64,000 nucleotides of DNA from positions 62,001 to 126,000 of the forward strand of contig JBCCCR010000005.1 of NCBI GenBank assembly GCA_039033415.1, in the 5' to 3' direction. The notes under the pieces were generated by a model that saw nothing but the letters and a program-made list of their open reading frames with translations, did no database searches and was not told the origin of the DNA. Position numbers and translations under genes: made by a program. Position 1 is the first letter of the stretch; each line of letters begins with the position of its first letter. This document shows, in pieces, positions 1 through 64,000 of the stretch. This stretch comes from Pseudomonadota bacterium. GTDB taxonomy: Bacteria > Pseudomonadota > Gammaproteobacteria > Xanthomonadales > SZUA-38.

Positions 1-2
1 GC

Positions 3-920
3 GGGGATAGTGCGGCGCTCAGCACGCTGCTCGACTACGTCGTTCGCCGCCATGACCCGGAGCTTGCTGGGGCAGATGAGTCAGACAAGGCGCAAGGCCT
101 CATCAAGGCCGTGATCCAGCGGCAGGCAGCGCTGGTCGCCCAGTGGATGCGGCTGGGCTTTGTGCACGGCGTCATGAACACCGACAACTGCGCGATCAGC
201 GGTGAGACCATTGACTACGGGCCGTGCGCCTTCATCGACCGCTTTGACCCTCGCACCGTGTTCAGCTCGATCGACCACCAGGGTCGATACGCGTACGCCA
301 ACCAGCCGGGCATCGCGCAGTGGAATATCGCCCGGCTGGCCGAAACGCTGCTGCCGCTGCTGGACACGGACGAAGAAAAGGCGCTGTCGACGGCCAACGA
401 ACTGATCACGGGCTACACCGAAGTTTGGCACGCCGCCTATCGCCGGGCGATGGGCCAAAAGCTCGGGATCAGCGAAGCAACGCCTGATGACGACAAGCTG
501 ATTGAGGATTTCCTGAGCCTGCTGTCCGACGGAAAACTCGACTTCACCGCCACGTTCCGGCAGCTCGCCGAGCTGACCGTCGAGACGGAGGAGGACGCGT
601 TGCCGGAGACGATTGCGACGCGGGATGCGGGGCGTTGGAAACTGTGGCTGTCACGCTGGCGGCAGCGCTTGGCCGAACCCGCGGGCGCTGAATTCAATCG
701 GATCACCGAGCGCATGAATCAGGTCAACCCGGCCATTATCCCGCGCAATCATGAGGTTGAGCTGGCGCTGACAGCGGCAGCCAGCGAAGGAAACCTCAAG
801 CCGTTTCTGAAGCTGCACAAAGCGCTGCAAAACCCTTTTGAGAGCACGCCAGACAACCTCTGGCTGCAGAAGCTGCCTGTTGCGGGCCTGCCGCCCTATC
901 GAACGTTCTGCGGCACCTGA
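3..920 (+). CDS. selO: Protein adenylyltransferase SelO (YdiU/UPF0061), C-terminal part
   Basis: SelO is a pseudokinase-fold enzyme that transfers AMP from ATP to Ser/Thr/Tyr of target proteins and is linked to redox stress. The frame is open from base 3, so the 5' end lies outside the window. The family-typical stretch HGVMNTDN (about 161-184) is followed by TIDYGP and by DHQGRYAYANQP, then WNIARLAETLLPLLD, which are the active-site region and following helices of YdiU. The protein ends in PPYRTFCGT; the penultimate-region Cys occupies the place of selenocysteine in eukaryotic SelO. The last 25 bases overlap the convergent rarD-like gene. Identity is firm; only the N-terminal half is missing. 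Confidence 0.93.
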   Translation, partial: GDSAALSTLLDYVVRRHDPELAGADESDKAQGLIKAVIQRQAALVAQWMRLGFVHGVMNTDNCAISGETIDYGPCAFIDRFDPRTVFSSIDHQGRYAYANQPGIAQWNIARLAETLLPLLDTDEEKALSTANELITGYTEVWHAAYRRAMGQKLGISEATPDDDKLIEDFLSLLSDGKLDFTATFRQLAELTVETEEDALPETIATRDAGRWKLWLSRWRQRLAEPAGAEFNRITERMNQVNPAIIPRNHEVELALTAAASEGNLKPFLKLHKALQNPFESTPDNLWLQKLPVAGLPPYRTFCGT

Positions 921-1822
921 CGGGCACTGCGCCAGCGTCCGAGTGCGTCCCAGGCAAACAGCGCAACGCCACACCAGATCAGCGCAAAACAAATCGCCGT
1001 CGCCGGCGTGATGGGCTCGCCGAAATAGACGCCCAGCAGAAACTGAATCGTCGGCGCCATGAACTGCAGGAACGCAATAGCGGAAAGCGTCAGCCGCCGG
1101 GCCGCGACCGCAAAAAACAGCAGCGGCAGGACGGTCAGCGGCCCACCGAGCATCAGGCCGATGTTCTGGTTGGTGGCGGTGTTGAGAAACACCAGCTGTT
1201 CGCTGCTGACGAGCCAATAAAGGTAACCGACGGCCAGCGGCGCCAGCAGCAGCGTCTCGATCAACAACCCCGGCATGGCGCCGACAGCAACCTGTTTTCG
1301 GACGACACCGTAGACGGTGAAAGACACGGCCAGCCCGAGGGCGAGCCACGGAACCTGACCGCCGCTAACTGTCAGCACCGTGACACCGGCCGCCGCCAGC
1401 AGTACGGCCAGCCACTGCGGACGACCCAGCCGCTCGCCGAAAAACATCACGCCAACCAGGACATACATCAGCGGATTGATGTAGTAGCCGAGGGATGCCT
1501 GGAACACCTGTTCGCGCTGCACGGCCAGAATGTAGGTGATCCAGTTCAGCGCAATCACCGTGGCCGATAGGCAAAGCCATGCGAGCGTCGACGGCTTGCG
1601 CAGGATCCCAACAAGCTCACCAAGCTGCCGTCGAACGATCACTATCGCCAGCCCGAAAGGCACAGCCCAGACCACGCGATGGGCCAGCATCTCCAGTGCG
1701 GGCACAGTGACCACCCACTTGAAATAGAGCGGCATAAAACCCCAGAGCAGATAGGCTGCCACCGCCGCCGTCAGGCCGTCATTGGCCTGAGGCTGCTGAG
1801 CTGCGCGAGGTGTTGCGTTCAA
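896..1822 (-). CDS. rarD: RarD-type EamA/DMT superfamily transporter
   Basis: 308-residue integral inner-membrane protein with about ten hydrophobic helices and two EamA halves. It matches the RarD branch of the drug/metabolite transporters: the opening AAYLLWGFMPLYFKWV, the HRVVWAVPFG segment and the ASLGYYINPL motif are characteristic. The substrate is not known for the family; the name comes from a chloramphenicol-sensitivity phenotype. It is convergent with selO and overlaps its last 25 bases, an arrangement common when neither gene has its own terminator. A downstream start is unlikely because the first helix begins at about residue 17. Good confidence in family, none in substrate. Confidence 0.9.
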   Translation of the reverse strand: MNATPRAAQQPQANDGLTAAVAAYLLWGFMPLYFKWVVTVPALEMLAHRVVWAVPFGLAIVIVRRQLGELVGILRKPSTLAWLCLSATVIALNWITYILAVQREQVFQASLGYYINPLMYVLVGVMFFGERLGRPQWLAVLLAAAGVTVLTVSGGQVPWLALGLAVSFTVYGVVRKQVAVGAMPGLLIETLLLAPLAVGYLYWLVSSEQLVFLNTATNQNIGLMLGGPLTVLPLLFFAVAARRLTLSAIAFLQFMAPTIQFLLGVYFGEPITPATAICFALIWCGVALFAWDALGRWRSARQVPQNVR

Positions 1823-2004
1823 AGCGAGAAGGTCCCGAGGAGGAGAGCGGGCACATTACCAGCTTTCGTGTGAATGCCCGGACAACAATTCGATAGCGCA
1901 CGGCTGCCGGTGGACAGATCACGCTGAGCGCCAAACTGTGCTCGCGGTCACACGACGAGACAAAGGTCCTCGCTACCCTCGGAGATCAACGCTTGAGGTA
2001 AGCC

Positions 2005-3369
2005 ATGCGCCTGACCCGGAATCGATCCAAGACCGCCGACACCCCCCGCCGCGCTCTAACTCCCTGGCCCGTCATACTGCTGCTGGCTCTACCCGGAGCC
2101 ACGTGTCTCGCCGGCTCCACTTACGAACCGGGACAGCCAGCCACGATGGATCTGGCCGAAGTGGCCCAGGGGCTGGGCGACAACGGCCAGATTTTTCCTA
2201 CAGACCTCGTGGCGTTCCCTGACGGCTCCGGCCGCCTGCTGATCAGCACACTGGGAGGCAGCATACGGTTAATCGACGGCGCGCTAACGGCCACGCCCTA
2301 TATCGATACGGTCAGCGACGACACCATCAACGCGGAAAACGGCAACGCTTCGTTTGGCCTTACCACCGTGGCCTTTCACCCCGATTTTGCCAACGTGGGA
2401 ACGTCGGGGTTCGGTCGCCTGTACACCGTTGAACCCGAGGTCACCCGGGCCAATCCACCGCCGGATTTTCCTGGTATTCGCAATGATTTTGTCGGCGGCA
2501 ACAATCCGGCCCACGATCGGGTGCTCTATGAGTATCGGGCCGACTCGCTCGGCGCTAACGCGTTTGCCGGACTAAAGCGGGAGGTGCTGCGAATCCATGA
2601 GCATCGACGCGGGCACGACGTGAACGACCTGGCGTTTGACGCCGGCGGCTACCTGTACATCGCCGTCGGCGACACGGTGATCAGCGGCAGCGCCCAGGAG
2701 CTGGACAACGTGTTCGGCACCATTATGAGAATCGATCCGCTCGCGCCGGAGCAAACGCCAGGCAGCACCGATCCGGTGAGCGACAACGGCGCGTATCGCG
2801 TACCCGCCGACAATCCGTTTTTGAGCACCGCCGACGCGGTACCAGAGATTTTTGCGTACGGACTGCGCAACCCGTTTCGCATTTTTGTCGACCCGCTCAC
2901 CGACGAACTGTGGGTCAGCAGCAACGGGGCAAGCTCACGCGAGTCGGTCTATCAGGTCAGCCTTGGCGACAACCTCGGCTGGCCGTTCTTTGAAGGAACG
3001 CGACAGAACAATCCGCCGCCAGCGGGGTTTAGCTACGTGCCTCCAGTCTTTGAATACACCCACAGTCTCGGGCAGTCCGTGACCGGTGTTGTTGTCTATA
3101 GCGGCAGCAACCTGTCGGGGCTCACGGGCCGGGTGGTCTTCAGCGACTTTCTCGGGAGCGGCTCGGGGGGCGCCCGCGTGTTTTACGGTGACCCCGAAAC
3201 GGGTGTCTATTCCGACCTTGAGGCCAGCGGCCCGGTTGAGCTGCCCTCAACGCTTGTCTCCATCGGCCTGGACCAGGCGGGGGAGATGTACTTCCTCGGC
3301 GGGGACGGTCGCGTCCTGGGCACCAACCCGGACGGCCTCCTGTTTCGAAATGGCTTCGAAAGCAATTAA
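2005..3369 (+). CDS. Secreted PQQ-dependent sugar dehydrogenase-like protein (GSDH family)
   Basis: 454 residues. A signal peptide (hydrophobic WPVILLLALPGATCLAG, about residues 22-38) is followed by a six-bladed beta-propeller of the glucose/sorbosone dehydrogenase family. Typical motifs are RGHDVNDLAFDAGGYLYIAV, YGLRNPFRIFVDP and LGWPFFEG. Family members oxidise aldose sugars in the periplasm with PQQ, but this is inferred and no PQQ genes are in view. The protein ends with the tail LFRNGFESN, shared in form with three other secreted proteins in this window. The gene stands alone between rarD (divergent) and a cluster of hairpins. The start is the ATG after a weak GAGGTAAGCC ribosome site. 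Confidence 0.82.
   Translation: MRLTRNRSKTADTPRRALTPWPVILLLALPGATCLAGSTYEPGQPATMDLAEVAQGLGDNGQIFPTDLVAFPDGSGRLLISTLGGSIRLIDGALTATPYIDTVSDDTINAENGNASFGLTTVAFHPDFANVGTSGFGRLYTVEPEVTRANPPPDFPGIRNDFVGGNNPAHDRVLYEYRADSLGANAFAGLKREVLRIHEHRRGHDVNDLAFDAGGYLYIAVGDTVISGSAQELDNVFGTIMRIDPLAPEQTPGSTDPVSDNGAYRVPADNPFLSTADAVPEIFAYGLRNPFRIFVDPLTDELWVSSNGASSRESVYQVSLGDNLGWPFFEGTRQNNPPPAGFSYVPPVFEYTHSLGQSVTGVVVYSGSNLSGLTGRVVFSDFLGSGSGGARVFYGDPETGVYSDLEASGPVELPSTLVSIGLDQAGEMYFLGGDGRVLGTNPDGLLFRNGFESN
3340..3366 (+). other. C-terminal NGFE tail of the sugar dehydrogenase-like protein
   Basis: The last nine residues read LFRNGFESN. The pattern hydrophobic-F-x-(D/N)-G-F-E at the extreme C-terminus recurs at 34779-34802, 50536-50568 and 54183-54203 on otherwise unrelated secreted proteins. 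No transmembrane helix or basic cluster follows, so it is not a PEP-CTERM or GlyGly-CTERM type signal. Confidence 0.7.
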
Positions 3370-3421
3370 CAGACTGCTGAAAAAGCCATCCATGGCCCAT
3401 GTTTATGGAGATGGCAACGAC

Positions 3422-3504
3422 GCCAAGTGAAAAATGCGATTTTCACTTGGCTCACATTTTCAATGGCTTTTAGCCATCGAAAATGTCGGCACATCCATGT
3501 GCCG
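3422..3504. repeat. Cluster of three adjacent hairpins, REP- or MITE-like
   Basis: Three palindromes lie back to back between the sugar dehydrogenase-like gene and def. Arms 3422-3433 and 3440-3451 form a perfect 12-bp stem. Arms around 3453-3466 and 3472-3485 form a 14-bp stem with one mismatch (ACATTTTCAATGGC). Arms 3487-3494 and 3497-3504 form a perfect 8-bp stem (CGGCACAT) with a 2-base loop. None is followed by a T-run, so simple termination is doubtful. The stretch just upstream (ACAGACTGCTGAAAAAGCC, from 3369) also resembles ends of short repeats. Multi-copy nature is inferred. Confidence 0.65.
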
Positions 3505-3527
3505 AGCGCAGCACTCCGCGCGGCCCT

Positions 3528-4136
3528 CTAACGTTCGAGGCTGGTGCGACCGGGCTGGGTGCTGAAGGCTCCGGGCGACGGCCAGTGCGGCTGCCAGCTA
3601 TCGCGTTTGGCGAGCAGCGCGTCGGACAGGAGAAAGCGAGGGTCGGTGATACGCGTCGGCATCAGAACCCCATCCAAGTGATCCAGTTCGTGCTGGAACA
3701 CGCGCGCCGCAAAACCCTCCAGGCGGGCCGCGGCCGGCTCACCATGCGCGTTCAGCCCGCTGACCTCAATCTCCGCCGGTCGCGAGACCCAGCCTCGCAA
3801 GCCGGGCACTGAAAGGCATCCTTCCCAGGCCCAGCATGAACCGCTGCTGGTATCGATCACCGGATTGACCCAGAACTGAAGCGGAAACGCCTCCGCATCC
3901 GGATAGCGATCGTTGACGCCGCTGATTCCTAAACAAAACACCCGCGCTGCCCAGCCGACCTGCGGCGCCGCGATACCGATACCGCCGTAGGCATCCATAC
4001 AGCGGGCCAGCGTGTCGAGACGATCAGACCAATCGTCTGCCGCAATGTCCTCCGCTGATACCGCCGGCTGCGGCTCCATCAGCGAGGCCTCACCCCAAAA
4101 CACCAGGCCAGGCAGGTCCGGCGTCGAAGCTACCAC
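3528..4136 (-). CDS. def: Peptide deformylase
   Basis: 202 residues. All three deformylase motifs are present: GIGIAAPQVG, EGCLSVPG (metal-ligand Cys) and QHELDHLDG (HExxH, two His ligands and catalytic Glu). The enzyme removes the formyl group from N-terminal fMet in the cytoplasm. The GTG start at 4134-4136 overlaps the end of the preceding DUF2855 gene by 7 bases, so the pair is translationally coupled. An internal Met at residue 20 would cut into the conserved first strand, so the GTG is preferred. It is not next to fmt or a rRNA locus, and its N-terminal region (VFWGEASLMEP) is unusual, so this is probably a second deformylase rather than the main housekeeping copy. Confidence 0.9.
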   Translation of the reverse strand: MVASTPDLPGLVFWGEASLMEPQPAVSAEDIAADDWSDRLDTLARCMDAYGGIGIAAPQVGWAARVFCLGISGVNDRYPDAEAFPLQFWVNPVIDTSSGSCWAWEGCLSVPGLRGWVSRPAEIEVSGLNAHGEPAAARLEGFAARVFQHELDHLDGVLMPTRITDPRFLLSDALLAKRDSWQPHWPSPGAFSTQPGRTSLER

Positions 4137-5206
4137 TGAGCCATGTAACCCTGGCTGGGATTGTTTTGGCCGGCCAGCAGATCCAGATAGGTTTGGCCGA
4201 TCGACTCGAGACCTTGCCTGACGGTCACCTCAAGCGCGCGACCGGCCAGCGGTAGAAAATCTTGCCAGGCGGTGGCTAGACGCCGCTGAAACTCCGCAGC
4301 GCCCCACTCAGCAACGCGACGTTCAACGTGATTGGGCGCAAACAGAAACTGCGGCTTAGGCCCGAAGGCGGGCGGCGTGTCGCTCCGCGACTGCCAGTGA
4401 GAGCCGCCGATGGCACAGCTGTACTTCAACCGGCTGTCCCACCGCTCATGAATCTGATCGCGCAGCGCGCCGTTCCCGGCAATGTCGACGTAAACCACCG
4501 GCATCTCCGAGTCCAGCGTCTCCAGCTCATCGTAGCTGACCACCTGGTCATAGCAGCCGAGTCCCTCGGTGAAGGCGACGTTGCCCGCTGACGTCAGGCC
4601 GATGCACGCCACCTCCGAGCGCGCCTGGAGTAGATGCGCAATGGCCATCGCGGTCTTGCTCGAGGCACTCGACAGTAGCACCTTTGCCGCCCCATAAAAC
4701 TGCTGCTCGGCCAGAAAATCGTCCGCCACAAAAGCGGTGGCGAAAAGGGGTTTGAACAGCGCCTGCTGCGCCTCAAATTCGGGTCGGTAAAGCGGGTCGG
4801 CTGCTGTACGCATGTACTGGTTGTAAACCGCAGGGAGCTCGCGCCGATGTTCCGCGCCGTCTTCGATCATGGCGGGCGTTTGACGAAGCGGCGTCATCAG
4901 CAGGTGCGAGGACAGCGGGAAGAAGCCGAATAGGCGCTCCCCGGCAGCGATACCCTCAACCCGACTCTCCATCACGGTGCCAAACCCCCAGACCGGCAGC
5001 ACGCCCCAGTCGTCGGCCGCGGGGAAAAACCGCCAGTAGCCGAGCGTCTTGCCGTGATCCGCGTAACTGATGTTGTTGGCCGTCAGCGCAAAGCGCTCAA
5101 TGGTGCAGACCAGCTGACCGGCTTCGGGGACGGGCGCGGACGCACGATGCCATTGGGTCTTATCCAGCTGGCCTTGCTGGATCAACAGGGTGTTTTGGTT
5201 GCTCAT
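4130..5206 (-). CDS. DUF2855 family protein (MDR/quinone-reductase-like)
   Basis: 358 residues matching the DUF2855 family, distant relatives of medium-chain dehydrogenases. Typical features are the N-terminal ALTANNISYADHG segment, the WGFGTVMES and GERLFGFFPLSSH stretches, and a middle Rossmann-like part beginning VLLSSASSKTAMAIAHLL. No function is established for the family. It sits upstream of def in the same direction with a 7-base overlap. Whether the pair has a common physiological role is not evident. The start is the ATG at 5204-5206. Confidence 0.8.
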   Translation of the reverse strand: MSNQNTLLIQQGQLDKTQWHRASAPVPEAGQLVCTIERFALTANNISYADHGKTLGYWRFFPAADDWGVLPVWGFGTVMESRVEGIAAGERLFGFFPLSSHLLMTPLRQTPAMIEDGAEHRRELPAVYNQYMRTAADPLYRPEFEAQQALFKPLFATAFVADDFLAEQQFYGAAKVLLSSASSKTAMAIAHLLQARSEVACIGLTSAGNVAFTEGLGCYDQVVSYDELETLDSEMPVVYVDIAGNGALRDQIHERWDSRLKYSCAIGGSHWQSRSDTPPAFGPKPQFLFAPNHVERRVAEWGAAEFQRRLATAWQDFLPLAGRALEVTVRQGLESIGQTYLDLLAGQNNPSQGYMAQW

Positions 5207-5290
5207 AAAAGGGGCTTCGGGTGTTTTCGATATCTTAGCGTGCGCCGCCTGGCAGGGTAAGATAGCCGTAATCCACCAGGTTTTTTTGAC

Positions 5291-5935
5291 ATGTCATTGC
5301 CCCGCGAACTGAGCCCCGTCGAAGTACGCATCCTGGGTTGCCTGATCGAAAAACAGGCCACCACACCGGATCAATATCCGCTCACCCTGAACAGCCTGAC
5401 CACCGCCTGCAATCAGAAGTCCAGCCGCCACCCCGTGACGTCTTACGAGATCGGTGAGATCGGTCATGCGCTCAGGCAGCTCGGTGATCTGCGGCTGGTC
5501 AGCGAGTCGCGAGCCTCCCGGGCCGCGAAATATGAACACCACTTTGCCGAGGTTGTTCAGGTCCTAAAAAAGGAGCTGGCGGTGCTGTGCATCCTGATGC
5601 TGCGGGGCGCGCAGACGCCCGGCGAGGTGCGGACCCGTTGTCAGCGGATCCACGAATTTGACGATCTCGATGACGTCGTTTATGTCCTGGATCGACTGAT
5701 TGAGCGGGAGCCGGCGATGGTTCAGCGCGTGCCCAGGGGAGCCGGGCAAAAGGACGATCGCTACGTCCATCTGCTCAGCGGGGAGCCGTCTGCCGAGCTG
5801 CTGGCAGCGCCCGCTGCAAGCGCTACCTCGGCCGGCGCCCGAAGCTCGCTGGCTCAGCAGGTTGCGGACCTGACCGAGCGTGTCGAAGCGCTGGAGGAGC
5901 AGCTGGCCCGGCTAGGGCCGCGTCCGATGGACTAA
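5291..5935 (+). CDS. yceH: YceH family protein (UPF0502/DUF480)
   Basis: 214 residues. Two winged-helix units make up residues 1-170, recognised by LSPVEVRILGCLIEKQATTP, YPLTLNSLTTACNQKSSR and LMLRGAQTPGEVRTR. They are followed by an Ala-rich linker and a short C-terminal coiled coil (about residues 185-207). The function is unknown in all bacteria that carry it; the fold suggests DNA binding. The gene is monocistronic and divergent from the DUF2855/def pair, with only 84 bases between start codons. Confidence 0.9.
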   Translation: MSLPRELSPVEVRILGCLIEKQATTPDQYPLTLNSLTTACNQKSSRHPVTSYEIGEIGHALRQLGDLRLVSESRASRAAKYEHHFAEVVQVLKKELAVLCILMLRGAQTPGEVRTRCQRIHEFDDLDDVVYVLDRLIEREPAMVQRVPRGAGQKDDRYVHLLSGEPSAELLAAPAASATSAGARSSLAQQVADLTERVEALEEQLARLGPRPMD

Positions 5936-6007
5936 GCACAGGGCGTTCAGGCGTGCCCGGACCCCGCACGGGGTCTGAATCTTCGGGCTTTCGGGAAGTC
6001 TGGCAGG

Positions 6008-6361
6008 CTAGCTGTCGTCGCAGGTCCAGCGCTCGAAGCGGCGGACGGCAATCTGGCTGCCCAGGTCGCGCTCGGTCTGGCTGATGTACTGGGCTACGGT
6101 CAGGGTATCCGATCGCACAAACCGCTGGCTGAGCAGCAGCGCATCCTGGCGCACCGGCCTTGCGTCGGGCCAGGCACGCTGCAGCGGCTCCATTTCAACC
6201 TGAGAAATACCAATCGGGTCCATGGCCGCAATATGGATTGCGAGATCGCGGGCCAGGGCGGCAAACTCTTCCGTGCGAGCGGTGAAATCATCGCTGGTTT
6301 CGAGCTCCACCAGCACCCCGATGCGGCCGTTGTGGACGTAGCTTTCGATGTAACGATACAT
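6008..6361 (-). CDS. Stand-alone EF-Ts core-domain-like protein
   Basis: 117 residues that align with the C-terminal core of elongation factor Ts of the short (Thermus-like) type. RIGVLVELETSDDFTAR (13-29) corresponds to the RVGVLVELNCETDFVAR block, ARDLAIHIAAMDP (37-49) to AKDLAMHIAMMNP, and LLLSQRFV plus GSQIAVRRFERW to the closing strands. The N-terminal UBA-like domain and the first TDFV region that contact EF-Tu are absent. The ATG at 6359-6361 is chosen because homology begins at once; a TTG at 6397 would add 12 residues. It is divergent from the VOC gene. A role in translation is unproven; it may instead be a decoy or a regulator. Confidence 0.75.
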   Translation of the reverse strand: MYRYIESYVHNGRIGVLVELETSDDFTARTEEFAALARDLAIHIAAMDPIGISQVEMEPLQRAWPDARPVRQDALLLSQRFVRSDTLTVAQYISQTERDLGSQIAVRRFERWTCDDS

Positions 6362-6472
6362 GGCCCGATTGTGGCGTTTTTCGCCGCCGAAGCGCAATAC
6401 CTTTGACGGGCGAAACGTATTCGTGAGCCGGGTCGGCGGTTAAGATTGGGCAGCGTCCAACAGGAGTCCACC

Positions 6473-7072
6473 ATGGTTCAGTCAACCTCACATATCCACC
6501 GCGCCAAAGCTTTCTGGCTCGCCCAGCTGACCGTTCTGGCGGTTCTGGTGATCACCCAAGCGGCGATCGCCGCGCCCGTTGCCGAAGACGAGCGTATCGA
6601 TCTCGATCTGCGGCGCACCACGCTGGTCGTCCGAGACATTGAGCAGTCCCTCAAGTTTTATCGCGACGCGCTCGGAATGGAGGTGATCTACGATCGGGAT
6701 ATCATCACGCCCAGCAGCGCCAAATCTGATGAAGAGGCTGAGCGAGCCCGGCAGCTCGTGTTTCTGCGCGCCAACGATGACTTCATCGGCGTGCTCGGAC
6801 TGCTGCAATATCGCAAGCCGCTCAAGCAACCGGTCCACCAGGGTCTGGAGCCGTTTACGCCCGGGTCGATGGTGCTGCTGTTTAACACCGGCGATCTAAA
6901 ATCCCGGTTTGCTGCCGCCGCTGCCACCGAGGGCACGCGGGTTTTGAGCAAACCCTCGCTAACCCGCTATCCGGGCTATGACGGTAGCGGCACGATTGAG
7001 GTCATGGTCAGCGTGTTAACCGATCCGGACGGCTTTGTGGTGGAGCTCAATCAGGTGTTGAGCGGGCTTTAA
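6473..7072 (+). CDS. Exported VOC (glyoxalase/dioxygenase fold) protein
   Basis: 199 residues. The ATG at 6473 has a CAGGAG ribosome site 6 bases upstream. Residues about 20-40 are a signal peptide or membrane anchor (FWLAQLTVLAVLVITQAAIA). One vicinal-oxygen-chelate domain follows, starting RRTTLVVRDIEQSLKFYRDA and ending LTDPDGFVVELNQ, where the last Glu would be a metal ligand. The substrate is unknown; VOC proteins include glyoxalases, extradiol dioxygenases and resistance proteins. Export to the periplasm is less usual for the fold. It is separate from its neighbours. Confidence 0.8.
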   Translation: MVQSTSHIHRAKAFWLAQLTVLAVLVITQAAIAAPVAEDERIDLDLRRTTLVVRDIEQSLKFYRDALGMEVIYDRDIITPSSAKSDEEAERARQLVFLRANDDFIGVLGLLQYRKPLKQPVHQGLEPFTPGSMVLLFNTGDLKSRFAAAAATEGTRVLSKPSLTRYPGYDGSGTIEVMVSVLTDPDGFVVELNQVLSGL

Positions 7073-7095
7073 GCTAAACGCAACCCAAAAAGGAT

Positions 7096-7569
7096 TCAGC
7101 CGTCCGCCAGATCGTTTTCGATGTCCTGGAGCATGCTGTTGAGCTCCTCCAGGCGCTGCTTGCCGAGACGTTTCTCAAGCTGGCGATAGATCTCGGACGA
7201 ATGCGGCGCCACGGCTCGGTACAGGCGTTGCCCCTTGGCGGTCATCATGACCTGGGCGCGCCGTTGATCGACCCGCTGGGCGCGCTTTTTGACCAGCCCT
7301 TTGCTGATCAGGCCCCTTAAGATCCGAGACAAGCTGGGCGGCAGAATCACCGCTTCCCGAGCCAGCTTGGTCACGGTGATCTCGTCGTTCTCAATCAGCA
7401 CGCGCAGCACCCGCCACTGCTGCTCAGTCAGCTTATGCTCGTGCAGCATGGGCCGGAACTCCGCCATACACGCTTCGCGGGCTCGAAGCAGCGTCATGGG
7501 AAGCGATTGTGCCAGCGGCCGGAGGTGGACCTCCTGCTCGGTGGACGACGGTTTTGGTGTGCGGGCCAT
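7096..7569 (-). CDS. MarR-family regulator, HpaR-like
   Basis: 157 residues with the winged-helix domain of MarR proteins. LTEQQWRVLRVL, the recognition helix region LPPSLSRILRGLISKG and the wing RRAQVMMTAKG are clear. The N-terminal pattern RPLAQSLPMTLLRARE and FRPMLHEHKLTEQQWR resembles HpaR, the repressor of homoprotocatechuate degradation. The ATG at 7567-7569 lies 5 bases after the fumarylacetoacetase stop, so the two form an operon. It is therefore inferred to control tyrosine/homogentisate catabolism. A longer reading would overlap the upstream gene and is rejected. Confidence 0.85.
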   Translation of the reverse strand: MARTPKPSSTEQEVHLRPLAQSLPMTLLRAREACMAEFRPMLHEHKLTEQQWRVLRVLIENDEITVTKLAREAVILPPSLSRILRGLISKGLVKKRAQRVDQRRAQVMMTAKGQRLYRAVAPHSSEIYRQLEKRLGKQRLEELNSMLQDIENDLADG

Positions 7570-7574
7570 AACGG

Positions 7575-8852
7575 CTAAACGGCCGGCAGGATCTGACAAC
7601 GGACCTCACCGAAGCCGACGCGAACGCCGTCTTTTTCGGCGTGGCCCCGCAGGATCACGGTGTCGCCGTCCTCGATGAATTTCCGCTCCGACCCGTCTTT
7701 GAGGGGCACCGGCTTGCTGCCGGCCCAGGACAGCTCGAGCATCGATCCGTACTCGTGCGGCTCGGAGCCGCTGATGGTGCCAGAGGCCAGCATGTCGGCG
7801 ACGTTGAGGTTGCAGCCATTGACCGTATGGTGTGCCAGCTGCTGACGCATCGACCAGTAAAGGTGCTTGAGGTTGGATTCGCTGACGCGAGTTTCGACCC
7901 CCGCGGGCGTTTCAATCCAGGCCTCCAGCGCAACGTTGTAGTGCCCGTCAGCGTCCTGCTGGAGGTATTCCAGCACCTTCGGCTCCTGCGTTGGGCCCGG
8001 GACAAGAAAGGGTTCCAGTGCATCCAGCGTCACCACCCAGGGAGACACGCTCGAACCAAAATTTTTGCCCAGAAACGGGCCGAGCGGGACGTATTCCCAG
8101 GCCTGAATATCGCGCGCGGACCAGTCGTTAAAGAGCATCAGACCGAAGATGTAGTCATCAGCCTCGGCCACCGAAATCGACTCACCCAGCTGCTTGCCGG
8201 CGAAGGTCACGAAGCCCATTTCCAGCTCAAAATCCAGCCGGGTGCTGGGACCAAAAAGTGGCGCATCAGCGTCCGGTGGCTTGCGCTGCCCTTTCGGTCG
8301 ATGCAGCGGCACTCCGGAAGCGACAATGCTAGAGGCACGGCCATGGTAGCCGACGGGCAGATGCTTCCAGTTGGGCATGAGCGCGTTATCTGGATCACGG
8401 AACATGCAGCCCACGTTATAGGCGTGCTGTTCGCTCGCGTAGAAATCGGTGTAGTCGCGAATTCGCACCGGCATCAACAGATCCACGTGCTCGCTGGGGA
8501 TCAACGCCTCGTTTCGCACCAGCTCCGCGCCACGCAGTTCGTCGTTTTCGGCGTTGAGCAGATCGGAGACTCGCTGGCGCAGCGCGCGCATGCCCGCCTT
8601 GCCCGCCGCCTGCATCAGCGCGTTGAGGTGCCGGGAGCCGTAGCAGGCTTTGGGGAACCCCAGCTCCCGGAGCAGGCCGTGGCTCGCCAGGACGTACAGA
8701 TCGAGCACATAGTGACCAATCGCCACGCCGACCCGTGCGGTCTTTCCGGCGGGGCGGATGATGCCAAATGGCAGGTTCTGAATCGGAAAATCGCTGTTGG
8801 CCGGAACTTCAACCCAGCTTTTTAGTTCCGGGTTGTTAGCTGCAATCGTCAC
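7575..8852 (-). CDS. fahA: Fumarylacetoacetase
   Basis: 425 residues. It catalyses the last step of tyrosine/homogentisate breakdown, splitting fumarylacetoacetate into fumarate and acetoacetate. Diagnostic stretches are ALMPNWKHLPVGYHGRASS (substrate and metal region), DFELEMG (metal-binding Glu residues) and NDWSARDIQAWEYVPLGP. The start is a GTG at 8850-8852, preceded by AAGGGGAACAGAT, a good ribosome site; the open frame extends 33 codons further without a supported start. The stop lies 5 bases before the MarR-type regulator. No homogentisate dioxygenase or maleylacetoacetate isomerase gene is adjacent. Confidence 0.95.
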   Translation of the reverse strand: MTIAANNPELKSWVEVPANSDFPIQNLPFGIIRPAGKTARVGVAIGHYVLDLYVLASHGLLRELGFPKACYGSRHLNALMQAAGKAGMRALRQRVSDLLNAENDELRGAELVRNEALIPSEHVDLLMPVRIRDYTDFYASEQHAYNVGCMFRDPDNALMPNWKHLPVGYHGRASSIVASGVPLHRPKGQRKPPDADAPLFGPSTRLDFELEMGFVTFAGKQLGESISVAEADDYIFGLMLFNDWSARDIQAWEYVPLGPFLGKNFGSSVSPWVVTLDALEPFLVPGPTQEPKVLEYLQQDADGHYNVALEAWIETPAGVETRVSESNLKHLYWSMRQQLAHHTVNGCNLNVADMLASGTISGSEPHEYGSMLELSWAGSKPVPLKDGSERKFIEDGDTVILRGHAEKDGVRVGFGEVRCQILPAV

Positions 8853-8960
8853 ATCTGTTCCCCTTGAGTCCCCGTTTGAGTGGTGTTGTTGCGCCTGATG
8901 ACTCCCCGGCGGCCGCCGGATGGGTGCAGCGCCAGCGACGGCACCGCACATGATACCCGG

Positions 8961-10031
8961 TCACCGTTGGCGGCCCAAACGCATCGCCGGGCGTTCGACC
9001 AGCCGAAACGAGGCATGCGCGAGGACAAAGACCACCGGCGCGGTTGCCGCCAGCGCCGCGAAACGCAGCGAGGCCGGCCAGCTTTCCGGTAGCACCCGAA
9101 GGACCAGGAGGATCACCGGCAGATGCCACAGGTAAACGCCGTAGCTCACATCCCCGAGCCAGCGCCACAGGCGCGAAAGCTTGAGCTCAAAAGAGCCATC
9201 GTGGGCTACATAGATCAGCGCCGCCAGCCCGACCGCGTTCACCGACTCCCATAGGTAAAGCAGCCAGCCGCCCTGCCAGTAGCTGTCCAGTTGCCAAAGC
9301 AGCAGATAATTCCACGCGACCAGCAGCGCCAGCGAGAGGAACAGCCAATACGCTCGCCCGCGGCTGGCCAGCCGGTGAGGGACCAGCCTCGCGGCGATCA
9401 GCCCCATCCCGAAAACGCTTAAGACGCCCGGCAGCTGCCCAATCAGGTTCGCAATCTCCGCGATAGAGCGGTCAGCCATCCCCGAAAAAACGGCCGCCCG
9501 GTAGGCGACCGTGCTCGCTACACACAGCACGGCAAACGGCAGTACGCCAAAACGGAGCACGAGCCAGCCCAGCGCCGGCAGAATCAGGTAGAAGGCAAAT
9601 TCGATCGGCAGGGTCCACCAAACACCGTTGATCGGCTGTACGAACAGCGGCGGCAGGTGGAAGGCCATCACCACATGGGCCGCCAGAGCCCAAAGGTCGG
9701 GGAGCGCATAGAGCCCCCAGCCGAGGGCCAGCGCCAGCAGCAGAATCAGCTGGGCCCAGTACGCGGGAAAGATGCGCAGGAAACGTCGCCTCATGAAACC
9801 GCCGTAGCCGCCGGCCAAGCCGCCGCTGAAGTACTGATGTCCCAGCAGGAAAGCGGACAGCGCATAAAACAAATGCACGCCGTAGCCACCCAGCTGAAAG
9901 AAGCTGCCGCCGACCATCTCCGGCATGCCAGCAAAAAACCAGCAATGAAAGCTCATGACCCAAAGCGCGGCGAGCCCGCGCAGGGCGTGGAGTACGGGGA
10001 AGAACGTGTGGTTGGCTGGGGCAGCGGGCAT
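8961..10031 (-). CDS. Acyltransferase 3 family membrane protein
   Basis: 356 residues with about ten membrane helices. The N-terminal HALRGLAALWVMSFHCWFF carries the conserved RG pair and the catalytic-type His at the end of helix 1. WWTLPIEFAFYLILP and the closing LVERPAM are further hallmarks. Family members O-acylate periplasmic or surface glycans such as lipopolysaccharide, exopolysaccharide or peptidoglycan. The acceptor cannot be predicted because no glycosyltransferases are adjacent. It is transcribed away from the small exported-protein gene, with a terminator between them. Confidence 0.88.
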   Translation of the reverse strand: MPAAPANHTFFPVLHALRGLAALWVMSFHCWFFAGMPEMVGGSFFQLGGYGVHLFYALSAFLLGHQYFSGGLAGGYGGFMRRRFLRIFPAYWAQLILLLALALGWGLYALPDLWALAAHVVMAFHLPPLFVQPINGVWWTLPIEFAFYLILPALGWLVLRFGVLPFAVLCVASTVAYRAAVFSGMADRSIAEIANLIGQLPGVLSVFGMGLIAARLVPHRLASRGRAYWLFLSLALLVAWNYLLLWQLDSYWQGGWLLYLWESVNAVGLAALIYVAHDGSFELKLSRLWRWLGDVSYGVYLWHLPVILLVLRVLPESWPASLRFAALAATAPVVFVLAHASFRLVERPAMRLGRQR

Positions 10032-10073
10032 CGGGCGCCATCTTACCGGACCGGGCGCGGCCGCCGACCCACC

Positions 10074-10104
10074 AAAAAAAAGACCGCCGGCAATCGCCGG
10101 CGGC
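10074..10104 (-). terminator. Rho-independent terminator
   Basis: On the minus strand, a perfect 8-bp GC stem (CCGCCGGC, arms 10084-10091 and 10096-10103, 4-base loop) is followed by a run of eight T. It lies just downstream of the small exported-protein gene at 10129-10449 and would end that transcript before the acyltransferase gene. Confidence 0.9.
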
Positions 10105-10128
10105 CAGGTTCAGGCTTTGGGGGTCCCG

Positions 10129-10449
10129 CTAGCCTCGGGGAGCGCGGCGCTGCCGGTCTCCACGCTGGCGACCGATGGAGCGGCTGGCGCCGTTCTGCAT
10201 GCGCGTCAGCGTCCGACGCTCATAGGGCACCACCTGACCATCGCGCTCAAAGCGACGCTCGGTGCGGGCAATGGCCCGCTGCTGACCCGCCAGCCGGGCG
10301 GACTCTGCGCGAGTCAGGCTGCCGTCGACAACCCCGTTGGTGATCCGCTGGCTCTGGATCTGCTGCCGGGTGTCAATTCGGGGGGTAACCGTGTCGGCGA
10401 CCGCGACACCGGCAAACAATAGCGCTGCGGTAGCAATCCATACTTTCAT
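10129..10449 (-). CDS. Small exported basic protein of unknown function
   Basis: 106 residues with a clean signal peptide (MKVWIATAALLFAGVAVAD, cleavage after VAVA). The mature part is highly charged and helical: RIDTRQQIQSQRITNGVVDG, SLTRAESARL and DGQVVPYERRTLTRMQNGAS. The pattern of a helix, a TxxE/ExxR turn and a helix that ends in an Arg-rich tail is found in small periplasmic proteins of many proteobacteria, but I know no function. A ribosome site AAGGAGATG precedes the start and a strong terminator follows, so it is a monocistronic, probably well-expressed gene. Confidence 0.75.
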   Translation of the reverse strand: MKVWIATAALLFAGVAVADTVTPRIDTRQQIQSQRITNGVVDGSLTRAESARLAGQQRAIARTERRFERDGQVVPYERRTLTRMQNGASRSIGRQRGDRQRRAPRG

Positions 10450-10558
10450 CGTTCATCTCCTTGCATGATTGGGCGTTTCAATCATGACAACGCGCCGGCA
10501 CGGACTTGGTTGACATGGGATTGACACGACGTGGCCCAACGGAGGGGCCGCCGCGCGG

Positions 10559-10852
10559 TCAGTCCTTGAACAGCGATGAAAGCTGGTCTAGCGCGTCCTG
10601 GGTGGCGTCACCGTCGGAACCCGCATACGCACCCTCACTGGGCGCAAAATAGTCGCAGAAGTTGGCCCGCTCAGTGCTGGACGGCGGCTCAGCCCGCTCC
10701 TCAGCGCACCACTGCTGACGGTTGGACCGATAGTGGATACACATCCGGCACACGTGGATCTCGGCGCCGCAGTTTCCACATTCCTCGCGCCGCGAGACCG
10801 GAAGAATCATGCCGGTAAGCGGGTTGCCACAGCGGTAACATTGATAGTCCAT
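10559..10852 (-). CDS. Zinc-ribbon protein of unknown function
   Basis: 97 residues. The N-terminus carries CYRCGNP and CGNCG (two CxxC knuckles, residues 5-8 and 25-28), then CRMC and two more Cys residues (WC and FC in ERANFCDYF). This gives a likely zinc site or two. The last third is acidic and ends DQLSSLFKD. It is a conserved small family without a known role. No signal peptide is present, so it is cytoplasmic. It lies head to head with the fumarase gene, 85 bases between start codons. Confidence 0.75.
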   Translation of the reverse strand: MDYQCYRCGNPLTGMILPVSRREECGNCGAEIHVCRMCIHYRSNRQQWCAEERAEPPSSTERANFCDYFAPSEGAYAGSDGDATQDALDQLSSLFKD

Positions 10853-10937
10853 GGGCCTTCTCTGGGGTCTGGATTCACTGAACTGATCGGTTCAAACTGT
10901 CACTTTACCGTCACCGTCCCTATTCCTGGAACTTTTC

Positions 10938-12458
10938 ATGGCCGCCATTTCCGAGTCCGACTTCATCCAGAGTGTTGCTGACGCCCTGCAGCACATTTCC
11001 TACTACCACCCCAAAGACTACATCCAGAACCTGGCCAAAGCTTACGAGCTGGAGGAGTCGACCCCCGCCAAAGACGCCATGGCCCAGATTCTGATCAACT
11101 CTCGACTCTGCGCCGAGGGGAAGCGTCCGATCTGCCAGGACACCGGGATTGTGACCGTGTTCGTGAAAATCGGCATGGATGTTCGGTGGGACGCCAGCAG
11201 CACGGTCACGGAGATGGTGAACGAGGGCGTGCGACGAGCGTACCTGCACCCAGACAACAAGCTGCGCGCCTCAATTCTCGCGGACCCGGCCGGCGCGCGC
11301 AAAAACACCGGAGACAATACCCCAGCTGTCGTCCATATCGACATGGTCCCGGGCGACACGGTCGACGTAACGGTGGCGGCCAAAGGCGGCGGCTCAGAAA
11401 ACAAAGCCAAGTTTGTGATGCTCAACCCGTCTGACGATATCGTCGAGTGGGTCGTGAAAACGGTGCCAACGATGGGTGCCGGCTGGTGCCCTCCGGGCAT
11501 GCTCGGGATCGGGATCGGCGGCACCGCTGAAAAGGCCATGGTGCTGGCCAAAGAGTCGTTGATGGATCCGATTGATATGGCGGAGCTAAAAGCTCGCGGG
11601 CCCAACAATCGTATCGAAGAACTCCGGATCGAGATCTTCGATAAGGTGAACGCGCTCGGGATTGGCGCGCAGGGTCTCGGCGGGCTGACCACGGTTCTCG
11701 ACGTCAAGATCTTTGACTATCCCACCCATGCCGCTTCCAAGCCGGTGGCGATGATCCCAAACTGCGCAGCCACCCGTCACGCCCACTTTGTGCTGGACGG
11801 CAGCGGGCCGGCCAGCCTGGCCATACCCAGCCTGGAAGACTGGCCGGAGGTCACCTGGGAAGCGGGCGCCACCGCCCGGCGTGTGAACCTGGACGAGCTC
11901 ACCCGGGAAGCTGTGGCCGATTTCAAGCCGGGCGAGACGCTGCTGCTCAGCGGCACGCTGCTGACCGGGCGTGACGCGGCCCACAAGCGACTGATCGACC
12001 TGCTGGACCGCGGCGAGCCGCTGCCGGTGGATTTCACGAACAAGATGATCTACTACGTCGGCCCGGTAGACGCGGTGCGGGACGAAGCCGTCGGCCCGGC
12101 AGGACCGACCACCGCCACCCGCATGGACAAGTTCACCGACCAGCTGCTCGCCAGCACGGGGCTGATCGGCATGGTGGGCAAGGCCGAGCGAGGCCCGGCG
12201 ACCATCGAGTCGATATCCCGCCACGGCGCCGTGTACCTGATTGCGGTGGGTGGCGCGGCTTACCTCGTATCGAAGGCCATCCGTAAATCCACCGTTCTCG
12301 CGTTTCCGGAGCTGGGGATGGAGGCCATTCACGAGTTTGTCGTGGAGGACATGCCGGTGATGGTGGCCGTGGACACCCAGGGCGATTCGGTTCACACCAG
12401 CGGGCCCAGCAAGTGGCGATCCAAGATCGGTGACATTCCCGTGCTGGTGGAAAGCTAA
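10938..12458 (+). CDS. fumA: Fumarate hydratase, class I (iron-sulfur)
   Basis: 506 residues, the full two-domain form. It hydrates fumarate to malate in the TCA cycle and holds an oxygen-sensitive 4Fe-4S cluster. The three cluster Cys residues are in ICQDTG, GWCPPGMLG and PNCAATRH. The C-terminal domain shows LSGTLLTGRDAAHKR and GPTTATRMDKF, the conserved substrate region. The ATG at 10938 is followed by the expected helical N-terminus. A fumarase and a fumarate-producing fumarylacetoacetase in the same segment is probably coincidental. No class II fumC is seen here. Confidence 0.95.
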   Translation: MAAISESDFIQSVADALQHISYYHPKDYIQNLAKAYELEESTPAKDAMAQILINSRLCAEGKRPICQDTGIVTVFVKIGMDVRWDASSTVTEMVNEGVRRAYLHPDNKLRASILADPAGARKNTGDNTPAVVHIDMVPGDTVDVTVAAKGGGSENKAKFVMLNPSDDIVEWVVKTVPTMGAGWCPPGMLGIGIGGTAEKAMVLAKESLMDPIDMAELKARGPNNRIEELRIEIFDKVNALGIGAQGLGGLTTVLDVKIFDYPTHAASKPVAMIPNCAATRHAHFVLDGSGPASLAIPSLEDWPEVTWEAGATARRVNLDELTREAVADFKPGETLLLSGTLLTGRDAAHKRLIDLLDRGEPLPVDFTNKMIYYVGPVDAVRDEAVGPAGPTTATRMDKFTDQLLASTGLIGMVGKAERGPATIESISRHGAVYLIAVGGAAYLVSKAIRKSTVLAFPELGMEAIHEFVVEDMPVMVAVDTQGDSVHTSGPSKWRSKIGDIPVLVES

Positions 12459-12528
12459 GCCGCGAACGCACTGACTCGGAGCAGACCTTGAGCCGCAAGC
12501 CTTCGCCCAAAGCCGGCGCAGGCTGTCG

Positions 12529-12794
12529 AGTGGGCCGCTTGAAAAGAAAGGTGGGTTCAGTCGCCAGCTGGGCCTGGCTGGCAAGGCGCGAGCCGCCGCC
12601 AATGGCCGTAGCCCTTGGCAAGGCTTGCAACGCCGCCAGGCTGGCCCAGGTGGCGACCCGCAGGGCGAGCCCGTCATGCGCCATGCCGGCGTTGATCCGC
12701 CGCGGCCATAGCTACGGCTATGACCCCGACGAATCGCCTTGGCCTGACGCATGACACGCTCGCTGAACGTACCTTTCTTTTCAAGCGGCCCACT
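12529..12794. repeat. 266-bp foldback element with 24-bp perfect terminal inverted repeats
   Basis: Arms 12529-12552 and 12771-12794 are perfect 24-base inverted repeats (outer bases AGTGGGCCGCTTG). Nested inside are inverted octamers GTCATGCG at 12673-12680 and CGCATGAC at 12748-12755, and a 6-bp hairpin CATAGC/GCTATG at 12707-12722. No transposase is encoded. The right arm lies inside the first codons of the DUF3592 gene. This is compatible with a non-autonomous mobile element (MITE). No clear target duplication is visible. Confidence 0.7.
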
Positions 12795-14502
12795 ATGTCT
12801 GTTCGGCGGGGTCTTTGCCATCGCGGGTCTGGTGCCTGGCGGCATGGGGCTTCTCATGCTGTTCAACGCCTGGCAGGCCAGCAGCTGGACCGCAACGCCG
12901 GCGACCCTGACCCAGCTCGAGCTGGCGACCTCACGATCGGACGATGGCGGCAACACGTACACCCTGCGCGGCCGGTTCAGGTATGAGTACAACGGCCAGC
13001 GCTATGTCAGCGACCAGCTCGATTTCAGCCTCGGCAGTGACAACATCGGGGACTACCATCGGGATAACTACAGCCGGCTTCAGCCGAGCCTGAACGTTCC
13101 GTCCGGGGTGACCGCCTTCGTCAATCCCGACCGACCTGATCAAGCGGTGCTGCTGCGCGAGGTGCGCTGGGGCATGGTGGCGTTTCTGCTGATGTTCCTG
13201 GCCATCTTTGGGGGCGTTGGGATGACCATCATCGGTGTTGGCGTGGTGGGCGCACGCAAGCTCAAAGCAGAGCGGCAGCTCCAGCAGGCCCATCCGGATG
13301 AGCCATGGCGCTGGGAACCCGAGTGGGAGCACGGGGAAATCCATTGCGCCGGGAAGGCCCGGATGTGGGTGGCGGTGTCCATGGCCACCTTCTGGAACCT
13401 GATCAGCTCAGCGGTCTGGTTTTTTGTGCCGGAGGAGCTTGCCAAGGGCAATTACCTGGCGCTCATCGCGCTGCTGTTTCCCGCCGTGGGAATAGGCTTC
13501 ATCGTCTGGGCAGCCGTTTCAGTCGCGCGCTGGCGCCGCTACGGCCGGAGCACGCTGGTGCTACCGGAACTGCCGCTGCGCCTGGGTGCCCGGCTCGAAG
13601 GTCACCTCAGGGTCAGCACATCGCTGAACGCTCGGCAGGTGTCGCTGACCCTGACCTGTGCTGAGGTGCGCACCTCAGGCAGCGGGAAAAACCGCAGCAC
13701 CCACCGCACCGTGCTGTACCAGGACGAAGCCGAGGCGACGGTTCAGCCCGCGGCGGGCCACCGTCGGGTGCCGGTGAGCTTTGCGCTGCCAGCGGACCAG
13801 CCGGAGCGCGATGTCTCCGACAGCCGGCATAAAATCGAGTGGCATCTCAAGGCAACCGCCAGGGTCCGTGGCCCGGATCTTGACGTGTCGTTTGAGCTGC
13901 CGGTCTTCGAGGCGGACATGCTGAGCCCCATCAGCAACCTGGGGCAGGTCGCGGAGAGTAACGCTGCGGACGCCGACGATCGTCCGGTTCTCGCTGCCGC
14001 CGAAGATGGCGGTGACGCAGCGGCGACCGGCGTTGACATGCATTATCGCGGCGGAGGCCTCCGCTACTATTTTGCGCCGGCCCGTCACCTGGCGGTTGGC
14101 ACCGGCTTCGCCGGTGCCGGACTGGTGGCGGGCGGCATCGCCGTCTTCGGCACTGCCGCTGGCAAGCTGCCGTTGGTGGGTACGCTCGTCTGCGGCGTGC
14201 TCGGCAGCGTATTTTTGCTGGTGGGCTTGAATGAGCTGCTCATGCGCAGTGAGGTTCAAACGCGAATCGGTGAGCTGGGGGTCCGTCGCGGCTGGTGGCT
14301 GGGTCGAGACCGCTACTATCGACTAAGCGACATCGAAGATCTGCAGGTCACTGACGGAATGCAGGTGGGCGAAACCCGCTACTACCGGCTGTCCCTAAGA
14401 ACACGTGACGGTAAGCGGCGGGTACTAGCCGGAGGTTTAAAAGGCCGCCGCAACACGGTCGCGCTGCGCAACCTCATCGCGGATGCCGTGGGACTCAAAT
14501 AG
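12751..14502 (+). CDS. DUF3592-type membrane protein
   Basis: 583 residues. TM1 (about 16-45) is followed by the extracytoplasmic DUF3592-like domain (RGRFRYEYNGQRYVSDQLD, then VTAFVNPDRPDQAVL). TM2 is at about 142-168, two more helices lie at about 207-255, a soluble beta-rich region carries a long acidic stretch, and two helices sit near 445-490. The function is unknown. The start ATG at 12751 lies inside the foldback element, so the residues NVPFFSSGPL come from its inverted repeat; later in-frame starts would destroy TM1. Possible older names do not help. Family assignment is good for the first third only. Confidence 0.75.
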   Translation: MTRSLNVPFFSSGPLCLFGGVFAIAGLVPGGMGLLMLFNAWQASSWTATPATLTQLELATSRSDDGGNTYTLRGRFRYEYNGQRYVSDQLDFSLGSDNIGDYHRDNYSRLQPSLNVPSGVTAFVNPDRPDQAVLLREVRWGMVAFLLMFLAIFGGVGMTIIGVGVVGARKLKAERQLQQAHPDEPWRWEPEWEHGEIHCAGKARMWVAVSMATFWNLISSAVWFFVPEELAKGNYLALIALLFPAVGIGFIVWAAVSVARWRRYGRSTLVLPELPLRLGARLEGHLRVSTSLNARQVSLTLTCAEVRTSGSGKNRSTHRTVLYQDEAEATVQPAAGHRRVPVSFALPADQPERDVSDSRHKIEWHLKATARVRGPDLDVSFELPVFEADMLSPISNLGQVAESNAADADDRPVLAAAEDGGDAAATGVDMHYRGGGLRYYFAPARHLAVGTGFAGAGLVAGGIAVFGTAAGKLPLVGTLVCGVLGSVFLLVGLNELLMRSEVQTRIGELGVRRGWWLGRDRYYRLSDIEDLQVTDGMQVGETRYYRLSLRTRDGKRRVLAGGLKGRRNTVALRNLIADAVGLK

Positions 14503-14519
14503 CTCGGCTTTACGCGGGC

Positions 14520-14552
14520 AAAAAAAAGGGCCAGCCAACCGGCTGACCCTTT
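14520..14552 (-). terminator. Terminator of the DUF3450-TtpC-ExbBD-TonB-TPR operon
   Basis: Reading the minus strand, a 12-bp stem with one mismatch (AAAGGGTCAGCC / GGCTGGCCCTTT, loop of 4) ends in eight T. It follows the stop of the TPR gene by about 20 bases and should end the six-gene operon. On the plus strand it follows the DUF3592 gene with only a short T-run, so it may act weakly in that direction too. Confidence 0.85.
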
Positions 14553-14571
14553 GTAAGACTTCAAGCTTGAA

Positions 14572-15921
14572 TCAGGAGGCTTTGTTGGCGGCGATCGCTT
14601 TTTGCAGCTGATCGAGTCGCTCCTGCTCCTTCACGATGTAGTTCACCCACTGGGATGCCATCTTGCTGTTGGAGCCCTTGCCGCCGACCTGCAGGAAAAC
14701 CTTCCGCGCGGCCTCGAGCTTGTCCTGCTCGTAGAGCGACATTCCCAGCGTAATCTGGGCGTCAGACTTTTTCTTCAGCCCGCGTTTGATCGCTTCCCGT
14801 GCTGCTTCCTCCGACTCTTTAAATCGGTCGAGGTTGAACAGAGAGTTAGACAGGTGCATGTATAGCTCCCCGTCGTCGTCCAGCTTGGCCGCGGCGCGCA
14901 GCGGCTCGATCGCTTTCTTGTCTTCCTGGGCGACCACGTAGGCCTGGGACAGCAGGCGCAGGTTGTTGACGTTCCTTTCGACGTGGCCTTTTTCCATGCC
15001 GTCTTCCAGGACCCGAGCTGCGCGATACGGAATCTCGTCCTGAATCAACAGCTGCGCGAGGTTGGTGTACTCAGAGCCGCGGCTGAAAAAGCCTTGTTTG
15101 TAGGCCAGGTCGAGCACGATCAGCTGCTTTTCCTGGTCGTCCAGCTCGCCGAACATGCCGGCTAGCTGCATCCAGTAGTCTTTGCGGGGATAGAGCCGGA
15201 TCAGCTTTTCCAGCACCTTCGCCGTGTTCTCATAGTCCTCAAGCTGGTAATACAGCACTCGCTGCAGCGAGTACCAGTTTTCGTCCGCTTTACCATCTTC
15301 AGATGCTTCCGCCAGCTCGATGGCGGTGGTCATCGGCACCAGCGCGCTGGCGTACTCCTCCATGGAGTAACGGGCCTGGCTCAGCATGACGTAGGCCCGT
15401 GGGTTCGGGTTTTCCACCAGCTTGAACCAGTCGACCAGCATGCTTTCGGCCTTGCGATAGTTCTCCTGCACGAAGTACAGCTGGGCGAGACTGTAGCTAG
15501 TCGCCAGCACCATTCCCTCGGGCAGCTCCGGCTGAGCGAGCACGGTCTCATAGGCCCGGGTTGCGGCCGCATAGTCTTCTTTGGAGTAGTAGATGAAAGC
15601 GTAGAAGTTGTAGAGCTGCGCCGTTTCGTAGGGCGTCAGGTTCTTCACCTTCTCAACCGCGGCGAGCTCTTTCTCCGCCGTCGCGTAGTCTTCTGCTTCG
15701 GCTGCCTCCTGGGCTGCCGTCAGGCGCTTGTATACGGCTTCGCGCATGGTCTGCGCGCGCTTGGTCTTTCGACCATCCAGCTTGCTTTTCTCTTCCTCTT
15801 CCTGGGCAAAAACTACGCTGCCGAGATTGGACCACTGGCTCAGCGGATTGGCTGACAGGGTAAGAGGCGCGGCCAGCAGGGCCGCTGAGGCGATAAGGGA
15901 AGCTCTAACTACTTGCATCAC
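14572..15921 (-). CDS. Exported TPR protein of the TonB2-type cluster
   Basis: 449 residues. A signal peptide (residues 1-24, ASLIASAALLAAPLTLSA) is followed by a basic linker and about nine tetratricopeptide repeats, such as AQLYNFYAFIYYSKEDYAAA and SYSLAQLYFVQENYRKAE. TPR arrays are protein-protein scaffolds. In Vibrio and Shewanella, a TPR gene is regularly the last gene after ttpC-exbB2-exbD2-tonB2, as here. It is thought to assist the TonB2 system, but its partner is not established. It starts 25 bases after the tonB stop and is followed by a terminator. Confidence 0.85.
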   Translation of the reverse strand: MMQVVRASLIASAALLAAPLTLSANPLSQWSNLGSVVFAQEEEEKSKLDGRKTKRAQTMREAVYKRLTAAQEAAEAEDYATAEKELAAVEKVKNLTPYETAQLYNFYAFIYYSKEDYAAATRAYETVLAQPELPEGMVLATSYSLAQLYFVQENYRKAESMLVDWFKLVENPNPRAYVMLSQARYSMEEYASALVPMTTAIELAEASEDGKADENWYSLQRVLYYQLEDYENTAKVLEKLIRLYPRKDYWMQLAGMFGELDDQEKQLIVLDLAYKQGFFSRGSEYTNLAQLLIQDEIPYRAARVLEDGMEKGHVERNVNNLRLLSQAYVVAQEDKKAIEPLRAAAKLDDDGELYMHLSNSLFNLDRFKESEEAAREAIKRGLKKKSDAQITLGMSLYEQDKLEAARKVFLQVGGKGSNSKMASQWVNYIVKEQERLDQLQKAIAANKAS

Positions 15922-15946
15922 ACGCTCCGTGGGCTTTCAAGCCCAA

Positions 15947-16555
15947 TCAGTCCTCGAGTTCAAATCGAATTAGGTTTTGCACACCCGGTACCGCAATGGC
16001 TTCCCCTTCCACCACCCGCGGCTTGTACTTAAATTTCGACGCTGCGGCGATCGCCGCGCGGTTAAAGATGTTGGGCGGATCGGCCTCGATCACCACCGGG
16101 TTTTCCACGGTCCCCAACCGGGTCACGGTGAATTCCAGCAGCACATACCCTTCGATGCCCCGTTCCAGCGCCCGCCGCGGATAAACCGGCGCGACCTTCA
16201 CAATCGGCAGATACTCACCGTCAGCGCCCGAGAATCCCAAGCCGATGTTCATGCTGTTGTTGGGGTTGATGCTTACCGGAGAAATACCGACGGCATCCAT
16301 CGACATGTCCATGTTGTCCATCTGAGGCTGCGGCATGTCCGGTGGCGGCTGATCAGGCTGCGCGGGCTTTTTCGGCTTGGGCTTCTTTCGCTCGACGGTT
16401 TCGTCACGCTTCACGCGGACAAAGTCGACGATTCGCCCACTTCGGTTGTCGGTCTGGGCGTCGGCGCCGATGGCGATCAGCAGCTGCATCAGAAAGAGCA
16501 ACCCGAAGGTCACTCCAACGGCCATCAACAAGGCGGTTCCAGCTCTGGCTACCAT
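15947..16555 (-). CDS. tonB2: TonB family energy transducer
   Basis: 202 residues. One N-terminal anchor helix (VGVTFGLLFLMQLLIAIGA) is followed by a short Pro/Lys-rich spacer (KPKPKKPAQPDQPPP). The C-terminal TonB domain has the signature PVYPRRALERGIEGYVLLEF and ends FKYKPRVVEGEAIAVPGVQN. It couples the ExbBD proton motor to outer-membrane TonB-dependent receptors, two of which are encoded at 57.3 and 61-63.4 kb. The periplasmic spacer is much shorter than that of E. coli TonB, as in other TonB2 proteins. It lies between exbD and the TPR gene. Confidence 0.93.
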   Translation of the reverse strand: MVARAGTALLMAVGVTFGLLFLMQLLIAIGADAQTDNRSGRIVDFVRVKRDETVERKKPKPKKPAQPDQPPPDMPQPQMDNMDMSMDAVGISPVSINPNNSMNIGLGFSGADGEYLPIVKVAPVYPRRALERGIEGYVLLEFTVTRLGTVENPVVIEADPPNIFNRAAIAAASKFKYKPRVVEGEAIAVPGVQNLIRFELED

Positions 16556-16588
16556 GGCTCTTACCTCAAATGTTCAGCGAGCGGCAAA

Positions 16589-16999
16589 TTATTCTTCGTT
16601 GGCCGCAATCGACACGTTAAACACGCCAGCCTGGCGGGCCGAGTCCATCACGCCAACCAGAATCTTCGTTTGAGACAGCTCGTCTGCCTGGATGATCACC
16701 GCACCCTGAGGGTTTTCGGCGTGCATCCGTTCGATGTTGGCTCGTACCGAACGCGGATCCACCCGGCGACGATCAATCCAGATCTCGTTTCGTTCGTTGA
16801 TGGCCACCAGGATGTTGGCGTTTTCCTGCACTACCGCAGTCGGCGCGTCCGGCCGGTTGACGTCGATCCCCGACTCCTTCACGAACGTCGCCGTCACGAT
16901 GAAGAAAATCAGCATGATAAACACCACGTCCAGCATGGGGGTCAGATTGATCTCCGACTCTTCTTCCTGCTGGGCCACCATTTGCATCATCTGACGCAT
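16589..16999 (-). CDS. exbD2: ExbD biopolymer transport protein
   Basis: 136 residues. Typical ExbD: a short cytoplasmic N-terminus (EESEINLTPML), a single helix with the proton-carrying Asp24 (MLDVVFIMLIFFIVTATFV), then a periplasmic domain. It forms the rotor/stator core with ExbB in the inner membrane. It starts 87 bases after exbB, the widest gap of the operon, where a hairpin is present, and 33 bases separate it from tonB. Confidence 0.94.
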   Translation of the reverse strand: MRQMMQMVAQQEEESEINLTPMLDVVFIMLIFFIVTATFVKESGIDVNRPDAPTAVVQENANILVAINERNEIWIDRRRVDPRSVRANIERMHAENPQGAVIIQADELSQTKILVGVMDSARQAGVFNVSIAANEE

Positions 17000-17056
17000 A
17001 ACTTTACCTCTAAGTTCATCAACGAGCGGGGCCCGCTGATGGGGTTAAATTTTTTT

Positions 17057-17085
17057 GGGCGCCCGTCCAAGGACGGAAAGCGCCC
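17057..17085 (-). promoter_or_regulatory. Intercistronic hairpin between exbB and exbD
   Basis: A two-part stem-loop (outer arms GGGCGC/GCGCCC at 17057-17062 and 17080-17085; inner arms CCGTCC/GGACGG with a 2-base loop) fills the exbB-exbD gap. No T-run follows in the direction of transcription; seven A follow instead. It could protect the upstream exbB message or limit exbD expression, as ExbB is needed in excess over ExbD. The function is inferred. Confidence 0.55.
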
Positions 17086-17086
17086 A

Positions 17087-17620
17087 TCAAACGCTGCTGG
17101 CTGCAACCTCGTCTTCGAACTGGCCGGACAGCTGGTCCGCCTGACGCTCGAGATAGATACTCGGAAACAGCCCGGAGATCGCGGCAACCATCCCGGCCAT
17201 GGTCGGAACTGTAGCCTTGGAGACACCAGCGGCCATCGAGCGGGCGTTGCCGGTACCGGAGATGGCCATGACGTCAAATACCTCGATCATGCCGGTCACC
17301 GTACCGAGCAGCCCCAGCAGCGGACACAGCGCCACGCAGGTCTTGATGACATCGATTCCCTTGCGAGCGTTCCAGTTCACCTCGGCCACCAGCGAATTGC
17401 GCATCTGGTGCGCCGCCCAGCTGGTGTGGTCGCTGCGCTGGTTCCACTGTGACGCGAGGGTCTTCGACTCGCTCTTCAGGCGGGTCTTCAGGTACAGCAG
17501 GCGCTCGAGAATCAGCGCCCACATAAAGAAGACCAGCAGCGTGATGAGGGTGAGTACCCCCCCACCGAGCTCAAGAAAATCGCGGACCGCCTCGAGCGCT
17601 TCTTGAATTTCAAAAAGCAT
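17087..17620 (-). CDS. exbB2: ExbB proton channel protein (short form)
   Basis: 177 residues with three membrane helices. The MotA/TolQ/ExbB signature CPLLGLLGTVTGMIEVFD lies in the second half, followed by ATVPTMAGMVAAISGLF, which lines the proton pore. This is the short ExbB of TonB2-type systems. It lies 13 bases downstream of the TtpC gene in the operon and upstream of exbD. Together they form a second, distinct TonB energiser rather than the classical tonB-exbB-exbD set. Confidence 0.93.
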   Translation of the reverse strand: MLFEIQEALEAVRDFLELGGGVLTLITLLVFFMWALILERLLYLKTRLKSESKTLASQWNQRSDHTSWAAHQMRNSLVAEVNWNARKGIDVIKTCVALCPLLGLLGTVTGMIEVFDVMAISGTGNARSMAAGVSKATVPTMAGMVAAISGLFPSIYLERQADQLSGQFEDEVAASSV

Positions 17621-17633
17621 CAGCTAAGGCCCC

Positions 17634-18986
17634 CTATTTGGGGTTACGTTCGATGTGCGCCGCCACCAGGCCCGCGCTCTGCTCCTGCAGCACGTGCAAT
17701 ATCCGCTTGCTTCGGCCGGCCACAATGGTGTGCAGCAGAACGATGGGAATTGCCACCACCAGACCGAGCACGGTGGTCACCAGGGCCTGCGAGATACCGC
17801 CGGCCATCAGCTTCGGATCACCGGTACCAAACAGGGTGATGGCCTGGAAGGTTTTGATCATACCGGTCACCGTACCCAGCAGACCCATGAGCGGGGCCAC
17901 GACGAAGATGATTTTGAGGAAGGTGACGCCACGCTGTAGCGCGGGCATTTCCTTGAGAATTGCCTCGCCCAGCCGGACTTCGATGGCCTCGGTGTCCAGG
18001 TTCGGGTTGTCCTGGTACACCTTGATGACGCGGCCAAGCGGGTTGCCGGTGCTGATCGAATCGCTCTTGAGCTGGCTGGCCACTTTGCCTGACGTGATGG
18101 TCAGCGTAATCAGCCGCTCCAACGCAATGAGGATACCGATGGCGCCTAGCGCCAGAATCAGATAGCCCACGAGCTGGCCCTGCTGGATACGCTCCATCAG
18201 GCTCGGCGCCTGAATCAGGTTGCCGAGCAGCGAGCCGCGGGTCGGGTCCATCGCAAACAGCGTCAGGCCCGACTGAGCACCGGCCAATGCCGAGGTGGTG
18301 CTGACGTAGCGCGCCTGCGGCTGACGACCTAGCTCCTCCACCGCACCGTTCTCGGGCACGTATTTAAGGTAGGCGCCGTCGGATGCGAGGTTGAAAGGAC
18401 CCACTCGGATAACCTCACGGCTGGCGAGCTCGCCGTTGGCGCCGATCACCTGAGCCTGGAAACGCGCTACCTCGCCGGTCGCGGTCATCTCCTGCTGAAT
18501 GAGGAACCACAGTCGCTCCATTTCTTCGATGGTCGCAAGCTGAGAGGACGTGCCCATTTTCTTCGCCAGGTCCGTCAGGAACTGGGTGCGATCCGGGTAC
18601 TGGGCGCTGGTGATAGACGCCTCCAGGTTACCGCGGGTATCGCCGGCAACCTGCTGCAGCACGCCAAACAGCTCTTTGAGTGAGCCTAGACGCCGATCCA
18701 GGGCTTCCTGCTTCTCGACAATCACCTGTTCGTTGACCTCGAAGGACTCCTCCAGGCGCTGACTCTGAGCCTCCAGATTGCTTCGCTCGGTGCGAGCCTC
18801 GTTCAGCAGCTGTTGCTGTTGACCGCGCGCCTGCGCAAAACGCTGCTCGCGCTCCCGGTTGTCGGCGGCTTCCGAAGTTCGGCCCTGCTCGACCGCCCGC
18901 AGCAGCTCGCTAAGGGTTTGCGCTTCCTGGGCGGTCGCGCTGCCGGCCAGACCAAACATCAATACGGCTGTAAGTAGCTTCTTCAT
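17634..18986 (-). CDS. ttpC: TtpC-like long MotA/TolQ/ExbB protein
   Basis: 450 residues. A signal peptide (AVLMFGLAGSATA, residues 7-19) is followed by a periplasmic coiled coil (about 25-110) and an alpha/beta stretch. The C-terminal half has three helices of the ExbB family (PLMGLLGTVTGMIKTFQAI). TtpC is the fourth component essential for TonB2 function in Vibrio, and this is the same architecture and gene order. It starts one base after the DUF3450 stop, so the two are coupled. Confidence 0.9.
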   Translation of the reverse strand: MKKLLTAVLMFGLAGSATAQEAQTLSELLRAVEQGRTSEAADNREREQRFAQARGQQQQLLNEARTERSNLEAQSQRLEESFEVNEQVIVEKQEALDRRLGSLKELFGVLQQVAGDTRGNLEASITSAQYPDRTQFLTDLAKKMGTSSQLATIEEMERLWFLIQQEMTATGEVARFQAQVIGANGELASREVIRVGPFNLASDGAYLKYVPENGAVEELGRQPQARYVSTTSALAGAQSGLTLFAMDPTRGSLLGNLIQAPSLMERIQQGQLVGYLILALGAIGILIALERLITLTITSGKVASQLKSDSISTGNPLGRVIKVYQDNPNLDTEAIEVRLGEAILKEMPALQRGVTFLKIIFVVAPLMGLLGTVTGMIKTFQAITLFGTGDPKLMAGGISQALVTTVLGLVVAIPIVLLHTIVAGRSKRILHVLQEQSAGLVAAHIERNPK

Positions 18987-19748
18987 TTATCCGGCCTCCG
19001 GTGCAGCGACAGGCAGGGTCAGCAGATCCGGTGCCGTCTGCTGGCGGGCGATGCGTAACCCGTCGCGAATCTGGCCACGCGCGTCGTTACCGACGGGCGT
19101 CCAGGAACGGGCCGACTGATCCCACGCGCCGGACAGCGTCGTATCACTGGTTTGATAGTACAGGCCGATTCGACCGACCCGCAGGTAGTCCACGGAACGG
19201 TCGGTGCCGTCGATGCTTTGTGTGCCGACGTAGGCTTCGATCGTGCGGCCGTAGTCGTTCTCGATTTGATAGGCCTCGAGCACGCGGCGGAATTTCTCCG
19301 CGGCGGTCACGTCAGCCCGGTCCATCATGGCGCGGAGGTTACCGATTCGCTCGGTGCGCTCTTCGAGCAGGAACGGCACGTCGAGTGTGATGAAGTCTTC
19401 CAGGCCGTCGATCATCCGGATCATCAGGGGGATCACCTGACGCTCAACCACGGTGACCTGATCCATAGACTCATCGATCTGGCGGATCTCGCGGTTTTGG
19501 GCGTCAACCTGGGTTTGCAGAAGCTGGTTGTAAACCTTCAGACCATCGATCTCTTTCAGCACGGCTTTGTAGTCGCCGGTGATGTAGCGGGTCTGATCGA
19601 CGATGTTGTCGACGCGGTCTTGGGAAGCCTGAGAGGCGGAGTTACCCTGATTTTGGGCGCCGATCAGATCCGATAGGTTCTGGGCCCAGGCAGAAGCTGC
19701 GACAAGGCAGGCCATCAGCGCGGCGATGGCCGCGTTGCGTAGTTTCAT
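18987..19748 (-). CDS. DUF3450 exported coiled-coil protein
   Basis: 253 residues. A signal peptide (residues 1-22, AALMACLVAASAWA) is followed by a coiled coil (about 40-110, with LKEIDGLKVYNQLLQTQVDA) and a compact domain ending QTAPDLLTLPVAA. DUF3450 genes almost always precede ttpC-exbB-exbD-tonB-TPR, as here. They probably work in the periplasm with the TtpC coiled coil. The start has a strong ribosome site (CGGAGGGGTACA before ATG). This is the first gene of the six-gene operon. Confidence 0.9.
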   Translation of the reverse strand: MKLRNAAIAALMACLVAASAWAQNLSDLIGAQNQGNSASQASQDRVDNIVDQTRYITGDYKAVLKEIDGLKVYNQLLQTQVDAQNREIRQIDESMDQVTVVERQVIPLMIRMIDGLEDFITLDVPFLLEERTERIGNLRAMMDRADVTAAEKFRRVLEAYQIENDYGRTIEAYVGTQSIDGTDRSVDYLRVGRIGLYYQTSDTTLSGAWDQSARSWTPVGNDARGQIRDGLRIARQQTAPDLLTLPVAAPEAG

Positions 19749-19987
19749 TGTACCCCTCCGTACTATTTTGATTTTTTGCGAGTCGTCGACGCAATTAAGA
19801 ATTTTTTACGCGACACACCCAGGGTATAAAGGGGGGTATCGCACCGGGCGACCAGTTATACCGTGATTTAACATGAGATAGAAGAGAGAGGGGCTATGGA
19901 TTTTGCTGATGTCGTTATCATATTCATTGAATTCGGCCCGCTCCGCCCCATGTAGTGCCATGGATCCAACGATATCGAGAATTAAGC

Positions 19988-20377
19988 ATGACCCCCGATC
20001 AACCTGAACTGAAGATGGATGCCGAAAACCTCTATAAAGAAGAGGTTTTCAGCGATCAGCGCCTCGGCACCATCCGTAAAATGACGCCCGTGAACGCCGA
20101 CGGAGAGATCGACAGCTCCCGCGACGTGCAGTTCATCGGCGCCGCGCAGCTGATGACTCCCGCCGGCCCGCTTCCGCTGAACTTTGTGATCGAAGCCGAC
20201 AGCCTCACGGCTGCCGTTGAGGCCTTCGGTGACCACGCCCAGCAGGCGCTCGACCAGACGATGGAGGAGCTCAAGGAGCTGCGACGTCAGCAGCAGTCAT
20301 CGATTGTGGTCCCGCAGGTCGACCCGACCGGCGGCCTCGCTGGCGGCCCGCCCGGCGGCAAAATCCAGATGCCCTAA
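19988..20377 (+). CDS. Conserved cytoplasmic protein of unknown function
   Basis: 129 residues, no signal peptide or membrane helix. The middle, ENLYKEEVFSDQRLGTIRKM and FIGAAQLMTPAGPLPLNFVI, is well structured and mostly beta. A helix (QQALDQTMEELKELRRQQQ) and a Gly/Pro-rich tail (GGLAGGPPGGKIQMP) follow. It resembles a conserved proteobacterial family without function. The ATG at 19988 is preferred over a reading 33 bases upstream because that extension (MPWIQRYRELS) looks non-coding. It lies alone, divergent from the TonB operon. Confidence 0.7.
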   Translation: MTPDQPELKMDAENLYKEEVFSDQRLGTIRKMTPVNADGEIDSSRDVQFIGAAQLMTPAGPLPLNFVIEADSLTAAVEAFGDHAQQALDQTMEELKELRRQQQSSIVVPQVDPTGGLAGGPPGGKIQMP

Positions 20378-20463
20378 AAACAGCCGCTCGCCGCGCAGCT
20401 TTGAAAGCGATCCCGAGGTTTTCCGCTCTTCTCTACCAGTGAAGCAACCCAACTGGTAACGCG

Positions 20464-21186
20464 ATGCGATCATGGGCACTCCTTATAGTACTAGTCACCC
20501 AGCCTGCGCTGGCTGACGTTCAGGTTCTTGACAGCGGTTCGCAGCGAGTTCATCTCGTTGAACTGTTTACCTCCGAGGGCTGCAGCAGCTGTCCACCCGC
20601 CGATCGATGGCTCCGCGAACACCTCGACGACCCAGCCCTGTGGCGGGACGTGGTGCCCGTCGCGTTCCATGTGGACTACTGGGACTACCTCGGCTGGCGC
20701 GACCCATTCGCGCGTCCTGAGCACAGCGCCCGCCAGCGCAGCTATGCCGGTCAGGGTCTGGCCTCAGGCGTTTATACGCCCGGTTTTTTTGTCGACGGTG
20801 AAGAATGGCGCGGATTCTTCCGGCGCCAGCAGCTGAACCCAGCCCCAGCGTCAGCACCGCGCCTGGTGTCCACCATCGATCAGGATCAGGTACACATTTC
20901 TTTGTCTGCCCGCGGACTGGCGCAACCGACGGCCCACGTGGCCATTTTGGGTTTTGGCCTGCAGACCCAGGTGCCTCGCGGAGAAAACCGCGGCCGGCGC
21001 CTGTCCCATGACTTTGTGGTGCTGGGCCTCGAAACGACGGCGCTGGAGGTTAGCGACGGCGACTATCAGGGTACGCTCGACCTCCCAATCAGCCGCCGCC
21101 CCACCCAGCGGCAGGCGGTGGCGGTATGGGTCAGCGACGGTACTCAGGCCCCGCTGCAGGCGGTCGGTGGCTGGCTGAACCCCTAG
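20464..21186 (+). CDS. DUF1223 exported thioredoxin-like protein
   Basis: 240 residues. A signal peptide (SWALLIVLVTQPALA, residues 3-17) is followed by a thioredoxin-like fold with the family motif VELFTSEGCSSCPPADRWL, a CxxC pair. Then come VAFHVDYWDYLGWRDPFA and VYTPGFFVDGEEW, all typical of DUF1223. It is located in the periplasm. The redox role is an inference from CSSC; no partner is visible. The gene is monocistronic. Confidence 0.88.
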   Translation: MRSWALLIVLVTQPALADVQVLDSGSQRVHLVELFTSEGCSSCPPADRWLREHLDDPALWRDVVPVAFHVDYWDYLGWRDPFARPEHSARQRSYAGQGLASGVYTPGFFVDGEEWRGFFRRQQLNPAPASAPRLVSTIDQDQVHISLSARGLAQPTAHVAILGFGLQTQVPRGENRGRRLSHDFVVLGLETTALEVSDGDYQGTLDLPISRRPTQRQAVAVWVSDGTQAPLQAVGGWLNP

Positions 21187-21274
21187 TGGGACGCAAACCG
21201 CGCCGCGCAAAGCTCATGACCGCCTTTGCGTCGGGGGGCCGGCCCACTAGCTGAGGTCGGGCTACAATTGAGCC

Positions 21275-21988
21275 ATGTGGACCGAGGAAAAGCTGGCCGA
21301 GCTGCCGCAGGTCAATGGATTCCGCCAGCGGGGCATGGATATGACCCGGCTGGAAACCTTTACCGACGCAGCGTTTGCCTTCGCGCTGACGCTGCTGGTC
21401 ATCTCGTTCGACAACATCCCCACGAGCATTGCGGAGCTGAATGCGGCACTGAAGAACATCCCGGCCTTTGCGGCCAGCTTCCTACTCATCGCCATGTTCT
21501 GGTACGCCCACCATAAATGGAGCCGGCGCTTCGGGCTCGATGACGTGGTAACGGTTGTCCTCAGCCTGATATTTGTCTTTGTAACGCTGGTGTTTGTCTT
21601 CCCCCTGCGGCTCATGGCGTCAGCATTCCTGTCGTGGATCACGCAGGGCTGGGTTCCCTTTGAGCTCGACGAGGCCAGCGGAAACGTGGTGGCCTACGTG
21701 TTTGTGGTGTACGGCGCGGGCTTTGTGTGTATGTCCACGATGATTTGCCTGCTTTACGTGCATGCGCTGCGCGTTAAGGAGCTGAACCTCAATTCGCTGG
21801 AACGTTTTATCGCTAAAGCCGAGCTGCAGGCGTGGCTGATACTGCTGAGTTCCGGCGTCTTATCCACCTTGATCGCGACGCTGGCGCCACCTCAGTATCG
21901 GGCCTGGGCCGGCCTGGCGTACGCGCCGCTGGGCATCATCATGCCAATCTGGGGCTACTGGAAATCGCGGCAGGAGGCCACGGCATGA
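21275..21988 (+). CDS. TMEM175/DUF1211 family potassium-channel-like protein
   Basis: 237 residues with six helices. The hallmark near the start, RLETFTDAAFAFALTLLVIS, matches the (F/T)(S/T)DxxFAxAxTLL filter helix of bacterial TMEM175, which conducts potassium as a tetramer. A second hallmark, AMFWYAHHKWSRRF, follows in helix 3. Bacterial members usually have one six-helix unit per chain, as here. A GAGC site precedes the ATG weakly. Family assignment is good, ion selectivity is inferred. Confidence 0.8.
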   Translation: MWTEEKLAELPQVNGFRQRGMDMTRLETFTDAAFAFALTLLVISFDNIPTSIAELNAALKNIPAFAASFLLIAMFWYAHHKWSRRFGLDDVVTVVLSLIFVFVTLVFVFPLRLMASAFLSWITQGWVPFELDEASGNVVAYVFVVYGAGFVCMSTMICLLYVHALRVKELNLNSLERFIAKAELQAWLILLSSGVLSTLIATLAPPQYRAWAGLAYAPLGIIMPIWGYWKSRQEATA

Positions 21989-22051
21989 CCGACGGCCCAT
22001 TGACGGCGTGAGCCCGGTCGTCGATTGTGCGGCTTTCGCCGGAGCCGCGCC

Positions 22052-23152
22052 ATGTCCCCAGTCAGCCTGCACCACCGTCGCCAGTTTCTTAAGCTAGCCG
22101 GGGCCGCCGGCCTGCTCGCCGCGGGCGCCAACCTTCGCGCCGCCGACACCAAGCCAGACCCCAAACATCTGCTGATCCTCGGAGGAACCGGTTTTCTCGG
22201 CCCGCATATCGTCAAGAGCGCCCTGAGCCGCGGGCACAAGATCACCCTCTTCAACCGCGGCAAAACCGCCCCGGATATGTTCCCCGACGTCGAAACGCTG
22301 ATCGGCGATCGCGACGGCCAGCTGGATGCCTTAAAGGGCCGCGACTTCGACGGCGTCATCGACACGTCAGCTTACGTGCCGCGGATTTCGGGGATGTCCG
22401 CTGAACTGCTCAAAGAACGCGTCCCACACTATCTCTTCGTTTCAACAATTTCTGTTTATCAGGGTTTCGCCGAACCGGGGATGACCGAGGACGCACCGCT
22501 GGCCCAGCTCACCGAAGAAACCGAACAGGTGACCGGCGCCACGTATGGCGCCCTGAAGGCACTTAGCGAGGAGGCGGTTCGACAACACTACCCAGAGCGC
22601 ACGACGGTTGTGCGACCGGGGCTCATCGTGGGCCCGCTGGACAAGACCGACCGCTTTACGTACTGGCCGGTTCGCGCCCGTCGGGGTGGCGAAATCCTGG
22701 CGCCCGGGGAAGCGGACACGGCCATGCAGTTTATCGACGTGCGCGATCAGGCGGACTTTATCGTTCTGTGCATGGAAAACGGCGTCACCGGCACGATGAA
22801 TACCGATCGACCCGCCGGTTCCTTGACCACCAGCCAGATGCTCGACGCGTGCCTGAAGTTTGCGCCGGCGGAGTCCAAGCTTACCTGGGTGCCCGCCGAC
22901 TTCCTGGCCGAACAGAATGTTGCACCCTGGCAAGACCTGCCGGCGTGGATCCCACCTGCCGGAAACTACGCCGGTTTTGGGCGCGTCAGCGCGGCGCGCG
23001 CTGAGGCGGCAGGCCTCACCATCCGGCCGCTGTCCGACACGATCAGCGCAACGCTCAGCTGGTTCGACGAAGCGGGCCGCACTTCGCTGCGAGCCGGGTT
23101 GAGCGCCGAGCGGGAAGCTGAGGTGCTAAAAGCCTGGCACGCCAGCGCTTGA
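22052..23152 (+). CDS. Tat-exported NAD-dependent epimerase/dehydratase-like protein
   Basis: 366 residues. A Tat-type signal is seen at the start (HRRQFLKLAGAAGLLAAGA). The domain is an extended short-chain dehydrogenase with the nucleotide loop ILGGTGFLGPHIV. The catalytic TYGALKA has Tyr and Lys three residues apart, as in sugar-nucleotide epimerases. It is a periplasmic member of the isoflavone-reductase/epimerase group with no known substrate. The ATG at 22052 has GGAG 8 bases upstream; a reading from 22025 is not supported by a ribosome site. Confidence 0.82.
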   Translation: MSPVSLHHRRQFLKLAGAAGLLAAGANLRAADTKPDPKHLLILGGTGFLGPHIVKSALSRGHKITLFNRGKTAPDMFPDVETLIGDRDGQLDALKGRDFDGVIDTSAYVPRISGMSAELLKERVPHYLFVSTISVYQGFAEPGMTEDAPLAQLTEETEQVTGATYGALKALSEEAVRQHYPERTTVVRPGLIVGPLDKTDRFTYWPVRARRGGEILAPGEADTAMQFIDVRDQADFIVLCMENGVTGTMNTDRPAGSLTTSQMLDACLKFAPAESKLTWVPADFLAEQNVAPWQDLPAWIPPAGNYAGFGRVSAARAEAAGLTIRPLSDTISATLSWFDEAGRTSLRAGLSAEREAEVLKAWHASA

Positions 23153-23238
23153 TCGATAGCGGGGCCGGGCGAGGGCCAGCCAATTGCGCTTGTTTCGAGC
23201 AGATGGCACGATGACCGCCCGCTGTACGAGACCGCCTG

Positions 23239-24741
23239 ATGCGCGCACTTTCCGGCCTGGACACCGCCTTTGTTTACCTTGAAAACGCCCGATCGCCGAT
23301 GCACATCGGCGGCGTGTACCTGCTGGACGCTGCCGACGCGCCGAAAGATTTTGGCTACGAGGCCTTCTGTGAACACATCCACCGCTGCCTGCCGCTGGCG
23401 CCGATGCTGCGCGAACGACTCCTTGAGGTCCCACTCCACCTAACCCACCCGCAGTGGATCCGCGATCCGGATTTTGAGCTGTCGCTGCATCTCCCGCGCT
23501 GGGCCCTGCCCGCGCCCGGCGGGCGCAAGGAACTCAGGGAGATGGCCGCACAAAGCTTCTCCCGACCGCTTAACCGCAGCCGGCCACTCTGGGAGCTGGC
23601 TTTTGTTGAGGGCGTCAACGGCATCAAAGGCGTATCCCCCGGCTCCTGGGCGATGATCAGCAAGGTCCACCACGCAGCGATCGACGGCGCTTCCGGCGCA
23701 GAGCTGATGGGCGTACTGATGGATCTCACCAGCAAGCCGCGACCCGCGCCAATCGACGACGACTGGGAGCCTGAGGAGATACCCAGCGCCGCGCGTCTGG
23801 CGATCAGCGCAGCCGCCAGGCTAGGGCTGAAAACCCGCAGCCTGCCCGCGCTGGCGAAGGAAGTCGGCAGCGGCGCAGCCAGGCTCTACGGTCTTTCCCG
23901 CGTGACCAAGCTACGTCCGCCGACGCTGCCGCTGAGCGCACCGCCCAGCCGCTTCAACGCCCCCGTGTGTGCTCAGCGCACGTTTTCCGCCGTTGACCTC
24001 GGACTCAACCGGATCAAAGCGATCAAAAACGCGGTGCCGGGAACCACGGTCAACGACGTCGTTCTGGCGGTTTGCGCAGGCGGTCTGAGATCGTACCTCC
24101 AAGCACATGACGACCTGCCCGATAGGCCGCTCGTCGCCATGGCGCCGATCTCGGTTCGCAGCGAGCAGCAGCGAGGGAAGATGGGCAACCAGGTGTCTGC
24201 CATGCTGGTGGGACTGGAAACCCACCGGGATGATCCGCTCGAGCGGCTGAACCAGATTCACCAGAACACCACCAGCTCCAAAGCCTACTCGGGCGCCCTC
24301 CCCGCCAACCACCTGATTGAGCTCATCCCAACTTCAACCGCGGCGCTGGCTGCGCGGCTCTATTCACGCACGGCCCTGGGCGACGGTAGACGGCCTTTTT
24401 TCAACCTCGTGATCACCAACGTGCCCGGACCGCAGCAGCCGCTGTATCTCGGCGGCGCCCGGGTGTTGAGCACCTACGGCACGGCACCGTTAATAGATGG
24501 CCTGGGCCTGATTCTGGTAATCTTTAGCTATGCAGGGCAGCTGTCGATCGGAATCACGTCCTGCGTCAGCCTGGTGCCCGACCCCGAACGTCTTGGCGAG
24601 CTGTTTCGACAATCGCTAAGTGAGCTCGAAGAAGTTGCGGGCACTGCAACGCCGGAGGAATCCGGATCGCTGCGCGAGCAGCTCAGCAGCCTGAGCCAGA
24701 CTGCGGATCGGCTGGAAGCGTATTTGAAGGAACAGGGATGA
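23239..24741 (+). CDS. Wax ester synthase/diacylglycerol acyltransferase (WS/DGAT)
   Basis: 500 residues. The catalytic HHxxxDG motif is at 144-150 (HHAAIDG) within the acyltransferase domain; the C-terminal domain has PFFNLVITNVPGPQQPLYLGG. The enzyme condenses acyl-CoA with fatty alcohols or diacylglycerol to make storage wax esters or triacylglycerol at the inner membrane. The last 4 bases (ATGA) overlap the start of a lipase-like gene, and a haloalkane dehalogenase follows 38 bases later. The three probably form one transcript. The opening ALSGLDTAFVYLEN is typical of the family. Confidence 0.93.
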   Translation: MRALSGLDTAFVYLENARSPMHIGGVYLLDAADAPKDFGYEAFCEHIHRCLPLAPMLRERLLEVPLHLTHPQWIRDPDFELSLHLPRWALPAPGGRKELREMAAQSFSRPLNRSRPLWELAFVEGVNGIKGVSPGSWAMISKVHHAAIDGASGAELMGVLMDLTSKPRPAPIDDDWEPEEIPSAARLAISAAARLGLKTRSLPALAKEVGSGAARLYGLSRVTKLRPPTLPLSAPPSRFNAPVCAQRTFSAVDLGLNRIKAIKNAVPGTTVNDVVLAVCAGGLRSYLQAHDDLPDRPLVAMAPISVRSEQQRGKMGNQVSAMLVGLETHRDDPLERLNQIHQNTTSSKAYSGALPANHLIELIPTSTAALAARLYSRTALGDGRRPFFNLVITNVPGPQQPLYLGGARVLSTYGTAPLIDGLGLILVIFSYAGQLSIGITSCVSLVPDPERLGELFRQSLSELEEVAGTATPEESGSLREQLSSLSQTADRLEAYLKEQG

Positions 24742-25556
24742 CACGCAAGGTAAAACCGGCTGCAACGAAACGCCCACCCTCTCTATTGCTGCTGGCGCTG
24801 GAAGGCCGAGTCGCCGTAGACGCAGCGACAATGGCGCCGATGTTTGCGCTGCGACGATTTCTACCTAAGGGTGACGGCCATCCGGTGCTGTTTCTCCCGG
24901 GTTTTTTAACCAGCTCCCGGGCCACCTGGCCGCTGCGGCGCTTCTTCGCGGGCATGAACTATGCCAGCCATCGCTGGAAGCTCGGCACTAACATGGGCTA
25001 CTCCGAGGAGCTGCGTGGCCGCATCGGCGACCGAATCGCCAACCTCCACCGACGCTATGGCCGCAGGGTGAGCCTTGTAGGCTGGAGCCTTGGCGGCATC
25101 TATTGCCGCGAGCTCGCGCGCGACATGCCGGACTGCGTTCGTCAGGTCATCACCATGGGCAGCCCGTTCCGGTGCAACCCCGAATCCACGAACGTGCTTC
25201 GCATCTACAACTATGTGACCCAGAACTCGCTGGTTCGCGATCGCGCGATGCTCGACGGGCTGGCAACCCCACCGCCGGTGCCGACCACCGCGCTGTATAC
25301 CCGCACGGACGGCATCGTTGCCTGGCAGGGAACGGTGGAGAACTCGGCGCGTCACGACGTGCAGAATATCCACGTCGGCGGCCCGCACGTGGGTCTGGGA
25401 TTCAACGCGCGCGCGCTGATCGCGTTGGCCGATCGCCTGGCCCAGCCGGCGGATGACTGGCAGCGCTTTCGCCCCAAGGGCGTGCTGAAAATGATCTATC
25501 AGTCTCACTATCCGGAATGGCTGGTGGGAGCGCCGGAGCCCGACTGGGTCGGGTGA
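24738..25556 (+). CDS. Alpha/beta hydrolase, lipase-like
   Basis: 272 residues, alpha/beta fold. VLFLPGFLTSS gives the oxyanion region, the nucleophile elbow is GWSLGG (VSLVGWSLGGIYCREL), and the catalytic His is probably in GGPHVGLGF. It resembles PGAP1/triacylglycerol-lipase-like proteins without signal peptide. The ATG overlaps the end of the wax ester synthase, so translation is coupled. Hydrolysis of the esters formed by that enzyme is a reasonable guess, unproven. Confidence 0.82.
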   Translation: MTRKVKPAATKRPPSLLLLALEGRVAVDAATMAPMFALRRFLPKGDGHPVLFLPGFLTSSRATWPLRRFFAGMNYASHRWKLGTNMGYSEELRGRIGDRIANLHRRYGRRVSLVGWSLGGIYCRELARDMPDCVRQVITMGSPFRCNPESTNVLRIYNYVTQNSLVRDRAMLDGLATPPPVPTTALYTRTDGIVAWQGTVENSARHDVQNIHVGGPHVGLGFNARALIALADRLAQPADDWQRFRPKGVLKMIYQSHYPEWLVGAPEPDWVG

Positions 25557-25593
25557 CCACGACACAGCAGCCAACCGAACAGGATATCGCCCC

Positions 25594-26502
25594 ATGGACG
25601 CCGTACTTCGCACGCCCGACGAGGCGTTCTCCGATCTGCCCGACTATCCCTTTTCACCCAACTACCTGACGGTCACGGATCCGGCGCTCGGCGAGCTCCG
25701 CGTTCACTATCTCGACGAAGGCAACGGCCCGGTGGTTCTGCTGCTCCACGGCGAGCCGTCCTGGAGCTATCTCTATCGTAAGATGATCCCGCCGCTGGTA
25801 GCCGCCGGCTTTCGCTGCGTGGCGCCCGACCTGGTCGGCTTCGGCCGCTCGGACAAGCCAGCACGCCGCGAGGACTATACCTACAGTGGCCACCTAGACT
25901 GGCTGACCCAGACCCTCAACGCGCTTGAGCTCGACCAGATTCATTTGTTCTGCCAGGACTGGGGCGGCTTGCTCGGCTTGCGGCTCGTAGCGGCCGAGCC
26001 CGAACGCTTCGCCTCCGTGTGTGCGTCGAACACCATCCTGCCGACCGGCCAGGGTGAACCGTCAACCGCCTTCATCCAGTGGCGCGATTTCTCGCAGTCT
26101 GTGCCGGAGTTTCCCACCGGCAAGATCATTGAATCCGGCTGCGCGCGCCCCTTCAGCGATACTGTGAGGGCCGCTTACGATGCGCCATACCCCGACGAAC
26201 GCTACAAGGCCGGGGCCCGGGCGTTCCCGCCGCTGGTGCCCATCACGGCGGACATCGACGGCGCAACAGAAAACCGGGAAGCCTGGAAGACGCTCGCCGC
26301 CTATGAGCGGCCGTTTCTGACGCTGTTTGGCGACTCAGACCCCATTATGGCGGGCGTGGAGAAGTTCTTTCAGTCACGGGTTCCCGGATGCCAGGGCCAG
26401 CCACACGCCATCATTGAGCAGGCGGCACATTTTATTCAGGAAGACGCCGGCGAGGAGCTGACGACCCACCTGATTCCCTGGCTGCAGAACCCAAACGCCT
26501 GA
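25594..26502 (+). CDS. Haloalkane dehalogenase
   Basis: 302 residues of the HLD-I (DhlA-like) group. The catalytic triad is visible: nucleophile Asp122 in CQDWGG, acid Asp249 in GDSDPI and His279 in QAAHFIQED. HGEPSWSYLYRKMIP carries the oxyanion Glu54, and Trp123 is the first halide ligand. It cleaves carbon-halogen bonds to alcohols and halide. It follows the lipase-like gene by 38 bases. In DhlA a second Trp completes the halide site; the cap residue here should be checked by modelling. Marine bacteria often carry such enzymes for natural organohalides. Confidence 0.9.
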   Translation: MDAVLRTPDEAFSDLPDYPFSPNYLTVTDPALGELRVHYLDEGNGPVVLLLHGEPSWSYLYRKMIPPLVAAGFRCVAPDLVGFGRSDKPARREDYTYSGHLDWLTQTLNALELDQIHLFCQDWGGLLGLRLVAAEPERFASVCASNTILPTGQGEPSTAFIQWRDFSQSVPEFPTGKIIESGCARPFSDTVRAAYDAPYPDERYKAGARAFPPLVPITADIDGATENREAWKTLAAYERPFLTLFGDSDPIMAGVEKFFQSRVPGCQGQPHAIIEQAAHFIQEDAGEELTTHLIPWLQNPNA

Positions 26503-26532
26503 CGCTGGGCCGGTGCCGCTGAGCGGCCCGCT

Positions 26533-27927
26533 TCAGTCGACCGGCCAGTTCTCCAGCGCGTCGACAAACGCAGCCAGCCACGCATTGGTTTGGAAGGCGT
26601 CGAGCGCGCGGTGGTCGATAGAAAGCGTGACGTAGCAGCTCGGCACAATCTGGACCTGGTCCTCGCCGTCCACCTCACGCACGCGAACCCGCTTCTCCAG
26701 CTTTCCGACGCCCAGGATGGCCACCTCAGGTTGATTGATGATGATCGGAGCCGCGAGCAGGCTGCCCGACACCCCGTGGTTGGAAATCGTAAAGGTGCCG
26801 CCGCGCAGGTCGTCCTGCGTTAGGCCGCCGGTGCGGGCCCGCTCGGTTTTTTCGCCGAGGTCGGCCGCAATTTCGGCCAGCGTGCGGTCCTGAACCCGCT
26901 TAATCACGGGCACGATCAGCCCCTGTTCACCGAGCGCAGTGCCGACACCGATATTGACGTCGTCAAAGAGCTGAAGGTGATCGGAATGGAATCGGCTGTT
27001 GACCTGGGGCACCGCCCGCATGGCGGCGGCCGCCGCCGCCACAAAATACGCGGTGTAGGTGAGCTTGATACCCTGCTCAGCGAGCGCCGCCTTGTGAGCC
27101 TGACGATGTGCGGCCACCGCACTCATGTCGGCCTCGAACAAGCTCGTCACGTGCGGCGACTTCTTGATCGAGTCCATCATGTTGCGGGCAATCGCCCTTC
27201 GCATGGCGCTGTGCGGCACCCGTCGCCCTTCCGGCACGCCGGCCTCCGGCGCACGCTGCTCCAGCCAGGAGAGCAGGTTGTCGCGGGTGACGCGGCCGCC
27301 TTCGCCGGTACCCGGAATCATCTTCAGGCTGTGAATGGCGTACTGCTCCATCAGCCGGCGAACAGCCGGGCTGATCCGGTCGGCGCCCGGCGCCTCGGCA
27401 TCAGCGGGCGGAGTCGGCGTGGGCGCGTCGACGACGGCGAGATGTGCGAGAAGCTGGCCGGGGCGGAGCTCCTGTCCAGCCTCAGCGGCCAGGCTGTGAA
27501 TCGCGCCGCCATCAGACGCCACAATCTCGAGCATCACCTTGTCGGTTTCCACCTCCGCCAATGGCTGACCGGCGGACACCTGCTGACCGGGCTCCACCAG
27601 CCAGCGGCCCAGCGTTGCGGCGGTCCCCTCATTGTCTTCGGTGACAAACAGCACCTCGGTCAGCGAGGCGTCAGCGGCACCCGCCACCGCCTCTTTCGTA
27701 AGCCGACCGAGCACCGTCCCGGGCTCCAGCTCCTGATCGAGCTCCACCAGCTGCTCTGCGAGAAAGCCCGCGGCAGGTGCGGCGATTTCCACCGTAACCT
27801 TATCGGTTTCCAGCTCGGCAACCGGCTGATCGGACTGGACCGCGTCACCGACCGATACCAGCCACCGATTCAGGCGCGCCGTTGTGCCTTCGGTCTGCTC
27901 GGCAAAGACGATGTCAAGCTCACTCAT
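26533..27927 (-). CDS. Branched-chain 2-oxoacid dehydrogenase E2, two lipoyl domains
   Basis: 464 residues. Two lipoyl domains with lysines Lys43 (ETDKVTVEI) and Lys130 (ETDKVMLEI) precede a subunit-binding domain (about 184-222, ISPAVRRLMEQYAI). The acetyltransferase-type catalytic domain starts near 235. It transfers acyl groups from lipoate to CoA. The usual DHRxxDG motif reads DHRALDAF, with Ala in place of Gly. The ATG overlaps the end of E1 by 4 bases. E3 (lipoamide dehydrogenase) is not adjacent and must come from elsewhere. Confidence 0.92.
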   Translation of the reverse strand: MSELDIVFAEQTEGTTARLNRWLVSVGDAVQSDQPVAELETDKVTVEIAAPAAGFLAEQLVELDQELEPGTVLGRLTKEAVAGAADASLTEVLFVTEDNEGTAATLGRWLVEPGQQVSAGQPLAEVETDKVMLEIVASDGGAIHSLAAEAGQELRPGQLLAHLAVVDAPTPTPPADAEAPGADRISPAVRRLMEQYAIHSLKMIPGTGEGGRVTRDNLLSWLEQRAPEAGVPEGRRVPHSAMRRAIARNMMDSIKKSPHVTSLFEADMSAVAAHRQAHKAALAEQGIKLTYTAYFVAAAAAAMRAVPQVNSRFHSDHLQLFDDVNIGVGTALGEQGLIVPVIKRVQDRTLAEIAADLGEKTERARTGGLTQDDLRGGTFTISNHGVSGSLLAAPIIINQPEVAILGVGKLEKRVRVREVDGEDQVQIVPSCYVTLSIDHRALDAFQTNAWLAAFVDALENWPVD

Positions 27928-30035
27928 AGCGCCAGCAGACGGGCGACGGCCCGCTCGATTTCGTCTTCGCGAGGCACCGCGGCGTTGAGCAGGCCGAGGT
28001 TATGGGGGTTGGGAATGTCCGGCATGGTCAGGCGGCGTACCGGGGCGTCGAGCGACCAAAACAGCTCGTCGGCGAGTACGGCAGCCACCTCGGCGCCAAA
28101 GCCGGCGGTGAGATTATCCTCGTGAACAATAAGACAGCGGCTGGTCTTCTTGACCGACTCGAGCACCCCTTCCTTATCCCAGGGGCTGATCGTTCGCAGG
28201 TCCAGTACCTCGACCGACCCTTCGCGTTTTCGGGCAACCGTTTCGCAACGCTCCACCATGGCGCCCCAGGTGACGATGGTCAGTTTGTCACCCTCAACCA
28301 CCGTCGCTGCTTTGCCGAACGCGAGCACGTAGTCATCACCCGGATACGGGCGGCGCGACCAGGCGTTGTCGTAGAGATGGCGGTGTTCAAAAAACATCGT
28401 GGGGTTATCGCCACGCAGCGCGGCGCGCAGCAGACCCACCGCGTCCTCAGCATGCGAAGGCATCGCCACCTGCCAGCCGACCTTGTGTGCCCATTCCACC
28501 TCGTCACACATGGAGTGCCAGGGATCCCCCCGCCGCGCAAAGCCGCCGGGTACCCGCACAACCATCGGGCAAGCAAACCGATTGGCCGTGCGCCAGCGCA
28601 TGGTGCCCGCATCGGTGATCTGTTCAGCCGCGGGCTCAGCGTACTTGCGGAACTGGATCTCCGGTACCGGCATCAAGCCGGCCACCGCCATGCCGACCGA
28701 TCGGCCGATAATGCCTTCTTCCGACAGGCTGGTGTCGAACACGCGGCCGTCGCCGTGAGACTCTGCAAGCCCGAGCGTTGCTCCGTGCACACCGCCTTTG
28801 GGACCCACGTCCTCGCCAAAAACCAGCACGCGAGGGTTGCTTTTGAGTTCCGCGTCCAGCGTCCGGCGAATGGCCGTAATCAGGTTGATCCGCTGCCCGC
28901 TGGGCTGCGGGGTGGTGCTGGACTCAGGAAAACGATGTTGGTCAGCCGCCAGGCCACCCATCATTGGCAGCTCGATACCGCCGTCCGTCTTTTTCTCCGC
29001 CATCACGTACCGGCGCAGCTTGCCGGTATCGGGCTCAGGTCGGGCCTGAGCCGCTTCGAGCGCAGAACGGACTTCCTGTTCAACTTCCTGCTCCAGCTCC
29101 GCCCAGCCGGCAGCATTGAGCGAGCCCTGCTCTTCTAACCAGTCTTTAAGCTTCGGCAGCGGGTCTCGAGTCTGCTCTTCGGCGATAAACGCCTCGGTCT
29201 TGTAGGTCTGCGTATCCTGAAACGTGTGCCCACAGAGGCGTGGCACCTTCAGCCGAAGCAGACAGGCGCCACGACCATCGCGGCAGTGTGCAACCGCCTC
29301 GTCGATCAGGCCGGGTGTCACTATCGGGTCGGTACCGTCGCCGTCGAGAATCTTGAGTTCGGGCCAGGCAGCGAGGTTAGCGACATGATCACCGCCCGGG
29401 GTCTGGAGCGGCGCCGGCACCGAGATCCCGTAGCCGTTGTCCTCCATGTAAAAGAGCATCGGCAGCTTGAGCGTAGTGGCGATGTTCAGCGCCGACCAAA
29501 ACCCGTTGGTGGAAGCCGAAGCGTCGCCGCCGGTTGCCACCGCGATCGCGCCGCGCCACTGCGCCTGCTTCAGCTCGTCTGTGCGATAGGCAATCGCCTG
29601 CGCCCAGCCCACCGCCGGCGTGTATTGAGCGCCCACGCCGCCACTCATGGGCAGCAGCGTTGCGCCGCGCCCGAGGCGTCCTGCTCCCGGCAGATTGCAG
29701 ACCACACCGATGTCGCGCCCGTCGCTGTAGCCGCCGCTGCGCGCCAGCGGCGCGGCGAAGGCGTCCTCGGACGTGAGCCCCAGCGCCAGCGCAAGGGGGC
29801 GCGACCGGTAGTAGCCGGTGGCGCCGTCGTGCGTATGGGTCAGTCGGCTCCCTAGCAGAATCTGCGCAAAATCATGGCCGCGGGCAGAAAATTGATTGAA
29901 GACCTGACGAGCCGGCACCAGCTCCGTCTCTTCGATATGATCGATGAGTCGACTGGTGAGCAGCAGACGTGAGATCTGCAGCCAGTCGACGGCAGTGGGA
30001 TCCGGGATGGTGTCTAGGGCGGCCTGTTGGTCCAT
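27924..30035 (-). CDS. Branched-chain 2-oxoacid dehydrogenase E1, fused alpha and beta
   Basis: 703 residues. The alpha half (about 1-340) binds thiamine diphosphate (GGDASASTNG to EDNGYGIS) and the beta half (about 390-703) starts INLITAIRRTLDAEL and carries VLVFGEDVGPKGGVHG. Usually these are separate genes; here they form one chain with an E-rich linker. The ATG at 30033-30035 follows a strong GGAGGT site; the upstream ATG at 30059 is not needed. It decarboxylates branched-chain 2-oxoacids (or related) onto lipoyl-E2. The PaaX-type regulator lies opposite. Confidence 0.9.
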   Translation of the reverse strand: MDQQAALDTIPDPTAVDWLQISRLLLTSRLIDHIEETELVPARQVFNQFSARGHDFAQILLGSRLTHTHDGATGYYRSRPLALALGLTSEDAFAAPLARSGGYSDGRDIGVVCNLPGAGRLGRGATLLPMSGGVGAQYTPAVGWAQAIAYRTDELKQAQWRGAIAVATGGDASASTNGFWSALNIATTLKLPMLFYMEDNGYGISVPAPLQTPGGDHVANLAAWPELKILDGDGTDPIVTPGLIDEAVAHCRDGRGACLLRLKVPRLCGHTFQDTQTYKTEAFIAEEQTRDPLPKLKDWLEEQGSLNAAGWAELEQEVEQEVRSALEAAQARPEPDTGKLRRYVMAEKKTDGGIELPMMGGLAADQHRFPESSTTPQPSGQRINLITAIRRTLDAELKSNPRVLVFGEDVGPKGGVHGATLGLAESHGDGRVFDTSLSEEGIIGRSVGMAVAGLMPVPEIQFRKYAEPAAEQITDAGTMRWRTANRFACPMVVRVPGGFARRGDPWHSMCDEVEWAHKVGWQVAMPSHAEDAVGLLRAALRGDNPTMFFEHRHLYDNAWSRRPYPGDDYVLAFGKAATVVEGDKLTIVTWGAMVERCETVARKREGSVEVLDLRTISPWDKEGVLESVKKTSRCLIVHEDNLTAGFGAEVAAVLADELFWSLDAPVRRLTMPDIPNPHNLGLLNAAVPREDEIERAVARLLAL

Positions 30036-30142
30036 CAGTACCTCCAGCACGTGCGCCAATTCAGCTTGTCGATTGGCGGCGCGCAGCGGGTTTACGCTAC
30101 ATTTCAGATCAGACCATAATGGCTCCCATGGCCAACCTGATA

Positions 30143-30199
30143 CCTGATTACCAATGCTAATGAGATTTTCTGTATCATAAAATTGCTATGTTAATCAGG
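30143..30199. promoter_or_regulatory. Candidate operator between E1 and paaX
   Basis: The AT-rich gap between divergent genes holds perfect inverted octamers CCTGATTA (30143-30150) and TAATCAGG (30192-30199). The 41 bases between them are rich in A/T (TGTATCATAAAATTGC). PaaX-type repressors bind TGATT-containing palindromes, so self-control of paaX and E1E2 is a good guess. Exact promoter elements are not certain. Confidence 0.5.
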
Positions 30200-30213
30200 A
30201 AACAACCATTCTC

Positions 30214-31158
30214 ATGACGCTTCCTGCCCTGGCCCAGGACACGCTCGAACCCCTGATCGCCGCTTTTCGCAGCCGCCGACCGCTTCGCGCCGGGTCGCTG
30301 ATCATCACGGTGTTTGGCGACACCATCTCGCAGCACGGCAACTGCGTCTGGCTAGGCAGCCTGATCCGCGCCCTGGCGCCGCTCGGTCTGAGCGAGCGCC
30401 TGATTCGGACCTCGGTCTATCGCCTGTCCCAGGACGACTGGCTGACCAGCGAGCAGATTGGGCGTCGGTCTTACTACAGCTTCAGCGCCAAGGGCCTTCG
30501 TAGCTACCGCAGCGCCGCCCAGCGGATTTACAACCTGGGGCAATCGGTGTGGGACGGACAATGGATGCTCGTGCTGGCCGGATTTCTGACCGACCGGGAG
30601 CGCGACGCGCTGCGGCGCGAGCTGCAGTGGCTCGGCTACGGCACGCTCTCTCCGGGCATGATGGCGCACCCGAGCCACGACCGCACCGCGCTCGATGAAA
30701 CCCTGGCCGACATGAATCTGGCTGGCAAGGTGACGGTCCTTAGCGCCCAAACCGAGGACGATGCCTCGCTGGAAGTGCTCCAGCAGCTCGCGGTGAAAAG
30801 CTGGAAGCTGAAGGAGCTGGGTGAGAGCTACCGGGCGTTTTGCAGCGCCTACCAGCCGTCGCTGCAGGCGTTGGAAAACGGCGAGCTGCTGTCAGACCAC
30901 GCTTGCTTCCTGCTGCGCACGCTGCTGATTCACGACTACCGGCGGCTGCTGCTCCGAGACGCAGACCTCCCCGAGGAGCTTCTGGCCAAAACCTGGCCCG
31001 GTCGCGAGGCGCTGGCGCTCACGACCCGGCTCTATCGGCTGCTTGGCCCAACCGTATCGGACTATGTCTGCCACCACCTCGAAGGCAAGTCAGGCCTGTT
31101 GCCGGGGCCGGGAGCCGATTTTGCTCAGCGCTTTTCGGCAGGCAGCGCCAGCCAATAG
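30214..31158 (+). CDS. paaX: PaaX family transcriptional repressor
   Basis: 314 residues in the usual PaaX layout: an N-terminal winged helix (RAGSLIITVFGDTISQHG, then SERLIRTSVYRLSQDDWL) and a C-terminal ligand domain (VWDGQWMLVLAGF, and TLLIHDYRRLLLRD). PaaX represses phenylacetate degradation and responds to phenylacetyl-CoA. Here no paa genes are nearby. It faces the E1/E2 genes, so it may respond to an acyl-CoA from branched-chain or aromatic oxoacids instead. The end overlaps the convergent ABC ATPase by 34 bases. Confidence 0.9.
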   Translation: MTLPALAQDTLEPLIAAFRSRRPLRAGSLIITVFGDTISQHGNCVWLGSLIRALAPLGLSERLIRTSVYRLSQDDWLTSEQIGRRSYYSFSAKGLRSYRSAAQRIYNLGQSVWDGQWMLVLAGFLTDRERDALRRELQWLGYGTLSPGMMAHPSHDRTALDETLADMNLAGKVTVLSAQTEDDASLEVLQQLAVKSWKLKELGESYRAFCSAYQPSLQALENGELLSDHACFLLRTLLIHDYRRLLLRDADLPEELLAKTWPGREALALTTRLYRLLGPTVSDYVCHHLEGKSGLLPGPGADFAQRFSAGSASQ

Positions 31159-31919
31159 CCCTGCTCCCGGATAACGTGCACGGACACGTCGTATAACTCG
31201 CTCAGGCGCGCCCCCGTCAGCAGCCGCTCCGGCGAATCATCCGCTTCGACTCGCCCGGCCTTGAGAAAGATCACCCTTTCAACCTGCGGCAGGATCTCGT
31301 GCACATGGTGGGTGGCCAAAACGAGCTTGATGCCGCCGTCCAGCAGCCGGTGAAACTCTTCGAGCAGCGCAAACGCTGCGCCGGGATCAAGGCCAGCCAG
31401 CGGCTCATCCAGCACCAGATGCCGGGGCTTTGTCGCCAGCGCGCGAGCCAGCAGGCAGCGGCGCTGCTGGCCGGTCGACATACGGGCATAAAGGGATCGG
31501 CCGTTCAGCGAAAAACGATCGAGCAACACATCGGCGGTTTCCTGCTCTTGATCGCTGTAGCGATACACGATGCCCGAGGTACCGAGACTGGCGGAAAACC
31601 TAGACAGCACGGCTTCCCGAGCAGTCGCCGCGCTGGGAAAGGTCTGCTGCAGGTCGTGCGAAACCAATCCCAGCTTCGCCTGATAGCGTCGGGTTTCAAA
31701 GCGGCTTTCGCCGAGGATCTTCAGCGACGACTCAGGCTTGGGGGCTGGATAAATCTCTCGCGCCAGCAGCTTAAGCAGCGTGGACTTGCCGGCGCCGTTA
31801 GGGCCCAGGATCGCCACGTTTTCGTGCTGACCGATCGTGAGGGAAAGGCTAGCAAAGACCTGGGTCGGCCCTCGCCAACATTCGACATTTCTCAGCTCGA
31901 TGAGCGCGGGCTCTGACAC
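31125..31919 (-). CDS. ABC transporter ATP-binding protein, stand-alone
   Basis: 264 residues. Walker A GPNGAGKS, Q-loop VSHDLQQ, signature MSTGQQRR (in place of LSGGQ), Walker B HLVLDEP and the H-loop ATHH are all present. No permease is adjacent. It resembles ModF/PhnK-like single ABC proteins whose membrane partner is unknown. It overlaps paaX tail to tail by 34 bases. Confidence 0.82.
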   Translation of the reverse strand: MSEPALIELRNVECWRGPTQVFASLSLTIGQHENVAILGPNGAGKSTLLKLLAREIYPAPKPESSLKILGESRFETRRYQAKLGLVSHDLQQTFPSAATAREAVLSRFSASLGTSGIVYRYSDQEQETADVLLDRFSLNGRSLYARMSTGQQRRCLLARALATKPRHLVLDEPLAGLDPGAAFALLEEFHRLLDGGIKLVLATHHVHEILPQVERVIFLKAGRVEADDSPERLLTGARLSELYDVSVHVIREQGYWLALPAEKR

Positions 31920-31954
31920 GGCTTGGGTGACCTAAATGCTGCACGAGGAAAACC

Positions 31955-32069
31955 AGTGTCCTGTTTGGCAAGTTCGTTTTATTTCCGCGCGCGCCTTGGC
32001 CCGGGTGGTCCCCGGGCCAAGGCTCGCAACGGGGCTCTGAAACGCAACGAACTTGCCAAACAGGACACT
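31955..32069. repeat. 115-bp palindromic element with nested hairpin
   Basis: Outer arms 31955-31978 and 32046-32069 are perfect 24-base inverted repeats. An inner perfect 12-bp stem (CCTTGGCCCGGG, arms 31994-32005 and 32011-32022, 5-base loop) lies at the centre. Ends are AGTG...CACT, like the foldback element at 12529-12794. It lies between the ABC gene and the ThuA gene, in a spacer with no gene. It may be a MITE or a bidirectional structured RNA. Confidence 0.7.
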
Positions 32070-32153
32070 AGACCGGCCGCCATGATGCGCGTCACACTTC
32101 TGCGCCGCAAGGCTTCGTAAGATGCGGCTACTGCAGTTTGGCTGGATGTCTTG

Positions 32154-34805
32154 ATGACGCTTCAACTACTCGTGCGCACGTGTCTACGGGCCGCCCTGTT
32201 TACCGGGCTGCTCGCCTTTGCGGTTGCGACGGGCCAGGCGGGTCAGAACAGCTCGCCTCGGATCCTGGCGTTCAGCAAGACCGAAGGCTTCCGTCATGGC
32301 TCAATCAGCAGCGCGCTGACCGCCATCGAAAACCTAGGCGCCCAACATGGTTTCGCCGTGGACGCCACCGAAGACGCGACGGCTTTCACCGACGCCAACC
32401 TGGCGAACTACGCCGCCGTGGCCTTTGTGCTCACCAGCGGCAACGTGCTCAACGACTCACAGCAGGAGGCTTTTGAGCGCTACATCCAGGCGGGCGGCGG
32501 CTATGTGGGCGTGCACTCGGCCAGCGATACCGAGTACCAGTGGCCATGGTACGGAGGCCTGGTGGGCGCCTATTTTCAGCGACACCCGGCGCAGCAGACG
32601 GCGACTCTGACCGTCGAAGACCCGGACCATCCGTCTACCCGTAACCTGCCTACCACCCTCAGCCGTTTCGACGAATGGTACGACTTTCGAACCAATCCCC
32701 GCGGCGCGGTCAACGTACTCATGACCATCGATGAATCGACTTACAACGGCGGTCAGATGGGCCCGGATCACCCGCTGGTTTGGTTTCACGAGTATGACGG
32801 CGGCCGTTCCTGGTACACCGCCATGGGCCACACGAGCGCCAGCTATACCGAACCTGAGTTCGTTTCGCATTTGCTCGGCGGCATCCAATATGCCGCCAAT
32901 CTTGAGGGTCCGCTGACCGTCGACGCCAGCGGTCAATGGTTTGTCCGCCAGAACTCGGGGCGGCCGTTTTTTATGGCGGGCGCCGGCGGACCGGAGGGTT
33001 TTCTTTATGAGACTGACGCCCGAAAACAGGAGATTGTGGATCAGCTCGTGGCCAGCGGCGCCAACGCGCTTTATATGCACTCCATCCGGTCATTCGAAGG
33101 CGACGGCTATGATTTTGAGGATCCGTTCAACGTCAACAATGACCCCACCAGCGGGATCGCTCCTGGCGTGTTCGACAACTGGCGAAGCTTTCTAACGCAG
33201 CTCGATCAGGCCGAGATCGTCACGTGGTTCCACGTGATCGACGACACGGCGCGACCGTGGGGCTGTGACGTGCCGCTCAGCCAGGATGCTGTCGACTACA
33301 TCGAAGCGCTCGTCAACGCCTTTAAGGACCTAGACCACCTGGTGTGGCTGGCGGGCGAGGAGTACCTCATGGGACGCTGCACCACCGGGGAGGATAATGA
33401 TCTGATGTCCGCCATCGCCGCGGAAATCCGGCGGCACGACCCGGTGCACCCGATCGGCGTCCATCACAACAACGGCCAGGCCATGCAGTTTGGCACGGAT
33501 CCCAACGTCAACGTGTTTGCCCAGCAGATCTGCGGAAACGCCAGCACCCGCAGCCCCGCCGGCGTCCACGGCGAGGCTGAGCAGGGCAGCTGGGTGTACG
33601 TGATGTCGGAGTGCCACCCCTGGCACCTGAACCTCCTCGGCAATGGGGATCGCACCCCCATCCGGCAATCAAACTGGGGCAGCGCCATGGGCGGGGGCTA
33701 CGTGCTCCTCTACAACGCCTACGAGTGCGCGGAAGCCGGCCGCCTGTGCAGCCGCGACTCGAATGGCAATCCCACGAGCGCTGTTGACCCACACGACCCC
33801 ACGCCCGAGATGCTGGCCGATCTTCGCCGGCTGCGCGAGTTTATGGAGGCATCAGGCTTCAGCACGCTGACACCACGAGACGACCTGGCGGCGGCGGACA
33901 CGCTTTGGGTGCTGGCCAACACGACAACTCAGAATTACGTGCTGTACGACCTCGACTCGCCGGGTTCGATGGGCGTCAGCGGCCTCGCCGTCGGAGGCTA
34001 CAGCCTGACCTGGTTTGACCCGAGCAGCGGAGCTTCCCTGACCCAGACGCGAAATGCCAGCGACGCGCCGTTTGCTGTGCCTGCGCAGTTCGGTACCGAG
34101 GTCGCGCTGCATCTGGCGCCCTCCGGGACGCTCGGCAACCGGGCTCCGCTGGCCAGTCCGGACAGCTACAGCACCGACGTAGACCAAACGCTCATCGTTG
34201 CAGCGCCCGGTATCCTGGACAATGACAGCGACCTCGACGGAGACGCGCTGACGGCGGTGCTCGTGGACGACCCGGCGAGCGGCACCCTGGATCTGTCGGA
34301 CAACGGCGGCTTCAGCTTCACGCCGGCAGCCGGCTTCAGCGGCGCCGTCAGCTTCACCTACGAAGCATCGGACGGCCTGCTGAACTCCCCAACTACCAGC
34401 GTCAGCATCAGCGTTGGCCAGCAGCCCATCACGCTGGAGCTGATCGACGCCGCCGGTGACGTCGACGCCGGCCCGCTATCCAACGGCTCAAACCTGGCGC
34501 TCGCCACGCTTGGCTTCTCGGAGTTTTCGGTAAGAACCGAACGGCTGCCGCTCGGCACTGCGAGCGTCCGTTTCACGCTGACTGGCCCGGTCTCCGAGAG
34601 CCGAACCGAAAACGTTGCGCCCTACACGTTGTTCGGCGACAGCAATGGCGACTTTGCCGGAGCGGTCATCCTGACGGGAAGCTACGCGCTGCGGGTCGAG
34701 GCTTTCGCCAGCGCCAACGCCAGCGGCCAGGTACTGGCCGATGTCACGGTGAATTTTTCGGTCAGCGATCTCAGCACGCTCATCTTTTCAGACGGCTTTG
34801 AATAG
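32154..34805 (+). CDS. Large secreted ThuA-domain, cadherin-like protein
   Basis: 883 residues. Signal peptide near 10-29 (ALFTGLLAFAVATGQA), then a ThuA domain (about 35-255; RILAFSKTEGFRHGSI and GGGYVGVHSASDTEYQWPW). A glycoside-hydrolase-like TIM-barrel region follows (about 265-610; WLAGEEYLM, HHNNGQAM). Then come a beta domain, a cadherin-like tandem domain (about 660-755; ILDNDSDLDGDALTAVLVDD) and a last beta domain. It ends LIFSDGFE. ThuA proteins act on sugars, but the activity here is unknown. Start: ATG 32154, after a TTG at 32151. Confidence 0.82.
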   Translation: MTLQLLVRTCLRAALFTGLLAFAVATGQAGQNSSPRILAFSKTEGFRHGSISSALTAIENLGAQHGFAVDATEDATAFTDANLANYAAVAFVLTSGNVLNDSQQEAFERYIQAGGGYVGVHSASDTEYQWPWYGGLVGAYFQRHPAQQTATLTVEDPDHPSTRNLPTTLSRFDEWYDFRTNPRGAVNVLMTIDESTYNGGQMGPDHPLVWFHEYDGGRSWYTAMGHTSASYTEPEFVSHLLGGIQYAANLEGPLTVDASGQWFVRQNSGRPFFMAGAGGPEGFLYETDARKQEIVDQLVASGANALYMHSIRSFEGDGYDFEDPFNVNNDPTSGIAPGVFDNWRSFLTQLDQAEIVTWFHVIDDTARPWGCDVPLSQDAVDYIEALVNAFKDLDHLVWLAGEEYLMGRCTTGEDNDLMSAIAAEIRRHDPVHPIGVHHNNGQAMQFGTDPNVNVFAQQICGNASTRSPAGVHGEAEQGSWVYVMSECHPWHLNLLGNGDRTPIRQSNWGSAMGGGYVLLYNAYECAEAGRLCSRDSNGNPTSAVDPHDPTPEMLADLRRLREFMEASGFSTLTPRDDLAAADTLWVLANTTTQNYVLYDLDSPGSMGVSGLAVGGYSLTWFDPSSGASLTQTRNASDAPFAVPAQFGTEVALHLAPSGTLGNRAPLASPDSYSTDVDQTLIVAAPGILDNDSDLDGDALTAVLVDDPASGTLDLSDNGGFSFTPAAGFSGAVSFTYEASDGLLNSPTTSVSISVGQQPITLELIDAAGDVDAGPLSNGSNLALATLGFSEFSVRTERLPLGTASVRFTLTGPVSESRTENVAPYTLFGDSNGDFAGAVILTGSYALRVEAFASANASGQVLADVTVNFSVSDLSTLIFSDGFE
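34779..34802 (+). other. C-terminal DGFE tail of the ThuA protein
   Basis: The last eight residues are LIFSDGFE, directly before the stop. Same motif as at 3340-3366, 50536-50568 and 54183-54203. Confidence 0.75.
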
Positions 34806-34852
34806 CCCCGCGCCACGCGGCGATCTGGCCGCGCGCCTACGCTGGGGTGGCG

Positions 34853-37096
34853 CTAAGCGTCAGAGTCCTGCCAGGCCTTGAGCTGCTGAAGAAGACGGTG
34901 CTGGACCATGCCGCTGCGCTCAAAGTGTGCAACCGCGTCAGCAAGCGGCGCGGTGGGATCCTCCGCGCTGCGGTCGACCTGGTAGCGGGCATAGGCCAAC
35001 GCCGCACGGTAGTAAGGTATGAACGGTTGCTGCCTCGCCTGCTGATCTTCGACGCAGACCGCATAGGCGGCGACCACCGCGGGCCAGTTCTGCTCATGAA
35101 TCATCAGGTCGCCGAGCTGACGGTACGCCGGCAGCCGCGCCGGGTCGTCCGCGGGTAACTCAAGCAGCATCGCTCGGAGCGCGTCAATCGCCGCCTCGGC
35201 CTCGCCGAGATGGTAGCGGCTACCCCAATCGGCAACGCGCATAATCTTCAGGCGGGAGTGGTCGGCTGGCAGACTGCCAGCCAGCAGATTCCTGGCCTCG
35301 CCGAACGTTGTCACGGCCTCCTGATGCCGATTCGCCCACCCCAGAACGTGCCCCAGGCCCTGCAGCACAAACCCCATGCGGACCGACTGACCGTCGCCGG
35401 CGGCTTCCAGGATCGCCGCCGCCTTCCCCTCGTTTTCGATGGCGGCCTCGTAGTCTCCGACATTGGAAAAAGCGGTAGCGACGTTATGGTAATCCACCGC
35501 CAGCCTGATGCTCTCAGGCCCGTAAACCTTCTCGCGCTGCGCGAGCACCTGCTGATGCGCCCTAAGACCACCCTGCATATCTCCGCGGCGCCCGGCCAGC
35601 GTCGCGAGGCGGTTGTAGTTTACGAGCTTCCGCGCCGCAGCTTCGGTCTCCGGCAGCTTGTCCAGCTCCTGCAGTGAGCGCCGCACCGCCTCCTCGGCCC
35701 CATCAAAGTCCTCCCGATCCATCAGCAGCCCGGAGAGCACGGACCAGCTGTAGCTGAGGTCTTTCGGACTCGCGTTTTCCAGCTGCAGCATCAGGTCATG
35801 CCCCTGCCGGGCAATGCCGAAGGCCTGTTCGGTGCGTCCGAGCTGCCATAGCCCCTCGGCCGCCACCAGGCTCATGTCGGCAAGCCCGGCCGGATAATCC
35901 TGCAGCCGCTCTGACGCCAGCTCGGCCAGGCGAGTGTAGGCCGCCTCGATGACGGCCGGGCCCGACTGATCGTTGGGTGACGTTGTTCGGATCGCATCCA
36001 CAACCAGATCCTTGACGCGCTCGGTGCGCTCGCGGCTCTGTTCGGCGGAACGATAGGCCAGCGTTGCGGCCACAACACCCGCCGCCAGGGAACCGATTAC
36101 CACGGCTGTCGCCAGGCGTATGAGCATACGCGGCCGCGCCGTGGCAATTGCCCTGAGCTGTTCCACCACCTCTGATGCGTCGGGACGCTCGTCAGGATCG
36201 GCGGAAAGCATCCGCCGCAGCAGCCGCCGCCAGCGCCGGGCAACAGATTCGAAACTTACCGTGGCTCCACCCCGGTGTAGCGCGTCAAGCGATTCAAAAG
36301 ACTCTGCTTCAACCGGAAACCGACTCAGCAGCGCAAAATAAAGCGTGGCGCCCAGGCCGTAGATGTCGGTGGCAGCCGTCGCGGGACCGCCGGTGAACTG
36401 CTCCGGCGCCATTACCAGCGGCGAGCCGGCGCTGGACGTTTGCTGTTCCAATCCCTGAGCAGCCCCGAAGTCCATCAACACCGGCGTCCCGTCGGTCTGA
36501 ATCATGATATTGGCAGGCTTGATGTCGCCATGCACCATGCCGCGGCGGTGGATCAACGTGAGCGCGTCTCCCAGCCCCAGCGCCATCTCCACCGCCCGCT
36601 TCGGGCTCAGATGACACTGATCGTCGATGACCTGCTGCAGCGTGCTGCCCTCGAGCAGGTCTGACCAGATGCCGGTACGGCCATCTGCGCTGTCGGCCCC
36701 GTGCACCGCCAGGATGTTGACGTGGCGCACCCGGGCCATCTGCTGTGCCTCGGCGATCAGCTGACGGTCGCGGCTTTCGCTGACGCGGCCGTCGCGGATC
36801 AGCTTCAGGGCCACGCGCCGGCGCAGCACGGTGTCCCAGGCCTGATAAACCGTGCCGAACCCTCCCTGCCCCAGCTCTCGTTCGACCCGCAGGTGGCGCC
36901 ACTCAAAAAGACAGGGGGCCTCGGATTCCGGCATCGCCAATGCGGCTCGATGTGCATTAGCGATCCGGCCCAGGCCGGCCAGGTTGCTGCTGACTCGGTC
37001 GGTATCATCGACGCCCTCCGGCAGGGACTCGCCGGCTGTGGCGCCAGCCGCCGAGTCAGCGATACGCGCCGCCAGCGCCTCCTGTTCAGGCGTCAT
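34853..37096 (-). CDS. Serine/threonine protein kinase with TPR sensor region
   Basis: 747 residues. A cytoplasmic kinase domain (about 66-320) has the glycine loop GQGGFG (76-81), Lys98, the catalytic loop HGDIKPAN (189-196) and DFGAA (209-213). A single membrane helix (325-348) and a C-terminal TPR-rich region (to 747) follow. The catalytic loop has HGD where most have HRD. The gene overlaps the end of an ECF-type sigma factor gene by 11 bases, an arrangement typical for ECF/kinase pairs where kinase activity tunes the sigma factor. Confidence 0.9.
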   Translation of the reverse strand: MTPEQEALAARIADSAAGATAGESLPEGVDDTDRVSSNLAGLGRIANAHRAALAMPESEAPCLFEWRHLRVERELGQGGFGTVYQAWDTVLRRRVALKLIRDGRVSESRDRQLIAEAQQMARVRHVNILAVHGADSADGRTGIWSDLLEGSTLQQVIDDQCHLSPKRAVEMALGLGDALTLIHRRGMVHGDIKPANIMIQTDGTPVLMDFGAAQGLEQQTSSAGSPLVMAPEQFTGGPATAATDIYGLGATLYFALLSRFPVEAESFESLDALHRGGATVSFESVARRWRRLLRRMLSADPDERPDASEVVEQLRAIATARPRMLIRLATAVVIGSLAAGVVAATLAYRSAEQSRERTERVKDLVVDAIRTTSPNDQSGPAVIEAAYTRLAELASERLQDYPAGLADMSLVAAEGLWQLGRTEQAFGIARQGHDLMLQLENASPKDLSYSWSVLSGLLMDREDFDGAEEAVRRSLQELDKLPETEAAARKLVNYNRLATLAGRRGDMQGGLRAHQQVLAQREKVYGPESIRLAVDYHNVATAFSNVGDYEAAIENEGKAAAILEAAGDGQSVRMGFVLQGLGHVLGWANRHQEAVTTFGEARNLLAGSLPADHSRLKIMRVADWGSRYHLGEAEAAIDALRAMLLELPADDPARLPAYRQLGDLMIHEQNWPAVVAAYAVCVEDQQARQQPFIPYYRAALAYARYQVDRSAEDPTAPLADAVAHFERSGMVQHRLLQQLKAWQDSDA

Positions 37097-37670
37097 CGTC
37101 GGCGGGACCGGTCGGCATGTTCTCCGCGAGTTCGGCCAGCGCCCGCACGATCATCATACGCGTCGAGTTGGCTGAGGAACGCTCAAGCTCCCGGGCGATT
37201 TCCTCGTACGTCATCCCAAACTCGATGCGCATGATGATAGCCACCCGCTTTTCCTCCGGCAGCTTGGAGAGCGCGTCTTCATAGGCGGACATCAGCTCCC
37301 CGCCCACGGCGTTTTCCACCACCGAAACCTCGCTGGCGATCCGCTCCTCGGTGAGCGGCAGCTGGTTGGGTCGACGGGTGAGGCGCCGGATTTCATCGCG
37401 TAATACGTTCATCAAGATGGCCCGCAGATAGGCCAGAAAAGCGCCCGGCTTCTCCGCTTCAAAACTGTCCAGCTTGTTTAACGCTCGCATGAACGTGACC
37501 TGCACAAGATCGTCGGTTTCCGACAGATCTCGAACGTATGCCGGCAGCCGGCCGTGGGCCCACTGGCGCATTAATGGCAGATAGCGCTCGACCAGACGAT
37601 CGCGCGCGGCGCTATCGCCGTCTCGATAAAGGCGGATCAGCTGGGTCGTATTGGAAAGCGCTTCAGCCAA
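37086..37670 (-). CDS. ECF-type RNA polymerase sigma factor paired with a kinase
   Basis: 194 residues. Region 2 includes TDDLVQVTFMRALNKLDSFE and region 4 includes LPEEKRVAIIMRIEFGMTYEEIA, the DNA-reading helix. No anti-sigma gene is present; the downstream kinase (11-base overlap) is the probable partner. Such kinase-associated ECF sigmas are activated by phosphorylation. Starts at ATG 37670. Confidence 0.88.
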   Translation of the reverse strand: MAEALSNTTQLIRLYRDGDSAARDRLVERYLPLMRQWAHGRLPAYVRDLSETDDLVQVTFMRALNKLDSFEAEKPGAFLAYLRAILMNVLRDEIRRLTRRPNQLPLTEERIASEVSVVENAVGGELMSAYEDALSKLPEEKRVAIIMRIEFGMTYEEIARELERSSANSTRMMIVRALAELAENMPTGPADDDA

Positions 37671-37819
37671 ACGTCGGGCCGAAGAGGTGGGCGGCGGCCA
37701 TGCTGCCCGGGGATAAATCGATCACTGGCTTGCGGCTTCCCTGCGGGTTTGAAGCTCACATTCTAGCGACTCGCAGTAGGAATTCGACCGAGCCCGAGTC
37801 CACCGCAGATCTGAATTGA

Positions 37820-37880
37820 TGGGGTCAGAGTAAAGGGACAGAGTAAACGCGGTTTACTCTGTCCCTTTACTCTGACCCCA
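37820..37880. repeat. 29-bp perfect hairpin, REP-like
   Basis: A perfect inverted repeat with 29-base arms (37820-37848 and 37852-37880) and a GCG loop. The sequence of each arm contains GGGGTCAGAG, as in repeats found with REP-associated tyrosine transposases. It lies alone in the 300-base gap between the sigma factor and cysK, where I see no gene. No T-run follows. A partial relation to the GGGGTCAGG repeats at 45.2, 45.8 and 63.7 kb is likely. Confidence 0.8.
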
Positions 37881-37970
37881 AAGAACATGGCCAGTGTCTC
37901 CATGACCCGGAAGAACGCCCCGGTCGCAATAGCGGCCGGGGCGATGACGGATTGGGTCCGTCGAGAGGAA

Positions 37971-38924
37971 CTACAGCTCAGCCAGCCACTCGTCGTCCGA
38001 CTCTTCCGTGATGCCTTCGAACAGCGGCGTCGTCATATAGCGTTCGCCGGTGTCCGGCAGCATTACCAGGATGGTGTCGCCGGCGCTGGCTTTCTCGGCG
38101 ACCTGTAGGCCGGCAGCGAGCGTGGCGCCACCGGAGATACCGGTAAAGATGCCCTCGTGCGTCGACAGGTGACGTGAGGCCGCGATGGACTCCTCGTCGG
38201 TGACCAGCACCATATCGTCGTACACCTCGCGGTTGAGCACCCCGGGAATGAAATCCGGCGTCCAGCCCTGAATCTTGTGTGGCGCCCAGTCGTTGCCGGA
38301 CAGCAGCGCGGCACCCGCCGGCTCGGTAGCCACAATCTTAACCTCGGGTCGCGCCAGCTTGATCATCTCTCCGGCGCCGGTCATGGTGCCGCCGGTACCC
38401 CAGCCGGTCACCCAGTAGTCCAGCTGGCGGTTGGCGAAGTCGCGCAGGATTTCCGGGCCGGTGGTGTTGCGGTGGTAAGCGGGGTTCGCCGGGTTTTCGA
38501 ACTGGCTCGCCCAGAACCAGCCGTGCGTCTCCGCCAGCTCTTTCGCGCGCTTGACCATGCCCGTACCGCGTTCAGCGGCGGGCGTCAGAATCACTTTTGC
38601 CCCCAGGGCTTTCATGATCTTGCGCCGCTCGATGGAAAATGTTTCGACCATGGTGGCCACAAACGGATACCCTTTGGCAGCGCAAACCATCGCCAGCGCA
38701 ATACCGGTGTTTCCGGAGGTGGCCTCTACAACGGTCTGGCCGGGTTTCAGCGCGCCGCGCTTCTCCGCGTCTTCGATGATGGCGTAGGCGAGTCGGTCTT
38801 TCACCGAGCTCAGCGGATTAAACGCCTCACACTTCACAAAGATGTCCACATTATCCGGGCCGGTGCGCGTGAGTTTGACCACCGGCGTGTTGCCAATGGT
38901 GTCCAGAATCGAGTCGTAAATCAT
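37971..38924 (-). CDS. cysK: Cysteine synthase A (O-acetylserine sulfhydrylase)
   Basis: 317 residues. Fold type II PLP enzyme: PLP lysine is Lys42 in PLSSVKDR, substrate loop TSGNTG (69-74), phosphate loop GTGGT and ISGGATLAAG. It joins sulfide and O-acetylserine to cysteine. It ends with DEWLAEL; the C-terminal tail is shorter than in E. coli. CysG and CysB follow, so the region is a sulfur-assimilation block. Confidence 0.96.
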   Translation of the reverse strand: MIYDSILDTIGNTPVVKLTRTGPDNVDIFVKCEAFNPLSSVKDRLAYAIIEDAEKRGALKPGQTVVEATSGNTGIALAMVCAAKGYPFVATMVETFSIERRKIMKALGAKVILTPAAERGTGMVKRAKELAETHGWFWASQFENPANPAYHRNTTGPEILRDFANRQLDYWVTGWGTGGTMTGAGEMIKLARPEVKIVATEPAGAALLSGNDWAPHKIQGWTPDFIPGVLNREVYDDMVLVTDEESIAASRHLSTHEGIFTGISGGATLAAGLQVAEKASAGDTILVMLPDTGERYMTTPLFEGITEESDDEWLAEL

Positions 38925-39084
38925 GTTGTTTCCTTCACTATTCTTGTTGAAAGCTGCCCTGGCCGGAGCCGGTTTGCCGTCGCTGCCGCTGAACGGACCT
39001 GACCGAGCAATCCTTATGCCGCTTGACCCCTAGGGCTCACACAACAGCCAGTGGACCTATTCGATTTCTTGTCTGAGCAGCCCA

Positions 39085-40482
39085 CTACGCTGCTTTGTGG
39101 CCCACAGACGCCAGGGCTGGTGCAAATGTCTCAGTGACCTTCGATTCTGGCATCTTTTGCAACACCTGACCCAGGATCAGCAGCGCTGGCGACTGGACGT
39201 CGAAACGCTCCGCCGCCTGATCCACGGTTTCCAGCGTCGACCGAATCACCCGCTGCCCTTTTCGAGAGCCATTTTCAATGAGTGCTGCCGGAGTCTCCAG
39301 CGCTTTGCCATCGGCAATGAGGCGCTCTTTGAGAATCGCCAGCTGCCGGATCGGCATATAAAACACCAGCGTTTGGCCGTCGTGCGCCATCCCGCGCGTA
39401 TCCAGGCATTCTAGCTGCTTCTGACAATGGGCCGTCGCCAGGACGACCGAGTGCGCCAGTTCTCGGTGAGTGAGACTGATCCCAGCGGCAGCGGCACAGC
39501 CGGCGGCTGCCGTGACCCCCGGAACCAGCTCGACAGAAATGTCCGCTTCGTGCGCAGCATCCAGCTCCTCTCCCGCGCGGGCGAAGAGCGTGGGATCACC
39601 GCCTTTGAGCCGGCAAACGACCTTGCCCGCCTTCGCGTGGCTGACGATCAGTTGATTGATCTGCGCCTGACTGAAGGAGTGGTGGCCCGCCTGCTTGCCA
39701 ACATTGATGAATTCTGCGTCGCGCCGGGCTCGCTCCAGGATGCCCGGACCCACCAGCCGGTCGTAAATGACCACGTCCGCCTGCTGCAGAACCTGAGCGG
39801 CCTTGAGCGTCAGCAGGTCCGGATCACCAGGACCCGCTCCCACCAGCCAGATCCGCCCGTTATCGGTTTCCGCCTGCTGCAGCTCTTCATCGATCACCTG
39901 TTCGGGATCAGCGTCACCCTGTAAACCACGCGTCACGATCCGCTCCCAGACGTGCCGTCGCGGCAGAAGGTCCGGAATCTGCGCGGCGATCCGATCGCGT
40001 GCCCGGCGCGCTGCCAGCGCCAGTTCGCCGAGCCGGTCGGGCAGCAGGTTTTCCAGCCAGGCACGCACGCGCCGCGCCAGCACGGGCATGGCACCACCAG
40101 AGCTGATCGCCACCACCAGCGGCGAGCGATCGACGATCGCCGGGGAGATGTAGTTACAGAGCGCCGGTTGGTCAACAACGTTCACCAGCAGGCCGCGCTC
40201 GCTAGCGACCTTAGCCACCTGAGCGTTGACGGAGTCGTCGTCGGTGGCAGCGATCACCAGCGCCACGTCCTCCAGGTGGTCCGGGACAAAGCGCTCCGCG
40301 AACCAGGCCAGCTCGTGGCGGTCGACGCGCTCCTGAAGCTCCTCACAGAGCTCCGGCGAGACCACCGTGATGCGGTCCGCGGCCCTCGCCAGCAGACGGA
40401 TTTTGCGGGCGGCAATCTCACCCCCACCCACGACCAGGCACTTGCGCCCCTTGAGGTCGGCAAAAATTGGCAGGTATTCCAT
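39085..40482 (-). CDS. cysG: Siroheme synthase (uroporphyrinogen methylase/dehydrogenase/ferrochelatase)
   Basis: 465 residues. The N-terminal half (about 1-215) is the NAD-dependent dehydrogenase/ferrochelatase with VVGGGEIAARKIRLLARA and ISSGGAMPVLARR. The C-terminal half (about 216-465) is the SAM methylase with VGAGPGDPDLLTLKAAQVL and GDPTLFARAGEE. It makes siroheme for sulfite and nitrite reductases. It is divergent from cysB, which probably controls it. Confidence 0.96.
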   Translation of the reverse strand: MEYLPIFADLKGRKCLVVGGGEIAARKIRLLARAADRITVVSPELCEELQERVDRHELAWFAERFVPDHLEDVALVIAATDDDSVNAQVAKVASERGLLVNVVDQPALCNYISPAIVDRSPLVVAISSGGAMPVLARRVRAWLENLLPDRLGELALAARRARDRIAAQIPDLLPRRHVWERIVTRGLQGDADPEQVIDEELQQAETDNGRIWLVGAGPGDPDLLTLKAAQVLQQADVVIYDRLVGPGILERARRDAEFINVGKQAGHHSFSQAQINQLIVSHAKAGKVVCRLKGGDPTLFARAGEELDAAHEADISVELVPGVTAAAGCAAAAGISLTHRELAHSVVLATAHCQKQLECLDTRGMAHDGQTLVFYMPIRQLAILKERLIADGKALETPAALIENGSRKGQRVIRSTLETVDQAAERFDVQSPALLILGQVLQKMPESKVTETFAPALASVGHKAA

Positions 40483-40630
40483 GGAAGTTTTCGGGCGATA
40501 TGACGGTCCTACACCATAGGCGGGACAATCACCGGTTGGGAAATAATCTTTTCCCCCGCGCTTTAGACGATTTGGTTATATTGGACCAGCGGAACTTGCG
40601 CCGGAATTCCTCCCGCCGTTAACTGCGCTT

Positions 40631-41653
40631 ATGAAGCTTCGACAACTCGAATACCTCCTGGCCATCGTCGACAACGGTTTGAATATCACCGCTGCCGCCG
40701 AGCGGCTCTACACCTCACAACCGGGGGTCAGCAAACAGATCCGCTTGCTGGAAGACGAGCTGGGCTTCACGCTGTTCGCCCGCAAGGGCAAAGCGCTCGG
40801 GTCGCTGACTGCCGAGGGCAGCCAGGTGGTGGATCGGGCCCGCCGGGTGCTGCAGGAGGTGCAGCACATCCGGTCGCTGTCGGACGAGATCTATCACCAG
40901 AAGCGCGGCGCACTGCATATCGGCACGACCCACACCCAGGCCCGCTACGTGCTGCCAGAGGTGATCAACGCGTTCCGCCAGCAGTATCCGAATGTGTCGC
41001 TCAATCTGCATCAGGGCACCAGTGAACAGATCGCGGACATGGTCACCGAAAAGCAGGTGGACTTCGCTATCGCCACCGGCGCCCATTCGCTCTTCCCTTC
41101 GCTCGTGATGCTGCCCTGCTACCGGTGGGATCGGTCGATCATCGTGCCGACCGACCACGAGCTTGCGCAGGACGACGAACCACTGACGCTCGAACGGCTG
41201 GCGCAGTTTCCGCTGGTGACCTACGTCTTCAGCTTTAGCGGTGAATCGTCGCTCAAGCGGGCCTTCACGGATCGAGGGCTGGTGCCCGAGGTGGTGTTCA
41301 CGGCACGCGACGCCGATGTGATCAAGACTTACGTGAAGATGGGCATGGGCGTGGGCATCATCGCCTCGATGGCACAAGACTGCGAAGAGAGCGGCCTAAA
41401 GGCGCTGGAGATTCCCGGACTGTTCCCACGCTCCACGACCTGGATCGGGTTCCGCCGCGATACGGTGCTGACCAAGTTTATGTACGACTTTATCGAAGGG
41501 TTTGCGCCGCACCTCGATCAGGACCGAGTTCGGGAAGCAGTTCAGCTTCCGGAGCAGACCGACATTGAATCGCTGTTCGAGGGCACTACGTTACCACTTA
41601 AGGGGCGCTGCGCCGAGGACGTGGCGGAAGCGGAGTACGCCGCCACGCAGTAA
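40631..41653 (+). CDS. cysB: LysR-family regulator CysB
   Basis: 340 residues. Winged helix 1-60 (MKLRQLEYLLAIV, AERLYTSQPGVSKQIRLLE) and the CysB-type ligand domain, where IGTTHTQARYVLPEV and DFAIATGAHSLFPSLVMLPC are almost as in E. coli, as are VFTARDADVIKTYVKMGMG. It activates cysteine genes with N-acetylserine. The 148 bases up to cysG contain AT-rich sequence (GATTTGGTTATATTGGACC) suited to a divergent promoter. The tRNA-Val gene follows. Confidence 0.95.
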   Translation: MKLRQLEYLLAIVDNGLNITAAAERLYTSQPGVSKQIRLLEDELGFTLFARKGKALGSLTAEGSQVVDRARRVLQEVQHIRSLSDEIYHQKRGALHIGTTHTQARYVLPEVINAFRQQYPNVSLNLHQGTSEQIADMVTEKQVDFAIATGAHSLFPSLVMLPCYRWDRSIIVPTDHELAQDDEPLTLERLAQFPLVTYVFSFSGESSLKRAFTDRGLVPEVVFTARDADVIKTYVKMGMGVGIIASMAQDCEESGLKALEIPGLFPRSTTWIGFRRDTVLTKFMYDFIEGFAPHLDQDRVREAVQLPEQTDIESLFEGTTLPLKGRCAEDVAEAEYAATQ

Positions 41654-41709
41654 CCATCGCCCGCTGGCGCGGTCTTGGAAAATGTGTATGATGTCGCTCC
41701 CACCTCGGC

Positions 41710-41785
41710 GGGCGATTAGCTCAGTTGGGAGAGCGCTGCAGTCACATTGCAGAGGTCACTGGTTCGAGCCCAGTATCGCCCACCA
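41710..41785 (+). tRNA. tRNA-Val(CAC)
   Basis: 76 bases with encoded CCA. Acceptor GGGCGAT pairs with ATCGCCC, D arm TTAGCTCAGTTGGGAGAG, anticodon stem CTGCA/TGCAG around loop GTCACAT (anticodon CAC, valine GTG codon), and T arm CTGGTTCGAGCCCAG. The 3' part (41741-41785) is copied at 44618-44662 and serves as an attachment site. Confidence 0.97.
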
Positions 41786-42384
41786 ATCAATTCAATCGGA
41801 TAGACAATTCTCTGCTTTGAACAGCCTTCCATACGAAGGGATTTAAGAGGACTTTTCATCCGTCCCTCGGATCATCGTCAGGGTTGGCGACTCAGCTTCG
41901 CTAACAAGTCGATCTGCTGAAATGTTTGTGGCGTGACATGCCCGCTTTTGAACGGACGTGGCACTGAGTCCTGGCCCATTGCATTAGGAATCCCTGGTTT
42001 TTCGGGTAGAAGTGATTGACTCGAATCTCGTTGCTCTCGAAAACGATGTCACTTTCGCTGAAGGTTGCTTGAGCGACAACGCCGCCTGCTAACGATAATC
42101 CGATCAATCAGGCAGGCAGCGTTCGCCGGCCCGCAGGGATAGATGCCCTTTTTTTATCTCAGAAAAGTGAACCGCGCCTAGCAACGAGCGAGATATTGCA
42201 ATTCCAAGTCAGCCGACTGTGATCGAATACACGAAGCTCAAAGACCGCTCGATCTCGCGCAGACGATCTCCTTACCCACGGGAAGAACGGAGCTGGTCAT
42301 TCGTCGATCGATCATAGATTGCGGTAATGCGTCGGCAAACTGCCGACCATTTTCGGTTTCCGGTTCTGCCGGTGGCGGCTATCG
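41786..42384. other. Gene-poor stretch inside the island
   Basis: Six hundred bases without a convincing gene. A minus-strand frame of 68 codons (41901-42107) has a TTG start directly after an in-frame stop, begins like a signal peptide (GLSLAGGVVAQA) and then has no recognisable domain; it may be a gene remnant. No integrase relic was recognised. Confidence 0.5.
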
Positions 42385-43308
42385 CTAGCTCGCTGGCTTG
42401 CGCATCGCTTTGAAGCGATCGAAATTGCGGACCACGCCTTCCCAAGGGTCAGCCTTGTCGAAGTAGTTGCTTTGTTCCTTTTCGATGTAGCTGAGCAGCG
42501 GCCGCGGCGCATCTTGGTAGCTGCGCAGCTTGGCTCCGACGCCGCGCCACATCACAAACCCCGGCTTTCCATCCATCAAGAGCCAAGGTTCCCACGACAA
42601 TACGGACGACCAAAAAAGCGTGTAGTCGGCCTGAGTAAGCTCAGGGTTGGCGAGTTGGTCGACTGTCGATGAGTAGGTCGTCTCGCTGGCAAAACGAAAT
42701 GCGTCACCCGATGATTCACGGGGCCAGGTTTCCCGCGGCAACGGAGACGGAAATTCGCCGCCACCGCCCTCCGTTAGCCAGATCTGATTACCCAGGGATT
42801 GCCAATCCAGGTCATACGGTTTTGCTTCCTGAGTGTCCCCTTCCCCGGATATGGCTGATAGGCCCGCTTCGGTGAACAGCTGCTCGCCACCGCCATACTT
42901 ATAGTGGAATGGCTCCACCGTTTCTCCGGTGAACGGATTGACCATCGTATCGATCGGTTCGCCGCTTTCCAGATCACTGAAGTAGCCAACGTCGAACGAT
43001 TTGCGGCGATAGCTTTGGCCCTTTGGATTCCATTGGTGGCGAGCAAGACCGCCGAAACCACACAGCGCTTCAGGGACTCGGTCAGGCGCCATGCCCCACA
43101 AAGTGCCAGAAAAAGCGACATAGACATTCGACTCCCTGAGGCTCCCCAACAGTTTGATGTAGTTGTTGAGGATTCCGCCGGGTGTCGCCAAATCCAGGCT
43201 CTTAAGGCCTTGCGCATTTGCCGCTGAGTCGATGCCCACGGTCATTGCAAGGCCTAGGCCAGCCCCAGACTGCAACAAAGTGCGGCGCTTCATGGTAGCA
43301 ATTGACAT
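42385..43308 (-). CDS. DUF1838 family protein, Tat-exported
   Basis: 307 residues. Signal with Tat-like MKRRTLLQSGAGLGLAMTVG; the ATG 43308 has GGGAG 6 bases upstream. The domain (FSGTLWGMAPDRVPEALCGF, and YTLFWSSVLSWEPWLLMDG) is DUF1838, a periplasmic family with no known function that is often near TonB-dependent receptors and steroid or aromatic catabolism genes in oligotrophs. It lies within the tRNA-Val island. Confidence 0.82.
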   Translation of the reverse strand: MSIATMKRRTLLQSGAGLGLAMTVGIDSAANAQGLKSLDLATPGGILNNYIKLLGSLRESNVYVAFSGTLWGMAPDRVPEALCGFGGLARHQWNPKGQSYRRKSFDVGYFSDLESGEPIDTMVNPFTGETVEPFHYKYGGGEQLFTEAGLSAISGEGDTQEAKPYDLDWQSLGNQIWLTEGGGGEFPSPLPRETWPRESSGDAFRFASETTYSSTVDQLANPELTQADYTLFWSSVLSWEPWLLMDGKPGFVMWRGVGAKLRSYQDAPRPLLSYIEKEQSNYFDKADPWEGVVRNFDRFKAMRKPAS

Positions 43309-43516
43309 ACGTAGCTCCCGTTGAGCCTAGGTACGGTGTTTCTTCATCGAGTTGTTATGACGCTATGTCATTATAAGTAGGGGACGAAATCGCCTCTAGT
43401 CCAAGCGCCGGACGGTGTCTCGTGTAGCGTTACCGCGACCGCACCCCCCGGAGCGTTTAGGAATGAATACCCGTGTTCAGCCTTGTGCCTATCCTGGCCT
43501 TCGGCCACACCTTGAC

Positions 43517-44308
43517 CTAGAGCAACGCTTCAACTGCTCCTAGCATCGCTTGCCAGTCAGCCTCGAGTGCTTCAAGAGTCTTTCCTGTGACTGCTTCTAA
43601 GTCGGTGCCGTGATAGATCCGAAAATAGGCGTCCAAACCATAATTCTCAATCAGGAACTGCGTAAAGGCGCCTTCCTGAAGATAGGCAAGCTTACGACCG
43701 GTACGGCTTTTGGTTTTGCGCCGCGTCGCTTCGGTTTCGGCTAGCTTCAGGTAGCCACCATGTTCGGAAGCAACTCTGGCAGTCGCAACATAAAGATCCT
43801 CGCCAAAGTCCGGGTAATTGGGCGTGGGCCCAAACCTATGCTGAAGAAAGACAGCCAGACCATCGTCGTAGAATCGATCACGATTTTGGCGATTGAAGCT
43901 GGCGGCTAAGACATGCGTAATTTCGTGAATCAGGCCGATATCTGTGCGCCCATCTTTCACCTCGTTGTAGATATTCAGGATACGAGCTTCCGGCAGGCGA
44001 ATTGTTGCGCCTCGCTGGTAAGGGGTTTGCTGGTCAGGATCGATCAGGATCTCGATCGGCGTATCGTACGGCTCACCCGCATAGGTCTCCGCCTGAGCGA
44101 GAAAGGCTCTGACGACCGCAAACCCAGCTTCAGCCCGCGTCGCCACCATTTCGACTGCCTCGACCGGGATCGCCTTCGTGTAGCGCAAGGTAAGCTCGCC
44201 ATGAGTTTTCGTAAGTTCTAGCCCGCACGCAGCCAAAGGCGTGAGGCTCAGGATCAAGCCGAAAAAAACTAACCGATGCATGTGCATAGTCGACTCCAGA
44301 AATCTCAT
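43517..44308 (-). CDS. Metalloprotease-like lipoprotein (peptidase MA-like)
   Basis: 263 residues. A signal with lipobox (LTPLAAC) predicts a lipoprotein. The gluzincin-like LIHEITHVLA carries HExxH. The third-ligand site of this superfamily (usually EG) reads DDGLAVFL, so an Asp may replace Glu. Fold and activity are inferred. It is in the island next to the DUF1838 gene, same strand, 208 bases apart. Confidence 0.72.
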   Translation of the reverse strand: MRFLESTMHMHRLVFFGLILSLTPLAACGLELTKTHGELTLRYTKAIPVEAVEMVATRAEAGFAVVRAFLAQAETYAGEPYDTPIEILIDPDQQTPYQRGATIRLPEARILNIYNEVKDGRTDIGLIHEITHVLAASFNRQNRDRFYDDGLAVFLQHRFGPTPNYPDFGEDLYVATARVASEHGGYLKLAETEATRRKTKSRTGRKLAYLQEGAFTQFLIENYGLDAYFRIYHGTDLEAVTGKTLEALEADWQAMLGAVEALL

Positions 44309-44727
44309 CTCGCTGAGCGTAACCCATCAGATCAATAGATCAATGCTCGGCACCCAAGTCGCTTAGCCTCGGGTTGGCGTGTCGTTCGACCGATTCTTTG
44401 GCCTTCGCGGGGGCCAGCAAAGTTTTGGTCGACCAATTCGTATTGGGTCGGACGGCGAACTCTGAACCTGCCCCTCAAATTGACGCAGATTGGCTCACTC
44501 GGAAGAGGAGTATCGAAGGAACTCTGTTGGACCTAGTTGTACTTGGCTGTGCGAAATCCGCAACGGATCGCTCGAGAATGGCTAATAAAAACAATCAGTT
44601 AACGACACAATCGGGCTGTCACATTGCAGAGATCACTGGTTCGAGCCCAGTATCGCCCACCATCTCCAGTTGCCTGTGCTGACGCCGCTCAACACGATCT
44701 TGCGGCGTCGGCTGAGCCTATGCTCAC
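44309..44727. other. Right end of the island, no gene
   Basis: 419 bases between the protease-like gene and the DUF3237 gene. A plus-strand frame (44374-44682) runs through the tRNA copy, giving ITGSSPVSPT, the usual false translation of a tRNA 3' end; it is not a gene. The only feature seen is the attachment repeat. Confidence 0.6.
44618..44662 (+). repeat. Attachment-site copy of the tRNA-Val 3' end
   Basis: Forty-five bases that match 41741-41785 with one difference. It includes the anticodon-loop bases, T arm, acceptor 3' strand and CCA, but the tRNA 5' half is absent upstream, so it cannot be a tRNA gene. It is the distal repeat of the island. Confidence 0.88.
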
Positions 44728-45162
44728 TTACCGAACCTCAAACCATTCGTAGCGCATACTCGCGAGATCACCTTTACCGACCGCCTGGACACAGTTGAGC
44801 CAGCCGTAGCGTTTGTCGGAAGTTTCAAAGGTCGGGGCTACGTAAAACGGAGCAGAGCCGATTCCTTTTGTCACATCGGATCGCCCGCGATATTGAAGGT
44901 ATATGAGCGCGCCATCGTTCGTTTCGACCGTCGCTCGAACGTCGACTGTGGCAACGCCCCCCGCAACGGTCAGCCAGTCTGCGGCAGCGTCTCCAACCAG
45001 CTTCGCGTTCAGACGGTCGCCAGAGATTGCCATCGATAGGATGCGCACAACCGTACGATTGCCGCTCGGGCCCTCACCAATGGTTACCGGAGACGCGAGC
45101 GTGAGGTCGACGGCGCAAAGGGGAATCAGAACCGGATTTGAGGTCGAGCTAGTGTTCATCAT
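44728..45162 (-). CDS. DUF3237 family protein
   Basis: 144 residues. A small beta-barrel family protein, with IGEGPSGNRTVVRILSMAI, ATVDVRATVETNDGALIYLQ and FYVAPTFETSDKRYGWLNC as the conserved lines. The function is unknown; members are found with degradation genes of aromatic and steroid compounds. No signal peptide. It lies just outside the distal island repeat. Confidence 0.85.
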   Translation of the reverse strand: MMNTSSTSNPVLIPLCAVDLTLASPVTIGEGPSGNRTVVRILSMAISGDRLNAKLVGDAAADWLTVAGGVATVDVRATVETNDGALIYLQYRGRSDVTKGIGSAPFYVAPTFETSDKRYGWLNCVQAVGKGDLASMRYEWFEVR

Positions 45163-45220
45163 TCAATGGTACCAAGACACTGCGTCAGTGCTTCGGCGCC
45201 AGTTCTAGCGAAGAGGTCAA

Positions 45221-45315
45221 TAGCCGTGGGGTCAGGACCAAGAGCGAGGTCAATCTGTTACGGCTCGTTTCGGGGTTTCTTTCCTGTTCTTTGACTTGGC
45301 ACTTGGAGCCGACCC
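45221..45315. repeat. REP-like repeat, copy A
   Basis: Begins TAGCCGTGGGGTCAGGACC and ends in an imperfect inverted match (CACTTGGAGCCGACCC). About 80 bases align without large gaps to copy B at 46682-46762, including GTTACG, TTTCTTTCCTG and a terminal CTTGGC/CCTGGC. Palindromic ends with diverged arms suggest a decayed element of the REP/RAYT kind. Confidence 0.65.
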
Positions 45316-45382
45316 AGTTGCAATCTGAAACTGACGATTTGCCCGAGTAGTGAGAGCAACTAGGGCCATCCGCCAGTTAAGA

Positions 45383-45634
45383 TCAGGCGGCCATGTCTCG
45401 CAGGGTCCGCTGCAGGATTCGGTGTTCAGCCTCAAACACAGCAACAGACCAGTCGATGCCAGCCCGCTTGGCCACGTCGATCTTTAGCTCAAGATCGTGG
45501 AGCCGGCGCTCGACGTGAGGAACCAACTCTTTCGCTCGGATCTCGGCAGGCAGGTTTTTGCACAGAACCCCTATCAGGTAACTCTGTGCCATGACGGTGC
45601 CTTGTAGCGAAGGCATCGTTTCGTCTTCGATCAT
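45383..45634 (-). CDS. Small hypothetical protein
   Basis: 83 residues, no family recognised. Predicted mostly helical (LVPHVERRLHDLELKIDVA, VFEAEHRILQRTLRDMAA), cytoplasmic. Length and charge pattern look coding. A GGAG site is 11 bases before the ATG. It lies between two copies of the REP-like repeat, with the GST gene. Confidence 0.45.
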   Translation of the reverse strand: MIEDETMPSLQGTVMAQSYLIGVLCKNLPAEIRAKELVPHVERRLHDLELKIDVAKRAGIDWSVAVFEAEHRILQRTLRDMAA

Positions 45635-45784
45635 TGGTGGGGGCGCTCCGATGTGCGGATCTACTCATCAGGAGATGAAATTACCGCTTACCGGCGACCA
45701 TTTCTGTGATGGGTTTGCCTTGTCGCGACCTGGTTACAATCTTTCACCCGGCTCGGGTTTTCAAAGAGTGGAAAACAACGGTTT

Positions 45785-45810
45785 AGCCGAGGGGTCAGGG
45801 GCCCATTGCC
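45785..45810. repeat. REP-like repeat, short copy
   Basis: Reads TAGCCGAGGGGTCAGGGGCC and ATTGCC, the first part of copies A and B. It lies just before the end of the GST gene and has no second half. Confidence 0.5.
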
Positions 45811-45815
45811 TTCAG

Positions 45816-46583
45816 TCATGCCATGTGGACGTGTTTCAAGACAGCTAGCGAAGAAAACGCCTCAGTAACCGCTTCTGAGAAGCGTTCCATGGTGTTCGGG
45901 GATGACCTGATGTCCCCAAGAACAAGGTTAAAGCGGTGAACGTCATCATGACTGGGCAGATCCCTCATACGGCGAAGCCACGCCTGCATGCGTTCCATGC
46001 CTGATAAATCCAACAGATTCGCTTCTTGCAGTTGCCAGATCTCTTCATAGCAGGCTAGATCCGCAATGGTGGCGTGGGAGGTTCCGGCGATAAACCCGTG
46101 ATCGCCGAGATAGGCCTGTTCGAGGAATTCAATGACCTGAGCAAGCAGCTGTTGCCCGGTCGCCAAACCATCTTGGTCATCCATGGATGACTGAATACAG
46201 ATGTCGTTGACGTAACTTAGCGGGTTAGAGGTGGGGTTTCCGCCGAACGCGACGAGCACATGGGGAGCCATGAGTTTTGTTGTTGCGAGCCGCGTGAGCG
46301 TGTGATGCACGTGAAGGTACTGGGCTACCCGTGCCCTTAGCCGTAGGTCTTCAGGATACATATCTCTCCAGTGATGTTTCTCGGCGAGATAGCTTAGGAT
46401 CGCGGGCATTTCGGATAATACGAAGCCTTCATCATCGATGACCGGAAGCTGTCCTCGTTGACTGATAGACCTTTCTTCATTTGGGTCAGGCGCCACCAAT
46501 CTGATCGGCAGCTCGTGAAGAACGCAAGCCCAGATTACTGATCGGGACGGTTGGCTGGCCGGGTGTCCGTATAACTTGAGCAC
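45816..46583 (-). CDS. Glutathione S-transferase family protein
   Basis: 255 residues. N-terminal thioredoxin-like domain MLKLYGHPASQPSRSVIWA, QLPVIDDEGFVLSEMPAILS and a helical C-terminal domain (GHFI... region with GDHGFIAGTSHATIADLACY, theta class-like). GTG start at 46581-46583, preceded by AGGAGGAGAT. It conjugates or reduces substrates with glutathione in the cytoplasm; the substrate is unknown. Two repeat copies flank the segment. Confidence 0.85.
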   Translation of the reverse strand: MLKLYGHPASQPSRSVIWACVLHELPIRLVAPDPNEERSISQRGQLPVIDDEGFVLSEMPAILSYLAEKHHWRDMYPEDLRLRARVAQYLHVHHTLTRLATTKLMAPHVLVAFGGNPTSNPLSYVNDICIQSSMDDQDGLATGQQLLAQVIEFLEQAYLGDHGFIAGTSHATIADLACYEEIWQLQEANLLDLSGMERMQAWLRRMRDLPSHDDVHRFNLVLGDIRSSPNTMERFSEAVTEAFSSLAVLKHVHMA

Positions 46584-46681
46584 ATCTCCTCCTGAAGTGG
46601 CGAGCGTTCCATCTTAGCGGACTCCCACAGCCGCTCCGTTCGGTAGCCGACAAACAGAAAAGCCAGTCATATGGATAGCTC

Positions 46682-46762
46682 TAGCCGAGGGTTCGGGACC
46701 AGGTGCCAGGTCAGAATGTTACGAGTCGCTCTGGATTTCTTTCCTGATCTTGAATACCTGGC
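46682..46762. repeat. REP-like repeat, copy B
   Basis: Diverged homologue of copy A in the same direction (TAGCCGAGGGTTCGGGACC, then GTTACGAGTCG and GGATTTCTTTCCTGATCTTG). It lies in the 401-base gap between the GST gene and the NHL propeller gene; apart from a hairpin near the end, nothing else is seen in the gap. Confidence 0.65.
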
Positions 46763-46934
46763 TTCGCAAACGATACATACTACTAGGATGCTCGCCGGGT
46801 GCCGGGCCTGCTCTTTAGCAGACGGGGTACTTGGTGATGACCCCTCGGCTACTCGTAGACAAGTCTTCCCGCTGCGATGTCTGCGGGACGCCAGAGAATC
46901 TCCGCCCCCAAAGCTCTAATGGCGTCTCGAGTTT

Positions 46935-46963
46935 CTCCTGCGCGCCCGCAGGGCGCGCAGGAG
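46935..46963. terminator. Strong hairpin downstream of the NHL gene
   Basis: Perfect 13-bp stem (CTCCTGCGCGCCC, 3-base loop) just after the minus-strand gene at 46985-48253. No T-run follows, so it could be a non-canonical terminator or an mRNA end protector. Confidence 0.5.
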
Positions 46964-46984
46964 CGCCGGGTGGATCGCGCCAGG

Positions 46985-48253
46985 CTAGCGAAACCGCATG
47001 GCTTTCTCGGCGACCGGCGCCAAGGCCTGACACAGCGCCTCAGTGCCCGGAATAACCCGCTCGATGGGGAATTCGCCGGCACCACCCGCATCGAATGCGT
47101 AGGTCACGGTGGCAGCGTTGCAGCCCGAAAACTCGAACCGCATCGTGCCGACCGGCACCGTGTCTACCGCGGTTTCCTCGTCGAAGCGCCCACCGCTGGA
47201 CTGAAAGAGCATGGCGTCTACAGCGTTGCCTTGATAGTCGCCGCTGGCGGTATACCAGCGGGTAGACCCGTCGGCGCCTTCAGCATCATTGGCGTAGGTG
47301 AACCAGGCGGCGAAAAAAAACGCGCTGTCTGGGTTAACGTCCAGGAGCAGGCCTGATCCGCTGGTCACCGGGTAGAACCACGCGCCCGATACTCCCTGGT
47401 TGATTTCAAACGCATTGCCGTCAGAGAGGGTAATCGCTCGAACCCCTCCGTTGGCCTGGAATTCCGACACATAGACGGTGCCCAGATCGGGCGAGACCGT
47501 AATTCCATTGGTTCCCAGAAACGTGGCGGTAGCAGCGTCACCGTCGTTGGTTCCATTTTGCCCAGTGCCGGCGAGTTCGTTGATGGTGCCATCAAGCGTA
47601 ACGGTCACCACGCGATTGACACCGAGCGTGGCGTAAATGGTGTCGGCTCCTATGGCGATGTACCCAACCTGATTACCGGGTTGGGCGATGAGTGTTTGAT
47701 TCCCATCACCGTCAAAGCGAATGATCTTTCCGTCGTTAAAATTTCCGGTGTAGAGCCGCCCCTGGCTGTCAAAGGCCACGCCTGCGGGCCCGTTGATCTC
47801 CCCCCCGCTGGCAAAGACCGAGACAGTGCCGTCCGAGGCGACGCGGGAGATGCGGCTGAGATTGTAATCCGCCACAAAGAGGTCGCCGCCCTCATCAAAC
47901 ACCAGGCCTGCGGCCAAAGAAAATCCGGTGGCGTAGTTGGACGTCTGCCCGTCCGGCGTACGCTGCACCACACGTTGACTGCTGGAAACATAAAAGTTGC
48001 CGTCGCCGTCGAATACGGTGCCAAGCGGAAATTCCAGATTGGTCAGAAAGGTCTGCACATCACCATCAGTAATGCGAAACACCCGATTGCCATTGGGTTG
48101 GGACACGTAGACTGACCCGTCAGGCCCCACCTCCAGCCCGTCAAGGCCGCCCTGGCCTGTGGTGATCGTCGAGACGGTTGTTGCCCCAGTGGATCCTGCT
48201 GCCCCAATCGCCACGCACAACACACCCGCCGCCAAAATTCTCTTTAGATTCAT
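46985..48253 (-). CDS. Secreted NHL-type beta-propeller protein
   Basis: 422 residues. Signal peptide (AAGVLCVAIGAAGSTGA, about 8-24). Blades of an NHL/SMP-30-like propeller follow (about 30-290), each with a GPDGSVYVS / DSQGRLYTG / PDLGTVYVSE-type strand. The C-terminal domain (about 305-420) starts VSGAWFYPVTSGSGLLLDV, has FFFAAWFTYAN and ends with two Cys residues. This C-terminal domain occurs on secreted proteins of Xanthomonadales-like bacteria and has no name that I know. Start ATG at 48253. Confidence 0.75.
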   Translation of the reverse strand: MNLKRILAAGVLCVAIGAAGSTGATTVSTITTGQGGLDGLEVGPDGSVYVSQPNGNRVFRITDGDVQTFLTNLEFPLGTVFDGDGNFYVSSSQRVVQRTPDGQTSNYATGFSLAAGLVFDEGGDLFVADYNLSRISRVASDGTVSVFASGGEINGPAGVAFDSQGRLYTGNFNDGKIIRFDGDGNQTLIAQPGNQVGYIAIGADTIYATLGVNRVVTVTLDGTINELAGTGQNGTNDGDAATATFLGTNGITVSPDLGTVYVSEFQANGGVRAITLSDGNAFEINQGVSGAWFYPVTSGSGLLLDVNPDSAFFFAAWFTYANDAEGADGSTRWYTASGDYQGNAVDAMLFQSSGGRFDEETAVDTVPVGTMRFEFSGCNAATVTYAFDAGGAGEFPIERVIPGTEALCQALAPVAEKAMRFR

Positions 48254-48504
48254 CCCCGTTGTCTTCCTCGCTACGAAAAGAACGGTAGTTGTTTCACAGG
48301 GGTCGCAGCACAACAATGAGCATGGGCCCAAATGGCGTGTTGATGGGACGAATCGCGTCCAGCAGGGGGTGAACACAAATCTGCTTGAACCCAGGGGCGC
48401 GCTGTACGACAGTGCGCAGCAGAAAAGGCAGTCATCTAAGGGTGCATCCAGTCATTCCCGCATTCTCCAACCCAACCGAAGTCCGCAGGGATACCTCTGC
48501 TCTC

Positions 48505-49611
48505 ATGAGTGCCACTCCACTCTCAAGGGGAGTCTTGATTGCGGTTGGCACCTTCTGGATGGCGGTCGGCGGCTTGTATCTCCTATCGGTCATTCTGAAC
48601 GCTCAGAAATTTGATCAGCCGTTCGAAGTGACTTTTCGAATATTCCTGGGCAACCAGGGCATCTATCTGTGCTGGGCAGCATTCAACATCCTGATGATCA
48701 GCGTTCTGCGGCGCGTGAGCCGCGATGGCGGCTGGGCTCAGCTTGCCGTTTTGGTCGGCACCGTTGGCCTGGTTTGGCTGCCCGTTAATCTTTGGCTGGA
48801 CGGCACCATTGCGGACTGGACCTTTCAGCGCGACTCCCGGTCGGCTTTGGAACTGTTTGCACAGACCAACTTCTTCTCCGTCTTTTTTGTCGTGATGCTT
48901 TATCTCCTGGTGGTGTTTGCCAGCCTGGGGTGGACCTACATTGAGCGGTGGCAAGCGGCGCGGGAAGCGGCGCTGCGCCTCGAAGGCGAACGGGTTTCTG
49001 ATCAGCTGGAGCTTGCCGACCTGCGCATGCAGCTGCTCAGGTCTCAGCTAAGCCCCCACTTCCTGTTCAACGCATTAGGGTCCATCAGCGGACTCATCCG
49101 CACCGCGTCATCTGCCGAAGCCAATACGGCGATCCAGAACCTTGGCGACATGCTGCGGTTTTCTCTAGCAACCAGCGATGAACCGCTGATCCTGCTCGAA
49201 GACGAACTCACGTTCTGCAACCGCTACCTCGCGCTCCAAAAGCTGAGATTTGGCGGCCGTTTTGAATCCATCATCGACGCAGGGGACATCCCGCCCGGCA
49301 CAACCTGCCCGCCCTTTGTGCTGCAGACCCTGCTCGAAAACGCGTTTGTTCATGGCGTCGAAACGCGTCAGGAGCCATCGATAATCAACACCCGGATTCG
49401 GGTTAACGACACCGCAGTGTTTCTCGAGGTCAGCAACCCGGTAGCAGCGACGTCAGTCAAGAACGGTGCCGGCCTTGGCATAGCGCTCACCAATCTGCGC
49501 CATCGGCTTCGCCTTTTGTTCAGCGAAGAGTCGACGGTTTCGGCAGAGGTAGCAGATGGTCGCTTTGAAGCAACTGTAACGTTGCCCCGCAGCATCAGCG
49601 ACGACCCATGA
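48505..49611 (+). CDS. LytS/YehU-like sensor histidine kinase
   Basis: 368 residues. Four membrane helices (about 10-150) and the His_kinase domain with LRSQLSPHFLFNALGSISGL (phospho-His). The HATPase N-box is LLENAFVHGVE, and GLGIALTNLRHRL is the G-box. ATG at 48505 chosen; upstream ORF extension is rich in unlikely residues. It overlaps its response regulator by 4 bases and faces the NHL protein across 251 bases. Confidence 0.9.
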   Translation: MSATPLSRGVLIAVGTFWMAVGGLYLLSVILNAQKFDQPFEVTFRIFLGNQGIYLCWAAFNILMISVLRRVSRDGGWAQLAVLVGTVGLVWLPVNLWLDGTIADWTFQRDSRSALELFAQTNFFSVFFVVMLYLLVVFASLGWTYIERWQAAREAALRLEGERVSDQLELADLRMQLLRSQLSPHFLFNALGSISGLIRTASSAEANTAIQNLGDMLRFSLATSDEPLILLEDELTFCNRYLALQKLRFGGRFESIIDAGDIPPGTTCPPFVLQTLLENAFVHGVETRQEPSIINTRIRVNDTAVFLEVSNPVAATSVKNGAGLGIALTNLRHRLRLLFSEESTVSAEVADGRFEATVTLPRSISDDP

Positions 49612-50384
49612 GTCGCAACGAACCTCAAACCATCACCGCGGTCATCGTCGACGATGAGCCACTGGCCCGGACCAATGTTCGGGAGGCGCTTCGACCATTC
49701 CAGCAGTGGCAGGTTGTTGGTGAGCTAGCCGGCGGCGAGGGGGTTTTGGAGATGGTGCAGAAGCTACAGCCACAGGTGATCTTTCTGGATGTGCAGATGC
49801 CTGGCGCCAGCGGCATTGAGGTGGGTCGACAGCTGCTCACCCTGAAGGAGCCACCGCTCATCGTCTTTGTTACGGCGTACGATCAGTACGCCATTTCCGC
49901 TTTTGAGCTGTTCGCCTTCGACTACATCCTGAAACCCTTCGACGACGAACGATTCAACCGCACCGTCGAACGTATCGAGCTTTGTCTGGCAGAAGACGAA
50001 ACCCGCCGCAGCGTTCGGCGTCAGCAATCCGGCTACCGCGATCCCAAGAAGCCGCTAGACCGACTCGTGATTCGCTCGGTGGGCTCGATCCGCATTATTG
50101 ATGTCGTCGACGTGTTCTGGCTTCGGGCCAGCGGGAATTATGTGGAAGTGGGGCACAGAGACGGAGTACACCTGCAGCGGGTGCCGCTGTCTTTTCTGGA
50201 AGATCATCTCGACCCCAACCGCTTTTGCCGCACGCATCGCAGCGCCATTGTGGCGCTGAATGAGGTGAAAGAATATCGCCATGTTTCCGATGACAGCGGC
50301 CAGGTGATTACCCGCGACGGTACGGAGATTCCGGTGAGTGCCAGCTATCGGTCGGTCCTATTCGAAAAGCTTGGTATCGACTGA
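49608..50384 (+). CDS. LytTR-type response regulator
   Basis: 258 residues. Receiver domain with Asp-Asp pair in VIVDDEPLAR, the phospho-Asp in IFLDVQMPG and FAFDYILKPF, then a LytTR DNA-binding domain (about 150-258; VFWLRASGNYVEVG, RTHRSAIVALNEV). It is the partner of the upstream LytS-like kinase (ATGA overlap). Target unknown; the secreted protein genes on either side are candidates. Confidence 0.92.
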   Translation: MSRNEPQTITAVIVDDEPLARTNVREALRPFQQWQVVGELAGGEGVLEMVQKLQPQVIFLDVQMPGASGIEVGRQLLTLKEPPLIVFVTAYDQYAISAFELFAFDYILKPFDDERFNRTVERIELCLAEDETRRSVRRQQSGYRDPKKPLDRLVIRSVGSIRIIDVVDVFWLRASGNYVEVGHRDGVHLQRVPLSFLEDHLDPNRFCRTHRSAIVALNEVKEYRHVSDDSGQVITRDGTEIPVSASYRSVLFEKLGID

Positions 50385-50532
50385 TCTGGCGTCTGGTGAA
50401 CCTGAATGCTTTGGAGCTATCGCGCGGCCTGTCCGGAGGCAAATAGTGAAGTGGGCTGCGCCGTGTAGCGAGGACTGGTGAAATCCTGAGGGACAGGACC
50501 CGCGGATTTGTTGTTACCTAGTTCGATTTTTC

Positions 50533-52494
50533 TCAGAATAGCCGTTCTTCAAACCCGTCGGTAAACGCCTGTTCATTTGAGGAAACCGCGAAATTCACGA
50601 CGGTGTCTCCAAACTCCATTCCCATGGCGGGAACGGGCGGCGCGATCCAGGTCTCAGACAGCAGGCTGACCACCACTGCCCCAGGGTTCACCACAAACTG
50701 ATAGGCGCCGACGCTGTTTGATATGGCAGCAACTTGACCGTCTTGAAGCACAATGACACCAGGGACGGGGTTGCCGTTTCCCTGTTCGGTGATCGTCCCC
50801 CGAATCCTTGCCACACCGGGAGCCGGAGGCGGATAGGCCGTGGCAGTGCAGGTTCGATTGCGGCTAAACGCGTCGGTTTTATATCGCTCCTGAAACTGAT
50901 AGTCGACGGGGTCTGAAGCCACAATGGCAACGCTCGGGCAGTTCCTAATCCTGACCAAGCCTGGCTCATGAGAAAATTCCAGCGGAGCGCTGACACCACA
51001 TGAACCCAGCGTCTGATTAGGCTGCGCCCGGGGGTGGGTGAAGATTGCAGGCCCAAAGAACTCTACGATTGGTTGGAAACGCGGGTCGGCGTCAGGCGAA
51101 GACAACAGATACCCATCTACGCGGGTCTCATCATCGGCATCGAGAAAGATCCAGTCCACATCACTATCACTGTGAAAGGTCCGATCAACACCGTCGGGGA
51201 ATTCGACGGGCCGCGCGCTGCTGGCAAGGTTGTCATTTTCGAAGCGGTCCCGTGACAGCGGCGCCAACAGATTGAGTCTCTCTACCTGGGATGGTTCCAG
51301 GGCAGAATCAAAGAGCTGCAGCCGGACCACCGACAGGTCGAGATTCTGAGAATTGGCCGTGACTTGATCATCCCGGAAAAAGTGCAGCTGCCCATCGCCG
51401 GAGATCAACCCATCGCCCGGGGCCTGGAGTGAAAACTCCAGCTCTCCATCAACGTAAACCCGAATCTCGTCAGATAAATCTCCGAAATTCGGCTCGCGCT
51501 CGGAGGCCCGTGAGATCACGATCTGATGATAACCGGCAGCAGCCAGTGCCAAGCTGTTGGCTCCAGCAGCCGCGCTATCACCGAGAAAGTTGATCGAGGG
51601 GCCAGTCGCCCCACCGGCCACGTAAATGCCAGCATCGGATGTGAGATTGGAAAAATCCAGCAGCTTGGCCTGCTCTCCCTCAGCCACTGAGCCGAAATTG
51701 ATGGTCATGACCACGGTGTACTCTGCCGCAAACAGTAATGATCCAACGTCGAGTCGCAGGCCCGTTCCTGCATCCACGCTCAGCGCCGGGCGACTCTCAT
51801 CGTTTACGGTATCCAGCGAAAAAATGTTGACGCCCAGATCGATCAGCGCCGGCGCGCTCGCCAGGCTGCTGCTCAGCGATTCTTGAAAACGATAGTCTGC
51901 TACCGGAGTGGGCCCGTATTGAGCGAAGCAAGCCTGAAAACCAATATCGAAGCCGCCCTCTACGATGGGGTCTGCTCCAGGAGAAGGGCAGCCGGGCGAA
52001 AAAAGATCAGCGCCGCCCGCGTATTCGTTTGCGGCGTTTCTGATTGCCGCACACCGAGGCAAAATGGCGTAAACCCGGTGATCAAAGGGAACAGTCACGC
52101 CGTTGGAGCCACGACTGTATTCATAGCAGTTGGGCACCGGGTCAAGCTCCAGGCACGCTTCGAGCAGGAATTGCGGCGCCAAATCGAAGACCGCCAGCGC
52201 GTCGGCGCCGGTAGCGGCCTGGCTGGTTGTCGGCAGCTGGTCGTAAATGTAGATTTCCGCAGGTGGATCGACCTCAGCCGAATCAAAATCGATGACCAGA
52301 CGCTGAAGCGTCACCTGACCGTTGAACCCCCGCGGTGGCCCAACCGACTCATTACCCCGAACTGATGGCGTAAAGCTTTGACCCTGAACGAAGAACGCGG
52401 AGTTAGGCGTCTGATTGCCGATTTCGTGGGCAGTCAACGAACCGGCCGTAACCATCGCAGCACAAAGCAGGAGTCTTTTTAGGCGGAGATACAT
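50533..52494 (-). CDS. Secreted multidomain protein with LamG-like domain and DGFE tail
   Basis: 653 residues. Signal peptide (LLLCAAMVTAGSLTA). N-terminal beta domain with several Cys, then a concanavalin/LamG-like domain (about 200-395; VADYRFQESLSSS, DEIRVYVDGELEF). A repeat of the pre-peptidase type follows (RDRFENDNLASSARPVEF), then a carboxypeptidase-regulatory-like beta domain (RIRGTITEQGNGNPVPGVIV). Ends AFTDGFEERLF. Role unknown; probably surface or secreted. ATG at 52494; a TTG two codons upstream is possible. Confidence 0.75.
   Translation of the reverse strand: MYLRLKRLLLCAAMVTAGSLTAHEIGNQTPNSAFFVQGQSFTPSVRGNESVGPPRGFNGQVTLQRLVIDFDSAEVDPPAEIYIYDQLPTTSQAATGADALAVFDLAPQFLLEACLELDPVPNCYEYSRGSNGVTVPFDHRVYAILPRCAAIRNAANEYAGGADLFSPGCPSPGADPIVEGGFDIGFQACFAQYGPTPVADYRFQESLSSSLASAPALIDLGVNIFSLDTVNDESRPALSVDAGTGLRLDVGSLLFAAEYTVVMTINFGSVAEGEQAKLLDFSNLTSDAGIYVAGGATGPSINFLGDSAAAGANSLALAAAGYHQIVISRASEREPNFGDLSDEIRVYVDGELEFSLQAPGDGLISGDGQLHFFRDDQVTANSQNLDLSVVRLQLFDSALEPSQVERLNLLAPLSRDRFENDNLASSARPVEFPDGVDRTFHSDSDVDWIFLDADDETRVDGYLLSSPDADPRFQPIVEFFGPAIFTHPRAQPNQTLGSCGVSAPLEFSHEPGLVRIRNCPSVAIVASDPVDYQFQERYKTDAFSRNRTCTATAYPPPAPGVARIRGTITEQGNGNPVPGVIVLQDGQVAAISNSVGAYQFVVNPGAVVVSLLSETWIAPPVPAMGMEFGDTVVNFAVSSNEQAFTDGFEERLF
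50536..50568 (-). other. C-terminal DGFE tail of the LamG protein
   Basis: Ends AFTDGFEERLF. Same motif as at 3340-3366, 34779-34802 and 54183-54203, here followed by four residues. Confidence 0.7.
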
Positions 52495-52757
52495 GTTCAA
52501 TTTGCCGGTTCGCTGCAGAGGCGTGCCGCCAGGCTATTCAACCTCTTTTCGTCAAATTACCCCATCAGACGCAGCAAAGGCGCGGTTAATGAGCCAGATT
52601 CTGCTGAAATGCTCGCCTGGCCACTGAACGGTTTGCTGGAAATCAGCATTCTGCGAGGCAACACAAATTTGCCGCCGCAAGCTAGAGCGCATTGTGGGGT
52701 GTGCGGGTTTCTCGTTCAATGCCGTTGTTATGCATAAAGCTTTAGTAGAGTAACCCC

Positions 52758-54206
52758 ATGACAAGCCATACCGGACTGGATTTCAAACAACGAAGTGGAT
52801 TCTTCAGAGGACTACTTTGCATCCATCTGCTGGCGATCGCGTTCCCGCTTAGCAGCAGCGCCCAGATTGTGCTGCCCACCTATCTGCAGGTGGTGGTTGG
52901 GACAACATCGGACGGCGCCAACGCGACGGGCTGTTCTTTGCGCCAGGCTCTGGCGACGGTTGCAACCGATGCCAACGTGGGGGATTGCCAGCGCCAACGG
53001 CTGGCGGGGGATCGGCCCAATCAGATCCTCTTTGACGCCGCCATCGTGCCCGGCCAGATCATTTTGACGCAGCAGCTAGATGTCACCGCGGATACGGCGA
53101 TCAACGGACCGGGCCAAGAGGTATTCCAGATCTCTGGCGTAGGAGCCCATCGCATCTTCCAGGTCAGCACCGCGGAGCTTGTCGTGCGCAATATCACCCT
53201 GACGCAGGGCAGCGCCATAACCGACGGCGGCGCTATTCTCAGCGATGGACCGGTGACCGTTTCCAACAGCCGAATTATCAACTCCAGGGCCGCGCCCATC
53301 GGAGGTTTCGGGGGTGCCATTGCGATTGAGAGCAGTGGCTCCCTTTTTCTGGAGTCATCCGAAATCAGGGGTTGCTCGGCCGATTTTGGTGGAGGCGGGC
53401 TCTCGCTGCGCGGTCCGTTTGAAATTTCAGACAGCATCATCTCGAACAATGACGCGCAAAACGGCGGCGCAATTTTCGCGACTGCAGACGGAACAATTTC
53501 TGGTAGTCAGATTGCCGACAACAACACCAGCCTCGGATCGAGTATCCAGGTGGCCGTGGCGAACGTACTCGTTGAATCCAGCACGCTAACCGCTGGCAGC
53601 GGGACCAGTGAACAGCTAATCAGCGGGGGAGCTGACAGCGTGCTGCGGGTATCTGGGTCGCACCTGCAGGACCTGTCGGGCGCAACAACCGGCGTGTTGG
53701 TCCTCGATGGGCCCGCTTTTATCAACCTTGAGCTGACCATCGAGAATTCCACCATCACGGGCAGCCGGGGCATCGCCGCACAAAACTTCCTGGCGCTTTT
53801 GAACAGCACGATCACCGTCACCGACACACCGGCACTGCAGTTTTTCTCGGGAGCCACAGCTCGCGGTCGTATCGCCAACTCCATTGTCGTGAGTGATGGC
53901 GCCGATGACTGTGTCACAAACGGCGCGACTCTGGTGGAAAACAGCCACAACCTTTACACCGATGGGGACTGCACCGACGTCCAGGAGAATCTGATTTTCG
54001 CTGACCCCACGCTTGGGCCGCTCGGCGACAACGGTGGCCCCACCCTCACCCGAATGCCGCTACCCGGTAGTCCCGCCATTGACACAGGCAACCTCTTTTG
54101 TCCCGCTACCGATCAGCGACGGTTCACGCGAGCCGACGGACTGTGCGACATCGGCGCCGTTGAGGCAGGCGCTACCGATACGCTGTTTGCCAATGGATTC
54201 GAGTAG
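52758..54206 (+). CDS. Secreted right-handed beta-helix protein with CSLREA-like start and NGFE tail
   Basis: 482 residues. Signal peptide (LLCIHLLAIAFPLSSSAQ). A CSLREA-type domain (GANATGCSLRQALATV) is followed by a right-handed parallel beta-helix with repeats such as GGAILSDGPVTVSNSRI and GGAIFATADGTISGSQI. The family-typical ending is GDNGGPTLTRMPLPGSPAID and CDIGAVEAG. The tail is TLFANGFE. Likely surface adhesin or glycan-binding, unproven. It is divergent from the LamG protein gene across 263 bases. Confidence 0.82.
   Translation: MTSHTGLDFKQRSGFFRGLLCIHLLAIAFPLSSSAQIVLPTYLQVVVGTTSDGANATGCSLRQALATVATDANVGDCQRQRLAGDRPNQILFDAAIVPGQIILTQQLDVTADTAINGPGQEVFQISGVGAHRIFQVSTAELVVRNITLTQGSAITDGGAILSDGPVTVSNSRIINSRAAPIGGFGGAIAIESSGSLFLESSEIRGCSADFGGGGLSLRGPFEISDSIISNNDAQNGGAIFATADGTISGSQIADNNTSLGSSIQVAVANVLVESSTLTAGSGTSEQLISGGADSVLRVSGSHLQDLSGATTGVLVLDGPAFINLELTIENSTITGSRGIAAQNFLALLNSTITVTDTPALQFFSGATARGRIANSIVVSDGADDCVTNGATLVENSHNLYTDGDCTDVQENLIFADPTLGPLGDNGGPTLTRMPLPGSPAIDTGNLFCPATDQRRFTRADGLCDIGAVEAGATDTLFANGFE
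54183..54203 (+). other. C-terminal NGFE tail of the beta-helix protein
   Basis: Ends LFANGFE just before the stop codon. Fourth copy of the motif in the window. Confidence 0.75.
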
Positions 54207-54319
54207 CTGGAGGCAAGGTTTGCGGGTAAATATCGAACGGCCTCTGCAGCGCTGGGCCTCAAAGCTCATGCACTGCGCGGCGCCCAACCAATAGGCAGCG
54301 AGCGCGGATCGCGGGCGTC

Positions 54320-55171
54320 CTAGCGCTGTCTGTGCCTAAAGGGCCCGCTGAAAAAGAACAGACCGACAAGAAATACACCGATGCTGGACCACCGCCCAAT
54401 ATTGCCGCCTTTCTTTACCCGCGCCCGAGCGGTTGCGACAAGCGCTTCCGGGGTCCGTGTTCCTGGTTCGATCAGATAGAGATACGCCTGGTTTTTGTCT
54501 TCGATGGGATAGAGCACGCCATCGGAGAACCTTCCTAGCGCGCTGACGTCACCGAGCGGCAGGTAGTTGATGGCGATGCGCACGTCGCCCTCGCTGGCGG
54601 ATTCAGCTTCCGGCCAATTTGCCAGCCTGCCGTCCGATTGGCAGAACAGCGCCTTTCCCCGGAAAGGAGGGATGTTACTTATGCGCTCATCATCACATCG
54701 GATTCGCTCGCCCTCGAATCGCCAGTCCAGAAGCTGACGAGACAAAACCACGCCGGATACTTCAAGCGGGTCTGGCGTTGTGTAGTATGTGGTCAACGGA
54801 GGTTCCGCAAACGAAACCCACTCGTAGGACACTGTCCGGCTGCCTTCGGACCGGGAAACTTTCCTCTCCAGGCGCTCCATCCGTCGCTCCAAAAAAAGCG
54901 CGCGAAGCTTAAGACCAAAAAGATCATCAACGAGCAGTTCTTCGGATTCCGCTTTCCCCCGGACATAAACATAGGGGTACTCTTTGGCGGTTGAGCTGCC
55001 GATGGCAGAGCGATCGATATAAGACTCAAGAATCTCGTCCAGCGTTGTGGTGGCACCCGTTCTTTGCCTTTCGCTCCAAAGGAAGCCCCATACCGCAACC
55101 GACATGAACACCAAACCGTAAATCATGGCTGCGACTTTCTGCCAGGTCTTCTGCTGCTTTTCCTGCGTCAT
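54320..55171 (-). CDS. TMEM43-like membrane protein
   Basis: 283 residues. Helix near 17-35 (MIYGLVFMSVAVWGFLW), a soluble region and a C-terminal helix (IGVFLVGLFFFSG). EEWV-like YEWVSFAE, DDLFGLKLRALFLERRMER and the stretch GDVRIAINYLPLGDVSALG resemble TMEM43/DUF1625 family proteins. Start ATG 55171, preceded by AAGGAGG 8 bases upstream. Function unknown. It is divergent from the FecI-like sigma factor gene. Confidence 0.6.
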   Translation of the reverse strand: MTQEKQQKTWQKVAAMIYGLVFMSVAVWGFLWSERQRTGATTTLDEILESYIDRSAIGSSTAKEYPYVYVRGKAESEELLVDDLFGLKLRALFLERRMERLERKVSRSEGSRTVSYEWVSFAEPPLTTYYTTPDPLEVSGVVLSRQLLDWRFEGERIRCDDERISNIPPFRGKALFCQSDGRLANWPEAESASEGDVRIAINYLPLGDVSALGRFSDGVLYPIEDKNQAYLYLIEPGTRTPEALVATARARVKKGGNIGRWSSIGVFLVGLFFFSGPFRHRQR

Positions 55172-55506
55172 AAAGCGCGCCTCCTTTACCGCTAGCTGAT
55201 TGACCATCTCAAGCATCCTACGCTTAACGTCAACCAGGCCGCTCTCTCTAAAACGCCTGCAACGTTCTCCAGCGCACACTCGGAGTCACCCCCTCTGCTT
55301 TCGACAAGAAAATCCACCACTGGCGGCTGTCTAGAGAACATGCTCGTATCCAGCGCCTTCTCAAGAGCCTACTGGTGATGGAGCAGGGAGCCTGGATTGC
55401 GGAGAAACGCTAGATCGACTGGCATATCGCTTCTCCACGAATCGATCTTGGATTACGATAAAGCGTCTCGTTCGTATTGGTCGGCTATCTCGGCACGGCA
55501 CTGGGC

Positions 55507-56139
55507 ATGAGTAGCAATCGATCATCAGGAACGTCCCTCAATGAGCTCGTGGATTACGCTCCAGATCGCGAGGTCGTCACGTCTACCGACGCGCCGCTGC
55601 TGGACAAAGATGCCCAAGCGTCAGCCTCCATGGACAATGACCCTCTCCTGGCGACATATAAGGATTACGTAAAGGAATTATCCGACGGCATCCGGCGCGC
55701 CTTTGGCAGCGGCCCGCCCGACCCTGAGGACGTGGCGCAGGAGGCGTTTCGCAAGCTGTACGATCGCGGCGATATCGAATCGATTCGAAATCTTCGGGCA
55801 TTCCTCTGGCGTACAGCTCGAAATATCGTTCTGGCCGCTAGGCGGAAGGCCGACGTTCGCACGAAGTACGATTTTGAGATCGAGCAGCTTTTCTTTTCGC
55901 CCAAGGGTGACAATTCGGGCCCCGAACGCATCATTAGTGCGAGGGAACAGCTAAGGACCATCAACGCATGTTTGCGGAAGATGCCAGAACGGCGTCGACG
56001 TGCCTTTATGCTGTATCGAGTTGAAGGCCTTTCAATGGAAGAGGTGGCTAAGCGGTTGGGATTCTCCCGCTCCGCCGCTGCTAAACACGTCAGTCGCGCG
56101 GATCGTGAGATCAACTCGCTATTCTTCCAGGAACACTAG
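55507..56139 (+). CDS. ECF sigma factor, FecI-like
   Basis: 210 residues. Region 2 with DPEDVAQEAFRKLYDRGDIE and region 4 with MPERRRRAFMLYRVEGLSMEEVA, followed by the recognition helix (SRSAAAKHVSRADREI). FecI-like sigmas are controlled by FecR at the inner membrane when a TonB-dependent receptor binds its ligand. The ATG at 55507 is used; a TTG at 55477 is possible. The FecR gene is 6 bases downstream. Confidence 0.9.
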   Translation: MSSNRSSGTSLNELVDYAPDREVVTSTDAPLLDKDAQASASMDNDPLLATYKDYVKELSDGIRRAFGSGPPDPEDVAQEAFRKLYDRGDIESIRNLRAFLWRTARNIVLAARRKADVRTKYDFEIEQLFFSPKGDNSGPERIISAREQLRTINACLRKMPERRRRAFMLYRVEGLSMEEVAKRLGFSRSAAAKHVSRADREINSLFFQEH

Positions 56140-56145
56140 ATCTGT

Positions 56146-57207
56146 ATGGCGCACGAACTCAAGCAGGAAACCCGAGAAATCTTGGAAGCGGCACACGAGT
56201 GGATGGTGGCGCTGGAGGATCCAAACGTCTCCGTTGCGGAGCGACGGCGTTTTGAGGTGTGGCAAGCGCAGAGTCCGCTGCATGCCGACGTATACGATCG
56301 AGTGATCACCTATCGAGAGGCCATCAAGACGCTTCCCAACGACGCCTTCGATGACGACCTACATGAATTGTCGTTTCGGGAGCGCATTCATCGGGTTCTA
56401 GAGACAATATGGTCGACCTTCAGTCACACGAGCACTAAGCTCGCGCTTACCAGCACCGCGGTTGTCGCCATTGTGGTACTTTTGATTTTGCCCGCGCTCA
56501 AACATGAGCCCGCGGTTGAAGTTGATGTCCCACCAGTTGTGAACTCTCACTCAAGCAGCATTGGTGAGGTGGTCCGCGTAAGCCTTTCCGACGCCAGCGT
56601 TGTCACGCTGGGCGCGTACACCGAGATTCGAGTGGCGTTCGACGACAACAGGCGCCAGATTGAACTGGTGCGCGGGGAAGCGTTTTTTGAAGTGTCGCCA
56701 GATCCAGAAAGACCTTTTGCAGTCTCGGTCGGCCGACTCACTGCGACCGCCCTCGGTACGGCGTTCGATGTGCGCAGCAGCGGCGATATTAGCCGCATCA
56801 CCGTTGCGGAAGGCCAAGTGGAGGTTTCGCATCCGTTCATGATTGGCGGCCAATCCACGTCAATCACCAGCAGAGAGAATCTTTCAAGTGGGCAGTCGAT
56901 CAGCGCTACCACGGCCGCCGGCTTGGGTGACCGGGTGACAATTGATCGGGCGAGTGTGGCGGCTTGGCGCGAAGGTCGTTTGTTGTATCGCGGTGCGTCG
57001 CTGGCCGAGGTGATCTCGGACGCCAACCGCTATTCGGCGGTGCCTATCGAAGTGGAACCTGATCTAGCAGGCGTGGACGGCCGTCAAATACGCGGTGTCT
57101 TTCTAGGCCATGAGGTTGAGAACCTGCTGCTCTCAGTCGCCGAAGTGCTCCCGGTAACCGTCGATCGTACGGATCCGAGCAGAATCGTCCTGCGCTCACG
57201 AAACTAA
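56146..57207 (+). CDS. FecR-like anti-sigma factor
   Basis: 353 residues. Cytoplasmic domain with AAHEWMVALEDPNVSVAERR, FEVWQAQSPLHADVYDRV. One helix (TSTAVVAIVVLLILPAL, about 101-117), then the periplasmic FecR domain (VVTLGAYTEIRVAF, RGEAFFEVSPDPERPFAVSV) and a C-terminal STN-like end (LAEVISDANRYSAVPIEV). It holds the sigma factor and signals the receptor state. 132 bases and a hairpin lie before the receptor gene. Confidence 0.93.
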   Translation: MAHELKQETREILEAAHEWMVALEDPNVSVAERRRFEVWQAQSPLHADVYDRVITYREAIKTLPNDAFDDDLHELSFRERIHRVLETIWSTFSHTSTKLALTSTAVVAIVVLLILPALKHEPAVEVDVPPVVNSHSSSIGEVVRVSLSDASVVTLGAYTEIRVAFDDNRRQIELVRGEAFFEVSPDPERPFAVSVGRLTATALGTAFDVRSSGDISRITVAEGQVEVSHPFMIGGQSTSITSRENLSSGQSISATTAAGLGDRVTIDRASVAAWREGRLLYRGASLAEVISDANRYSAVPIEVEPDLAGVDGRQIRGVFLGHEVENLLLSVAEVLPVTVDRTDPSRIVLRSRN

Positions 57208-57230
57208 GCGCGAAGCGGAGCCTGACCCGC

Positions 57231-57254
57231 CCCCAGCTTTTTTTTCGGCTGGGG
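57231..57254 (+). terminator. Hairpin between fecR and the receptor gene
   Basis: 7-bp stem CCCCAGC/GCTGGGG with a 10-base loop holding eight T, followed by TGTCAATTTTT. May end most of the fecIR transcript so that the receptor gene uses its own sigma-dependent promoter, as known for FecIRA loci. No promoter element was certain in the gap. Confidence 0.5.
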
Positions 57255-57339
57255 TGTCAATTTTTCCATCTCGCGAATCATTTGTTTGTAGATGTCATTG
57301 AGACGTAATTGCATTTGTAAGCAGCCGGGAGTTCAGTGA

Positions 57340-59808
57340 ATGGAAAGTCACTTTCAAAAACAACGGGTTAAGCGGCTACTGGCTATTATCCTCATAGGAG
57401 TGGCCTTGCCATTCGGCGGCACGCCAGCCCGTTCACAGGAAGCCGCCGAGCTGGGAATGACGAAGCGCATCAATATACCGGCCCAGCCGCTTGGGGATGC
57501 GCTTGTCGATATTTCTGACGCGTTTGGTGTCAGCGTCCTGACTGAGGATGCAATCGTTCGAGGCAAGCAATCGTCTGTCGTTCGGGGCAATTACTCCGCT
57601 ACCCAGGCTCTTGATCGAATTCTCCGCGGGACCGGTCTCGCAGCTCGGCTTTCGGCGACCGGATCCTTCATTATCGAACAGGTTGCCCGCGAAGACTCGG
57701 GCGCAACAAGCTCCCTGCCCGTTCGCCCTCGGCCGGTGGAAGAGATCCTCGTTAAAGGAGAACTGCTTGACCGTACCCTTCAGAACACCCAGACCAGCGT
57801 TGTGATTGCTTCCGGCGCAGAGCTGGAGAGGCGCGGGGATGCTGATCTCTATGACCTGATCGAGCGTGCGCCTGGTGTTGGCATCTTGGGAGGAGAAACC
57901 GGGTTTAGAATCCGCGGTATCGGTCAGCGTGGACCAGGCGGCGGCGCAGGCAGTGGGCTCACGGTATCTACCACGGTCGATGGCGAAACCGTCTCCAATT
58001 CAAACCGAGCCACGTTTCTGGGCTCCTATTCCGTCTGGGACCTGGACCAGGTGGAAATTCTACGCGGTCCGCAGTCCACTCAGACCGGACGTAACGCTCT
58101 CGCCGGAGCGATTATCCTCCGCTCTAACGACCCTGTTTACGCTACCGAAGGGAGAGTGCGCTTAGAGGCAGGCAGCAATGACACCTTTGGCGGAGCATTC
58201 GTATTCAATGCCCCGATTATTGATCAGAAACTCGCCATTCGCATTGCCGGCACTTCGCTACAGAGCGACGGTGAGATTGAGAACCTTACAATCGGTGGAG
58301 ATGCCAATGAAAGGAAGGACGAGACGTTGCGTATTGGACTGCGCGCCGACTTCACCGACCGGTTCAGCGCGATCCTGAAACATACGATTTCAGACGTTGA
58401 AGCCGGGGACGACTTTATCAACCTCGAGTTTGGGCTTGGCGCGCGGCAAAGCAACCCGAACTTCCAGTCTGAACGAATCAATGACAAGGCGTCAACCAAC
58501 TTAAGGTTGAACTATGAGTTCAACCCGTCCACACGGTTAGCGTGGGAAACAACCCGATACGAAACTGACTGGAAATTTCTCACAGATATCGACGGCAGCC
58601 CCACGCCCGGGGGAACAAGACTGGATTCTGCCAATGTTGAGAGTATTCAGCACGAGGCCAGGCTCCACTTCACGAACCAACGTGTTAATGGTGTCGTCGG
58701 TGCTTTTTACGTCGACGTCGACGAAAACAGTGTGAACCGTATTGCTACACCAAACAGCTTTCTCGACGCGCTTTTGGCTTCCTTCGGTTTCCCCGGATTT
58801 CCCATCGGGTTACCGGCAGGCTCGGTCGACAACCGTAGTTCAGGTACGGGAAGGACTGAAAACTATGCGCTGTTTGGAGAGTTTGAATACCAGGTGACCC
58901 CCAAATTGGATGTCACCATCGGTGGGCGCTACGACTGGGAAGAAAACGGTGCATTCGACCGGACCAGTGAGATCGTCTATGACCCACCTGCCACCGAGGC
59001 CATTCTTGGTGTGGTCGGAGGGCCTTCAGGTATTTCTGTGTCACCGGATAGGCAAACCAGCTTTGAGGCCTTTCTGCCCAAGCTCGCGCTGGGTTATGAC
59101 GTGAACGATGACGTGCGGGTTGGTCTCTCCGTGCAGCGGGGCTATCGTCCCGGCGGTTCATCGGAAGCGATTGGTGTTGGTCCCTACGAGTTCGATGCGG
59201 AGTATGCGTGGAACTACGAATTTTCGTTTCGATCTCAGTGGAACGATGATCGCCTCACGTTTAACGCTAATGTCTTCCGCATGGACTGGGAAGATCAGCA
59301 GATTTCGCAGCAGGCGCTGCCTCTCTCGTTTATCACTGTGAATGCCGGCGAGTCGCGTCTGTATGGTGCGGAACTCGACATCACCGCGCGGCCAACCGAT
59401 GATCTTGAGTTATTCGCATCGATGGCCTACGTGAATACCGAGTTCACCGACTACGTGGTTGAAACGGCGGGAGCCATCACCGACTTTAGCGGTAATGAGT
59501 TTGGGGACGCGCCACCCATTACGGCTGCTTTTGGTGCCACGAAATATTTCCCAGGTGGGTGGTACGCCAGTGCGGACGTCAGCTATACGGACGAGTATTT
59601 CACCGGGCCAGGTAACGAGGAATCGTTCGGCAATTATACGTTGGTGAACGCCCGGGTAGGTTACGAGAGAACGAATTGGACAGTTTTCGCCTACGCCCGC
59701 AATCTGTCCGACAAGCTTTACCAGACAGCCGGAGGCAACATTACTTCGCCAGGAGCCAGGGTGGGTGAAGGACGCGTCGTTGGCCTGATCGCCCAATATA
59801 GTTTTTAG
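57340..59808 (+). CDS. TonB-dependent receptor with STN signalling domain (FecA-like)
   Basis: 822 residues. Signal peptide (about 13-32), STN domain (about 45-113; NIPAQPLGDALVDISDAFGV, TQALDRILRGTGL). TonB-box-like VEEILVKG near 131 is followed by a plug (APGVGILGGETGFRIRGIG, VEILRGPQSTQTGRNALAGA) and a 22-strand barrel ending VGLIAQYSF. It imports an unknown ligand with TonB energy and signals by its STN to FecR. The ATG has GGGAG 7 bases upstream. Confidence 0.93.
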   Translation: MESHFQKQRVKRLLAIILIGVALPFGGTPARSQEAAELGMTKRINIPAQPLGDALVDISDAFGVSVLTEDAIVRGKQSSVVRGNYSATQALDRILRGTGLAARLSATGSFIIEQVAREDSGATSSLPVRPRPVEEILVKGELLDRTLQNTQTSVVIASGAELERRGDADLYDLIERAPGVGILGGETGFRIRGIGQRGPGGGAGSGLTVSTTVDGETVSNSNRATFLGSYSVWDLDQVEILRGPQSTQTGRNALAGAIILRSNDPVYATEGRVRLEAGSNDTFGGAFVFNAPIIDQKLAIRIAGTSLQSDGEIENLTIGGDANERKDETLRIGLRADFTDRFSAILKHTISDVEAGDDFINLEFGLGARQSNPNFQSERINDKASTNLRLNYEFNPSTRLAWETTRYETDWKFLTDIDGSPTPGGTRLDSANVESIQHEARLHFTNQRVNGVVGAFYVDVDENSVNRIATPNSFLDALLASFGFPGFPIGLPAGSVDNRSSGTGRTENYALFGEFEYQVTPKLDVTIGGRYDWEENGAFDRTSEIVYDPPATEAILGVVGGPSGISVSPDRQTSFEAFLPKLALGYDVNDDVRVGLSVQRGYRPGGSSEAIGVGPYEFDAEYAWNYEFSFRSQWNDDRLTFNANVFRMDWEDQQISQQALPLSFITVNAGESRLYGAELDITARPTDDLELFASMAYVNTEFTDYVVETAGAITDFSGNEFGDAPPITAAFGATKYFPGGWYASADVSYTDEYFTGPGNEESFGNYTLVNARVGYERTNWTVFAYARNLSDKLYQTAGGNITSPGARVGEGRVVGLIAQYSF

Positions 59809-60007
59809 ACACTAGGGTCGCGGGACAATCTGAGGTCCAACCGGATCATGTGTTCCAGGCTACGTGCACTGGCTCGGGCTGCGTTGCTCACCCGGTCGGT
59901 TGGCGCACATGAGCTGTGCAATATTTCGTCTCTCGCAGGCTCCGACCTTGCGTTACCATCGGGGCGCCTGAAGAAATTGAGGCTGCTGATGTTTTAAGGA
60001 GTACGCC

Positions 60008-60859
60008 ATGCCTGGCTCGCAAACCGTGGTCATCACCGGATCCACAGGCGGCATTGGCGAGGAAATCGCCAAGATTCTCGCCGGCAGCGGTTGTAACTTG
60101 ATCCTCGTCAATCGCTCCGCTGAAAAGTCGGATGAGCAAAAGCGCGTATTGGCCGCCGCCTATCCAGAGATTTCCATCACCACTGTTCAGTGCGATTTGC
60201 TGGATATTGAGCACATAAGGAAAGCCGGGGCGACGATTCTTGCCGCGCCCCCCCGTATTGACGCCCTTTACAATATCGCCGGCGTCCTCACCACGAATCG
60301 GGTCAACAGCGCTCAGGGTCACGAAAGCCATTACGCGATCAACGTGCTGGCAAACTACGCAATGATCGAGGCCTTACGTCCCGCTCTGAGGCGTGCGCCG
60401 GGCGAAACGCCGACAATGGTGGTCACCATGTCGTCGTCGGCGATCAATAGCGTCCGTAAGCTCGACGTGGAAGGCTTGTCCAATCCAGAGAAGATTAAGG
60501 GCCTTTTCGGCGCCTACGCGCAATCGAAAGCAGCTCTGACGGTTATGGGCGCCGCGATGGCCAATGGCTTGGAGCAGGACAATATTCTTATCCGTTCGAT
60601 CGACCCAGGCGCGACGGCGACAAAGATGACCAAGGGCGGGGATGGAATGCCCGGGTTACTGAGCTTTCTGGCACCGCTATTGTTCAAAAAACCCAGCGTG
60701 CAGGCTGCCAAGATTGTGTCGGCCGCGGATCCAGCGGCTTGCGCCGGCAGGACAGGCATCTTGATCGTGGGCGGAAAAGAAAAGGCCGCGCCCAAGCTGA
60801 TCACCGACATAGCGGTGCAGGAAGAACTTATGAACGCGGTGAGCCGCGACGCCGCCTAG
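60008..60859 (+). CDS. Short-chain dehydrogenase/reductase
   Basis: 283 residues. SDR signatures: ITGSTGGIGEEIA (cofactor), LYNIAGVL (NAG-type), catalytic Ser in MSSSAINS and YAQSKAA (Tyr-x3-Lys). Resembles retinol/protochlorophyllide-reductase-type classical SDRs. The substrate is unknown; placed between two TonB-dependent receptors, it could act on an imported hydrophobic compound. RBS AAGGAG, 6 bases upstream of ATG. Confidence 0.88.
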   Translation: MPGSQTVVITGSTGGIGEEIAKILAGSGCNLILVNRSAEKSDEQKRVLAAAYPEISITTVQCDLLDIEHIRKAGATILAAPPRIDALYNIAGVLTTNRVNSAQGHESHYAINVLANYAMIEALRPALRRAPGETPTMVVTMSSSAINSVRKLDVEGLSNPEKIKGLFGAYAQSKAALTVMGAAMANGLEQDNILIRSIDPGATATKMTKGGDGMPGLLSFLAPLLFKKPSVQAAKIVSAADPAACAGRTGILIVGGKEKAAPKLITDIAVQEELMNAVSRDAA

Positions 60860-60920
60860 GCGAAGAGTCGTGCCAGCTTAGCGGTAAACGCTGTCATTAC
60901 GGCTTAAAGCCGCCGGGTTG

Positions 60921-60947
60921 CGTCCCGCCCGGCAGCCGGGCGGGACG
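60921..60947. terminator. Hairpin at the end of the second receptor gene
   Basis: Perfect 12-bp GC-rich stem (CGTCCCGCCCGG, 3-base loop) lying between convergent SDR and receptor genes, 11 bases from the receptor stop. No T-run; possible bidirectional structure. Confidence 0.55.
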
Positions 60948-60957
60948 TTCGATTGCT

Positions 60958-63390
60958 CTAGAACCGGTAGTCGAGGCGCAGGCCAAACTGCCGCTTGTCT
61001 CGAAGCCCGATGTGGACACTCTCTCGACTAAAATCGAACAGGCCACTGCCAAAACGCACCGCCAGACTGGTGTCTGCGATGTTGTTGCCGGCGATAGGCG
61101 CATCTTCGTCGAACAGGTTTGTGACGAAGAACTCCAAAGACCAATTTTCTTTTCGCAGGCCGGTGCGGAGATTTACATCCCACGCCTCTGGCAGCACCGC
61201 CAAGTTCGTGTTCTCGTCGAAAAACTCGCCGGTGTAGAAGATATCGGCTCGCGTATACCAGTCGCCGCCACCCCAGATTGAAGTTGGGCGTTCGTAGGTA
61301 CCGCTCAACGAACCGGCCCACTCGGGAAAGCGCGGCGCCGTCTGGCCCGTCACATCCGCGTCGGGCCCAAACACCGCGGTAAAGTCGCCGGAGTTGGCGC
61401 CCGGCGGGAACGAGGCGATTTCAGCGTTCACATAGGCCAGCGAACCCTGGAGAGAAAATCTGTCGGACAGCAACCAGGTGGCATCGAGCTCGAATCCCTC
61501 GATGTCGGTCGTTGCACCGTTAGCGGTGAACGCGACGGTCCGGACGCCGTTCACCTCATCTGGGTCGCTGACCAGCTCAAAGCCAGAAAAGATCTGATCG
61601 CTTCGCTCCATCATGAAAACCGCCAGGTTGAAGGCCAGGTCGCCGTCAAGCGTGGTCTGCTTCCAGCCGATTTCATAGTTGGTCAGCGTTTCTTCGTCAA
61701 AAGAGGTGCTGACACCGGGGACCAGCGCGCGGAATTCTGCAAGCTGGGCCGCATCCAGCTCACCTACTTCGTCATTGAATCCGCCAGGCAGATTGCCTTC
61801 GCTGTAGTTGAAGTACAGCATGGTGTCGTCGTTGGGCTGGTACTGCAGCAAGACACGCGGAAGAAAGCTGTAGAACACCGTGGGGGAAATGGGCGTGGCC
61901 AGCCCCGCGTTGACGTTTTCGTCGGCAATTTCGTCTTCCTGATACCGCGCCTCCAGAATCAGAGTGAACTGATCGTTAAAGGCCCAGTCCGCGGTGGCAA
62001 AAAGGCCGGTGGTCTCGGCGCTGGTAACAGCGGGGGCTTCGAAAACGCCGGGAAACCAGAATCCGAGCACACCGTCATAAAAGCCGCCGGTGCTCTCGAC
62101 GTCGATATCAATGCGGTTCGCTCCAACGGACCAATCCAGCCGGTCATTGAATGCGGTTCCCGCCAGCCGGCCCTCGAAACTGAAATCCTCGACCTTGCGA
62201 CCACCCGTGGTAGTAAAGGCATGTCCTGGTGAACCTTCGAAATCCGTCATGACGAAAAACTCGTCCTCGTTGATCCCGGTGAGAAACTCCAACGTCATTC
62301 CGTTGTTAAAAGCGTAACTGGCATCCGCCGCGACACGGTAGCCTTCGCGGACCATCCCGAATCCACCCAGATCGTCGAAATCCAGACCTAGGAATGTCGG
62401 CGAACGCCCAGCGGCGTCGTTCAAAGCCGCTCCGGTTACGAGGTCGAAGATGTCCCGTCCGGTGTCCAGACCGATGGCACTGGCATCAGGAACCGGCACG
62501 GTTCCGCGGAACGCCGTTTCCGTGAAACCGTCACCCAGGGGAAATCCGCCAAAGTTATGGTCGGCAAAACCGGCGCCGAGAACCACCGCAGCAGGTCCGT
62601 CGTCGTCTTCATAGTAGTTGCCACGCAGCCGAAGGCGAAAATCGTCGTTTGGCTCGAAAACCAGCGTGCCGCTGATTGATGCGCTTTCCTCGTCACCCAG
62701 ATCCTGACCAGGCACGATGGAATTGTTGTAGTGGCCGTCTTTGTTAGAAAAACTCGCGCTGACACGCCCAGTCCAGGTGTCTGAGAGGCTTCCCTCCGCG
62801 CTGGCGCTGAACCGATATTCACCACGAGAAGCTCCCAGTACCGAGAGATTTCCTTGGAATTCTTCGCTGGGCAGCTTGGTTACGTAGTTGATCGCGCCGG
62901 AAAACGTATTGCGGCCAAACAAGGCCGATTGCGGACCTTTGATGATCTCTACCCGCTCAAGCTCCTGCACGCCAATGCTCTGAATCCCGCCTGACACCAA
63001 GATGCCATCGATAAAGATGCTACCCGTTCGCTGCAGCGGACTCGTGCTTTCGAAGGTAACACCACGAAACCGAGGTGAGGCATCCACCCGGGCGGGAATG
63101 CTGTTGACGGTTTCGATAAATAGGCCTGGCGCGGCTCTCGAGACGTCGACAATGTTGTCGTGGGCTGCGGCCCGCAGCTCTTGGTTCCCGAATGCACTGA
63201 TCGCAATCGGCGTGTCCTGAATGCTCTCACTGCGCTTGCGCGCGGTCACAACAACCATTTCGAGGCTGCTGTCGTTCGATTCGTCGTTTTGCTGGGCAAC
63301 TCCCGTCCCAGGCGAAAACCCGATGGTCAGCGTAGCTGCCGACGCAAAGATAAACCGCTGAAAACCTACTGATTCACGCATTTCTCCCAT
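60958..63390 (-). CDS. TonB-dependent receptor (no STN domain)
   Basis: 810 residues. Signal peptide (ASAATLTIGFSPGTGVAQQ), TonB box EMVVVTARKR (about 44-53), plug (IEIIKGPQ-like VEIIKGPQSALFGRNTFSGA) and a barrel ending FGLRLDYRF. This is the type that imports steroids, aromatics or glycans in oligotrophic proteobacteria, but the ligand is unknown. An ATG three codons later is a possible alternative start; both have purine-rich sites. It is convergent with the SDR gene. Confidence 0.93.
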   Translation of the reverse strand: MGEMRESVGFQRFIFASAATLTIGFSPGTGVAQQNDESNDSSLEMVVVTARKRSESIQDTPIAISAFGNQELRAAAHDNIVDVSRAAPGLFIETVNSIPARVDASPRFRGVTFESTSPLQRTGSIFIDGILVSGGIQSIGVQELERVEIIKGPQSALFGRNTFSGAINYVTKLPSEEFQGNLSVLGASRGEYRFSASAEGSLSDTWTGRVSASFSNKDGHYNNSIVPGQDLGDEESASISGTLVFEPNDDFRLRLRGNYYEDDDGPAAVVLGAGFADHNFGGFPLGDGFTETAFRGTVPVPDASAIGLDTGRDIFDLVTGAALNDAAGRSPTFLGLDFDDLGGFGMVREGYRVAADASYAFNNGMTLEFLTGINEDEFFVMTDFEGSPGHAFTTTGGRKVEDFSFEGRLAGTAFNDRLDWSVGANRIDIDVESTGGFYDGVLGFWFPGVFEAPAVTSAETTGLFATADWAFNDQFTLILEARYQEDEIADENVNAGLATPISPTVFYSFLPRVLLQYQPNDDTMLYFNYSEGNLPGGFNDEVGELDAAQLAEFRALVPGVSTSFDEETLTNYEIGWKQTTLDGDLAFNLAVFMMERSDQIFSGFELVSDPDEVNGVRTVAFTANGATTDIEGFELDATWLLSDRFSLQGSLAYVNAEIASFPPGANSGDFTAVFGPDADVTGQTAPRFPEWAGSLSGTYERPTSIWGGGDWYTRADIFYTGEFFDENTNLAVLPEAWDVNLRTGLRKENWSLEFFVTNLFDEDAPIAGNNIADTSLAVRFGSGLFDFSRESVHIGLRDKRQFGLRLDYRF

Positions 63391-63867
63391 TCCCTCCAGT
63401 TGGCAGCCGACAAATAGGCCTGTGTCAAATGTTATATTATTATATCAATATGAGTTTTACGCCAAGTGCCCTGTGGCTAGGCTCATTTCATCCCCAAAGG
63501 GACTAAATCCGTATTTGGCTTGGCCAAGCCTGTCTTGGACACTCGAGCGACCACTCGCTTCCGAGAGCATTACCTCAGAGAACGTTGATCTGACAGCACT
63601 CCCCCAGCCTTTCTTTGATCGCTTTTCCTAAGCCAGGGGCTACGATTTCGTCACCCAACGTGGGCGCTGGCGTTGTCGATCTTTGGGGTCAGGACCAAGT
63701 GCCAGGGCCCGTCGGTTTGATTCGTAGATCTCGGGACCCAGGACGACGAGACGCTTACCCAATTCTGACGAGGCCCTGCAGGGGCAAGGTCAGCCAGTTT
63801 GTTCAAGCGGAAATGGGCGCTGGTCAATACGATGGTCTCCAACAAACCCCCTATTGGAGAACTGATC
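63391..63867. other. Gene-poor stretch with a REP-like fragment
   Basis: 477 bases without a supported gene. At 63681-63707 it holds a fragment of the repeat seen at 45221-45315 (GGGGTCAGGACCAAGTGCC). AT-rich sequence at 63422-63460 (TTATATTATTATATC) just upstream of the receptor gene on the minus strand is probably its promoter. Confidence 0.55.
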
Positions 63868-64000
63868 ATGGCTCCCTTCTTTGCCCTGTTAGTCGCCTAC
63901 GCTGTCGCCCGTGCCTGGACCGGTGTTCGGTATCAATCGGACCCAGGCATACGTGCTGCCCGCGTCGCGCTGGCGGCGATGTTCGTCCTAACGGGCGTCG
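63868..64000 (+). CDS. Start of a small membrane protein, DoxX-like
   Basis: Forty-four codons to the window edge. ATG at 63868 with TTGGAGA 8 bases upstream. The first helix reads MAPFFALLVAYAVARAWTG and a second begins ARVALAAMFVLTGV, resembling DoxX-type proteins. 3' end outside the window, so the call is tentative. Confidence 0.55.
   Translation, partial: MAPFFALLVAYAVARAWTGVRYQSDPGIRAARVALAAMFVLTGV

Follow-up and report, generated by a model that had tools for sequence, protein, structure and literature searches.

tRNA genes are known landing sites of mobile DNA, and crossover within the anticodon loop is common among tyrosine integrases; a standard insertion leaves the old chromosomal flank outside the distal repeat. 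In the Islander collection of tDNA genomic islands, the anticodon loop is among the crossover subsites, with 2083 of the 3919 islands being anticodon-centred (PMC4383910). Some elements are defined by what they have lost: cis-mobilizable elements (CIMEs; Pavlovic et al. 2004; definition in PMC5704250) retain attL and attR without the genes for integration and transfer.

The locus described here lies in a 64,000-nucleotide stretch of genome G000 (C5:62001-126000; hereinafter, the window). It resembles the Islander islands in combining a tRNA gene with a displaced, co-oriented 3' fragment and an anticodon-centred crossover but differs in that the interval lacks the integrase that Islander requires for an active island (PMC4383910). 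With the CIMEs, the locus shares the retention of attL and attR in the absence of integration and transfer genes; unlike in a typical CIME, however, the interior is partly replaced, and a parent ICE or IME and mobility in cis or trans are hypothetical. Going by sequence, the locus is best read as a CIME-like relic under the PMC5704250 definition, possibly descended from an ICE or IME.

A displaced 3' end of tRNA-Val(CAC)

The target gene and the two copies of its 3' part are as follows.

41710..41785, + strand: tRNA-Val(CAC), predicted by ARAGORN, the putative regenerated attB target
41738..41785, + strand: attL-type core, the 3' part of the tRNA from the anticodon loop to CCA; 48-nt direct repeat with a start identical to those in G009 and G003
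44615..44662, + strand: attR-type core, the displaced tRNA-Val 3' end, with a G to A change at 44632

A repeat search recovered the 48-nt direct pair (41738-41785 and 44615-44662; 96% identity, two mismatches, 2877 bases apart), in agreement with the original prediction that the last 45 nt of the tRNA gene (41741-41785) recur at 44618-44662 with one mismatch. When up to 3 mismatches are allowed, the 43-nt core matches two sites in the 6.4-Mb genome, both in this pair, and the reversed control pattern matches none. Shuffling of all surveyed loci yielded no match longer than 13 nt, so that a chance origin of the repeat is excluded.

The displaced copy has the same orientation as the tRNA gene, as is characteristic of tDNA islands, and the anticodon loop contains the start of the repeat, which is also that of the 48-nt pair of G009 and of the displaced copy of G003. 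Given this start and the presence in G009 of an integrase-encoding element between the same two repeats, the pair is, by its sequence features, of the attL/attR type. This assignment, also part of the original prediction, is further supported by the homology of the distal inner arm to that of G003 and by the lack of the interval genes at the corresponding locus of the sister species (see below).

Two cargo genes and no integrase in the interval

The region between the repeats contains two genes only, with genes for integration and transfer absent.

42385..43308, - strand: DUF1838 protein, 307 aa (PF08894), cargo; no ortholog at the G001 locus
43517..44308, - strand: 263-aa lipobox protein with an HExxH motif, cargo; patchy distribution

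The initial description named the products as a DUF1838 protein and a metalloprotease-like lipoprotein. The former matches PF08894 (E-value 1.5e-19) and has a weak Tat signal; its paralogues elsewhere in G000 and in the sister species G001 are distant (30% at most). The latter contains a lipobox and an HExxH motif (H128, E129, H132) that is invariant across 12 aligned sequences; it matches no Pfam family and no PDB entry. This protein is encoded in 3 of the 299 genomes of the order, in scattered Alteromonadales and in one Longimicrobiales MAG, a sporadic occurrence that suggests probable horizontal spread. It was not found in phages or plasmids, and among the loci of its homologues in other orders, one includes a tRNA gene (3.2 kb away) and none an integrase match.

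The predicted absence of an integrase was borne out: the interval has no integrase ORF, and tblastn with the integrases of G000 and related genomes detected no relic, which also led us to reject an integrase remnant in the 600-bp non-coding stretch. Having no integrase, regulators or packaging genes, the interval does not qualify as a PICI-like phage satellite. An integron gene cassette was likewise rejected, because no attC-like sites flank the interval genes; none of the short-range inverted repeats of the interval resembles the attC-like repeats of the integron of G000 itself. The G+C content is 0.52-0.58, compared to 0.59-0.67 upstream, but the drop continues rightward beyond the interval, so that an island-specific composition is not indicated.

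Integrases of the host genome

The original prediction proposed searching the genome for a tyrosine integrase that matches this tRNA end. The PF00589 profile has 13 matches in G000, none of which is linked to tRNA-Val(CAC); because the genome consists of 62 contigs and is 98.7% complete, the absence of a cognate integrase is not absolute. Eight of the matches adjoin genes for tRNA-Met, -Lys, -Thr, -Arg, -Phe, -Asn and -Ser and for tmRNA (at a distance of about 1-2 kb for Ser and tmRNA), one is an integrase of the integron type, and one, truncated, sits in the tRNA-Phe island. Two matches of 330 and 329 aa with no tRNA nearby are probably Xer proteins; no tRNA gene lies within the stretch read around the intact integrase at C4:162871, and none is near an extra N-terminal integrase fragment on C40.

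Two of these loci are of separate interest. The chromosomal integron (L100, G000:C38) encodes the integron-type tyrosine recombinase at 2736-3710 and includes at least four attC-like 51-nt repeats (at 891, 1239, 1693 and 2221) that are spaced by 350-530 bp. The tRNA-Phe island (L094, G000:C12; 5880-6317 and 15757-17029) encodes an intact integrase; the truncated copy is at a distance of 10.7 kb from it, with another tRNA-Phe 3' end behind it.

Comparison with the sister species

The within-genus comparison involves one other species, G001.

40631..41653, + strand: conserved LysR-family regulator (PF00126/PF03466) upstream of the tRNA, syntenic in G001
41786..41882, + strand: inner flank of attL, 78% identical to G001, with an IHF-like site at offset 4
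44728..45162, - strand: DUF3237 gene (PF11578) outside the repeats, also absent from the G001 locus
45383..45634, - strand: conserved 83-aa protein (98.8% protein identity) at which synteny with G001 resumes

The alignment with G001 (89% over 4.1 kb) covers the LysR gene, the tRNA and the 97 nt that follow it, and synteny resumes at 45379, with the gene for the 83-aa protein, and at 46987. The block in between (41883-45378), whose left boundary falls 97 nt inward of attL and whose right boundary falls 716 nt past attR, is missing in G001. Unrelated genes spanning 4.9 kb take its place there, orthologs of the two cargo genes are absent from the locus, and G001 also lacks the displaced tRNA end. 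As for an empty site in a close relative, the cargo is indeed absent from G001, but a precise empty site is not there, its place being taken by other DNA.

Because the flank beside the tRNA is common to both species, the left end of the element was already present in their common ancestor. The shared 97 nt and the overrun of attR by the missing block indicate that the event is old and that the interior has been replaced; for the same reasons, we rejected a recent, clean 2.9-kb insertion, and the originally claimed discrete insert of about that size is not supported. The displaced core has one mismatch in 46 positions, even though the flank diverged by about 20% between the species; the probability of this under neutral decay since the split is about 0.05, so that the core may be younger or preserved.

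Short REP/REPIN-like palindromes (GGGGTCAGGACC...) occur near the boundaries of the variable blocks, at 45228, 46689 and 63685 in the window and at L033:5122-5219 on the G001 side.

The arms of the two sites

The distal site consists of the core and two recognizable flanks.

44490..44614, + strand: inner arm at the distal site, with homology to the G003 arm and the motif GCAACGGATCG..AATAAAAACA at 44560-44593
44663..44732, + strand: flank on the outer side of the distal core, containing a strong GC-rich hairpin (fold z-score -4.26), absent from G001

Over some 120 nt, the inner arm can be aligned to its counterpart at a displaced tRNA-Val copy in G003, a member of another genus, at the same spacing from the core (0 of 1000 shuffles), and the GCAACGGATCG..AATAAAAACA motif has two matches in the 299 genomes, in the window and in G003 only. 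The outer flank is probably the original trailer of tRNA-Val; it shows no significant similarity to the outer flank in G003.

On the tRNA side, a perfect IHF consensus (WATCAANNNNTTR) is separated from CCA by 4 nt in G001 and G009 and by 5 nt in G106, whereas the IHF-like site of the window has two mismatches. An exact consensus at 4-5 nt from CCA is thus found in 3 of the 19 tRNA flanks compared to 0.008 expected from shuffled flanks, in an argument that was framed after the sequences had been seen.

tRNA-Val(CAC) as a hotspot in relatives

In G009, an 11.8-kb element (L034:6399-18351) bounded by a 48-nt pair occupies tRNA-Val(CAC); the gene for its tyrosine integrase (PF00589 and an arm-binding domain) and the distal copy are about 950 bp apart. 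This element and the window locus have the same target and the same core start, and the IHF-like site beside attL has the same position in both, as it does in G001; by contrast, only the G009 element encodes the tyrosine integrase, GmrSD and DUF4365, and outside the core the arms of the two could not be aligned. The GmrSD and DUF4365-TPR genes (L034:11973-17765) perhaps comprise a defence island.

G003 contains two displaced tRNA-Val copies on a contig separate from its tRNA gene. One of these (att1, L036:9743-9791) resembles the distal site of the window in its homologous inner arm, equal spacing and the lack of an integrase on the contig but adjoins a TonB-receptor gene and has a more decayed core and an unrelated outer flank. 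The TonB receptor (L036:9972-12419) is 55% identical to that of G019. In G019 (L039:10481-15045) and G096 (L119:2421-6987), which represent two genera other than that of G003, a block of kinase, regulator and TonB-receptor genes is located beside tRNA-Val(CAC), and the G009 element occupies the place of this block, up to the outer flank found in G019.

A different kind of repeat is present in G096 (L119:2069-2417) and G207 (L123:2070-2231), where units of 161-162 bp that include the last 25 nt of tRNA-Val are located just downstream of the gene, in tandem in G096; we take these to be reminiscent of the rtT repeats of E. coli tyrT. Two further candidates were set aside: the matching sequence where the TonB gene of G019 ends is probably a terminator hairpin, the simpler reading, rather than a tRNA relic, and the contig end at the tRNA in G034 is read as an assembly break rather than a proven second copy. 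The tRNA-Val core had no match in viral contigs.

Proposed origin and decay of the island

We consider it likely that the locus is a decayed tRNA-Val island that predates the species split and has lost its integrase and had its cargo replaced. Under this scenario, a tyrosine integrase would have inserted an element into tRNA-Val(CAC) through a crossover in the anticodon loop, such that the 3' half carried by the element regenerated the tRNA and the original 3' end was pushed to 44615-44662. The insertion would precede the split from G001, with the inner left end of the element kept in both species. Subsequently, the integrase would have been lost, presumably by deletion, and the interior replaced, with the genes for the DUF1838 protein and the lipoprotein coming to reside here and other genes in G001, which additionally would have lost the displaced tRNA end; the locus is presumably immobile at present. 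Of the two routes envisaged in the original prediction, deletion of the integrase is the one favoured by the repeat start in G009, the arm homology in G003 and the absence of the cargo from the G001 locus.

The other route, in which the interval is a satellite mobilised in trans, is part of a broader alternative, namely, that this is a still mobile, integrase-less element (a CIME or a satellite) that uses the integrase of another element, either now or upon the occasional entry of a helper. The preservation of the core (45 of 46 positions), the conservation of the inner right arm in two genera next to different cargo with no integrase found near either, and the presence of a cognate-type integrase within the order, in G009, are all compatible with such mobility. 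Nevertheless, this alternative appears unlikely, considering that the search of G000 found no integrase with tRNA-Val(CAC) as its target, that the IHF-like site of the window is decayed relative to that of G001, that the variable block and the att pair have different boundaries, that no other copy of the interval was detected in four family genomes, and that neither phages and plasmids (for the lipoprotein) nor viral contigs (for the core) provided a match. Mobilisation of the interval in trans is accordingly no more than a possibility. We are slightly more doubtful still of a family-wide version, in which integrase-less elements share one type of att arm at tRNA-Val(CAC), transport unrelated cargo (a TonB receptor in one genus, the DUF1838 protein and lipoprotein in another) and are moved by an outside integrase.

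The extent of the difference from G001, from inside attL to beyond attR, and the REP-like palindromes near the boundaries in both species could instead point to import of the entire 41883-45378 block, displaced end included, by homologous or illegitimate recombination from the tRNA-Val region of another strain, in which case the repeats never were the pair of a single element at this site; with no donor found and more steps needed than for the decay of a single insertion, this history seems very improbable. Marginally less probable again is that the 3' region of the tRNA was duplicated in tandem or rearranged. G096 and G207 show that short units with this tRNA end are duplicated in some members of the order, but those copies start elsewhere in the tRNA and are spaced by about 160 bp, with the trailer repeated as well in G096. 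By contrast, the copy in the window begins at the anticodon loop, is 2.9 kb from the tRNA gene and differs in its trailer, and its inner arm matches that of G003.

As a decayed tRNA island, the locus is of a known kind and, apart from the right arm that is common to two genera, an ordinary case. Relics of tRNA islands show that genes persist after the mobile machinery is lost, and the sharing of one right arm by two genera whose cargo differs provides a concrete test of whether exchange of integrase-less cargo still takes place at a single site.

Follow-up and report, generated by a model that had tools for sequence, protein, structure and literature searches.

The 64-kb window (the whole stretch of DNA that was analyzed, 64,000 nucleotides) contains four genes whose products end in the short motif F-x-(D/N)-G-F-E (Table 1). 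The initial annotation had reported this tail on four exported proteins of different fold, and each part of that description is borne out. The proteins end in LLFRNGFESN (2005-3369), LIFSDGFE (32154-34805), AFTDGFEERLF (50533-52500) and LFANGFE (52758-54206), and each of them has a signal peptide by a strict rule. Domain scans distinguish a GSDH propeller, a ThuA protein with apiosidase-like and cadherin domains, a protein with a weak LamG match (E 0.0016, under Pfam's cut-off) and a beta-helix with a choice-of-anchor Q domain. An alternative start at 32151 is also given for the ThuA protein.

Table 1. Genes for tagged proteins in the window, with the positions of their tags
Feature	Position	Strand	Basis
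Tag-bearing glucose/sorbosone dehydrogenase-like propeller, GSDH family (PF07995), signal peptide, exported	2005..3369	+	domain scan
F-R-N-G-F-E tag of the propeller, followed by S-N-stop	3343..3360	+	codon pattern and translation
Tag-bearing ThuA (PF06283), apiosidase-like (PF13204) and cadherin/Big_9 protein, signal peptide	32154..34805	+	domain scan
F-S-D-G-F-E tag, last six residues of the ThuA protein	34785..34802	+	codon pattern and translation
Tag-bearing LamG-like protein (PF13385, weak, E 0.0016), signal peptide	50533..52500	-	domain scan
F-T-D-G-F-E tag, followed by E-R-L-F-stop	50548..50565	-	codon pattern and translation
Tag-bearing right-handed beta-helix protein, signal peptide	52758..54206	+	domain scan
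Choice-of-anchor Q domain (NF041518), residues 416-470 of the beta-helix protein, immediately before its tag	54003..54167	+	domain scan
F-A-N-G-F-E tag, last six residues of the beta-helix protein	54186..54203	+	codon pattern and translation

The codon pattern TTYNNNRAYGGNTTYGAR has four matches in the window, where 0.03 are expected, and none of 100 shuffles reaches four. In an AlphaFold2 model of the beta-helix protein (52758-54206), residues 459-482, which comprise the tag region, have pLDDT values below 50 and are predicted to be unstructured. This prediction would fit a tail that is flexible and exposed, and at most hints at one.

A genome-wide count, as the initial annotation had proposed, reveals that the motif extends far beyond the window. 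In the 6.4 Mb source genome (G000), in which the window occupies positions 62001-126000 of contig C5, F-x-[DN]-G-F-E occurs at 99 sites, compared with one site for the reversed pattern used as a control. Most sites (81 of 99) lie within 13 residues of the end of an open reading frame. Exactly -GFE-stop terminates 29 of them, and the remaining C-terminal tags mostly carry one to six extra residues after the Glu, as judged from a logo of the 81 tails. The tail consensus is [DE]-x-[LVI]-F-[ASR]-[DN]-G-F-E, with Leu, Val or Ile preceding the Phe in 78 of 81 cases, and the general form of the tag can be written [LIV]-F-x-[DNS]-[GSR]-F-[EQ]. The variants FxxSFE, FxSGFE and LxDGFE are also present, and FxDGFQ, FxDGYE and FxDRFE are found in relatives. 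One site (L097) looks like background.

Placement of the motif at the extreme C-terminus, as first described, is accurate for the tails in the window but does not hold genome-wide. Five copies are located just after a signal peptide, at the mature N-terminus (computed mature residue 11-15 in four of them), and roughly twelve more are found deeper within exported proteins, downstream or at domain junctions. The C-terminal, post-signal-peptide and domain-junction positions all recur in relatives. By eye, three of the five N-terminal copies were assigned to DUF1800-like proteins.

At the DNA level, 97 of the 99 tag 18-mers are distinct, synonymous variation is free, and all four Gly codons are used. 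AT-rich relatives write the same peptide in AT-rich codons. Because the codons vary freely, selection acts on the tag peptide and not on a DNA element.

To characterize the carriers, we read approximately 1 Mb of sequence around the motif sites. An earlier comparison based on gene-caller predictions was too lenient, with half of the genes scoring positive for a signal peptide. We turned instead to a stricter rule, checked against internal controls. Under this rule, N-terminal Sec/Tat signal peptides, as expected of type II substrates, are found on 69 of 78 complete C-terminal carriers, versus 1.6% of internal pseudo-N-termini and none of seven cytosolic controls. The enrichment on signal-peptide proteins that the initial annotation had suggested counting is therefore strong, and cytoplasmic proteins are not tagged at equal frequency. 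We considered whether the carriers are lipoproteins and rejected this, as a lipobox is present in only five of the 78 carriers tested (all five among the 69 with signal peptides). The choice-of-anchor Q domain occurs in 15 of 80 carriers scanned, and other carrier families include beta-helices, PD40 propellers, cadherin/Big_9 proteins, VesB-like Ig domains, GSDH, Kelch and FG-GAP. The carriers are thus structurally unrelated, and almost all have signal peptides.

The expansion of the motif is limited to one order, Lysobacterales, where counts range from 0 to more than 100 and are patchy among families and genera. Among 276 genomes of the class, those outside this order have 0-8 sites each and no excess, and canonical type II secretion systems (T2SSs) in general therefore do not need the tag. 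We rejected the notion that low-count genomes represent minimal systems, since their few sites are mostly random internal matches.

Phylogenetic profiling, which the initial annotation had proposed as a route to a processing gene, does yield a co-occurring partner; this partner is a clade of T2SS, however, and not a protease. A search for the secretin GspD finds two secretins in tag-rich genomes, one belonging to a system that we term T2SS-A and the other to the Xps-like T2SS-B. T2SS in general was rejected as the partner because the Xps-like GspD is found in nearly all genomes, tagged or untagged, and only the T2SS-A clade fits. We screened 249 genomes of the order both for the system, with a profile built from 18 T2SS-A secretins (alignment A2), and for the tag, with the pattern F-x-[DN]-[GR]-F-E. 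T2SS-A is present in 82 genomes, with a median of 38 motifs, and absent from 167, with a median of 1-2. At a threshold of 12 motifs, the ratio of genomes that reach it to those that do not is 75/7 with T2SS-A and 7/160 without (odds ratio 245, p 1e-46), and permutation of genera within families gives p ≤ 5e-5. If GspC-A or secretin fragments are also counted, these ratios become 78/8 and 4/159. Expressed from the side of the tag, the 82 genomes with at least 12 motifs include 75 that have GspD-A and 78 that have GspD-A, GspC-A or a fragment.

Several of the tagged genomes that lack the secretin are assembly gaps, a reading adopted for G390, G405 and G415 because GspC-A is present; G385 retains a secretin fragment. 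In one tagged metagenome-assembled genome that is 90% complete (G047), neither GspD-A nor GspC-A was found, which makes it the one true puzzle among tagged genomes without the system. Three genomes of family f7 without T2SS-A (G334, G344 and G364) have 12-17 raw sites by the wider pattern.

In the secretin tree, all T2SS-A sequences group together in a single clade (support 100/98), which largely tracks the host families. Inheritance is thus mostly vertical, and T2SS-A is therefore ancestral and has been lost repeatedly. At least four losses are evident: the system has gone from the greater part of each of the families f2, f12 and f7, as well as from G020, which has no T2SS, and the tags are gone each time. 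Conversely, the f2 genomes that retain T2SS-A have 71 (G358) and 98 (G463) motifs, most of which, among those sampled, are real C-terminal tags, and the f12 genera that retain it (g14, g23, g266 and g278) have kept their tags. Genus g11 possesses T2SS-A and is tag-poor by the DGFE-type pattern, but it uses F-x-D-R-F-E instead, with 33 of 37 sampled copies at C-termini. Secretins that resemble T2SS-A but fall outside its clade (G501, G024, G457, G475, G060 and G421) are unaccompanied by tags. Gene neighborhoods did not point to a partner: a tagged gene was found at only two of 40 T2SS-A loci, and adjacency is uninformative.

T2SS-A has features by which a canonical T2SS is recognized. Its secretin is nearest to the EpsD/XcpQ type, with GspD chains of T2SSs as the best PDB matches, and its genes form an operon, gspC-gspD-gspE-gspF, often ahead of ftsE-ftsX. 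Of 25 GspC-A proteins, all have the T2SSC (HR) domain and at least 23 carry a PDZ domain at the C-terminal end; the closest solved folds to this PDZ domain are those of EpsC (2i4s and 2i6v; best match EpsC) and PulC (5hj1). Pseudopilin genes adjoining GspD-B belong to the Xps-like system. In the source genome, T2SS-A is located on contig C8, such that the genome encodes a T2SS, the second attribute expected for type II substrates. In Vibrio and Dickeya, the PDZ domain of EpsC/OutC binds or selects substrate regions (PMC12369372, PMC7949064).

The initial annotation proposed a secretion, sorting or anchoring signal, and this proposal is supported by the enrichment on signal-peptide proteins, the lack of any CTERM match, the place of the tag behind the choice-of-anchor Q domain, which owes its NCBIfam name to standing before varied sorting signals, and the sharp phylogenetic profile. 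We consider it probable that F-x-[DN]-G-F-E is a short linear sorting tag that commits folded exported proteins to T2SS-A, with the PDZ domain of GspC-A as the likeliest reader. Carriers would cross the inner membrane by means of their signal peptides. In the periplasm, the tag, exposed at either terminus of the mature protein or where two domains join, would be bound as a peptide, most plausibly by this PDZ domain. Binding would commit the folded protein to T2SS-A, and the tagged cargo would be released outside the cell. We infer direct recognition and transport by T2SS-A from joint presence and joint loss; co-occurrence is not recognition, and the true partner could be a gene outside our screen that disappeared along with T2SS-A.

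The main rival to a T2SS-A cargo signal is a surface anchor that acts after export, which seems to us unlikely. Here T2SS-A would export its substrates by structural determinants, the tag would dock to a surface receptor or matrix, and the tag would be lost with T2SS-A since nothing would then reach the surface. Among the carriers are many proteins of kinds typical of the cell surface (beta-helix, cadherin, FG-GAP and Kelch). Choice-of-anchor Q and D domains elsewhere stand before anchoring signals. Moreover, GlyGly-CTERM proteins such as VesB are exported by a T2SS and then bound to the surface (PMC12369372). However, the tag includes no membrane-anchoring segment, and with 29 tags ending at Glu there is no leaving group. 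A receptor gene did not turn up, and the association with a single secretin clade requires no further partner. If the anchor reading were true, the tag would be a new means of holding proteins on the Gram-negative surface without a lipid or membrane helix.

It is also conceivable, though we think it rather improbable, that the tag and T2SS-A are shared lifestyle traits that are lost together without functional contact, the tag being, for example, an end cap or modification site. Some T2SS-A-positive genomes are indeed tagless (G483 and G349, as well as the diverged G456 and the reduced, small genomes G356 and G335). Choice-of-anchor Q and other cargo families are in themselves scarce where T2SS-A is absent, and part of the co-loss may therefore reflect the disappearance of proteins and not of tags. 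Both observations also count against the sorting-tag reading. Against the lifestyle reading, there are at least four independent co-losses, and the association survives permutation within families. In addition, homologues kept without T2SS-A are untagged. The choice-of-anchor Q protein of the T2SS-A-negative genome G032 ends directly after the domain (...PDIGATESRFRAE), whereas those of positive genomes run on into the tag. ExeM/NucH nucleases occur in both kinds of genome. In T2SS-A-negative genomes, none of 19 readable ExeM/NucH proteins has the tag, and many end in SDHDPLLLGFDL; tagged versions are found in the positive genomes G000, G014, G006 (a second copy, by coordinates) and G008 and in a relative of G036. 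In an unbiased sample of the best ExeM/NucH match per genome, the tag is present in only two of seven positives versus none of 19 negatives (p 0.06). Untagged homologues within the same species, which the initial annotation had named as evidence against a signal, do exist, as with certain ExeM/NucH copies, but we judge them not to be fatal because the cell has two T2SSs. Finally, one tag on unrelated folds and at either end is ill-suited to serve as an intramolecular cap, and AlphaFold2 leaves the tag at low confidence instead of packing it.

That the tag defines a further CTERM-like system, served by a processing protease or sortase of its own, appears very improbable. The many-to-one distribution of the tag recalls PEP-CTERM, GlyGly-CTERM and MYXO-CTERM, but the C-terminal transmembrane helix and basic cluster that define such signals are absent from the logo of 81 tails, as the initial annotation had observed for the window. 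Scans of 80 carriers and of 32 tail pieces gave no match to an NCBIfam CTERM signal model, and our literature searches turned up no description of DGFE/NGFE tags or of such C-terminal sorting motifs in Xanthomonadales, in agreement with the initial annotation, to which no named family for the tag was known. (One tail piece weakly matches the rhombotarget A protein model.) Furthermore, cut-and-attach at the tag is impossible for the 29 copies that end at Glu, with nothing after the motif, and for those at mature N-termini, where it would throw the protein away. Chance, for which the shortness of the motif alone speaks, and a DNA-level repeat overlapping gene ends are both refuted, the former by the site counts (99 versus 1, with a class-wide background of 0-8 per genome) and the latter by 97 of 99 distinct sequences with synonymous variation.

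The question of how a T2SS selects its substrates is an old one, and recent experimental papers know no linear common signal (PMC12369372, PMC7949064). A sorting tag for T2SS-A may thus be a simple address label, so far unfound, for type II secretion machines. Tentatively, we propose that it is the first T2SS address label to be linear and portable and to tolerate different positions. Approximately 20-110 proteins per genome would bear it, the PDZ domain of GspC in one ancestral Lysobacterales T2SS would read it, and one lineage would have recoded it from DGFE to DRFE. Whether signal or anchor, the tag would annotate thousands of "hypothetical" proteins and might find use as a display or secretion tag.

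The C-terminal domains of the type IX secretion system (T9SS) likewise provide a C-terminal address on folded exported proteins. Those domains span ~70-100 residues and belong to Bacteroidota, whereas the tag has 6-8 residues, can stand at either end and occurs in Gammaproteobacteria. Like the tag, GlyGly-CTERM, the target of rhombosortase, is C-terminal on many unrelated exported proteins, some of them T2SS substrates. It consists, however, of a transmembrane helix and a basic tail, is cut by a rhomboid protease and is untied to any T2SS subclass (PMC3237569); F-x-[DN]-G-F-E has neither helix nor basic tail, can be N-terminal and is tied to one T2SS clade. PEP-CTERM/exosortase and MYXO-CTERM/myxosortase are also many-to-one C-terminal tag systems on exported proteins (PMC1569441, PMC11980579), but they depend on a hydrophobic helix and a membrane protease, and the present tag has no helix. 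The known T2SS determinants, such as the Fn3 loops of PelI/Pel3 and the Ig-fold of VesB read by the PDZ domain of OutC/EpsC, share with our system export by signal peptide and a T2SS with an EpsC-like PDZ-containing GspC, and in those systems the reading of disordered peptide segments is presumed (PMC7949064, PMC12369372). Those determinants are structural, composite and substrate-specific, in contrast to one hexapeptide on ~100 unrelated proteins per genome. F-x-[DN]-G-F-E adds a new variant to the sorting tags already known; should it prove to be a linear T2SS signal, it would have no precedent.

The operon encoding T2SS-A, the type II secretion system clade that co-occurs with the F-x-[DN]-G-F-E tag, is flanked in the source genome by gyrB on one side and by ftsE-ftsX on the other. 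No pseudopilin genes of T2SS-A were found near this operon. Two relatives, G483 (L315) and G349 (L316), carry gspC-D-E-F operons of T2SS-A, and tags are undetectable in both genomes. Because the rest of its genus is without T2SS-A, acquisition by transfer is suggested for G483.

Locations of features (C, contigs of the source genome; L, stretches read)
Feature	Location	Strand or context
Class I fumarase	window 10938-12458	+
E2	window 26533-27927	adjoins E1 ORF
E1 ORF	window 27924-30059	-
ThuA protein	window 32154-34805	+
T2SS-A gspC-D-E-F	L243:7901-13515	C8
DUF1800-like proteins, N-terminal tag	L065, L070, L088	C23, C30, C1

Apart from one near relative, the fumarase encoded in the window is matched best by proteins of distant taxa, among them Pseudohongiella and Chitinimonas, a pattern suggestive of horizontal transfer. 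A single 711-residue ORF apparently fuses the E1 alpha and beta subunits of a 2-oxoacid dehydrogenase, and one exported protein has an unusual arrangement of ThuA, apiosidase-like and cadherin domains, in that order.

Placement of the tag directly behind the signal peptide, rather than C-terminally, is a consistent habit of a DUF1800-like subfamily (three proteins, assigned by eye). In family f9 (L301 of G050, L311 of G029), long choice-of-anchor Q proteins end in what resembles an IPTL-CTERM helix, and the tag therefore appears to coexist there with a second anchoring system.
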